In this document: positions 1 to 37,351 of the stretch, in pieces
Position numbering within the stretch: position 1 is the stretch's first letter
Layout: each line of letters starts with the position of its first letter
Program-made: the position numbers and the translations under genes
Assembly (NCBI GenBank): GCA_007692485.1
Contig: REBY01000089.1
Location: forward strand, 1 to 37,351
DNA: 37,351 nt
From: Pseudomonadaceae bacterium
GTDB lineage: Bacteria; Pseudomonadota; Gammaproteobacteria; Pseudomonadales; Pseudomonadaceae
Direction: 5' to 3'
The notes under the pieces: generated by a model
Told to the model about the DNA's origin: nothing
Database searches by the model: none
The model's input: the letters and a program-made list of their open reading frames with translations, nothing else

Positions 1-1289
1 GCGATCAGTGGCAGGTTGTAGTGCAAAAAGGTGGGCACTACGGTATCCCAGATGTGGTTGTGCTGGCCGTCGACGTTAAGACCAGCGGTTGGCCCAAGTG
101 TCGAATCCGAGGCCGGTGAGCCCGCATCACCCAGCGCTGCAGCAGTCCCTACCAGGGCAACGATGGCCAGCGGGCTGAAACCCAGCTCCATCGCCAGCGG
201 GACGTATATGGCGGCGATAATGGGAATGGTCGAGAAAGACGAACCAATACCCATAGTGATCAATAGCCCGACCAGTAGCATCAGCAGCGCAGCCAGCGCT
301 CGATTACCACCGATTAGCTCAGCGGAGCTGCCAACCAGCGTCTGAATAGCGCCGGTCTCGCGCATGACTTCGGCAAAGCCGGACGCGGCAATCATGATAA
401 AGCCGATCATCGCCATCATCTTCATGCCTTCGGTAAACACGTCATCGGCCTCGCGCCAACGCACCACCCCGGACAGGGAAAACACCACAAAACCGGCCAG
501 CGCGCCAATGATCATTGAGTTCAGCCAGAGTTGAACGACAAAGGCGACCACCACAGCAAAGAGCGCGACCAGTAAGGTCAACGGACTGTACCGGGCTTCA
601 CCGCGCTCCCGTTGTTCAGCCGGGTCCATGGCGTAATGACGCGGGCGGCGATAGCTGATAAACGCGGCCACCAGCAACCCGAGCAGCATGCCCAACGCCG
701 GCAAGGCCATCGCCTGCATCACATTGACTGCGGCGATATCAGCTCCACTCTCTGCCACATTGGCAAGCAGAATGTTGTTCAGAAAGATGCCGCCAAAACC
801 GACCGGCAGAAACATGTACGGCGTAATCAAGCCAAACGTAAGAATACACGCCACCAAGCGGCGATCCAGTTGCAGGCGGGCCATAACATAGAGCAGTGGC
901 GGGATTAGCAGAGGGATAAAAGCAATATGGATGGGTAAAATATTCTGCGAAGAAATGGCCACCGCCAGAATCACTAACAAGAGCAAAGCCTTGAGCCAAC
1001 CGGAGGCACTGTCTTGTTGCTGCTCGACCAGCCCCAGTGCTTTGTCCGCCACTGCATGGGCCAGGCCAGACTTGGCAATCGCAACGGCGAAAGCACCCAG
1101 CAAGGCATAGCTCAGAGCGACAGTCGCGCCTTTACCCAAACCACCCTGAAAAGCCTCCAGAGTCGCTTCGATACCCAGGCCACCCAGCAGACCACCCACT
1201 AACGCACCGATAATCAGCGCCACAACCACATGCACCCGCGCCAGACTGAGCGCCAGCATGACAACGACGGCAGCAACCACCGCATTCAT
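1..1289 (-). CDS. Na+/H+ antiporter family transporter (YuiF/COG2056-like), 3' end cut by window edge
   Basis: Reading the minus strand from an ATG at 1289 gives about 429 uninterrupted codons running off the left edge, so the C-terminus is missing. An AGGAA ribosome binding site lies 6 nt upstream of the ATG. The protein is almost entirely hydrophobic. It opens with [20 protein letters not shown] and contains many Gly/Ala-rich membrane segments, e.g. around [12 protein letters not shown] and [14 protein letters not shown]. There is a conserved-looking polar stretch ([20 protein letters not shown]) and a late [15 protein letters not shown] segment typical of the NhaC/COG2056 ion-transporter superfamily. 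The expected role is inner-membrane cation/proton exchange or transport of an organic anion. The family is clear but the substrate is an inference. It stands alone and is divergent from the flavin reductase at 1460. At about 430 residues it probably lacks only a short C-terminal piece. Confidence 0.8.
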
Positions 1290-1459
1290 AGCATATTCCT
1301 CTGCATTGGGCTCCGGGAGCCAAAGGGCGCGTACTTTGCCGCAAGCCCGATACGCTGTCAAAGCCACCGGTCGTGGAATATCTGATGACGATTTTACGTT
1401 CCCGACCAGCCGCCAAATAACCTAGGATGTAATCAACCCATTACCAAGGAGAAGTCAGC

Positions 1460-2053
1460 TTGAATATTGCCATTGTCGCCGGCAGCAGCCGCAGTAACAG
1501 CCAGACCGCCAAGGTGGCGCGGTTTATCCGCCAAACCCTGATCAACCAGTTTGACCTGGCCGAGCAGGAGGTCAGCGTAATTGATCTGGGTAGCTATCCC
1601 CTGCCCTTGTGGCCAGGTGAAGACCAGGGGCCCTGGGGTATGTTCGAGAAGCAACTGGCCAAGGCCGATGCCTTGATCGTGCTGGCGCCGGAATGGCACG
1701 GCATGGCGTGCCCGGCGATCAAGAACTTCTTCCTCTATGCAACCAAGGCGCAACTGGCGCACAAGCCGGCTATGCTCGGCGGTATTTCAGCGGGGGTGGG
1801 TGGCGCTTATCCGATCAGCGAGTTGCGCGCCTCCAGCTACAAAAACTGCCGGCTATGCTATATACCCGAACACCTGATCGTTCGCGGTGTTGAGAAGGTT
1901 ATGAACATGCCGCTGCCGGTGGACGAAGAAGACCGACGGATTCGTGAGCGGTTGAATTACAATCTGGACGTGCTGTTGCGCTATGCCGATGCGCTCAAGC
2001 CAGTGCGGGCGGCCATCGATATGAGCCTGCCCGAGTTTGCCAACGGTATGTAA
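1460..2053 (+). CDS. NAD(P)H-dependent FMN reductase family protein
   Basis: This 197-residue flavodoxin-fold oxidoreductase belongs to the NADPH-dependent FMN reductase family (relatives include ChrR/YieF). The N-terminal phosphate-binding loop GSSRSNSQ (residues 8-15) and the segment LAPEWHGMACPAIKNF, which should contact the flavin, are visible. The family transfers electrons from NAD(P)H through FMN to quinones, metals or other acceptors; the physiological acceptor here cannot be read from sequence. The start is a TTG at 1460 supported by a strong AAGGAGA at 1446-1452, 7 nt upstream; no in-frame ATG precedes it. The gene stands alone, divergent from the transporter, and ends just before a perfect bidirectional terminator shared with the FimV-like gene. 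It is a cytoplasmic protein of normal length. Confidence 0.85.
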   Translation: MNIAIVAGSSRSNSQTAKVARFIRQTLINQFDLAEQEVSVIDLGSYPLPLWPGEDQGPWGMFEKQLAKADALIVLAPEWHGMACPAIKNFFLYATKAQLAHKPAMLGGISAGVGGAYPISELRASSYKNCRLCYIPEHLIVRGVEKVMNMPLPVDEEDRRIRERLNYNLDVLLRYADALKPVRAAIDMSLPEFANGM

Positions 2054-2069
2054 TGTTTGCGGATGGATA

Positions 2070-2099
2070 AAAAATGCCCCGACATTGCGGGGCATTTTT
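2070..2099. terminator. Bidirectional intrinsic terminator
   Basis: A perfect 12-bp stem (AAAAATGCCCCG / CGGGGCATTTTT) encloses a 6-nt loop. A-tracts and T-tracts on the two sides let it work in both directions. It lies between the convergent flavin reductase (stop at 2053) and the FimV-like gene (stop at 2103). Confidence 0.92.
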
Positions 2100-2102
2100 C
2101 AA

Positions 2103-4115
2103 TCAGCGGCGAGCGTTGTCATTCTGCTTTTGCGCGTCCGGCTCATGGTCATCCAGTTCCTCGACTTCCGGTAAACGATCAAGGCTGCTTTCAAAGTCTT
2201 CGTCGAAATCTGCCTCAACATTGGCCGTCTTACCATTATCCTGCTTGCGGGTGGATTCGGGCTCCAATGCGTCAATCAGGTCCCAGTCAGGATCCAGGCT
2301 GAAATCGTTCAGATTCATCTGCCCTTCATCGCTGTCACCATCGAGCTCTTCGGCAACGTCGAAAGCATCTTCATCCAGTAGCGGATCAAGTTTATCAATC
2401 TTTTCAACCTGATCATTTTTTTCCGCAGCCGTCTGTTGCAAGGCCGGAAAACGGGTGCGTAATTGATCAATGGCTGCGGCGTCACCACCGAGCTGAACGG
2501 TTTCTACCGCCAAATCATTGAACGCTGGCGCATCATTCAGCTCACCCAGCACGCGCAATTGCTTGTAGCGCAGTTCCAGTCGCTCGGGATCTTCACCAAT
2601 CGCCTTGTCGAGCATGACCCTGGCTTCCGGAAAACGACCATAAGTCAGGTAGAGTTCAACACCATCCAATGGGTCCACAGACGCTTTCGGCGCCTCTTGC
2701 GGCTTGACCGGGCGGGCCAGCATACGCGGCTCGTCGTTGCTGGGCACCACAGGTACAACAGCAGGCTCAGCCGGTTGTGGCTCACGCCGACGACGGATAA
2801 ACAAGCCCAGCAAAAATGCCAGCAGAACTGCTAGCGGCGACCACAGCCATGCATTCCAACCGCCTTCCGAGGTTGCCGGCGTGGTATCGACCACATTGGT
2901 CTCACTGGCTGGCAGTGGGTCAGCACTCAGACTGCCAGCGTCCGGGCTGTCAGTTCCATCGGGCGAGGTCGGGCCACCCTGGTCAGGACCATCCAGTTGC
3001 CCACCAGCAATCACACCCGCCACCGCCGCGCCCTCTTCAGCGTCCCGCGCCGCACGCATCACTTCCAGCTCAGCTTGCAGCATGGCGATTTGCCGGTCGC
3101 GATCTTCCAGCTCACTGAGCAAAACATTAAAACGCGACTCCAGCGCTGCCATACGCTGCTGCATGCCCTGGGTATCGCTATCGCTGGCGACTTCGGGAAG
3201 GCTTTCGATACGCAGACGATCTTCCAGACTCGCGGACTCTTCACTGCTGGCGGCAACAGCCGACTCGGTTTCACGCTCAGGATCGCGCGCTTCAACCACT
3301 GTCGGCGCTTCCATGCCGCGCGGCGGCGTTCTTGCAGGTTCGGCGGCCTCAGCATCGATGGCCTCATCCGCCAGACTCGCCACTGCCGTTTCAACGCCCA
3401 ACTGATCTGCCGTGGGTAAGACCAGTTCCTGATTCTGCCGCAGACGGTTGATATCACCATTGACAAAGGCATCAGGGTTCAGCGCACGTATCGCCAGCAT
3501 GGTTTGGCGGATACCCGCCTGTGGGGCCGGACGCTGACTGCTGGCGATATCCCATAAGGTGTCACCGGCTTGTGTGGTGTAGCGCAACGCGTCACTGGCG
3601 GGGGAAAGGTCAGGCAGTGCCGGCGCAGCAGGTTCAACTCGAGCGGCCGGTGCCGTAGCAACCGGACGTTGACTCGGGGCCGGAGTTGCCGCCGCTACCC
3701 GGCCGGTTCGCGGGTCATACATTGGCGGGTCAAGCAGCAACGTATATTCGCGCAAAATTCGCCCGTTGGGCTGTCGCAGCTCAACCAGAAAGTTCAGGTA
3801 AGGCTCGCGCACCGGTTGCTGCGATTGCACCCGTATTTGTAACTGTCCGCCTTCACTGACCGGTGTAAAGCGCAGGCCGGTGAGAAAGTGCGAGCGCTCA
3901 ACGCCAGCCAGCTGAAAGGCATCCGAACTGGCCAGGCTGACGCGAATATCGTCTACCTGAATGCCCTGTGAACCCGGAATCTCGATCACCGCGTTGAGTG
4001 GCTGATTAAGCGCTGATTTCAGCTCCAGTTCACCCAGCCCGACTGCGTTACTCACGCCGACATATAATGCTGCCAGTGAGGCAACGCCTGTGATGATTTG
4101 GCGTTTGACTGCCAT
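2103..4115 (-). CDS. FimV-like LysM peptidoglycan-binding inner-membrane protein (short paralogue)
   Basis: A 670-residue protein with FimV architecture. It has a signal peptide (residues 1 to about 25, ending near SNAVG). A FimV N-terminal domain follows (LGELELKSALNQPL ... REPYLNFLVELRQPNGR ... LLLDPP, about 27-130), then a LysM domain (TQAGDTLWDIA, about 175-240). Next come a coiled coil (about 315-360), one membrane segment (WLWSPLAVLLAFLLGLF, about 420-440) and a cytoplasmic TPR-like segment (LYLTYGRFPEARVMLDKAI). The tail is acidic and ends QKQNDNARR. FimV-type proteins connect peptidoglycan to polar assemblies such as type IV pili; the role of this copy is inferred. It lacks the C-terminal FimV motif seen in the second FimV of this window (34554-37351). 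I chose ATG 4115 because an AGAGGA site precedes it and the signal peptide starts there; a longer reading to 4205 adds an implausible N-terminus. Confidence 0.85.
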   Translation of the reverse strand: MAVKRQIITGVASLAALYVGVSNAVGLGELELKSALNQPLNAVIEIPGSQGIQVDDIRVSLASSDAFQLAGVERSHFLTGLRFTPVSEGGQLQIRVQSQQPVREPYLNFLVELRQPNGRILREYTLLLDPPMYDPRTGRVAAATPAPSQRPVATAPAARVEPAAPALPDLSPASDALRYTTQAGDTLWDIASSQRPAPQAGIRQTMLAIRALNPDAFVNGDINRLRQNQELVLPTADQLGVETAVASLADEAIDAEAAEPARTPPRGMEAPTVVEARDPERETESAVAASSEESASLEDRLRIESLPEVASDSDTQGMQQRMAALESRFNVLLSELEDRDRQIAMLQAELEVMRAARDAEEGAAVAGVIAGGQLDGPDQGGPTSPDGTDSPDAGSLSADPLPASETNVVDTTPATSEGGWNAWLWSPLAVLLAFLLGLFIRRRREPQPAEPAVVPVVPSNDEPRMLARPVKPQEAPKASVDPLDGVELYLTYGRFPEARVMLDKAIGEDPERLELRYKQLRVLGELNDAPAFNDLAVETVQLGGDAAAIDQLRTRFPALQQTAAEKNDQVEKIDKLDPLLDEDAFDVAEELDGDSDEGQMNLNDFSLDPDWDLIDALEPESTRKQDNGKTANVEADFDEDFESSLDRLPEVEELDDHEPDAQKQNDNARR

Positions 4116-4451
4116 ACCCGATCCTCTTTGTTGATCAATACCCGCAAGCGAGCATTGTAAATGCTGTCCTTGCATTCCCTGAAGGCGCTGGAACGCACTG
4201 ATCACTCATGATCTGTATAGTTCATTATGCCACTACTTTGTAGTCAAATCGAAGCTTTGCCGACAAAAACGTCAAACAAAAGACAATAGAAGCCACAGGC
4301 AGCATCTCAAAGTCACTTTATTGACCCAATCAACCACCCATACAGGCTTTTTCCATCGTCCGGAGCTGAAACAGGTCCGAGTTATCGCCAGCAAAATGAA
4401 GCCTGGCGCATCTTCAGGTAGAATGCCGCCAGACCATTACCGGGTAGCCGC
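4116..4451. other. Divergent intergenic region between fimV-like gene and cmoA
   Basis: These 336 bp contain no convincing gene. On the minus strand there is an extended -10 (TGGCATAAT; hexamer at 4224-4229) suited to the FimV-like gene, with about 100 nt of leader. A short palindrome ACTAC-TTT-GTAGT (4232-4244) lies just upstream of it and could be an operator. On the plus strand a -10-like TAGAAT (4419-4424) precedes cmoA, without a good -35. No riboswitch-like fold or RNA gene was recognised. Confidence 0.5.
4224..4229 (-). promoter_or_regulatory. Candidate extended -10 promoter for the FimV-like gene
   Basis: The minus strand reads TG-G-CATAAT, an extended -10 of sigma-70 type, about 110 nt upstream of the chosen ATG. 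A TTGACT hexamer lies too close (12 nt) to act as a regular -35, so recognition would rest on the extended -10. Confidence 0.35.
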
Positions 4452-5195
4452 ATGAGCGATATTGACCAACTGTTTTCCCGCCCTCTGGCCAAGGTCAGCG
4501 ACTTTGTCTTTGACCAGGATGTTGCGCGCGTGTTTCCCGATATGATCAAGCGCTCGGTACCCGGCTACCCGACCATTATCGAATCCATTGGCTTGATCGC
4601 TGGCCAGCACGCACAGGCCAACAGCCTGATCTATGACCTGGGCTGCTCACTGGGCGCGGCTACACAGTCCATGCGTCGCCACGTACATGTCGAAGGCTGC
4701 CGGATCATTGCCGTGGATAACGCCGCAGCCATGCTCGAGCGCTGCAATGAATATTTGCAGGCGCAGGACGCTATGGTGGAAAGCCTGCTACCGGCAGAAA
4801 CCCGGCAAGCCGACATCCTCGATTTGACGCTCGCACCCTGCTCCGTAGTGGTGCTGAATTTCACCTTGCAATTCATCCCGCCTGACGATCGCCTGACCCT
4901 GCTGCGCAAGATCCGCGACGCCTTGCTGCCCGGCGGCATTCTGATCCTGTCGGAGAAGCTGCAATTTGCCGATCCAGCCACCCAGGAGAATCTGGAGCGC
5001 CTGCATTACGCCTTCAAACGCGCAAATGGCTATAGCGATCTTGAGATCGCACAAAAGCGCAGTGCGATAGAGCATGTGATGCGGCCAGATACGCTGGAAT
5101 GCCACCAGCAACGCTTGCAAGAGGCTGGCTTTGCACGCAGCCATACCTGGTTCCAATGCCTCAACTTCTGCTCGATGATTGCCTGCCGTGATTGA
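4452..5195 (+). CDS. cmoA: Carboxy-S-adenosyl-L-methionine synthase CmoA
   Basis: A 247-residue class I methyltransferase fold matching CmoA, which converts S-adenosylmethionine plus prephenate to carboxy-SAM, the donor CmoB uses to make 5-carboxymethoxyuridine at tRNA position 34. Diagnostic stretches include the N-terminus [32 protein letters not shown] (about 38-50), the SAM-binding motif [11 protein letters not shown] (about 61-71), and [12 protein letters not shown] (about 136-147). C-terminal motifs include LSEKLQF and [13 protein letters not shown]. The length equals the family norm. It overlaps the start of cmoB by 8 nt, so the two enzymes of one pathway are translationally coupled. 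The start ATG lacks a strong Shine-Dalgarno sequence, but the N-terminus matches the family. Confidence 0.97.
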
Positions 5196-6174
5196 TAATT
5201 CTGCCCTGTTTACCGCTCTGGCGGACACCCCGCTGGCCACCTGGCCAGACACACTGCAAAGCGTACTCGATGAGCGCCAGCAGGCGATGCAACGGCACGG
5301 CGACTGGCAACGCTGGCAAACCAGCCTGCACGCTTTGCCAGCAGCGCAGCCCAGCCAGGTCGATTTAACGGCGGCCGTGCGTGTTGGCCAAGCAGCTGAT
5401 CTGCCGGCAGATCAGCACGCCCCTTTACGCGATGCGCTGATGGGTTTGCATCCCTGGCGCAAAGGCCCCTTCCACCTGTTTGACCAGCATATTGATTGCG
5501 AATGGCGCTCGGACTGGAAGTGGCAGCGGGTAGCACCGCATATCGATCTGCGTAACCGCCTGGTGCTGGATGTAGGTTCGGGGAACGGTTACTACCTCTG
5601 GCGCATGCTCGGTGCGGGTGCTCGACTGGCTCTGGGAGTTGATCCCAACTTGCTGTTTATGCATCAGTTTAATGCCCTAAAACAGTATTTACCTGAACAC
5701 CCTGCCTGGCAGCTACCGCTGACACTGGAGCAACTGCCGGTGCCGCCTGGCGGCTTCGATACGGTATTTTCCATGGGCGTGCTTTATCACCGCCGCTCGC
5801 CTATCGACCACCTGCTGCAACTCAAGGCCTGCTTGCGCCCCGGTGGCGAACTGGTCCTGGAAACCCTGGTCATTGAAGGCGACGAGCGCAACTGCCTGTT
5901 GCCGGAAGACCGTTATGCCCAAATGCGTAATGTCTGGTTTTTGCCCTCGGTAGCCATGCTGGAACGCTTCCTGGCACGTTGCGGCTTCCATTCGATTCGT
6001 TGTGTGGATGTGAGCAGAACGCTACCCGATGAACAGCGCAGCACAGAGTGGATGCGCTTTCAGTCACTGCCCAACTTCCTCGATGCCGAGAACCCGGACT
6101 TGACCGTTGAAGGCTACCCCGCGCCGCTACGCGCCACCTTGGTAGCCAGATCAGGATCAATGGGGTCAGAGTAA
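5188..6174 (+). CDS. cmoB: tRNA U34 carboxymethyltransferase CmoB with repeat-derived C-terminal tail
   Basis: A 328-residue protein that transfers the carboxymethyl group of carboxy-SAM to 5-hydroxyuridine at the wobble position of tRNA. The CmoB core is complete. It includes [22 protein letters not shown] (family positions for carboxy-SAM contact), the Rossmann motif [14 protein letters not shown], and [18 protein letters not shown]-like and [14 protein letters not shown] segments lie near the end. I chose GTG 5188, which gives MIDNSALF as in relatives; a TTG at 5179 would add three residues. The last residues SGSMGSE and the TAA stop lie inside a perfect inverted repeat (6153-6245), so the natural C-terminus has been replaced after about VAR. 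The replacement falls at the very end and should be tolerated. Confidence 0.95.
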
Positions 6175-6245
6175 ATTGAAACCCCGGTATCTTGCTTGTA
6201 TCACCTGCAACAGCTGTTTCAATTTACTCTGACCCCATTGATCCT
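6153..6245. repeat. Perfect 30-bp inverted repeat spanning both stop codons of convergent genes
   Basis: The left arm (6153-6182) and right arm (6216-6245) are exact reverse complements over 30 bp, separated by 33 nt. Each arm contains GGGGTCAGAGTAAATT. Read outward-in, each arm translates as GSMGSE followed by TAA, in frame with cmoB from the left and with the GGDEF-EAL gene from the right. The two stop codons are mirror images at 6172-6174 and 6224-6226. The hairpin could terminate transcription from both sides, although it lacks a U-tract. The core resembles, from memory, short dispersed repeats associated with REP/IS200-type (RAYT) transposases in proteobacteria; that link is an inference. 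Confidence 0.93.
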
Positions 6246-8863
6246 ATCCAGGCTTCGAGAGCTTCGGGTGGCAGGGGGCGGGAGAACAGGAAACCCTGGC
6301 ATAGCGCGCAACCTCGGCTTTGCAAAAACTTCCACTGCGCGTCGGTTTCTACGCCTTCGGCGACCGCACTCAAGCCCATGTTTGCGGCCATATCCAGAAT
6401 GGTGGTCACCAGCTGATTGTCTTCTGGACGTTCCGGAACGCCGGCGAGAAAGCTCTTGTCGATCTTCAGCCGGTCAATCGGGAAGCGGCGCAGATAGGCC
6501 AGCGAAGAGTAACCGGTACCAAAATCATCGATCGCCAGCCCAACGCCCAGCTTCTTCAGTTGGCGCAGGGTTTGCTCACTTTGTTCGGCATGCGTCATCA
6601 AGGCTGACTCGGTAATCTCCAGCTCCAGCATCCGCGCCGGCAAGCCGGTGCTTTGCAGGGCCTCATCTACCAGCGCAACGACATCCTGCTGAACAAATTG
6701 ACGCGGCGAAAGATTGACCGCAATAAACGCCAGACCGAGCCCCTTATGGTGCCAGGCCAGCGCCTGGCGACAAGCTTGCTGCAAGACCCAGCGGCCGATG
6801 GATACGATCAGCCCGCTATGTTCAGCCAGCGGTATAAAGCGATCCGGCGCAATCATCCCCAGGGTTGGGTGCTGCCAGCGCAACAGGGCTTCAACTCCGA
6901 TGGTGCGTCCGCTACGAACGTTCAAGAGCGGCTGGTAATGCAGGCTCAGCTCATCATTCTCCACCGCTTTGCGCAAGGCACGCTCAAGCTCGAAACGCTC
7001 ATTGGCTGCCTCGGTCATCTCGCGGCTATATGCACAGACTTGATCACGCCCACGTGATTTTGCGGTATCCATGGCAGCATCGGCATTACGCACCAGATCT
7101 GCGGCCGTAGAGCCGTGCTGTGGGAAGTAGGCATAGCCAATGCTGCTACCCAGATAGATTTCCCGCCCATCCGCCAATACCAGTGGTCGGCGCATTTCTG
7201 CGCAAATAGCCTGACCGATGTCGACAATTTTCTCGGGCGGCTGATCAGGTGCCAACAGAAGAAACTCGTCGCCGCCCAGGCGCGCCAGCACATCATCCGG
7301 GCCAGCAAATATCTGCAGCCGTTTGCCGGCTTCCATCAACACTTCGTCACCCACAGCATGGCCAAGGCTGTCGTTGATCGCCTTGAAGCGGTCCAGGTCG
7401 ATATAGAGTACGGCTAACCCTTGGTGGTCTGCCTGTCGCTGACGAATGGCATACTCTAGCCGCTGCATCACCAGATGCCGGTTGGCAAGCCCGGTAAGGC
7501 TGTCATAGTGTGCCATCAGCTGCAGCTGCTCCTGACTGCGGCGCAGGCGGGTAATATCGCTGAACATGACCAGATAGCGGGTTACTCGCCCGCTCGCGTC
7601 GGTCACGGCATTCGCCGTCACCCAGAGACTGATTTCACCCTCACCGGCGCGCTCGATCAGACTTTCACCCTGCCAATATCCATCGCGACGCAACTGCCTG
7701 AGCATGTCACGGGTCAGTTGCCAGGGCGTGCATGCCTTGCCACGCAGCATGGGCCGCAAGCCCTTGACCTGTTCGCAACCCAGCCCGGTAATCTGGGTAA
7801 AGGCCGGATTGACATTGAGTGTGCGCCAGCTAGCGTCCAATACCATCATGCCTTCACGGCTGTTATCAAACACCGCAGCGGCTTCGCGCAGGGACTCTTC
7901 CGCCGCTTTGTGCTCGGTTATATCATCGGCAATCATCACATAGCATTGCACTGAGCCATCGCGCTCGCGCAGCAAGGTCACGGTCAAGCTGATCCAGGCA
8001 ACGCTTTGGTCATAGCGTCGATAACGGCTTTGCAGCTGGAAACTTTCGACCCGACCACGACGTAAGTCGCGCATTAGCTCTTCCAGCCGGTTGGCGGTCT
8101 GATCCAGTAACAGAGTGCGCGGCTTAACAGACGCCATGGTTGCTTCGGTGTAACCGGTATTCTGGTAAAACGCCGGATTGGCACTGAGCAAGCGCCCCTC
8201 CCGATCCAGCAGCAGCATCCCTACGGCGGCATGCTCAAACACAGCGACAAAGCGCTGCTCAATCAGCTCGCGCTCTTCCGCCAGACGGCTCTTCTGGACG
8301 ACCAGTGCCGCCAGGCTGGAAAACTCTTCCAGCCAGTCACGCTCGTTGCAATCAGGCTCTGTGGGCTCACGATTGTAGACGGCAAAGGTACCAAGCACCT
8401 TGCCATCTTCATTTCTGATCGGCGATGACCAGCAGGCGCGAATGCCGCCAACGTGGGCCAGCTCCTGAAAGTCCTGCCAGAGGGGATCGGTTTGCGTGTC
8501 GCTGACGAAGACGGCTTCACCGCGCGCCGCGGCAGTACCACAAGAGCCTATGCCCTCACCCGGAGTCACCCCATTGAGCATGCGGGTGTAAGCAGCCGGC
8601 AAACTGGGCCCGGCCAGGGTGCGGAAGTTGCCGTCGTTTGGATCAATCAGCAGCACCGAGGCCATCTGCCCCGGCCGCAAAGCTTCCCACTCTAGCGCCA
8701 GGCGCTCAAGCAGCTCAGCCAGTGGCGCTCTGGCGAGCAAACCATCAAAGAGTTGCATACGCGCGCGCTGGACCAGACGCTGGTCTACTGGCTGCCTACT
8801 CGGATCAATCAACTCATCAGGCTTGATCAGGCCGGTTATTCGGCGAAGCAAGGCTTTCAACAT
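6224..8863 (-). CDS. GAF-PAS-PAS-GGDEF-EAL cyclic-di-GMP enzyme
   Basis: An 879-residue cytoplasmic signalling protein without obvious membrane segments. Domains in order are GAF (about 40-190), PAS (about 200-315), PAS (about 325-440), GGDEF (about 450-610) and EAL (about 625-870). The GGDEF motif is intact (RLGGDEF, G530-F534), but the inhibitory RxxD site just before it is absent (the position reads GPDD). The EAL domain keeps its signature: EALLRW at 658, NLSPRQF, ELEITES, DDFGTGYSSL with D779/D780, K800, and EGVET near 836-840. It is therefore likely to have phosphodiesterase activity and possibly cyclase activity, tuned by the sensory domains. The protein ends AWIGSMGSE, where the last six residues and the stop come from the inverted repeat at 6153-6245. 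The ATG at 8863 has only a weak upstream GAG. It is convergent with cmoB. Confidence 0.95.
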   Translation of the reverse strand: MLKALLRRITGLIKPDELIDPSRQPVDQRLVQRARMQLFDGLLARAPLAELLERLALEWEALRPGQMASVLLIDPNDGNFRTLAGPSLPAAYTRMLNGVTPGEGIGSCGTAAARGEAVFVSDTQTDPLWQDFQELAHVGGIRACWSSPIRNEDGKVLGTFAVYNREPTEPDCNERDWLEEFSSLAALVVQKSRLAEERELIEQRFVAVFEHAAVGMLLLDREGRLLSANPAFYQNTGYTEATMASVKPRTLLLDQTANRLEELMRDLRRGRVESFQLQSRYRRYDQSVAWISLTVTLLRERDGSVQCYVMIADDITEHKAAEESLREAAAVFDNSREGMMVLDASWRTLNVNPAFTQITGLGCEQVKGLRPMLRGKACTPWQLTRDMLRQLRRDGYWQGESLIERAGEGEISLWVTANAVTDASGRVTRYLVMFSDITRLRRSQEQLQLMAHYDSLTGLANRHLVMQRLEYAIRQRQADHQGLAVLYIDLDRFKAINDSLGHAVGDEVLMEAGKRLQIFAGPDDVLARLGGDEFLLLAPDQPPEKIVDIGQAICAEMRRPLVLADGREIYLGSSIGYAYFPQHGSTAADLVRNADAAMDTAKSRGRDQVCAYSREMTEAANERFELERALRKAVENDELSLHYQPLLNVRSGRTIGVEALLRWQHPTLGMIAPDRFIPLAEHSGLIVSIGRWVLQQACRQALAWHHKGLGLAFIAVNLSPRQFVQQDVVALVDEALQSTGLPARMLELEITESALMTHAEQSEQTLRQLKKLGVGLAIDDFGTGYSSLAYLRRFPIDRLKIDKSFLAGVPERPEDNQLVTTILDMAANMGLSAVAEGVETDAQWKFLQSRGCALCQGFLFSRPLPPEALEAWIGSMGSE

Positions 8864-8907
8864 GCGCGACTCAAGCCGTTAATAAAGAATAATCACAGCA
8901 TAGCAGC

Positions 8908-9702
8908 TCAACCAAACACTGCGATGGTTTGCCTGCTAATAGCAACCAGAGTGCCATCAGCGCGCCAGATCATGGCAGCGGTATGCCCGTAGCCGTCACG
9001 GGCATGTTCGATATCGGCCTTGTACAGCAGCCACTCGGTATTACCCAGATCGGGTACCGGCTGCACAAACTCGATGGTCCAGGTCAGTGAGCTGGCGGGG
9101 GCGCGCTGCTTGAGTAATGGCAGGACCGCCGGCGGCCAGACATCGACCAGACCGAGCAGGTGGGCTTCATGAATCTCGCCCTCATCGGTCTTAAAGCGCA
9201 TCCAGCCGCCGTGCTCCCGGGACTGACTGTTAGTAAACGGGAAACTACCAAAGCCCAAGCGCATGTCAAAGTGCTTGATAAATTCCGGGGTAATATCCTT
9301 GATATAGGGCATCGCGGGGCAATCATCCGGCGCCTTGACGGACGGCGCTGGCAGTGCGGCGATATCCACCTGCGAAGTCCGCCCGGCGCCGAAGCTGCCC
9401 TGAATGACGCACACCACTTCACCTTGTTGTTTCGCCATCCCCAACATCTGGCTGACGGCTTTACCCTGGCGCAGAACCTGGCTGTCAACGTGCAGGGGCT
9501 CACCCGGCTGGGCGGGACCAACGAAGGTGATTGCCAGGGAACGTACCGGCCGATCAGCACCCGCCATGCGACGCATGGCGTCGTATAGCAGTGCAGCCAC
9601 CAAGCCGCCATAGCTGGCACGCCCCTGGGCCCAGTCAGTGGGAATGACCACGGTATTGTCGGTACTGGATTCAAGCGCACTCAGTAGTTGGGCAAAGGTC
9701 AT
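8908..9702 (-). CDS. Acyl-CoA thioesterase, hotdog fold (4HBT_3/TesB-like)
   Basis: A 264-residue protein with a double-hotdog thioesterase pattern. An N-terminal half has AQGRASYGGLVAALLYDAM (about 25-43) and RSLAITFVGPAQPGEPLHV. A C-terminal half has HFDMRLGFGSFPF, the WMRFK...EAHLLGLVDVWPPAVL segment, and a final WRADGTLVAISRQTIAVFG typical of the family. It should hydrolyse acyl-CoA esters to free acid and CoA; the chain-length preference is unknown. The ATG at 9702 gives a family-like N-terminus. It sits 44 nt upstream of the GGDEF-EAL gene on the same strand but shows no functional connection to it. Confidence 0.88.
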   Translation of the reverse strand: MTFAQLLSALESSTDNTVVIPTDWAQGRASYGGLVAALLYDAMRRMAGADRPVRSLAITFVGPAQPGEPLHVDSQVLRQGKAVSQMLGMAKQQGEVVCVIQGSFGAGRTSQVDIAALPAPSVKAPDDCPAMPYIKDITPEFIKHFDMRLGFGSFPFTNSQSREHGGWMRFKTDEGEIHEAHLLGLVDVWPPAVLPLLKQRAPASSLTWTIEFVQPVPDLGNTEWLLYKADIEHARDGYGHTAAMIWRADGTLVAISRQTIAVFG

Positions 9703-9770
9703 CGAGCTATCCTGGGCTGTTTTGGTCGATCATAGGCCAAGCACACGGATGGCTGCATGCGCTATTAGCC

Positions 9771-10484
9771 TCATTGCTGCGGCGAATGAGGTGTAATTGA
9801 CGGCCCGGCCAGGCGCAAACCACTAAGCCAACCCAGGGCGTACCAGGCGGCAGGTATTTCCGGCCAGTCATCAGGGCCTAAATCGGCAAGATCATAGCCC
9901 GCCACGCCGGCCCGCGCGAACATACGCTCTTGCCACCAGCCCAGGTAACCGCCCTGCCCCGGCCGCAATTGATTGGCCATGGGCCCCCGCAGGCGCAACG
10001 GCAGGGACTCGAACAGGTGTTGGTCAATGCTGGCAAGAATGCCTTTTTCGTTATCCAGGTAAGCACTGGTGGCGGCCACTGGAATATCCAGCAAGCCGCT
10101 CAAATGATGCAGCTGTTCGGCATAATCATAGTGCGTTTGCCAGGGCGTGATGCGCTGCGCCCAATCCAGCTGCAGGCGGGCTATGGCTTCAAGCAAGGTA
10201 TTGGGTGCAGCGCTGGGCGCATCAACCAGGACCGCCAGCCAGCGCCGCTGCAGTTCCGGCAAGGGCTGCAACAGTATCAGCAGCTCGGCATTACTGCTGC
10301 CAGGGTCAGGCTGCCAGTGACTGATCTCATGCGTGGCAACGTTTGGCAGGCGCGCGCAGCGGGCCTGCCAACTGGCTGGTCGCAATTGCTCCCAAAGGAT
10401 CTGTGCCTGATTGCCAAGCTGATCAGCCTGTTGCCGCAGCCAGCGCTCCAGCAACCAGCGCCGTCGTGATTTATATTTGCTCAT
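9771..10484 (-). CDS. Uncharacterised protein, third gene of the ycjX-ycjF cluster
   Basis: A 237-residue protein I do not recognise. It begins with a basic segment (MSKYKSRRRWLLERWLRQ), is rich in Leu, Trp, Gln and Ala, and shows no signal peptide, membrane span or metal-binding motif. Features that might help a search are HYDYAEQLHHLSGLLDIPVAA (about 140-160), GQGGYLGWWQERMFARAGVAGYDL (about 187-210, quoted in part) and the late WPEIPAAWYALGWLSGLRLA. It overlaps the 3' end of the ycjF-like gene by 14 nt, so it is probably translationally coupled to the YcjX GTPase and its DUF697 membrane partner. The coding frame is sound: continuous, correct codon bias, well-placed between neighbours. Function unknown; a role with YcjX/YcjF is an inference from gene order only. 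Confidence 0.8.
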   Translation of the reverse strand: MSKYKSRRRWLLERWLRQQADQLGNQAQILWEQLRPASWQARCARLPNVATHEISHWQPDPGSSNAELLILLQPLPELQRRWLAVLVDAPSAAPNTLLEAIARLQLDWAQRITPWQTHYDYAEQLHHLSGLLDIPVAATSAYLDNEKGILASIDQHLFESLPLRLRGPMANQLRPGQGGYLGWWQERMFARAGVAGYDLADLGPDDWPEIPAAWYALGWLSGLRLAGPSITPHSPQQ

Positions 10485-11508
10485 CCGTTCGCCCTGTCAC
10501 ACTTTCCTTGATCCCTTTGACCACACCGATACCGTCTTCACGCAGCGCCTTGCGATCGGTCAGCGGCACGACGCGGCACAGGTCCAGCGTGAAGTGTCCA
10601 AGCCGGGCGCTATAGAGTCCGACGCCAATCCCCTGCCCGACCCGCGCCGCCAGCTTTTCCAGCATGCCGGCAAGCAGGCTGTCACTCAAGGCGCCAATCG
10701 CCAACTCACTACTGCCCGCCAGGGCAATATTACGCAGTACCTGGCGTAACAAGCGCCAGCGGTTAAGCTGGCCGGCTGGCAAGCCGTATAAGAGTGCAAG
10801 CCGCTGGACCAGACGCACATTGCGCCAGACCACCAGTAACAGATCCACCGCAACCCAGGGACTGGTTGCGACCAGCACCCCGGTGCCACTGGCTTCACGG
10901 CGGATTACCTGACGCGCCTGCTGATCCAGCGGGGCGTAAAACAACTGATTCAAGCGACCCTGGATTTCCGCTGCACTGTGGGCTGCATCCAGCCCGTCCA
11001 GCGCTTGCTCCAATGGCACTTGCAGTGCCGTAGCCTGATACAGCTGGCGCAAATCGGCCAACCATTGCGCTGGCATGCGGGTTTGCTCGGTGATCAGTGC
11101 CTGATCCATTTGCTCACGCAGTTGCTGTAGCCGGGTCAGACGACGACGCTGACGGCGCAGATCGCGCCAACTAAGGGCAGCTACCACCGCCAGCACCGCG
11201 CCCAAAGTGGCAAGAATAACGCCCAGCACCGGCTGCCAGGCCCACGCCGTTAACGTCCAACTGAGCCACTGGCTGCACGCTGCCAAAACCGCCACCGCCA
11301 GCAAGAGTCGCCATAACCGGTTTGGCCAAGGGCTGAAAACGGCCGCATCAAGCCGCTCGGTGGCCCCCAGCGAGGTCAATGGATCTGGCTGCTCAGACCA
11401 GGCATCGGCCTCTAGGTCTTCAAGAATCTCGGTAGCCCGTCGGCTGCTTGGCTGCCGTTCCCAGGTATCCAGCACGGTGCTGTCGGTGGTTTTATCTTTG
11501 CCCGCCAT
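10471..11508 (-). CDS. ycjF: YcjF-family (DUF697/TIGR01620) inner-membrane protein
   Basis: A 345-residue protein of the YcjF family. An acidic cytoplasmic N-terminus (SRRATEILEDLEADAW) precedes two closely spaced membrane segments (LLLAVAVLAACSQWLSWTLTAWAW and VLGVILATLGAVLAVVAAL, about residues 65-115). A basic helical region follows (RRQRRRLTRLQQLREQMDQ) and then the DUF697 C-terminal domain, with SPWVAVDLLLVVWRNVRLVQRLALLYGLP and ending in GIGVVKGIKESV. The start ATG at 11508 shares its A with the ycjX stop (TGATG); a reading from 11532 would overlap ycjX more and is less likely. In E. coli the homologous pair ycjX-ycjF belongs to the phage-shock regulon. No psp genes are visible in this window. 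Confidence 0.9.
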   Translation of the reverse strand: MAGKDKTTDSTVLDTWERQPSSRRATEILEDLEADAWSEQPDPLTSLGATERLDAAVFSPWPNRLWRLLLAVAVLAACSQWLSWTLTAWAWQPVLGVILATLGAVLAVVAALSWRDLRRQRRRLTRLQQLREQMDQALITEQTRMPAQWLADLRQLYQATALQVPLEQALDGLDAAHSAAEIQGRLNQLFYAPLDQQARQVIRREASGTGVLVATSPWVAVDLLLVVWRNVRLVQRLALLYGLPAGQLNRWRLLRQVLRNIALAGSSELAIGALSDSLLAGMLEKLAARVGQGIGVGLYSARLGHFTLDLCRVVPLTDRKALREDGIGVVKGIKESVTGRTDEQI

Positions 11509-12863
11509 CAGCGTTTCTCCCCGAGCAGCCAAGCGACCAGCTGATCCATACGGTAATTGGGAAAGACTTCATTGCGATGCAAGCCAGGTGGTGGTCGCAG
11601 CGGCGGCAAGGTGATTGGCTCAACCTGCAAATCCAGCGGCAAGTGCGCAGGAATCTCCGCTGGCCGATAGCGCAGCATGCGCTGGTCCTCACGCCGCCCG
11701 GCTATCAGGGTATCGCCTTCCTGCTGAGTAGCGCGCACCGCTGCCAGCGGGAAGCCCTGAATGGTGACGCCACCGTGACGCACGGCGGTCAAGCTGTCGG
11801 TGAGCAAGTCTTCCAGGCACTGCTGGGCATCACGCTGCTGTTCTGCGGTCAGCTGATCCACCTTGGTCGCGCACAGGGCCAGACGGCGAATACGCGGCTT
11901 GAACAAGCGCTCGAAAAACGAGCCCCGGCCGTAGCGAAAGCTGCCCAGCAAATCATCCAGGGCGCCCTGAACATCGGCCAGCGCTTCGGGCCCGGCGGCC
12001 AGGGGGCCGAGCATATCCACCAGCAGCACTTGCTGGTCCAGGCGGCTGAAGTGCTGGTCGTAAAAGCCTTTGACGATAAAATCGCGGTAGTAGTTGAAGC
12101 GCGCCTGACAATCAGCCCAGACGCTCCCCGATGCCGCATGGCTGTGCTGATTGCCGGCCAGCAGGGGCACAAAATCCAACATGGCCTCAGCAATGCCGCG
12201 CCCCGGGAGCAGAAAACGCCCCGGCTGGTTGCGCGCCAGACCGGCTTCGCGGCAGCGCTGTAAGAAACCTGTCCACTCAGCACGCAAGGCGTGCAAGTCG
12301 ACTGAATCAGCCGCGGCTTGCGGGTCAATCGCTTGCAAGCGGGCCGCCAGATCCCCAATCAGGCTGGCGCGCGGCTCGGTTTGCAGCCAACGGGCCATTT
12401 GCTCACACCACTGGCCATAATCCAGCTGCAGTAAGGGTAAGTCGAGCAGCCATTCACCCGGGTAGTCAATCAGTTCAACCCGCTGCAACCGTTCGCCCTG
12501 CACTGGGCCCAGCAAGCCACCCGGGGCATAGCGCAATTCCAGCTCAACCCGGGTCAGGTCGCTGGTTGACTCTGGCCAGCGCGCTGGTTCGCCACTCAAT
12601 GCTTGCATGGCGGACAGGTAGGGAAAGGCGTGCTCGGTACCTTCACGCTGCCAATGCACGGACAGCAAGCGATCAAAGGGTTTGCGCTGACGCAGCAGGC
12701 TTTTTTGGTGATTTTCCAGCTGATTGAGCAAACTGGTGATAAAGGTGGTTTTACCCGCCTGGCTGAGCCCGGTGACGCCAATCCGCAGCGGGCGCTGCAA
12801 CATGGACCCGACCTGGTGGCGGGCACTGGCAAGCAGGCGCGTTGGATTGTTGATTGTGGCCAT
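11508..12863 (-). CDS. ycjX: YcjX-family (DUF463) P-loop GTPase
   Basis: A 451-residue protein with a Walker A loop GLSQAGKT at residues 32-39 directly after a short amphipathic N-terminus. LIDYPGEWLLDLPLL, a Walker-B/switch-like segment, follows near 155-170, and VLLVDMLGPLAAGPEAL and LALCATKVDQLT (an NKxD-like TKVD motif) lie in the second half. This is the YcjX/DUF463 stress-associated GTPase family; biochemical function in the cell is poorly known. It is first of the three-gene run ycjX-ycjF-unknown, with one-base and 14-base overlaps. A GGAG ribosome site precedes ATG 12863. The upstream 85 bp are shared with the divergent queD, and I see no sigma-54 promoter of the Psp type. Confidence 0.92.
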   Translation of the reverse strand: MATINNPTRLLASARHQVGSMLQRPLRIGVTGLSQAGKTTFITSLLNQLENHQKSLLRQRKPFDRLLSVHWQREGTEHAFPYLSAMQALSGEPARWPESTSDLTRVELELRYAPGGLLGPVQGERLQRVELIDYPGEWLLDLPLLQLDYGQWCEQMARWLQTEPRASLIGDLAARLQAIDPQAAADSVDLHALRAEWTGFLQRCREAGLARNQPGRFLLPGRGIAEAMLDFVPLLAGNQHSHAASGSVWADCQARFNYYRDFIVKGFYDQHFSRLDQQVLLVDMLGPLAAGPEALADVQGALDDLLGSFRYGRGSFFERLFKPRIRRLALCATKVDQLTAEQQRDAQQCLEDLLTDSLTAVRHGGVTIQGFPLAAVRATQQEGDTLIAGRREDQRMLRYRPAEIPAHLPLDLQVEPITLPPLRPPPGLHRNEVFPNYRMDQLVAWLLGEKR

Positions 12864-12881
12864 CGGGCTCTCCGGTGATTA

Positions 12882-12910
12882 TTTAGCTGGCGGCAGCTTT
12901 AGGGTACACT
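12882..12910 (+). promoter_or_regulatory. Weak candidate sigma-70 promoter for queD
   Basis: TTTAGC (12882-12887) and TACACT (12905-12910) are separated by 17 nt, with the queD GTG start 37 nt after the -10. The hexamers match the consensus only at 3/6 and 4/6 positions, so this is a weak call. Confidence 0.3.
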
Positions 12911-12947
12911 TGCCACCCCATTTGATGGTAGCCAGGGTCCCAGTGTC

Positions 12948-13304
12948 GTGGAAATTTTCAAGGAATTCACCTTCGAGGCAGCACACCGCTTGCCGAATGT
13001 CCCCGCCGGGCACAAATGCGGCCGATTGCACGGTCACTCTTTTCAGGTGGCGATCCATATCAGTGGCCCGCTGGATCCGCATACCGGCTGGGTGCGCGAC
13101 TTTGCCGACATCAAGGCGATTTTCAAGCCGATCTACGATCAGCTCGACCATAACTATCTGAATGATTTGCCCGGGCTGGAAAACCCGACCAGTGAGGTGA
13201 TTGCCCGCTGGATCTGGCACAAGCTCAAGCCCGATCTGCCGGAACTCAGCCAGATCACCCTGCGTGAAACCTGCACCTGCGGTTGTATTTATCGCGGGGA
13301 GTAG
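12948..13304 (+). CDS. queD: 6-carboxy-5,6,7,8-tetrahydropterin synthase QueD
   Basis: A 118-residue 6-pyruvoyl-tetrahydropterin synthase-fold enzyme that converts dihydroneopterin triphosphate to 6-carboxytetrahydropterin, the second step from GTP toward queuosine. Visible motifs are FEAAHRLP (zinc-ligand His13), CGRLHGHSF (catalytic Cys24, zinc ligands His28 and His30), [19 protein letters not shown] and the C-terminal [11 protein letters not shown]. The start is a GTG at 12948 with AGGG at 12934-12937; the nearest upstream ATG is out of frame. Length is normal. It is divergent from ycjX and is followed by a noncoding repeat element rather than by another queuosine gene. Confidence 0.95.
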
Positions 13305-13316
13305 CGGCTGGTGTCT

Positions 13317-13552
13317 GCGGCACTACCAGCCCCTTGTTGCGGACACGCTGTAAATACCCTCCGGGCCGGCCCGCAATCACAGATTGTCGGGCGTTCGGCT
13401 GCGCGCGAAGCAGTGCTTCGCAGACGCTTGCCTCACCCCTGTAAGCTCTTCGATGCCATCCGACTGCCATGGATGGCAGAAGTGCAGAAAATGCAGGAGC
13501 AATTTTCTGCCCTGGCATCTCACGGTCCGCAACAAGGGGCTGGCAGTGCCGC
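13317..13552. mobile_element. MITE-like noncoding element with 28-bp terminal inverted repeats
   Basis: The ends 13317-13344 and 13525-13552 are inverted copies over 28 bp with one mismatch; each contains AGCCCCTTGTTGCGGAC or its complement. Inside are three hairpins: GCGAAGC/GCTTCGC (13405-13421), TGCCATCC/GGATGGCA (13454-13478) and GCAGAAAAT/ATTTTCTGC (13484-13510). A further hairpin GGCTGGT/ACCAGCC (13306-13331) overlaps the left end. No open frame on either strand resembles a real protein. The element fills nearly all of the gap between the convergent queD and ycgL without altering either stop. No clear target-site duplication is visible. Mobility is inferred from structure; copies elsewhere in the genome would be needed to confirm it. 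Confidence 0.6.
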
Positions 13553-13583
13553 TTTCAAGTCTGGGGGCTGCCGTCAAGAAAAC

Positions 13584-13883
13584 CTAAACCGGATCATTAA
13601 AGCGCAGTAAATGCTCTGGCAGGTGCTGGATATAATCATCCTGCTCTTCCTCCGGCGGCATTTGCAGGTGAAAGCCCTGCTCCTGCAGGTTGCCGAGCAC
13701 CTTATGGATGTCTTCGCGAGCCAAGGTGCGCGTTTCAGTTAGCACCAGATCCATGCTGTGTTCGGCACGCCCGAAGAGCTGCATCAGCGCCTCGGGCAGC
13801 TCGTTCAGTGGCTTGCTGCGCGGCACATAGAGATACATCCCGGATTTTTTCGTGCTGCGGTAAATCGAGCAAATGACTTTCAT
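13584..13883 (-). CDS. ycgL: YcgL domain protein
   Basis: A 99-residue protein of the YcgL family, recognisable from [20 protein letters not shown] at the start, [20 protein letters not shown] in the middle and the acidic [20 protein letters not shown] before the end RFNDPV. The family is small, cytoplasmic and of unknown molecular function. Its ATG overlaps the rnd stop codon by 4 nt (ATGA), so the two are co-translated; the rnd-ycgL pairing is common in gammaproteobacteria. The C-terminus is the natural one, so the repeat element downstream did not truncate it. Confidence 0.93.
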
Positions 13884-15028
13884 GCGGATTTCTCGGCAAA
13901 GTTATTGGCCACGTCGAGCAGCTCCGCGCCCATCAGCTCGCGACGCCAGCCACTCAGTTCAGCAGGCAAGCTGTAGGGGCCGTGGGGAAACCCGGTTCGA
14001 ATCAGCGCTTCCAGCACTTTCTTTTTTAACATGATCTCCTGCGCCATACCCAAACGCTCGGCATGCCGCTGGCCGACCTGGCGCAACGCCTTGATCAACT
14101 TATTGGCTGCCGGCGGCAGGGGTTCATCGAGCCGTTCCGGCCACTCTTCCTGCGGACGCCGGGCGCCCTGGCGAATCAGCTCTATGATGGTATTGCCATG
14201 CTGGCGCACGGTGCGTGGATGCATGTCATCAATGGCTGACAGCGCAGACAGGCTGTCCGGTTGCCGCTGGGCCAGCGGGCACAGGGACTTTTCCCGCAGC
14301 AGGCGGTTGCGCGCCTGATTACGCTCGCGTGATTCACGCTCGCGCCATTCACACAGCACTTGCAGTATCGCCAGCTCCGACGGCTTCAGTCGCCAGGCCT
14401 GTTTGATCTGCCGGTAAGCCGTTTCCGGGTCCTGAATCAGGTTGCTAGAGGCGACCTGATCGGCGGCATCGGCCAGCAACCATTGGGTCAGGCCAGCGCT
14501 TTCAATACGCGGTGCCAGCACCTGATATAGCTCGGCCAGGTGCTGGGCATCACCGGCAGCATAAGTAATCTGGGCGTCAGTTAGGGGCCGCTGCAACCAG
14601 TCGGAGCGGGTTTCTTCTTTGGGCAGCTCGATATTCAGGATCTGTTGCACCAGCCGTGAGTAACCCATGGAAAAATCCATGCCCAAATAGGCAGCGGCAA
14701 TCTGGGTATCAAACAGCGGCGCAGGTACAGCGCCACACAGATTGCGGAACACTTCCAGGTCTTCGCTGCAGGCATGCAGGACCTTGACCACGGACGGGTT
14801 GGTCAAGAGGTCGGCAAAAGGTCGCCAGTCACTGATTTCCAGGGGATCAATGAGGAAACTGTGTTCGCCGTCTCCCACCTGAATCAGCCCGGCAATCGGG
14901 AAAAAGGTTTCAGTGCGGACAAATTCAGTATCCAGCGCCACATAGGGCAGCTGCTGCCAACGGGCGCAGTAGGATGCCAAGGTGGCATCCTGATCAATCA
15001 TCAGGGGTTCGGCCAAAGGGCTAGTCAT
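13880..15028 (-). CDS. rnd: Ribonuclease D
   Basis: A 382-residue 3'-5' exoribonuclease involved in tRNA 3'-end maturation. The DEDDy catalytic set is intact: Asp33 and Glu35 in ALDTEF, Asp90 in ACSEDLEVF, and Tyr156 with Asp160 in YAAGD. An HRDC domain follows ([18 protein letters not shown], about 215-290) with a second helical repeat toward the end. I placed the start at ATG 15028, where AAGGAAAA sits 4-10 nt upstream. A longer open frame to 15151 reads through the divergent promoter region of the chemoreceptor and adds no recognisable sequence. A TATACT -10-like hexamer on the minus strand (15053-15058) could drive rnd-ycgL. Confidence 0.96.
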
Positions 15029-15092
15029 AACGTTTTCCTTCCATGCGCGGCGAGTATAACCGATCAGCCGGCAAAATGATTTGCAACCCCAT

Positions 15093-15119
15093 TCAAGTTT
15101 GACCGACGTCAACCGATAA
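15093..15119 (+). promoter_or_regulatory. Sigma-28 (FliA) promoter of the chemoreceptor gene
   Basis: TCAAGTTT (15093-15100), an 11-nt spacer, then ACCGATAA (15112-15119) closely match the FliA consensus TAAAGTTT-N11-GCCGATAA, with one mismatch in each half. It lies 60 nt upstream of the ATG at 15180, in the orientation of that gene. This places the receptor in the late flagellar regulon. Confidence 0.78.
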
Positions 15120-15179
15120 ACCCTTGAAAGCAGGCACAATGAACGCCTCAATAGCAGTCAATCCGCAGCGGGAGCCGGC

Positions 15180-16604
15180 ATGGCGTTTCTTCAGAATATT
15201 CAACTCAAATACAAGTTCTGGGCGGTCAACAGTGTGTTCTATCTGGTGACCCTGCTGCTTGTGTTGGTCGCGATCTGGGTTGAACAGCAGAATATCCATG
15301 ACAACCGCCAGGCCGTTGCCGAGCAATGGGTACAGACGGCCGGTGCCGATGCCCGCCTGCCCGGCCTCAGGTGGCTCGACAGTAATGTCGCCGGCGCGGC
15401 TCAGGCAGCAGCCAGCCCGCGCTGGCACGCCGACCAGACCAATCCGGCATTGCTCGGCTACTGGTTGCTACGCAGTGATGGCGAAGTACGCGCCCTTGCG
15501 GTTGAACGCCAGGGCTTTGTCGACTTGTTGCTGGAGCGTGCGCTGACTTATGCCGCGGCGGTATTTATCCTGATGTGCGCCGTACTGGCTATCTCGCAAT
15601 TACTGATCTCGTTTATCACCAGCCACATAACCGCCTTACGCGATGTCATGCTCAAGGTGCAAACCACAGGTGACCTGTCCTTGCGCGCAAGGGTGGATTC
15701 ACGTGATGAGGTCGGCGCCATGGCCGGCGCCTTCAATGCCATGCAGGAAACCCAGCAGCAAACCGTGGCGGCGGTGCGCCAGGCTGCTGAGCAACTGGAT
15801 CGCGGTACCGCGCAGCTGGCCACCCTGATGCAACAGGTCAACAGCGGCATGATCAGTCAGCAAAGCGAGACCGATATGGTCGCGGCGGCAGTCAACGAAA
15901 TGAGCGCTACGGTGCAGGATATTGCCGGTAATACCGGCGCCACCCGCGACCAGTCAACTCAGGCGGACGAGCTGGCCGGGCGTGGGCGCGACCAGGTGCT
16001 GCGCGTGAGCAAGACCATCACCGGACTGGCCACCAGCATCGAGCGCTGTACGCAGCACATGGAAAAACTCACCGGCCACAGCAATGAAATCAGTGGCGTG
16101 GTCAATGTGATCAAGGGGATTGCCGAACAAACCAACCTGCTGGCTCTTAATGCGGCAATCGAAGCGGCGCGTGCCGGTGAGTCCGGTCGCGGCTTTGCCG
16201 TGGTGGCCGATGAAGTGCGGGCACTGGCCCAGCGCGTACAAAGCTCAACCGACGAAATCCAGCGCATGATTGAAGCCTTGCAAGCCGGCACCCGCGACGC
16301 GGTAGGCGACATGCAGGCCAGCACTGACCTGACCCACGAATCGGTGGCCCAGGTTAATGACGCAGGGGGCTCCCTGGAGGATATTGCGCTGGCCGTCAGC
16401 CAAATCAGTACCGGCAACCAGGAAATCGCCTCGGCGCTGGAGCAGCAGACCCAGGCCGCTGACGCCATTACCCAGAGCGTGGTCCAGATTCGCGACGTGA
16501 CCGAGAAAACCGTGCAACAGACCCAACAAAGCGCGCAAACCAGTCAGGAGTTAGCGCAACTGGCACACCAGCTGACGACTGCGGTGAGCAAGTTGAAGAG
16601 CTGA
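15180..16604 (+). CDS. Methyl-accepting chemotaxis protein
   Basis: A 474-residue transmembrane chemoreceptor. TM1 is at about residues 14-34, a short periplasmic domain of about 85 residues follows (35-119), and TM2 is at about 121-145. HAMP (about 146-198) leads into a long helical MA signalling domain. The hairpin tip that binds CheA/CheW is intact: [37 protein letters not shown] (about 314-350, quoted here only as its key residues E316 to A350). The small sensory region is not a recognisable Cache or four-helix domain, so the ligand is unknown. ATG 15180 follows a GGGAG site. A FliA promoter lies upstream and a bidirectional terminator follows directly. The gene is monocistronic and divergent from rnd. 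Confidence 0.93.
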
Positions 16605-16610
16605 GAAAAC

Positions 16611-16636
16611 AAAAAGCCGGGCAAGCCCGGCTTTTT
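16611..16636. terminator. Bidirectional intrinsic terminator
   Basis: An 11-bp perfect stem AAAAAGCCGGG / CCCGGCTTTTT with a 4-nt loop lies between the chemoreceptor stop (16604) and the convergent ComEA-like gene (16649). T-tracts on both strands let it serve both genes. Confidence 0.93.
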
Positions 16637-16648
16637 ATGAGTGACGCG

Positions 16649-16927
16649 TTACTCAACCACAATCCGTGCACGATTATTGTTGATCGTCGCAGGACCCACA
16701 CCACTGACCTCGGTCAGTGCTTCGGCATCCGCAAACGGACCATGCTCTTCACGGTAAGCAACAATGGCTTCGGCGCGGGACTGGCCGACACCTTGCAGTA
16801 CTTCGGCAATTTCACCAGCGCTGGCCTGATTGATATTGACGCTGACCAGTGGGGCTTCATCAGCGAAGCTGAGGGCTGAAAACAGCAGAGTGCCACTCAG
16901 GGCGATAGCAGACATGATGGATTTCAT
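16649..16927 (-). CDS. ComEA-like helix-hairpin-helix DNA-binding protein
   Basis: A 92-residue secreted protein. A signal peptide (MKSIMSAIALSGTLLFSALSFA, cleaved near residue 22) is followed by a tandem helix-hairpin-helix domain: VNINQASAGEIAEVLQGVGQ and later EALTEVSGVGPATINNNRARI. This is the ComEA/TIGR00426 pattern; such periplasmic proteins bind DNA nonspecifically and can ratchet transforming DNA through the outer membrane. Whether this copy serves uptake is an inference. The ATG has AAGGAA upstream. It lies 154 bp downstream of the ATP-NAD-kinase-like gene on the same strand, with a weak terminator between them. Confidence 0.9.
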   Translation of the reverse strand: MKSIMSAIALSGTLLFSALSFADEAPLVSVNINQASAGEIAEVLQGVGQSRAEAIVAYREEHGPFADAEALTEVSGVGPATINNNRARIVVE

Positions 16928-17009
16928 AACAGTTCCTTTGTAGTTGGCATTGTTCAGATTGCCGCGCGCAGGACACTACCTGGCTTCCCGTCGCACTCCT
17001 TGCGACGGC

Positions 17010-17038
17010 AAAAAATTAAGCCAAGACGCTAGGCTTGG
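17010..17038 (-). terminator. Weak candidate terminator after the ATP-NAD-kinase-like gene
   Basis: On the minus strand two alternative 5-bp stems (CCAAG/CTTGG or AAGCC/GGCTT) lie immediately before a run of six T. A further 7-bp hairpin, CCGTCGC/GCGACGG, follows at 16988-17008 without its own T-tract. The stems are short, so termination is uncertain. Confidence 0.35.
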
Positions 17039-17081
17039 AAAGTCGCAATAGGCTTGTTTTGCCAACCAGGTCACGCTTTTT

Positions 17082-18239
17082 CTATCCAGCAGGGTCGTCT
17101 GACGCGGGCAAGCCACCATGCCAACTGGCCGGATAGAGCATTTCTTCGCGATAACCACTGATAACCCGGCGCAAACCCGTCAATGCCTGATCCAGATCCG
17201 GATCACCGCTGTCGAGCAGAAAAGGCCGACCAGCCAAGGTTTTCAATTTACTTTTGGTCGCAACGACCAGTAAGTTATCCAGCCCGGCGGCCTGCACGAT
17301 ACGCGGTGAAATCTGCTGGTTGCCGCGCCCAAGAATATGCCCCTGCCCGCCAATCGCCGAGACCAGAATGCGCCACTCCCCACCCTGCTGCAGCAGATCC
17401 CACAGCTGAGCTTCGGTGGCATCAGCGCAGATCAACTCGCCATCGCGGACCACATCGACGCCGAGTAAGGTGCCCTGCAGCCCCATGGCCTCGAGAATGC
17501 CGTAGTTACTCGAACCGGGGCCGAATATCCAGCCGCTGTCAGCGTCCTGCTCTTCCTGTAGCCAGGCGGCGATATCATCCAGCACCAGCGTTTCCTGCTC
17601 ACGCCCGCCCTGCTTGACCTGCTGAACAAAGCGCCCCTCTTCCGGGATCTGCAGCTCGCCATACAGCCGCGTACGCACCTGGCCCTGACGGAAGGCGACC
17701 TCGTCGATATCACGCACGTCCGCTTGGGTCAGACGCACCAGATCACCGGTCAATAGCAGCCGCAGCACCTCTGCGGCAGCGCGCGGGTTTACCGCGTAAA
17801 CACCCGAATGGATTTTCACCCCGGCGGGAACACCCAGCACCAGTTGATTATTCGGAATGCTGTTGCAGATATCCCGCGCGGTGCCATCGCCGCCGGCAAA
17901 CAGCAGCAAATCGACGCCAGCCGCAACCAGTGCGGCGGCGCAGGATTCGGTATCCGTTGAGCGCGTCTGCTCGCTGTTGAGATGGCCTGCTTCCTCGACA
18001 GCAAAACCGAGTTCGCGTGCCAGATCGGCGCCCATGGGGCCAGGGGCGGCACACAACAACAGACGCTCACGCATATCCAGCAGCTGCTCCAGGGTTTGTC
18101 GCACGCGCTGGGTAGCGCGCGGTGTAGCACCTTGTTGCAAGGCCAACTGCGCAACCCCGTCAGAGCCTTTGAGCGCGGTTTCGCCGCCCAGACCGGCCAG
18201 CGGGTTAATCAACAAGCCAAGGCGAAATCTGTCTGTCAT
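17082..18239 (-). CDS. ATP-NAD kinase family protein (COG3199)
   Basis: A 385-residue protein with the NAD kinase/diacylglycerol kinase-type nucleotide motif: GLLINPLAGLGG at the N-terminus and LLLFAGGDGTARDICN (about 115-130). GVPAGVKIHSGVYAVNPRAA follows. The C-terminal half contains GSSNYGILEAMGLQGTLLGVDVV and ILGRGNQQISPRIV, typical of the larger COG3199 branch rather than of canonical NadK. The substrate is not established for this branch. I chose ATG 18239 (MTDRFRLGLLINP) with GGAA upstream; in-frame ATGs at 18254 and 18260 would add 5-7 residues. It is divergent from the 64-residue gene at 18323. Confidence 0.88.
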   Translation of the reverse strand: MTDRFRLGLLINPLAGLGGETALKGSDGVAQLALQQGATPRATQRVRQTLEQLLDMRERLLLCAAPGPMGADLARELGFAVEEAGHLNSEQTRSTDTESCAAALVAAGVDLLLFAGGDGTARDICNSIPNNQLVLGVPAGVKIHSGVYAVNPRAAAEVLRLLLTGDLVRLTQADVRDIDEVAFRQGQVRTRLYGELQIPEEGRFVQQVKQGGREQETLVLDDIAAWLQEEQDADSGWIFGPGSSNYGILEAMGLQGTLLGVDVVRDGELICADATEAQLWDLLQQGGEWRILVSAIGGQGHILGRGNQQISPRIVQAAGLDNLLVVATKSKLKTLAGRPFLLDSGDPDLDQALTGLRRVISGYREEMLYPASWHGGLPASDDPAG

Positions 18240-18322
18240 TGGGTTTCCGTTCATTGTCATCTGCCGGTCACATCCGTCCCCTAAGCTGCGCCATGTCAGC
18301 CAAGCGATTCGAGGATAAGCGC

Positions 18323-18517
18323 ATGAATGTCAACGCCCACCCCCTGAGCAGCCTTAGCCCCAACCGTAAGCCCCTGGTCAACAAAATCCGCCGTCATCCT
18401 GCGCAGTTTTGCGGCGGTTTCGTGATTGATACCGAGGGGCGTGAGGTCGCGATTACCGAGCATATGGTACAGCAGGCATGCCGCCAACTCGATGCGTTGA
18501 GTGTGGGTGTCAGCTGA
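18323..18517 (+). CDS. Small conserved-looking protein of unknown function (64 aa)
   Basis: ATG 18323 is preceded by a good GAGGAT site and opens a 64-residue frame (MNVNAHPLSSLSPNRKPLVN at the start; QFCGGFVIDTEGREVAITE in the middle; ending QLDALSVGVS). It is basic at first, then mixed, with no membrane segment, signal peptide or metal-binding pair (only two Cys). The composition looks like a real soluble protein, and the gene fits cleanly between the divergent ATP-NAD-kinase-like gene and the convergent pdxB. The sequence has the feel of a conserved pseudomonad protein, but I cannot assign a family. A longer in-frame extension to 18239 overlaps the promoter of the neighbouring gene and is unlikely. 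Confidence 0.7.
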   Translation: MNVNAHPLSSLSPNRKPLVNKIRRHPAQFCGGFVIDTEGREVAITEHMVQQACRQLDALSVGVS

Positions 18518-18584
18518 CAACGGCTTGGCATCGTCGTCGGTCCCGAAACACCTCGACCGTCGATTAGCGTCTGTTGATCCATTG

Positions 18585-19733
18585 TTATGCTGGCTGGCAA
18601 GTAAAGCCAGCAGCCTGGAGGGCGGCAGCGGCTTCAGTGGCAACACCACCGACCCGGACACAGGGTGTTTCACGACGTAAAGGATAGTCCTTGCGCAATT
18701 GATCAAAACCGGCCCGAATGGCCGCCTGGTCACTGGCCTCGGCCAGCATGGCGCGCAGCCGGGCGTCGTCATCACGGACATCATAGACCCAACGCAAAGC
18801 CCGGCTTAACTGCCAGTCAGCAGAGGCATCCGGGTCTAGCTGCAAGACATTACAGCCTGCCGCAGGCGCAAAGCCAGCCAACTCGTGCTGCGGGGGCTGG
18901 CCGGTAAACTCGCACCAGGCCTGATAGATCATAGCGGTGCCGCGTAGTTTGCCATCCAGGCTATAGCCAGCAATATGCGGCGTCGCCAGGGCGCAGCGGG
19001 CGACCAGTTGCGCGTCCAGCGTGGGTTCGTGCTCCCACACATCCAGCGCCACCTGCAGGTCATTACGTTCAGCCAACACGGCACTCAAGGCACTGTTGTC
19101 GATGACCGGCCCCCGGCTGCTGTTGATCAGCCAGGTGCCCGGCCGCAAGGCTTTCAATCGCGCCTGATTGAACATATGTCCGGTGGCATGCGGACCTTGC
19201 CGGGTCAGAGGTACATGACAGCTGATAACATCGGACTCGGCGAGCACAGCATCCAGGCTGAGCATCCCGTGCGCGCCCTGCTCGGCCCGTGGCGGGTCAC
19301 AACAGAGCACCCGCACGCCGAGGTTGCGCAGGACCTCGGCCAGGCGGCTACCCACTTCACCAACACCAATAATGCCCACGCAGCGTTGCCGCCAGTCCAG
19401 CCCCGTGCGTTCACTCAGCGTCAGTAGCACGCTAAGTACATATTCGACTACGCCGCGCGCATTACAGCCCGGGGCGCTGGCAACCTGTACACCCGCCGCC
19501 GCCAGGCCGGGTAAATCCAGATGATCAGTGCCAATGGTGCAGGTGCCCACAAAGCGTACCGGGGTGCCGCGCAACATATCTGCGGTTACCCGGGTGACCG
19601 AACGCAACAGCAGGGCATCGGCGTTGGCCATCGCGGCCGCATTGATCGCCCGCCCCGGCAAGCGGGTAATCTCACCTTGCTCGGCAAAGAACTCCGCGAG
19701 CAAGGGAATGTTCTCGTCAGCCAGAATGCGCAT
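18585..19733 (-). CDS. pdxB: Erythronate-4-phosphate dehydrogenase PdxB
   Basis: A 382-residue D-isomer 2-hydroxyacid dehydrogenase that oxidises 4-phospho-D-erythronate in the DXP-dependent pyridoxal phosphate pathway. It begins MRILADENIPLLAEFF, a PdxB hallmark, and has FVGTCTIGTDHLDL. The NAD-binding GIIGVGEVGSRLA lies near 120-132, with INSSRGPVIDNSAL (catalytic Arg), ALDVWEHEP (catalytic Glu region) and ATPHIAGYSLDGK (catalytic His). The C-terminal dimerisation domain ends with two Val/Ala-rich strands. The epmC stop lies 3 nt upstream of this ATG, so pdxB follows epmC in one transcript. Confidence 0.97.
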   Translation of the reverse strand: MRILADENIPLLAEFFAEQGEITRLPGRAINAAAMANADALLLRSVTRVTADMLRGTPVRFVGTCTIGTDHLDLPGLAAAGVQVASAPGCNARGVVEYVLSVLLTLSERTGLDWRQRCVGIIGVGEVGSRLAEVLRNLGVRVLCCDPPRAEQGAHGMLSLDAVLAESDVISCHVPLTRQGPHATGHMFNQARLKALRPGTWLINSSRGPVIDNSALSAVLAERNDLQVALDVWEHEPTLDAQLVARCALATPHIAGYSLDGKLRGTAMIYQAWCEFTGQPPQHELAGFAPAAGCNVLQLDPDASADWQLSRALRWVYDVRDDDARLRAMLAEASDQAAIRAGFDQLRKDYPLRRETPCVRVGGVATEAAAALQAAGFTCQPA

Positions 19734-19736
19734 GGG

Positions 19737-20276
19737 TTATTTCAACTCCGCCAGGGAAAAGTCAGCCGGTTGCAACTGGGCACCGGGACGATAAAAATCC
19801 AGCAAGGCCTGAATAAACCGGGCCGGTCGTTCGGGAATACCTTGCGCAAACAATTGCTGCACCCGGGCATGAACGCGTTGCCGGAACAACGCGGCATCAC
19901 CGGGATCACCCTGCAAATTATCCAGGCTGACACAAAAGGCATGCCCTGCCGCCTGACAAAACAACCACTCATAAGCCTGCGGCTTGACCTCGACCTGCTC
20001 AAAGGCCCGTTGCTGCTGCGCCGAGCGGCCATCCGGCGCATACCAGTAACCAAAGTCTGCCAGCAAACGCCGCTCCGGTCCGGCAACGCACCAATGAGCC
20101 ACTTCGTGGAGGGCACTGCGGAAGAAGCCGTGGGCAAACAGAATCCGATGCTGCGGATGCTCGGCACCCGCCGGCAGGTATTCCGGCTCACCCTCCCCGG
20201 CCACCAACGCGGTGTTATGGCTGTCGGCAAAACAATCGGCAAACAGGCGAATCAGGTCAGCAATATGGTGCGTCAT
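19737..20276 (-). CDS. epmC: Elongation factor P hydroxylase-family protein (EpmC/YfcM)
   Basis: A 179-residue protein matching EpmC in length and motifs: MTHHIADLIRLFADCF at the start, ILFAHGFFRSALHEVAHWC (His-rich, with the HEVAHW metal-site pattern, about 65-85), and GPERRLLADFGYWYAPDGR. QAYEWLFCQAAGHAFCVSLDNL follows. EpmC hydroxylates the beta-lysylated Lys34 of EF-P in enterics. The ATG at 20276 is the family start; an extension to 20363 would run into the divergent MATE gene. It is first of a two-gene epmC-pdxB unit. In organisms that modify EF-P by other chemistry the substrate of this protein would be unclear. Confidence 0.9.
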   Translation of the reverse strand: MTHHIADLIRLFADCFADSHNTALVAGEGEPEYLPAGAEHPQHRILFAHGFFRSALHEVAHWCVAGPERRLLADFGYWYAPDGRSAQQQRAFEQVEVKPQAYEWLFCQAAGHAFCVSLDNLQGDPGDAALFRQRVHARVQQLFAQGIPERPARFIQALLDFYRPGAQLQPADFSLAELK

Positions 20277-20339
20277 GGTGCGGTAGACAAGTCGGAGCAA
20301 GTTGATAGGATGGTGCGCTTTTCTGCGGACCCCAAAGCC

Positions 20340-21749
20340 ATGCCAGCCAGCCTCAGCCACCATGATCAGCGCCCGTCACGCTTGCGCCGCAGTGTAACAG
20401 AACTGCGCGCACTGATCTGGCTGGCGTTACCGATCATTGCCGCGCAAATGGCGCATACCCTGCTCGGTTTTGTCGACACGGCTATGGCTGGCCGGGTCAG
20501 CCCGCAGGACCTGGCCGCGGTCGCGCTGGGCAATGCCTTCTGGATTCCCGCTTACCTGTTTCTCACCGGCGTGCTCATGATTGTGACCTCCAAGGTGGCG
20601 ACACTTAATGGTGCCGGCAAACTTGCCGAGACGGGCCCGCTGGTGCGTCAGGGGTTATGGCTAGGGCTCTGGATAGGCCTGTTCTGTGGTGGCTGCCTGC
20701 TGCTGGTGGAACCCGTACTGCACTGGATGCAGGTCGAGGCCGAACTGATTCCGCTGACCATCGGTTACCTGGTCGCTGTCGCCTGTGGCTTTCCCGCGGT
20801 AGCTCTGTATCAGGCCCTGCGCGGACTCAGTGACGGGCTGTCACGCACGCGCCCGACCATGCTGATTGGTTTTATAGGCCTGCTGGTAAATATCCCGGCC
20901 AACTATGTGCTGGTCTACGGCAAGCTGGGGCTTCCCGCCTTTGGCGCTGTAGGCTGTGGCATTGCAACCGCGCTGGTGATGTGGCTGATGTTGCTGTGCA
21001 TGATCATCTATCTCAAACGCAGCCCGATCTTTCGCGCTTGCCAGTTATTCACCCGTTTTGAACGGCCACGCTGGCAACAACAGCGCGAATTACTCGGCCT
21101 TGGCCTGCCGATCGGCATTGCCCTGTTCGCCGAAACCAGCATGTTCTGCGTGATTGCTTTGTTGATCGGGCGACTGGGTACGCTGGTGGTCGCCAGCCAC
21201 CAGTTGGCGTTGAATTTTACCTCCCTGATATTTATGGTGCCCTTCAGCCTGGGTTTGGCAATTACCGTGCGCGTGGGTCATAACCTCGGGCTCAATGGCG
21301 CGCGTGCCGGTTTGTTTGCCGCCAAGGCCGGTATGCTGGTGGCGCTGATCTATGCCCTGCTGGCCGCAACAGCGGTATTTCTCGCGGCGGACTTGATTCC
21401 GTATATCTACACTAATGACCCGAACGTCATTGCCATGGCCAGTGGGCTGTTTATCTTCGCCGCGCTTTATCAGGTGTCCGACGCCATTCAGGTCGCGTGT
21501 GCCGGTGCCTTGCGCGGCTATCAGGACACGCGCATGCCCATGCTGCTGACCCTGATAGCCTACTGGCTGATCGGGCTGCCCAGTGGCTATATCCTGGCGC
21601 TGACCGATATCTGGGGCCCAGCGCGCGGCGCAGCCGGGTTCTGGATTGGGCTGATTATCGGCCTGACAGCGGCAGCCCTCTTCCTCGGACTGCGCCTGCT
21701 CAGCGTAAGCCGAACCCGTCGACAGGCGGAAAGCCGAAAACTCCGGTAA
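20340..21749 (+). CDS. MATE-family multidrug efflux transporter (NorM-like)
   Basis: A roughly 469-residue inner-membrane antiporter with twelve predicted membrane spans. Family features are ELRALIWLALPIIAAQMAHT and GFVDTAMAGRVSPQDLAAVALG in the first spans (about 20-60), PAVALYQALRGLSDGLSRTRP in the middle, and the second-half repeat LGLGLPIGIALFAETSMFC with ALNFTSLIFMVPFSLGLAITVRVG. The protein exports cationic drugs or metabolites using Na+ or H+. The exact start is uncertain: ATG 20340 gives a typical length, and ATG 20310 adds ten residues; neither has a strong ribosome site. The open frame continues far upstream, but that part is antisense to epmC/pdxB. Confidence 0.93.
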   Translation: MPASLSHHDQRPSRLRRSVTELRALIWLALPIIAAQMAHTLLGFVDTAMAGRVSPQDLAAVALGNAFWIPAYLFLTGVLMIVTSKVATLNGAGKLAETGPLVRQGLWLGLWIGLFCGGCLLLVEPVLHWMQVEAELIPLTIGYLVAVACGFPAVALYQALRGLSDGLSRTRPTMLIGFIGLLVNIPANYVLVYGKLGLPAFGAVGCGIATALVMWLMLLCMIIYLKRSPIFRACQLFTRFERPRWQQQRELLGLGLPIGIALFAETSMFCVIALLIGRLGTLVVASHQLALNFTSLIFMVPFSLGLAITVRVGHNLGLNGARAGLFAAKAGMLVALIYALLAATAVFLAADLIPYIYTNDPNVIAMASGLFIFAALYQVSDAIQVACAGALRGYQDTRMPMLLTLIAYWLIGLPSGYILALTDIWGPARGAAGFWIGLIIGLTAAALFLGLRLLSVSRTRRQAESRKLR

Positions 21750-21816
21750 CGGCTATGCGCGCCAGGCCGCCAACCAACCTGCCATACTCAGCATTGAACT
21801 TGAACGGGGAAAAGCC

Positions 21817-22884
21817 ATGTGGCGACTTGGCAGCATTGTGCTGGTAATTCTGGGCCTTATTCTGAGTGGCTGTGATCGGCAACCACCCGCCCAGCGGCAG
21901 CTGGATGATTATCTGCAACGCCTGGCCAGGGTACTGGATCAGGACTGGCAGGCTTTCGACCGCAACAGCCTGAGCCAATACCGCATGCCCGAACGCCGCC
22001 TGCGCATGCAGACCCTCGAACAACAGCGCATGGGGTTGTTTACTCTGCTGGTTCAAACCCGACACTGCCAGACCCTGCAACACCTGATCAGTGAGCGTAA
22101 CAGCAGCCTGGGCCGGGTGATGCCCAGCAGCCACCTGCTAAGCCATGACGCCACCTTGCTGCGAGAAATTGATGCCTGCCTGGTGCAGATTGCCGACGAC
22201 CCCGATCGCGACGCCATGCGCGAACAGTTGATTGCACTGGCGGCGATCAAGCGTAGCGAGTTGCCCAGCGTATTCTGGAATGCCCTGCATGGCAGCAGCG
22301 AATTCGAATACTACCTGCGCTTTGCCGACCAGCCGCTACCCATACCGCAGGGCAACCAGGCCATTAACGATCAGGCAGCCGTTTCTGCGCTTGAGGAGTT
22401 TGCCCGCATTGGTAAAGCCCTGCCCGATCATCTGCCACCAGGCCGCGCACAGATAGACCCCTTGTTCGAGGCCTTGCGCCGCAGTGACTACGGCAGCGAG
22501 CTGATCCACAGCCTGGCGCTGACCCGGCACAGCCTGGACCAAGCGACCCGGATGCTTAACAGCGACCGCGCGGCGCAGCTATGCCCCCAAGGCGCCGTGA
22601 CTGAGCGTGCGCGTATTCTGCAGAATGTGTTCCGCAATATTTATGTCGAGGATGTTCAGCCTTATCTGGCGCTGATCCAGCGCTTCGGCCAACCTTGGCA
22701 GGCTGCCTTGGCCAATCTGCAAGAGGTGCCTGGCCAGACGCAGGCCGGCGCGGATTACCTCGCCAGTTTGCAGGGCACGGATACCGCACTGTGGGATAGC
22801 TATCAGGCCAGTTTACAGGCACACAATAATGCCTGGCTGGAGGTATTGGGGCGTTGCGGGATGCAGCCGGGGCAGGCACAGTAA
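21817..22884 (+). CDS. DUF3080 family lipoprotein
   Basis: A 355-residue lipoprotein. The signal peptide ends in the lipobox LSGC with Cys19, followed by Asp at +2 (a residue that favours inner-membrane retention in enterics; the rule is less certain in pseudomonads). The mature part is mostly helical and rich in Leu, Gln and Arg: QLDDYLQRLARVLD, YRMPERRLRMQTLEQQRMG, CQTLQHLISERNSSLGRVM and the C-terminal VEDVQPYLALIQRFGQPW. This matches DUF3080, a family of unknown function. It starts 67 nt after the MATE gene and probably shares its transcript. The ATG at 21817 lies directly after an AACGGGGAAA stretch. Confidence 0.86.
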   Translation: MWRLGSIVLVILGLILSGCDRQPPAQRQLDDYLQRLARVLDQDWQAFDRNSLSQYRMPERRLRMQTLEQQRMGLFTLLVQTRHCQTLQHLISERNSSLGRVMPSSHLLSHDATLLREIDACLVQIADDPDRDAMREQLIALAAIKRSELPSVFWNALHGSSEFEYYLRFADQPLPIPQGNQAINDQAAVSALEEFARIGKALPDHLPPGRAQIDPLFEALRRSDYGSELIHSLALTRHSLDQATRMLNSDRAAQLCPQGAVTERARILQNVFRNIYVEDVQPYLALIQRFGQPWQAALANLQEVPGQTQAGADYLASLQGTDTALWDSYQASLQAHNNAWLEVLGRCGMQPGQAQ

Positions 22885-22987
22885 AAGCATGTTTGAGCTC
22901 TGTGCTCGGCAGCATTGCCAGCCACCGGTTGCAGGCAACACTGCTCGGCTCGGTCCTGCCATTTCAATGCTCTTGACTCAGGAAAGC

Positions 22988-23215
22988 TTAAACACCCTTC
23001 TCAATCACATAATGAAACTCGCCATCCACCTCTTCTTGCGCCACTAACTGATGGCCGAGGAATTGGCAGAAACGCGGGATATCACGCTGGGTAGACGGGT
23101 CGGTGGCCAGCACTTGCAGGCGTTCACCCGGCTGTATATCACGCACGGCATTATGCAGCAGCATTACCGGTTCGGGGCACAGCAAACCGCGCGCATCCAG
23201 TTGTTGATCAGCCAT
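22988..23215 (-). CDS. tusA: Sulfurtransferase TusA
   Basis: A 75-residue sulfur carrier with the family CPxP motif [14 protein letters not shown], active Cys13, and the C-terminal [27 protein letters not shown] (shown in part: [12 protein letters not shown]). TusA accepts persulfide sulfur from IscS and passes it toward 2-thiouridine in tRNA or to other sulfur pathways. Length and start ([10 protein letters not shown]) are standard. A GATAAT -10-like hexamer on the minus strand (23250-23255) lies 35-40 nt upstream. It is transcribed convergently to the DUF3080 gene and divergently from the ABM gene. Confidence 0.95.
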
Positions 23216-23335
23216 TGGGTCACATCAATCCGTTTGCAAACAGGGGGCTATTATCGCCAAAGCCGACGGTAACGACCAGTAAGGATTGCAGCAAAAATTC
23301 TTTGTCATGCTGCGCAAAAGCCAGCACACAAGGCC

Positions 23336-23341
23336 TATAAT
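23336..23341 (+). promoter_or_regulatory. Candidate -10 box (TATAAT) for the ABM-domain gene
   Basis: A perfect TATAAT lies 38 nt upstream of the ATG at 23380. No matching -35 is found 15-19 nt upstream; TTGTCA at 23302 is too far away. Confidence 0.4.
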
Positions 23342-23379
23342 CAAGGGGTACACCCCACAGCATGAATTAAGGAACCAGC

Positions 23380-23664
23380 ATGATCAAAGTCCTGATCGAG
23401 CGCATCATCGCCGAAGGCCTCGAACAACCCTACGAAGAGATTGCCCGCAAGATGTTGCAGAAGGCTATTCAGTCACCGGGGTTTATCTCGGGAGAGTCTT
23501 TTCAGGACCTGGAACGCCCGAACCATCGCATCATCATGGTGACCTGGCAGAACCGGCATTCCTGGGAGCGCTGGGAAAATTCCGCCGCGCGCCAGCAAAG
23601 CATTGGCGCTTTCTCCGCTATACTGCAGCAGGAAGAGCGGATTACCTTGCTGGAACCGATCTGA
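23380..23664 (+). CDS. Antibiotic biosynthesis monooxygenase (ABM) domain protein
   Basis: A 94-residue single-domain protein: MIKVLIERIIAEGLEQPYEE, then KAIQSPGFISGESFQDLERP, HRIIMVTWQNRHSWERWENS and ILQQEERITLLEPI. This is the ferredoxin-like dimeric ABM fold used by small monooxygenases and heme-degrading or signalling proteins; no heme ligand or substrate can be deduced. AAGGA lies at 23369-23373, correctly spaced from ATG 23380. It is monocistronic, convergent with rlmM, and ends just before a hairpin. Confidence 0.85.
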   Translation: MIKVLIERIIAEGLEQPYEEIARKMLQKAIQSPGFISGESFQDLERPNHRIIMVTWQNRHSWERWENSAARQQSIGAFSAILQQEERITLLEPI

Positions 23665-23679
23665 CAGAAAGCAAAGCCA

Positions 23680-23701
23680 GACGGGCTATACCAAGCCCGT
23701 C
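23680..23701. terminator. Hairpin between convergent ABM gene and rlmM
   Basis: An 8-bp perfect stem GACGGGCT / AGCCCGTC with a 6-nt loop follows the ABM stop by 15 nt, and its right arm touches the rlmM stop. There is no T-tract on either side, so it may act as a weak terminator or an mRNA 3'-end stabiliser. Confidence 0.4.
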
Positions 23702-24755
23702 AGCGCTTGATGCGCGCGTGGCACGTGACTTCTTCCCGGTCGCTGTATAATTGCTTGCAGGATAACGTGGCCTCAACGCCAGCGGCATCCAGCTCTGCCT
23801 GAACATGCTCCAGACACTGAATAACTTCTTCATAGCGCCGCTTCATCGGCAGCTTGAAATTGATCACTGCTTCGCGGCACCAACCACGACTCAACCAGCG
23901 ACCCAAAAGCGCACTGCTTCGCGCCGGCTTGTCGACGATATCGCACACCATCCAGTTCACCGGGCGTTTGGGCTTGAACATATAGCCGTCGGCCTGAACA
24001 TGCTCGACCTGGCCACTCTCCATCAGGCTCGCAGCCATCGGGCCATTATCGACTGCGGTCACCTGCATCAAACGGTTGACCAGTTGCCAGGTCCAGCCAC
24101 CAGGCGCAGCACCCAGATCCACAGCCGTCATCCCGGCAGCCAACCGGCTATCCCAATCATCCCGGGGGATAAAGTGATGCCAGGCCTCTTCCAGCTTGAG
24201 CGTAGAACGGCTCGGCGCACCCTTAGGTACGCGCAGGCGCGGAATACCCATAGGCCAGGGCGCAGCATTATTCGCCCAAGACCAGCCAACAAACACCCGC
24301 TCGCCGGTGTCAAAGCACAGGTGCAAACGCGGCAGGTCGGTTTTCTTCGGGCGCAAAAAACGGGTTTTTTCCAACGCCGATTGCAAGGGGGCACGCAGCT
24401 TTTTCAGCAGCGCCGCCATAGCCTTGCCGTCATTGGTATCAGCCGTTTCCAGCCACAGCTCGGAAGCCAGCGGACCTTGTGCGCAGGCAGTAATGATCGG
24501 GCTGATGCGATCCTCTACCGGCACCTCAAGCCAACTGCCCAAAGCCCATTGGCGGACAAAGATCAGCGAGCGAAAATCCAGCTGACGCATCAGCCGTTCG
24601 GCATCACCTGCTTGCGGGCAAACGAAGCGCGCCATCGCTTGACCCGCTTTGGCGATCGGGTAACCCGCAATACCCGCTTCACCGGCACGTTGCTGCATTT
24701 CAGCAGCGACTTCACCCTCAAACCCCGGACGACAATGCAGCAAGAGTTCCTGCAT
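23700..24755 (-). CDS. rlmM: 23S rRNA C2498 2'-O-methyltransferase RlmM
   Basis: A 351-residue protein with an N-terminal THUMP-like region (MQELLLHCRPGFEGEVAAEM; FRSLIFVRQWALG) and a C-terminal Rossmann methyltransferase domain. The SAM motif VDLGAAPGGWTWQL lies at about 214-227, TAVDNGPM follows, then WMVCDIVDKP and VINFKLPMKRRYEEV, which supply the family K-D-K-E catalytic set. It methylates C2498 of 23S rRNA. Its ATG overlaps the metZ stop by one base (TGATG), an unusual pairing of rRNA modification with methionine biosynthesis, since RlmM consumes SAM. Length is normal for the family. Confidence 0.95.
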   Translation of the reverse strand: MQELLLHCRPGFEGEVAAEMQQRAGEAGIAGYPIAKAGQAMARFVCPQAGDAERLMRQLDFRSLIFVRQWALGSWLEVPVEDRISPIITACAQGPLASELWLETADTNDGKAMAALLKKLRAPLQSALEKTRFLRPKKTDLPRLHLCFDTGERVFVGWSWANNAAPWPMGIPRLRVPKGAPSRSTLKLEEAWHHFIPRDDWDSRLAAGMTAVDLGAAPGGWTWQLVNRLMQVTAVDNGPMAASLMESGQVEHVQADGYMFKPKRPVNWMVCDIVDKPARSSALLGRWLSRGWCREAVINFKLPMKRRYEEVIQCLEHVQAELDAAGVEATLSCKQLYSDREEVTCHARIKR

Positions 24756-25972
24756 CAGGTGGTTACCGCCGCCAGCCCTAAAGCCAGGTCCGCCTGAATA
24801 TCCGCGACCTCTTCCAGGCCAACCGCCACCCGGATCAGGTTGTCTTTGATGCCGGCATCGGCCCGAGCTTCCGGCGTCAAGCGACCGTGGGTCGTGGTTG
24901 CCGGATGGGTGATCGTGGTTTTGGCATCACCCAGGTTAGCGGTAATGGAGAGCAGACGAGTCGCATCAATAAAACGCCAGGCCGCCGCTTTGCCACCGCT
25001 GACCTCGAAGCTGACCACCGCACCAAAACCGGTCTGCTGACGCTTGGCCAGGGCATGCTGCGGGTGCGTCGGCAGCCCGGCGTAGTAGACCTTTTCCACC
25101 CCCGGTTGCTGTTCCAACCAGGTTGCCAGGTGCAAAGCACTGGCACAATGTGCCTGCATGCGCAGACGCAGGGTTTCCAAGCCCTTGAGAAAGACCCAGG
25201 CATTGAACGGGCTCAAGGTCGGTCCCGCTGTACGCAAAAAGCCGACGACCTCAGTCATCTGTTCACGCCGACCGGCGACAACGCCACCCAGGCAACGGCC
25301 CTGGCCGTCGATGTACTTGGTCGCCGAGTGGATAACAATATCCGCACCTAACTCGATCGGCTTTTGCAACGCCGGGGTACAGAAACAGTTGTCAACCGCC
25401 AACCAGGCGCCCTGCTCGCGGGCAACCCGCGCCAGTTCGGCAATATCCACCAATTCCGCCAGCGGGTTCGACGGCGACTCGACAAAAAACAGCCGGGTAT
25501 TGGGCTTGCACGCTGCCTGCCAGGCTTGGGTATCAGCCAGAGTGACGTAATCCACCTCGATACCGAAGCGTTTGAAGTACTTTTCGAACAGGGTCACTGT
25601 GGCGCCAAAGACGCTGCGCGAGACCAGGATATGGTCACCGGCTGAGCACAGGCTCATGACGGTAGCCAGAATCGCCGCCATGCCGGAAGCGGTCGCTACG
25701 GCTTGCTCGGCACCTTCGAGTGCGGCAATGCGCTCCTCAAAGGTACGCACGGTCGGGTTCATGTAGCGCGAATAGACGTTACCGGGTGCATCGCCAGCAA
25801 AACAGGCCGCCGCATCAGCGGCACTGCGAAAAACATAACTGGAGGTCAGATACAGCGCTTCGCCATGCTCTGCCTCCGGCCCGCGGCGCTGCCCGGCGCG
25901 CACCGCCAGGGTATCAAAGCCGGCGGCTTCCAGCTCGCTATCGAGCCGCCCGGCATCCCATTCATGACTCAT
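24755..25972 (-). CDS. metZ: O-succinylhomoserine sulfhydrylase MetZ
   Basis: A 405-residue PLP-dependent enzyme of the Cys/Met metabolism family. It turns O-succinylhomoserine and sulfide directly into homocysteine. Visible motifs are YLTSSYVFRSAADAAACF, YSRYMNPTVRTFEERIAALE (PLP-phosphate Tyr/Arg), and ATASGMAAI. FFVESPSNPL and AVDNCFCTPALQKP follow, with SATKYIDGQGR carrying the PLP lysine K219. DNLIRVAVGLE lies at the C-terminus. The ATG at 25972 follows GAGGT. The MetZ assignment over cystathionine gamma-synthase rests on the whole-sequence resemblance to pseudomonad MetZ and on its place next to purF. Confidence 0.94.
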   Translation of the reverse strand: MSHEWDAGRLDSELEAAGFDTLAVRAGQRRGPEAEHGEALYLTSSYVFRSAADAAACFAGDAPGNVYSRYMNPTVRTFEERIAALEGAEQAVATASGMAAILATVMSLCSAGDHILVSRSVFGATVTLFEKYFKRFGIEVDYVTLADTQAWQAACKPNTRLFFVESPSNPLAELVDIAELARVAREQGAWLAVDNCFCTPALQKPIELGADIVIHSATKYIDGQGRCLGGVVAGRREQMTEVVGFLRTAGPTLSPFNAWVFLKGLETLRLRMQAHCASALHLATWLEQQPGVEKVYYAGLPTHPQHALAKRQQTGFGAVVSFEVSGGKAAAWRFIDATRLLSITANLGDAKTTITHPATTTHGRLTPEARADAGIKDNLIRVAVGLEEVADIQADLALGLAAVTT

Positions 25973-26082
25973 AAAAAAACCTCTGAATTAGTCCCAATCA
26001 ATGGGGCCTGGCAAGGCAGCATAAGCTGCCACTCGCCACCAGGGGCCATCCATCAGGGTTGCCAGGTACTGCTGACGGTCAA

Positions 26083-27588
26083 TCAGTTGTTATGCAGCTC
26101 AATCACCGCATTACCGGTATCTGTCAGCGTTTTGGCAGAATCATTGCGTGCCTGTTCGATCTTGCCGAGATAGGCTTCATTGACATCACCGGTGACGTAC
26201 TCACCGTTGAACACCGAGCAGTCGTAATGATGAATGTCAGGGTTGCCTTCACTGACAGCTTCAATCAGGTCTTCCAGATCCTGATAAATCAGCCAGTCGG
26301 CACCGATCAATTCGGCGACTTCGTCCGTGGTCCGCCCATGGGCAATCAGCTCATGGGCGCTGGGCATGTCAATGCCATACACGTTGGGGTAGCGTACCGC
26401 CGGTGCGGCTGAACAGAAATACACATTCTTTGCCCCGGCTTCACGCGCCATCTGAATGATCTGCTTGCAGGTGGTGCCGCGCACAATGGAATCATCCACC
26501 AGCATGACATTCTTGCCGCGAAACTCCAGCTCGATGGCATTCAGCTTCTGGCGCACGGACTTTTTGCGTGCCGCCTGGCCGGGCATGATAAAGGTACGAC
26601 CGATATAGCGGTTTTTGACAAAGCCCTCGCGGAACTTGACCCCAAGGTGATTCGCCAATTCAACAGCCGAGGTGCGGCTGGTATCCGGAATCGGTATGAC
26701 CACATCGATATCATGCTCCGGGCGCTCACGCAGAATCTTTTCCGCCAGCTTCTCGCCCATGCGCAGACGCGCCTTGTACACCAGCACCTTGTCGATCATC
26801 GAATCCGGACGCGCCAAATAGACATGCTCGAAAATACACGGCGAAAACTCCGACTGCTCGGCACACTGGCGGGTGTGCAGTTCACCTTTTTCGGTGATGT
26901 ATACCGCTTCACCCGGATCCAGGTCACGAATCAGTTCAAAACCCAACACGTCCAGAGCAACGCTTTCCGAAGCCACCATATACTCGGTGCCATGCTCGGT
27001 TTCGCGCTTGCCGAATACAATAGGGCGAATTGCGCGCGGATCGCGGAAGCCCACCATGCCATAACCGGTGATCATGGCCACTGCGGCATAGGCTCCTTTG
27101 CAGCGCTTGTGCACTGCGCGGACCGCTTTGAAAATATCTTCTTCAGTGGGCTGCAGCTTATGCCCCATAGCCAGCTCATGGGCAAACACATTGAGCAGGA
27201 CTTCAGAATCCGACGTGGTGTTGACATGGCGCAGGTCAGACTCGTAGATTTCCCGTGACAGCTGCTCGACATTGGTCAGGTTGCCATTGTGCGCGAGCGT
27301 GATGCCGTAGGGCGAGTTGACGTAGAACGGCTGGGCTTCTGCCGAACTGGATGAACCGGCCGTCGGATAGCGCACGTGGCCAATGCCCATGCTGCCAACC
27401 AGCCGCTGCATGTGCCGCTGGTGAAACACATCCCTTACCAGACCGTTGTCCTTGCGCAGAAACAGGCGACCGCGATCGCAGGTTACTATGCCGGCGGCGT
27501 CCTGGCCGCGATGCTGCAGGACGGTCAGGGCATCATAGAGCGCCTGGTTGACGTTCGACTTGCCCACTATGCCAACAATGCCACACAT
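26083..27588 (-). CDS. purF: Amidophosphoribosyltransferase PurF
   Basis: A 501-residue enzyme that makes 5-phosphoribosylamine from PRPP and glutamine, the first step of purine synthesis. After removal of Met, Cys2 (MCGIVGIVG) is the glutaminase nucleophile. [11 protein letters not shown] and [13 protein letters not shown] belong to the N-terminal amidotransferase domain. The C-terminal phosphoribosyltransferase domain carries [16 protein letters not shown] and the PRPP loop [12 protein letters not shown]. Length matches the family. The ATG at 27588 has AAGGTG upstream; cvpA lies 49 nt upstream, as in most gammaproteobacteria. Confidence 0.98.
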
Positions 27589-27637
27589 GACTTACACCTT
27601 TTGTGTCGATCGGGACGCACGCCTGACGCGCGACCAG

Positions 27638-28117
27638 TTACTCAAAAAAACCCAGCGCCTCGGCTTTTGACCAATCAGCAACCAGGAGAAAATGCGGAAT
27701 CAGCGTTGACTGGCGCCACCAGTCATCTTCTTCAACCGGGCCCAAACTGAGCAGGCCAACCGCTACCACTACCAGCAAGGCGCCGCGAGCCGCGCCAAAA
27801 ATCATACCGAGAAAGCGATCCGTGCCACTGAGGCCAGTAAAAACAACCAATTGGCCAATCATGTAATTGATCAGCCCACCGATAATCAGGGTCAGCACGA
27901 AGAGCAGCACACAAGCCACAACCACACGTACCGACGGTGTTTCAATCCAAGGCGTGAAGTGTTCCGCCAGCGCGCCACCAAACAACCAGGCAACCAGGCC
28001 GGCAACCAGCCAGGTGACCAGCGACAGCGCTTCCTTGACGAAACCACGTGCCAGACTGATCAAGGCAGATACCGCGATGATGCCAATAATCGCCCAGTCG
28101 ACCCACTCAAGCGCCAC
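27638..28117 (-). CDS. cvpA: CvpA family inner-membrane protein
   Basis: A 159-residue protein with four membrane segments (about 6-26, 32-52, 65-87 and 100-125). It begins MALEWVDWAIIGIIAVSALI, with the conserved RGFVKEALSLVTWLVAG loop and GTDRFLGMIFGAARGALLV. CvpA is required for colicin V production in E. coli and linked to envelope tolerance; the mechanism is not settled. I chose GTG 28117, which gives the family N-terminus and has AGGGG 10 nt upstream; a TTG at 28123 would add two residues. It lies between the SPOR gene and purF in the usual order. Confidence 0.93.
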   Translation of the reverse strand: MALEWVDWAIIGIIAVSALISLARGFVKEALSLVTWLVAGLVAWLFGGALAEHFTPWIETPSVRVVVACVLLFVLTLIIGGLINYMIGQLVVFTGLSGTDRFLGMIFGAARGALLVVVAVGLLSLGPVEEDDWWRQSTLIPHFLLVADWSKAEALGFFE

Positions 28118-28184
28118 GGCCAAAACCCCTGCTGGAAAAGTGCATTATTCTAACAGAGCCATTGGCAGGGTCGAAACACAATGT

Positions 28185-28781
28185 TCAAGGCCGTTGTGTG
28201 TTCTCGTCATGTGCAACGACAAACCCCTCAACCTCATGGTTGCGCTTGAGCTCGTCACGCAGGCGGGTGGCCGCATCACGGGTTTGCAAAGGGCCAACAT
28301 AAACCCGGGTAATGCTCCGGCCATCAGCATCCGCAGTACGCGCATAGGCATTATAGCCCTGCTCATTAAGGGTGCTGACAAAGCTCCGCGCGTTATCCGC
28401 ATTGGAAAAACTGCCCAACTGAATAACCCAATCACCGGTGACCTCGGCCGTTACACTGGCCGGCTCACTTGGCCTGGTAGCGGTTGGCTCTGCCGGCGGC
28501 TCTGGCTCAGCAGGCTCAGGTAATGCCTCAGGCTCAGTGGCTGGTGTCGAGGGTACCGGCTCAGGCTCACGCGGCGGCAGTTCGGCTACCGGTTCAGGGT
28601 CACGCGGTTCAATCTTTGGCGGCGGTGCCAACTCGGGTGCCTGCATGCTGCTCGGTTCGGGCGTCTCGATTTCAATCTCAACGGTTTCATCCTGCCCGGT
28701 CAGCAACATAGGCAAGAATATGACCGCCGCCACTATCAGTACCAGTGCGCCAATCACCCGCTGTTTGAGTCCGCTATCCAT
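28185..28781 (-). CDS. dedD: SPOR-domain cell-division protein (DedD-like)
   Basis: A 198-residue bitopic inner-membrane protein. A short basic N-terminus (MDSGLKQRVIGALVLIVAAV) leads into one membrane segment (about 9-28). A periplasmic linker dominated by Pro and Glu follows (about 32-115), then a SPOR domain (VIQLGSFSNADNARSFVSTL ... VYVGPLQTRDAATRLRDELK, about 118-190) that binds denuded glycan at the division septum. The gene order folC-SPOR-cvpA-purF is that of dedD. It starts 3 nt after the folC stop, so it is translated from the same message. Confidence 0.92.
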   Translation of the reverse strand: MDSGLKQRVIGALVLIVAAVIFLPMLLTGQDETVEIEIETPEPSSMQAPELAPPPKIEPRDPEPVAELPPREPEPVPSTPATEPEALPEPAEPEPPAEPTATRPSEPASVTAEVTGDWVIQLGSFSNADNARSFVSTLNEQGYNAYARTADADGRSITRVYVGPLQTRDAATRLRDELKRNHEVEGFVVAHDENTQRP

Positions 28782-28784
28782 TAT

Positions 28785-30059
28785 TCATCTCCTCTGGGCG
28801 ATCCATTCAAGGGCCGCCGCGACGGTAAAAAATGAGCCGAAAATCATGATCGCACTCTCATCATCGGCGTCAAGCTGAGCACTGATGGCTGCAGCTACAT
28901 TCGCATGACAATGGGCCGTTTCACCCTGCCCGTCCAGTAAATGCTGCAACTCGATTGCACTCCGACTGCGCGGCGTCGGCAAAGGCGCCAATGCCCAATC
29001 GACAAAACAGCTGCGCAGGGCCTGCACGATACCGGTTACGTCCTTATCGTCCAGCGCAGAAAAAACGGCGCGCATGGGCTGCTCACGACTGGCTAATGTA
29101 CTGGCCAGCCAGTTGGCGGCATGGGGATTGTGCCCGACATCCAGACACAGTTGTCGTGATTGACCACGCCATACCACCGTGTGCCAATCCATGCGCCCGG
29201 GCAAACGCAGTTGCTGCAGGGTCTGACTGACCTGCTCACTGGTAAACTGACAGCCGGCGAGCACACAGGCCTGAATGGCCAGTACCAAGTTGTCGCGGGG
29301 CAAGCTGACCGCAGCAAAGGGGCCCAGCACCTGGCTGCTGCCTTCGCGATCGACCACCCTCACCTGCCAGCCACCCGTTACATCCAGAGGCTGCCAGTCC
29401 AACTCCCTACCGCGCTGAAAAACCTGCGGACCTATCGCTGCCAGGGTGCTGACAAAACGCTCAGGCAAATCCGTTTCACCACAAATCAGCGGACGCCCTG
29501 TACGGGCAATACCCGCTTTTTCATAACCGACGGAGTCGCGACTATCGCCAAGAAACTGCTGATGATCCAGACCTATACTGGTAACGATGGCAATATCCGC
29601 ATCAACCACGTTGACCGCATCCAGCCGGCCGCCCAGACCGACTTCAAGCACAACGGCGTCCAGGCCCGCACGCTGGAACAGCCATAGCGCAGCCAGGGTG
29701 CCAAATTCAAAATAAGTCAGGGAGACCTCGCCGCGCACAGCTTCAATTGCGGAGAAAGCGTCGCACAAGGCTTCATCCGTAGCCAATTGGTCATTGATAC
29801 GGACGCGCTCGTTGTAACGAATCAGGTGCGGGGAAGAGTAACAGCCAACACGCTTGCCGGCAGCTTGCAGCAAAGTATGCACTGCAGCACAGGTGGAACC
29901 CTTGCCATTGGTACCGGACACGGTAATGACCAGAGGTGCTGGCTGCAGCACACCCAAACGTTGAGCGACCTGACTGACGCGCTGCAGCCCCATGTCGATT
30001 TCCTTGGGGTGCAGCTGCTCCAGCCGGGCCAGCCAATCGGCCAGTGTGCGCGAAGGCAT
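28785..30059 (-). CDS. folC: Bifunctional folylpolyglutamate synthase/dihydrofolate synthase FolC
   Basis: A 424-residue ligase that makes dihydrofolate from dihydropteroate and adds glutamates to folates. The P-loop TVSGTNGKGSTCAAVH (about 45-60), the HLIRYNERVRIND segment, VLEVGLGGRLDAVNVVD (about 140-155) and SIGLDHQQFLGDS are all present, as is LDVGHNPHAANWLA in the C-terminal domain. Its ATG overlaps the accD stop by one base (TGATG). Length matches the family, and it belongs to the accD-folC-SPOR-cvpA-purF operon. Confidence 0.96.
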   Translation of the reverse strand: MPSRTLADWLARLEQLHPKEIDMGLQRVSQVAQRLGVLQPAPLVITVSGTNGKGSTCAAVHTLLQAAGKRVGCYSSPHLIRYNERVRINDQLATDEALCDAFSAIEAVRGEVSLTYFEFGTLAALWLFQRAGLDAVVLEVGLGGRLDAVNVVDADIAIVTSIGLDHQQFLGDSRDSVGYEKAGIARTGRPLICGETDLPERFVSTLAAIGPQVFQRGRELDWQPLDVTGGWQVRVVDREGSSQVLGPFAAVSLPRDNLVLAIQACVLAGCQFTSEQVSQTLQQLRLPGRMDWHTVVWRGQSRQLCLDVGHNPHAANWLASTLASREQPMRAVFSALDDKDVTGIVQALRSCFVDWALAPLPTPRSRSAIELQHLLDGQGETAHCHANVAAAISAQLDADDESAIMIFGSFFTVAAALEWIAQRR

Positions 30060-30961
30060 CAGGGCGCAGCGCTCTCCACGGATTCTTCGCCGGCTAGCGC
30101 AGGCGCCGGCAGTCCGGTCAGCATGGCCAGTGCACTGGCCAGACGGTCACGCATTTGATAGCGCGGCACAATAAGATCCAGGGCACCGTGATCAATCAGA
30201 AACTCACTGCGCTGGAAGCCGGCCGGCAGCTTTTCCCGAACCGTCTGCTCGATCACCCGCGGCCCAGCAAACCCGATCAGGGCATTGGGTTCGGCAACGT
30301 TAAGGTCACCGAGCATGGCCAAGCTGGCTGAAACGCCGCCATAGACCGGATCGGTCATGACCGAGATATACGGAATACCCTCTTCGCGCAAGCGTGCCAA
30401 CGCTGCACTGGTTTTGGCCATCTGCATCAGCGAAAACAGCGCTTCCTGCATCCGCGCGCCGCCTGAAGCGGAAAAACAAATATAGGGAATACGCTGTTCC
30501 AGGGCCGCTTCAGCACCACGCACAAAGCGCGCACCGACCACGCTACCCATGGAGCCACCCATGAAATTGAATTCAAAGGCACTGGCAACCACCGGCATGC
30601 CCTTGAGTGCGCCCTGCATAACCACCAGCGCATCTTTCTCGCCTGTAGCCTTTTGGGCTGCACTCAGGCGATCCTTGTACTTTTTCGTATCGCGGAACTT
30701 GAGCTTGTCGATCGGCTCCAGCTCGCCGGCGATTTCCTTGCGTCCGTCGGCATCGAGGAACAGCTCCAGGCGACGACGGGCATCGATACGCAGATGATGA
30801 TCGCACTTCATGCAAACATCGAGATTCTTTTCCAGCTCAGGCCGGTATAGCACGGCATCGCAGGACGGACACTTGCGCCAAAGGCCTTCCGGCACGCTGC
30901 TCTTCTGTGCTTCCGAACGCACAATCGAGGGAATCAGTTTGTCCACCAGCCAGTTGCTCAT
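30059..30961 (-). CDS. accD: Acetyl-CoA carboxylase carboxyltransferase beta subunit AccD
   Basis: A 300-residue subunit that, with AccA, transfers the carboxyl group from biotin to acetyl-CoA, the first committed step of fatty acid synthesis. The four-Cys zinc ribbon is visible ([20 protein letters not shown] then MKC, about residues 32-54). The crotonase-like core follows: [50 protein letters not shown] and [15 protein letters not shown] placed the start at ATG 30961 ([14 protein letters not shown]), 6 nt after AAGGA; the ATG at 30967 sits too close to that site. It follows trpA by 47 nt. Confidence 0.97.
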
Positions 30962-31008
30962 TGCCATTCCTTATCGTTGTCCGGGTTCCGAATATATAAA
31001 GTGCTCGT

Positions 31009-31812
31009 TCAGCGATCCATTGCCGCACGCATATCCGCAATAATAGTACTGATCGCTTTGCGCGCCTGTTCAGGCTCCTGCTCATGCGCGGCGATCTGGT
31101 TAACCAGTACTGAGCCGACCACCACGCCATCGGCTACTGCCGCGACGGCTGCTGCCGATGCTCCATCACGAATACCAAAGCCGACGCCGATTGGCAAATC
31201 GGTTACCGTGCGCAGTTGCTCGAGTTTGCTCGCTACTTCATTGACGTTCAAGGTACTGGAGCCGGTCACACCTTTCAGAGAAACATAGTACACGTAGCCG
31301 CTGGCATGGGTACAAATCTTGCGCGCACGCTCCAGCGTCGTGGTCGGCGATAGCAGGAAAATACAGTCCAGCCCCTTGGCACGAAACAGCTCGGTGACTT
31401 CGTCGGCCTCTTCTGGCGGCAGGTCCACCGTCAGCACCGCATCCACACCAGCCTCTGCTGCGGCCGCAGCAAACTCCGCATACCCCATGCGCTCAACCGG
31501 ATTCAGATAACCCATCAGCACCACCGGCGTGCTGTCATTGCTGCGGCGGAACTCACGCACCATGCCCAGCACCTGAGTCAAGCTGACCTTATGCAGCAAC
31601 GCCCGCTCCATCGCCTGCTGGATAACCGGGCCGTCGGCCATAGGGTCGGAAAAGGGAATGCCCAGCTCGATGATATCGGAACCGGCGCTGACCAGATCGT
31701 GCATCAACGGCAAGGTCATCTCGGGGTTAGGGTCACCAGCGGTAACGTAGGGGATCAGGGCCTTGCGGCCCTGCGCTCGCAGTGCGGCAAAACAGGCTTC
31801 AATTCGGCTCAT
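31009..31812 (-). CDS. trpA: Tryptophan synthase alpha subunit TrpA
   Basis: A 267-residue TIM-barrel subunit that cleaves indole-3-glycerol phosphate to indole. The catalytic Glu and Asp lie in [16 protein letters not shown] (about 47-62) and [24 protein letters not shown] and [15 protein letters not shown] form the phosphate-binding loops. I chose ATG 31812 ([12 protein letters not shown]), with GAAGAG upstream; an open frame to 31875 adds 21 residues that overlap trpB. It follows trpB by 10 nt. Its position between trpB and accD separates it from the trpI regulator usual in Pseudomonas. Confidence 0.97.
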
Positions 31813-31822
31813 GTTCAACTCT

Positions 31823-33040
31823 TCAGGTGCTGATGCCGTCAATGCCGGCAACGGTATGAATATCTTTGTCGCCACGACCCGACAGGTTGACGACGATATG
31901 CTGGTCCGGACGCATGCTGGCGGCCAGTTTCATTGCATGGGCAATCGCATGGCTGGACTCCAGCGCAGGCATGATGCCTTCGACACGGGTCAGTTCACGA
32001 AAAGCCTGCAAAGCTTCGTCATCCGTGGCGTCTACGTAATTGACGCGCCCGGTATCCTTAAGCCAGCTGTGTTCAGGGCCAACGCCCGGATAGTCGAGCC
32101 CGGCAGATACCGAGTGGGTCTCGATAATCTGTCCGGCATCATCTTCCATCAGGTAGGTACGGTTGCCGTGCAGAACACCCGGGCGACCAGCGCTTAACGG
32201 GGCGGCATGCTGTCCGGTGGCCAAACCCAGGCCACCGGCTTCTACGCCATACATGGCGACATCCGCATCGTCGAGGAAGGGATGAAACAGGCCGATGGCA
32301 TTGGACCCACCGCCAACACAAGCGACCAATGCATCTGGCAGGCAACCGGCCTGGGCTAGCATCTGGGCGCGGGCTTCGCGACCGATCACACACTGGAAGT
32401 CACGTACCAACTTGGGATAAGGGTGCGGACCAGCCACAGTACCGATGATGTAAAAGGTATCGTCGATATTGGTGACCCAATCGCGCATGGCCTCATTCAT
32501 CGCATCTTTCAGGGTTTTTGAGCCCGACGTGACCGGAATCACTTCAGCGCCCAGCAACTTCATCCGATAGACATTAAGCGACTGACGCTTAACGTCTTCA
32601 GCACCCATATAAACCTGGCACTTGAGACCCAAACGAGCAGCCACCGTCGCCGTGGCAACGCCGTGTTGGCCGGCTCCGGTCTCGGCAATAACCCGCGGCT
32701 TGCCCATATGCTTGGCCAGCAAGGCCTGCCCGATGGTGTTATTCACTTTGTGCGCGCCGGTGTGATTAAGATCTTCGCGCTTGAGCCAGATCTTTGCGCC
32801 ACCCACCTTGCCGGTCAACCGCTCGGCAAGATACAGGGGTGACGGGCGGCCGACATAGTGGGCCAGGTCGTGATCAAATTCAGCCTGGAAGTCAGCATCG
32901 GCAGACAGCTTGTTATACAAGGCCTCGAGCTCTTCCAGTGCATCCATCAGGGTTTCGGATACAAAGCGACCGCCGTAGGGGCCAAAATGGCCGCGTACAT
33001 CCGGTACCGCAGCAAAATTGATCGGAGTTGTCTCAGACAC
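31823..33040 (-). CDS. trpB: Tryptophan synthase beta subunit TrpB
   Basis: A 405-residue PLP enzyme that joins indole, channelled from TrpA, to serine. [32 protein letters not shown] (PLP lysine), and [20 protein letters not shown] are visible. [12 protein letters not shown] (phosphate cup) and [11 protein letters not shown] at the C-terminus complete the picture. I chose GTG 33040 ([11 protein letters not shown]) with GAGG exactly 6 nt upstream; ATG 33052 would add four residues but lacks a site. The GTG lies 8 nt inside the 3' end of trpF, so TrpB translation is coupled to TrpF. Confidence 0.97.
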
Positions 33041-33650
33041 ACTTAACCTCATGAACGAATGCTTGAATTTTATCACTGTCCTTGATGCCTTTTGCGGCTT
33101 CCACCCCGCCACTGACATCCACGGCCCAAGGCAGCGTTGCTGTAATCCCAGCGACCACATTGGCCGCATCAAGACCACCGGCGAGCACCAGCTTCCAGTC
33201 GCGCTCAGCGGGAATCGCGGACCAATCAAAGGTTTCTCCGGTACCGCCAGGCACGCCAGCCTTGTAGCTGTCCAGCAGGATACCAGCAGCGGCAGGCCAT
33301 TGCCGCGCGAGCTGGTTCAGGTCATCACCCGGACGTACCCGCAGCGCTTTCAGGTAAGGACGTTGAAACTGACGGCAGTAATCGTCTGGCTCATCACCAT
33401 GGAATTGCAACAGATCCAATGGCACCTCGGCCAAGACAGCGTTTACCTCATCGACGGTAGCGTCCACAAAGAGACCGACAGTGGTAACGAACGGTGGCAA
33501 GGCCTGCACAATCGCAGCCGCTTGAGTGGGGCTGACAGCGCGCGGGCTGGGCGCGTAAAACACCAGACCAATGGCATCAGCACCCGCTTCGGCGGCCGCC
33601 AGCGCATCCTCCACGCGGGTAATGCCACAGATCTTGATTCGCACCGGCAT
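33033..33650 (-). CDS. trpF: Phosphoribosylanthranilate isomerase TrpF
   Basis: A 205-residue TIM barrel that isomerises N-(5-phosphoribosyl)anthranilate. The signature [14 protein letters not shown] (catalytic Cys8) is at the start, with [17 protein letters not shown] next. [12 protein letters not shown] lies in the middle, then the catalytic Asp in [20 protein letters not shown], and [10 protein letters not shown] with [16 protein letters not shown] at the end. The ATG at 33650 has AGGT upstream. It is first of the trpFBA group and starts 30 nt after truA. Confidence 0.97.
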
Positions 33651-33680
33651 AACAGTAATTACCTGGATAAAAACAGCAGT

Positions 33681-34547
33681 TTAACAGATGCGCGGCAGGC
33701 GTTCATTCAGCCCGGAGAGAAAGTGCGGCCCAAGATAGCGCTCCGGCAAGGCAAATTGCTGCGGATAAGTCACATCCACCAGGTACAGTCCGTAGGCCGG
33801 GGCAGTCAGCCCACCTTGCCGACGGTCCTGCCCGGCAAGCACCTCAGCCGCCCAGGACACGGGCTTTTCGCCACAACCAATCTGCATCAACACACCGGCA
33901 ATATTGCGCACCATATGATGCAGAAAGGCGTTGGCGCGAATATCCAGCACGATAAACTGCCCGAAACGGACCAGCTCGAGATGATGAATCGTCTTGATCG
34001 GGGATTTAGCCTGACAGGCCACTGCCCGGAAGGCACTGAAATCATGTTGCCCGAGCAGTGTTTGTGCCGCTTGTTGCATGCACTCCAGATCCAGCGGGCG
34101 GTAGTTCCAGGTCACTTCATGGGCCAAGTGCGCCGGCCGAATCGGGTCGTTGTATATGACGTAGCGGTAGCGGCGTGCGCTGGCGGAAAAGCGGGCATGA
34201 AAATCTTGCGGGACTTTTTTCACCCAGCTGAGACTGATATCCGCTGGCAGATTGGCATTGGCGCCGTGAATCCAGTTCAGCGGTTCCCGGCGAGCATGAC
34301 TCTCAAAGTGGATCACCTGGCCAGAAGCATGCACGCCCGCATCCGTTCGCCCGGCACAGAACAGATTTACCGGGTGATCAGCTACCCGGCTCAGCGCCTT
34401 CTCCACCGTTTCCTGCACACTGGGTACACCCGGCTGCTGGCGCTGCCAGCCACGATAAGCAGTGCCTCGGTATTCAACCCCGGCGGCGAATCTGGAAACT
34501 ACAGCGGCCGCCTGAGGGGCGGCCGCTGAGACTACGTCTTCACTCAT
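33681..34547 (-). CDS. truA: tRNA pseudouridine(38-40) synthase TruA
   Basis: A 288-residue enzyme that makes pseudouridine at positions 38-40 of many tRNAs. The catalytic Asp69 sits in FCAGRTDAGVHASGQVIHFE. Other family segments are GVEYRGTAYRGWQRQ (about 23-37), FHARFSASARRYRYVIYN, and FLHHMVRNIAGVLMQIG. It carries about 20 extra Ala/Val-rich residues before the conserved core, which no alternative start codon removes. It begins 6 nt after the fimV stop, as in pseudomonads. Confidence 0.96.
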   Translation of the reverse strand: MSEDVVSAAAPQAAAVVSRFAAGVEYRGTAYRGWQRQQPGVPSVQETVEKALSRVADHPVNLFCAGRTDAGVHASGQVIHFESHARREPLNWIHGANANLPADISLSWVKKVPQDFHARFSASARRYRYVIYNDPIRPAHLAHEVTWNYRPLDLECMQQAAQTLLGQHDFSAFRAVACQAKSPIKTIHHLELVRFGQFIVLDIRANAFLHHMVRNIAGVLMQIGCGEKPVSWAAEVLAGQDRRQGGLTAPAYGLYLVDVTYPQQFALPERYLGPHFLSGLNERLPRIC

Positions 34548-34553
34548 TGCACA

Positions 34554-37351
34554 TCAGCTATCAAGCTGCTCCAGCAAGCCGCGCGCTTCCTGCTGCTGCT
34601 GCTCGTTACCTTCGTCAACGACTTCATTAAGAATATCGCGCGCACCTTCCTGGTCACCCATTTCGACGTAGGCTCGCGCCAGGTCCAGCTTGGTTGCGGT
34701 CTCATCAGTTCCGGACAGGAAATCAAAATCATCATCATCCATGCTGGCGTCCATGTCGGCAGGCTGCTCCTTGGTAGCTTCCGTATCTGCAGCGGCTGGC
34801 TGCTCTGGGGTGGTTTCCAGAGGATCGGCTGTTGATTCTGCAGTTGCTTCCGCATCCAGGCTGGCGGCAGCATCATCTTCCGCCATGGCAGCATTGAATT
34901 CAGCTTCAAAGTCCAACAAATCCTCATCGGACAAGCTCGAGTCGGCCTCAACATCATCGGCACTGGCCGTTTCCAGGGTCTCCGGCGCAGCCTCTGGTGA
35001 TCCGGCGGCCATCGCGTCATCATCCAGAGACCAGTCCAGCATCAGGTCGTCACCTTCCGGCAAAGACATGGCATCTGTATCACTGGCAGGCGTTTCGCTA
35101 GCCGAGAGATCCAACTCATCCTCTGGCAGATCATCGGTCAAAGACAGGTCAAAGTCATCATCCAGACTGACAGCCTGGTCGGCGTTGACGTCGGCCTTAT
35201 CAGCATCCAGCGAGCTACCCATCTCGGCGCTCAGGTCGTCGGCCTCCAGATCCAGCCCGGCAGACTCGGCATCCAGATCGCTGCGTGACAGCTCATCGCC
35301 CAGCCCATCATCAAGATCAAAGTCCAGATCCAGGTCGTCTGACTTGCTACTGTCACCACTATCAGCAAGATTGGCTAGCTCGTCTTCGCCGGCCAGGTCA
35401 GCCAGGTCAAACTCAGCATCCAGTTCGTCGCTGTCACCCGAGGAATCATCCACGGTATCAGTAGTGAAGAAATCGATATCAGCCGGTTCATTATCCGGTT
35501 CTGCGGCTACTGCACCCGCACCGGCCAGTGCAGCAGCTGCCGCGGCAACCGCTGGGAAACGTTGATCCAGGGCATTCAATGACGGCTCACTGCCACCGTG
35601 GGCGCGCAATGCGGTAGCCTGCTCGGCATAACCGGCTGCATTGTCGCGAAGACCTTCAACTTCCATCAGCTTGAGCCGCAGATCACTGCGCTCAGGCTGT
35701 TGCTCGATTGCCTTGACCAGGGTGTCACGCGCTTCATCCAGCTTGCCATAAGCAATCTGGCCTTCGGCAGCTACCAGCGCATCTTCTTCATCCACACCGG
35801 ACTCGTCATAATCGGCCAGAGCAACGTTAAAATCATCGTCCTGCTCGGCATCAGATACATCTTCACGACTGGCCTGGGCGATAAAGTTATCGGCCATTTC
35901 TTCTTCACGGCGCGCGTTGCGTCGAGACAGCGCCATCAGGATCAGCAACAAAACAATCAATGCCAAACCGGCGCCGGTGTAGAGCAGGGTCGGATTCTGT
36001 AGCAGACGCTGCAGCATAGCTTCGGCGCCGGTATCCTGAGTCGGGGTGCCTGTTTCCGGAGCTGGCGCAGTAGGCTCTTCAGCCGCTGCCACATCGGCAC
36101 CATCCACTGCCGGGGCGGCTGCGGCCGGGGCCTCCTCGTCGACAGCCTGGTCAGTGGCTGCCAGCTCACTGTCACCCGCCGCATCCATATCGCCAGCAGG
36201 AGTAAGCGGGTCATCCAGTGTCTGCAATGCCGTCAGATCCAGCTCACGGGCTTCAGCTTCTACATCAGCCAGCTCAGCGTCGACCTCCGGCAGTATGTCG
36301 GGCATTTCCGGCGTGCTGCCCAATTCCTGCTGCAAGGCTGCCAGCTGTGCATCTTTGAGTTCGAGCAGGCGCTGCAGGGTCTCCAGCTGACCTTGCACAT
36401 CGGTCAGACGCTCACCCATTTCGGCCTTCTCACGCTCAGCGGCGTCCAGTTGCTCTTTGGCCTGGTCAAGCTGATCACGCAGAGCACCGTCATCAGTTCC
36501 GTCGGCACTATCCGTCGCGGTGCTGGTCGCCTCATCGCTACCGGCAACCAGACGCAGGGTGTCACCCGTATCCGTGGTTGTCGGCGCTGGCGCAGCGGTA
36601 TCACGCTGGCGCGCATCGATTTGTCGTTGACTGGCGGTTTGCCGCGCATCCTGCCAATCAGCGTTTTGTTGCGCTACCGCGGCAACCGCCTGGCTTTGGC
36701 TGCGCTGGGTGGCCTGCTCGCTATCTGGCATCTGGAGGCGCTGGCCACTGCGCAGGCGATTGATATTGTTATCGATGAAGGCATCCGGATTCAGATCCTG
36801 AATGGCCAGCATAGTCTGGTGCACGGAAGCATTCTGCGGCCGGTTTTGCTGAGCCAGGACCCATAGGGTGTCATTCTGACCTACGGTAACCGTACCGGCA
36901 GGGTCTGCAGCGCGCGGAGCGCTGGGGGCTGGCCGGGCAGCCGGGGTGCTTGGACGGGTTGCGGGCTGTTCGGCGCGCGGAGTCGGGGTCGGCGCGCTCG
37001 CCGTTGGCGGCGTTACGGCCGGTGCGGTAACCGGGCGTGCCTGATAGGTCGGCGGATCAACCAGCAAAGTAAACTCGCGCAGCACCCGACCTGACGGCCA
37101 ACGCACTTCCAGCAGGAAGTTTACAAAGGGTTCACGAACCGGCTGACTGGAAGTTACCCGGATAAAGGCACGCCCATCCGAACCAATAACCGGGGTAAAG
37201 GTAAGATCGGTAAGAAAAAATGGCCGTTCGATACCTGCACGCCCAAAATCATCGGGCGATGCCAGGCGAGGAATAATCTCGGTACTTTCCAGATCGCGGA
37301 CCTGGAGCAGTTGAATCTCGGCATCCAGCGGCTGATTCAGGGCTGAACGCA
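34554..37351 (-). CDS. fimV: FimV, LysM inner-membrane pilus/polar assembly protein, 5' end cut by window edge
   Basis: About 931 residues are visible, reading in from the right edge (RSALNQPLDAEIQLLQVRD); the signal peptide and first residues are missing. Domains in order are the FimV N-terminal domain (REPFVNFLLEVRWPSGRVLR), a Pro/Ala/Thr-rich linker, LysM (VGQNDTLWVLAQQNRP), and a coiled coil (QLDAAEREKAEMGERLTDVQ). One membrane segment follows (YTGAGLALIVLLLILMAL), then a cytoplasmic TPR-like part (AYGKLDEARDTLVKAIEQQ). A very acidic Asp/Leu/Ser-rich region follows (about 550 to 820 of the visible part). The end is the conserved C-terminal motif (LDLARAYVEMGDQEGARDIL). FimV promotes type IV pilus assembly and cAMP signalling in P. 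aeruginosa, and the fimV-truA order matches. The missing start should lie just beyond the edge. Confidence 0.95.
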   Translation of the reverse strand, partial: RSALNQPLDAEIQLLQVRDLESTEIIPRLASPDDFGRAGIERPFFLTDLTFTPVIGSDGRAFIRVTSSQPVREPFVNFLLEVRWPSGRVLREFTLLVDPPTYQARPVTAPAVTPPTASAPTPTPRAEQPATRPSTPAARPAPSAPRAADPAGTVTVGQNDTLWVLAQQNRPQNASVHQTMLAIQDLNPDAFIDNNINRLRSGQRLQMPDSEQATQRSQSQAVAAVAQQNADWQDARQTASQRQIDARQRDTAAPAPTTTDTGDTLRLVAGSDEATSTATDSADGTDDGALRDQLDQAKEQLDAAEREKAEMGERLTDVQGQLETLQRLLELKDAQLAALQQELGSTPEMPDILPEVDAELADVEAEARELDLTALQTLDDPLTPAGDMDAAGDSELAATDQAVDEEAPAAAAPAVDGADVAAAEEPTAPAPETGTPTQDTGAEAMLQRLLQNPTLLYTGAGLALIVLLLILMALSRRNARREEEMADNFIAQASREDVSDAEQDDDFNVALADYDESGVDEEDALVAAEGQIAYGKLDEARDTLVKAIEQQPERSDLRLKLMEVEGLRDNAAGYAEQATALRAHGGSEPSLNALDQRFPAVAAAAAALAGAGAVAAEPDNEPADIDFFTTDTVDDSSGDSDELDAEFDLADLAGEDELANLADSGDSSKSDDLDLDFDLDDGLGDELSRSDLDAESAGLDLEADDLSAEMGSSLDADKADVNADQAVSLDDDFDLSLTDDLPEDELDLSASETPASDTDAMSLPEGDDLMLDWSLDDDAMAAGSPEAAPETLETASADDVEADSSLSDEDLLDFEAEFNAAMAEDDAAASLDAEATAESTADPLETTPEQPAAADTEATKEQPADMDASMDDDDFDFLSGTDETATKLDLARAYVEMGDQEGARDILNEVVDEGNEQQQQEARGLLEQLDS

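Follow-up and report, generated by a model that had tools for sequence, protein, structure and literature searches.

The convergent junction between cmoB and a PAS-GGDEF-EAL gene in the window, the whole stretch of 37,351 nucleotides analysed from a Pseudomonadaceae bacterium, very probably carries a REPIN-like doublet of ~27-bp repeats of the TIRYT/RAYT type with a GGGGTCAG core, most likely moved there by a transposase. Alongside the doublet were observed a repeat family with lineage-specific abundance, a repeat-free version of the junction in a relative, a linkage of the repeat to transposase genes and six new gene tails.

The left arm of the doublet spans 6153-6182 on the forward strand, with the core ATCAATGGGGTCAGAGTAAATTGA at 6156-6179, and the right arm spans 6216-6245 on the reverse strand, with its core at 6219-6242. 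The arms are perfect complements over 30 bp and form the longest perfect arm pair in the region, at exactly the coordinates given in the original prediction. The 33-nt spacer between them (6183-6215) was compared with those of four other long doublets and resembles none of them significantly. The G+C content of the element is 0.44, against 0.59 for the window. On the forward strand, cmoB (5179-6174, listed from a TTG start), encoding tRNA uridine 5-oxyacetic acid synthase (PF08003; TIGR00452, 455.5 bits with a cut-off of 275), runs into the left arm and stops at the TAA at 6172-6174. On the reverse strand, the gene of an 879-aa GAF-PAS-GGDEF-EAL protein (6224-8863; PF00563, PF00990 and others, with 261 bits for EAL and 147 bits for GGDEF in Pfam) runs into the right arm and stops at the TAA at 6224-6226. 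One reading frame of each arm, termed frame 0, reads TCA-ATG-GGG-TCA-GAG-TAA, and the final six codons of both genes, GSMGSE, are supplied by the repeat, the EAL protein reading EAWIGSMGSE-stop at its C-terminus. The two stops lie at mirror-image positions (6153+6245-6174 = 6224), and the claim that both genes end GSMGSE-stop in this symmetrical way was confirmed in every detail.

The source genome (2.8 Mb in 209 contigs, 93.7% complete) contains 23 copies of ATCAATGGGGTCAGAGTNNATTGA with up to three mismatches allowed, 21 of them with none and two with one, against 0 copies of the reversed control pattern; with this difference, and with a z of -10.85 for the 93-nt element folded as DNA, the doublet exceeds chance. 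The arm belongs to a dispersed repeat as had been supposed, since copies are not confined to the junction, the left arm being only one of the 23. The arm core is GGGGTCAG, which matches the motif GGGGWSAS, in 22 copies and GGTGTCAG in one, and the tetranucleotide GTAG is absent from all 23 arm cores. Sixteen arms make up eight inverted pairs, whose core starts lie 58-59 bp apart in five, 29-31 bp in two and 93 bp in one, and the remaining seven arms are single. The spacers of two doublets, C50a and C50b, match at 26 of 33 positions, which is expected if doublets are copied as units; the spacer of the C146 doublet is weakly related to them.

The abundance of the repeat is a property of the source lineage. 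With the slightly shorter pattern TCAATGGGGTCAGAGTNNATTGA (up to two mismatches), used for the genus survey, the source genome had 23 copies among 37 genus genomes, two others had one each and 34 had none. A looser pattern gave one to three matches in each of 16 relatives, chiefly sequences unlike the repeat, and the 0 matches of its reversed control carry little weight, as the pattern contains CTAG. Among 369 genomes drawn as a sample of the class, 26 (the source included) had a copy with at most one mismatch, and the commonest form among the matches listed was TCAATGGGGTCAGACTCGATTGA. Eighteen named genomes together gave 31 stretches with the exact 21-base TAA form; judged by their titles, most are gammaproteobacterial metagenome-assembled genomes (several of Oceanospirillaceae) and some are alphaproteobacteria. 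Carriage by phages was also considered and found no support, the looser form of the repeat having 0 matches in viral contigs. A distant genome of the same class, G253, carries 25 copies of a sister form, those listed reading GGGGTCAGACTCGATTGA, as well as 20 matches resembling transposases, several of which are interrupted by stops; it appears to be a heavily colonised genome.

When every arm was followed in three frames for open reading frames running into it, six of the 23 arms, all among the nine of the TAA form, were found to end long frame-0 reading frames with (G/E)SMGSE-stop, and none of the other 14 arms was fused in frame 0. Beyond the two genes of the window, these are cobB (257 aa) and a second PAS-GGDEF-EAL gene (698 aa, 1140-3236), which are convergent on contig C27 and have mirror stops, a 5'-nucleotidase gene (307 aa) on C127, and an acetyl-CoA hydrolase-like gene (626 aa) on C82, convergent to a transposase gene. 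The repeat therefore carries a stop in the frame used, a TAA in frame 0, as had been predicted, and other genes of the source genome end alike. In the relative G029, the counterparts of these four end LPALLSG-stop (cobB), QQLGQTVKPAAKA-stop (the second EAL gene), HGISNLQVTDE-stop (the 5'-nucleotidase, in a protein 99% identical) and LGTLETQRA-stop (the acetyl-CoA hydrolase-like gene), so that in G029 all six fused genes have orthologues with other endings, as cmoB also has in a second relative, G015. Twice in the source genome, in the window and on C27, both genes of a convergent pair end in one doublet. Both of these pairs include a PAS-GGDEF-EAL gene, which is probably a coincidence. A large reverse-strand reading frame through the C146 doublet (L054, 3323-4432) was rejected as a fusion, as it has no NCBIfam or Pfam family and overlaps serS.

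Neighbouring genes could be assigned for 13 of the 15 repeat units, five being convergent, eight unidirectional and none divergent, with the other two units at contig ends; three of these calls are less sure, namely C16:843 and C16:2121, which adjoin reading frames without a family, and the C72 copy, which falls within the long N-terminal region of a HAD-family reading frame of uncertain start codon. In the named genomes, where 38 of 39 copies have the exact TAA form, one copy ends a frame-0 reading frame of at least 100 aa (L134, which has 262 codons ahead of the repeat and no Pfam match), and a copy at L114 ends an AAA_17 gene in frame 2. Short frame-0 reading frames running into copies at L112, L113 and L128 have no Pfam match and were not counted. 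Stop donation is thus possible but uncommon in those genomes. The suggestion that the repeat is a genome-wide donor of gene ends accordingly holds for six of 23 arms in the source genome, but in the named genomes such donation was seen at only one of 39 copies, plus the frame-2 case.

These counts bear on an alternative in which the stop-bearing TAA form is selected or targeted as a gene-end cassette, its insertion or survival favouring gene 3' ends in one frame. TAA-form arms are fused in 6/9 cases against 0/14 for the others (Fisher 0.0008 by arm), and by unit in 4/6 against 0/9 (0.011), the C127 doublet, which mixes a TAA arm with a TCA arm, being counted as TAA. All six fusions are in frame 0 and none in frame 2, though frame 2 also gives a short tail (0.016 if the frames were equal), and the rate of 6/9 in the source genome contrasts with 1/39 in the named genomes. 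However, the numbers are small, the tests were chosen post hoc and arms belonging to the same doublet cannot count as independent; the L114 copy uses frame 2; and purifying selection would suffice, as an arm without a frame-0 stop would read on through the hairpin. Such selection or targeting is unlikely, and it is similarly doubtful that the TAA doublet is a portable, frame-biased gene terminus of one lineage, surviving mainly where its codons replace native ends. The frame bias and the association with TAA probably reflect purifying selection, in which immediately stopping arms are tolerated at gene ends.

The relatives read have no repeat at the cmoB end. The nearest by CmoB are G015 (86%) and G029 (83%), in which CmoB ends LVANT-stop and LVARI-stop, respectively, neither with the repeat. 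The cmoB survey covered 30 loci including that of the source genome, from 53 genomes with a strong match, with two of the loci ending less than 200 bp past the gene; GTCAGAG was found near the cmoB end in none of the 29 relatives read, and the orthologue comparison thus supports the proposed insertion of a repeat at this site. In G029, cmoB directly faces the convergent EAL gene, their stops being two bases apart, and a single insertion into so tight a junction is likely to touch both genes; the G015 stretch ends before any EAL gene is seen. Compared with G029, the EAL protein has lost about three residues and gained six (WLANR-stop to WIGSMGSE-stop), and CmoB is at its native length plus six residues. 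The replacement of both native tails that had been envisaged therefore applies to the EAL protein, while CmoB kept its full native length and was extended. The alignment of the cmoB/EAL region places some of the repeat opposite native sequence and was used for the conserved flanks only.

An ordinary bidirectional intrinsic terminator, common to the two convergent genes and arisen in place, would account for a very stable hairpin exactly at the junction, as the RNA fold of 6140-6260 reaches -63.8 kcal/mol (z -9.1, with 0 of 200 shuffles as good). But the relatives read have no equivalent, no consensus intrinsic terminator was found in 6000-6400 by a scan that allows loops of 3-8 only, no T-run occurs in the bases after either arm, and the same sequence is present 23 times in the genome. 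The dispersal of the copies refutes the terminator as the origin of the element, leaving this explanation very improbable; the hairpin may still have a terminator effect, or act as the transcription barrier suggested in the original prediction. A hairpin artefact or chimaeric join in the 209-contig assembly, to which the fragmentation and the several copies near contig ends might point, is scarcely credible, because the same convergent arrangement of cmoB and the EAL gene exists in G029 and doublets of the same family lie between different genes on other contigs.

The preferred reading, a doublet mobilised by a transposase, is supported by the genes that accompany the repeat. The source genome has two genes above the Pfam cut-off for Y1_Tnp (PF01797; 59.8 and 58.7 bits, cut-off 23), one on contig C16 and one on C82. 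Both adjoin a TAA-form copy, which on C16 precedes the ATG by ~245 bp and on C82 follows the stop codon by 12 bp. Neither shows both element ends, as the C16 gene is truncated where its contig stops and contig C82 begins ~100 bp ahead of its gene. A third Y1_Tnp match, on C8, is far under the cut-off (E 0.2), with no repeat copy on the stretch read. The C16 and C82 proteins are 79% identical over 216 aa, and the best NCBIfam model for both is REP_Tyr_transpos (79.7 and 79.3 bits, just below the cut-off of 80), the IS200 model giving 25 and 22.7 bits. The C82 protein contains NHVH at 59 and YRYIELNPVRA at 118, which we take to be the sites of the catalytic residues (the HUH pair and the tyrosine, respectively). 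A phmmer search from the transposase reaches IS608 (2a6m) and TnpA-REP (4er8) with E of about 0.001. At E up to 5, Y1_Tnp is the only Pfam family of the C82 protein, and the ~115 residues beyond it have none.

In other genomes, GGGGTCAG was sought up to 700 bp upstream and up to 300 bp downstream of the homologues, with L223 accepted despite a distance of 591 bp to its repeat. Of the 29 loci, 17 have the core nearby in terminal orientation, nine of them on both sides, and it is absent near 12, some of which are cut by contig ends. The predicted link to a RAYT-like transposase was thus borne out, both above-cut-off genes adjoining a copy; a repeat was seen on one flank of each gene in the source genome, where the contigs end, and on both flanks at those nine loci elsewhere. 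The bases around the core vary among loci and yet stay self-complementary, with a mean stem of 5.07 against 3.92 when the halves are shuffled (3 of 5000 shuffles as good, 14 distinct repeat classes). This first test drew a single string from each locus and did not include C82, L125, L136 or L223; redone with them (26 strings, 15 classes, 20 random draws), it gave the same result, with a shuffle fraction of 0 to 0.0015. Such pairing within the repeat supports the view that a hairpin is recognised and that its core is retained. In the class sample, a homologue at E up to 1e-10 was found in 18 of 25 repeat-bearing genomes versus 12 of 25 repeat-free ones (p 0.07), seven repeat-bearing genomes having none, and a best match of at least 45% identity in 13 of 25 versus five of 25 (p 0.019, with the threshold picked afterwards); the first measure distinguishes the two groups poorly and the second does so better. 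Counting against a transposase-borne doublet are the poor separation by the first measure, the 12 loci with no GGGGTCAG nearby, the bit scores just short of the NCBIfam cut-off and the single flank visible at each source gene. G029 has two partial transposase matches (43% over 87 aa and 39% over 95 aa) and G015 has none.

Taken together, the doublet very probably consists of two inverted copies of a ~27-bp terminal repeat such as borders TIRYT/RAYT-type Y1 (HUH) transposases. The transposase genes of C16 and C82 were probably acquired horizontally, and an enzyme of their kind most likely mobilised the doublet in trans, presumably through a single-stranded hairpin intermediate. The very tight convergent cmoB/EAL junction would have served as the target of insertion in the source lineage. 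An arm meeting a gene end in frame 0 would replace the native end with (G/E)SMGSE-stop, and the SMGSE tails may be tolerated because they are short.

Several known systems resemble this arrangement. TIRtrons, according to excerpts of PMC3733652 and PMC6006769, comprise a Y1 transposase gene flanked by inverted repeats; the terminal inverted repeats of some TIRYT genes have a common GGGGWSAS, which GGGGTCAG fits; the likeness was judged on this motif. According to PMC3733652, some of these repeats are self-complementary, and in certain genomes families of them are scattered about, with many members in dimers or clusters; dimers and singles occur here too. Twenty of 26 TIRYTs fall in TnpA-REP subclass 2.1, which is described with C-terminal HTH domains in extracts of Quentin 2018 (PMC6006769), whereas Pfam finds none in the C82 protein. 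REPINs, as portrayed in passages of Bertels and Rainey 2011 (PMC3116915), share the inverted doublet with a short spacer, the hairpin, the link to a Y1 transposase and apparent copying as a unit, and the source genome offers the eight inverted pairs, the C50a/C50b spacer match of 26/33 and the hairpin z of -10.85. The differences are that no GTAG tag is present here, that there are 23 copies rather than hundreds, and that the GGGGTCAG core sits between short complementary stems. PMC2817692 was drawn on for these statements as well.

The termini of GTAG REPs often give TAG to flanking reading frames, and REPs favour convergent and unidirectional junctions, according to sections of Di Nocera 2013 (PMC3733652); the repeats described here likewise supply the stops of their neighbours and prefer gene 3' ends at such junctions. 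In contrast to GTAG REPs as depicted there, the TAA is internal to the repeat, the added tail is the five-residue SMGSE, and both convergent genes are served, twice. Rickettsia palindromic elements, mentioned in the same text, also become coding sequence, but lie within reading frames, whereas the repeats here end genes. The literature matches listed for GGGGTCAGAG looked unrelated by title, and phrase searches on mobile repeats as a source of new C-termini or stop codons listed nothing relevant by title and opening of the abstract. As stop donation by GTAG REPs has been in print since 2013, in PMC3733652, together with the 3'-end preference, the junction is an instructive case and not a new class, and the gene-end enrichment of the TAA form is a small twist. 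It illustrates how, within one lineage, a mobile repeat can alter the C-termini of several unrelated proteins that seem not to be destroyed by the change, and a relative's repeat-free junction is available for comparison. The pairing of transposase and hairpin, with a constant GGGGTCAG core and variable stems, is useful for the study of DNA recognition by a less-studied RAYT-type branch.

Some minor observations concern the surroundings of the repeats. In G015 (L148), two stretches 3' of the 5'-nucleotidase gene are weakly repeat-like (18/29, p 0.0012; 16/29, p 0.056) and line up approximately with the two arms of the C127 doublet, and the middle segment looks native to both genomes. These stretches could be a decayed copy or chance, and the insertion at the 5'-nucleotidase gene could be older.

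A second palindromic family, GGACGAC(N6)GTCGTCC, has 10 sites in the source genome, including C127:1256-1275 and C72:2080-2099, and one site lies inside the C127 doublet. Elsewhere in the genus, it has 14 sites in G015, five in G025, one in G028 and none in 33 other genomes, its reversed control giving 0-4 per genome and 1 in the source genome. The motif contains CGTC and may be a CGTC-type REP.

Curtailed ATCAATGGG(GTC)-like copies lie within 30 bp of the outer side of 14 of 63 repeats (3/23 in the source genome and 11/40 at the named loci) and of the inner side of two of 63. Partial copies of this kind are present at L052, L054 and L055 in the source genome and at L110, L112, L113, L117, L118, L121, L128, L132, L134 and L135. 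Their excess on the outer side is expected if new copies join into or beside the 5' foot of old ones.
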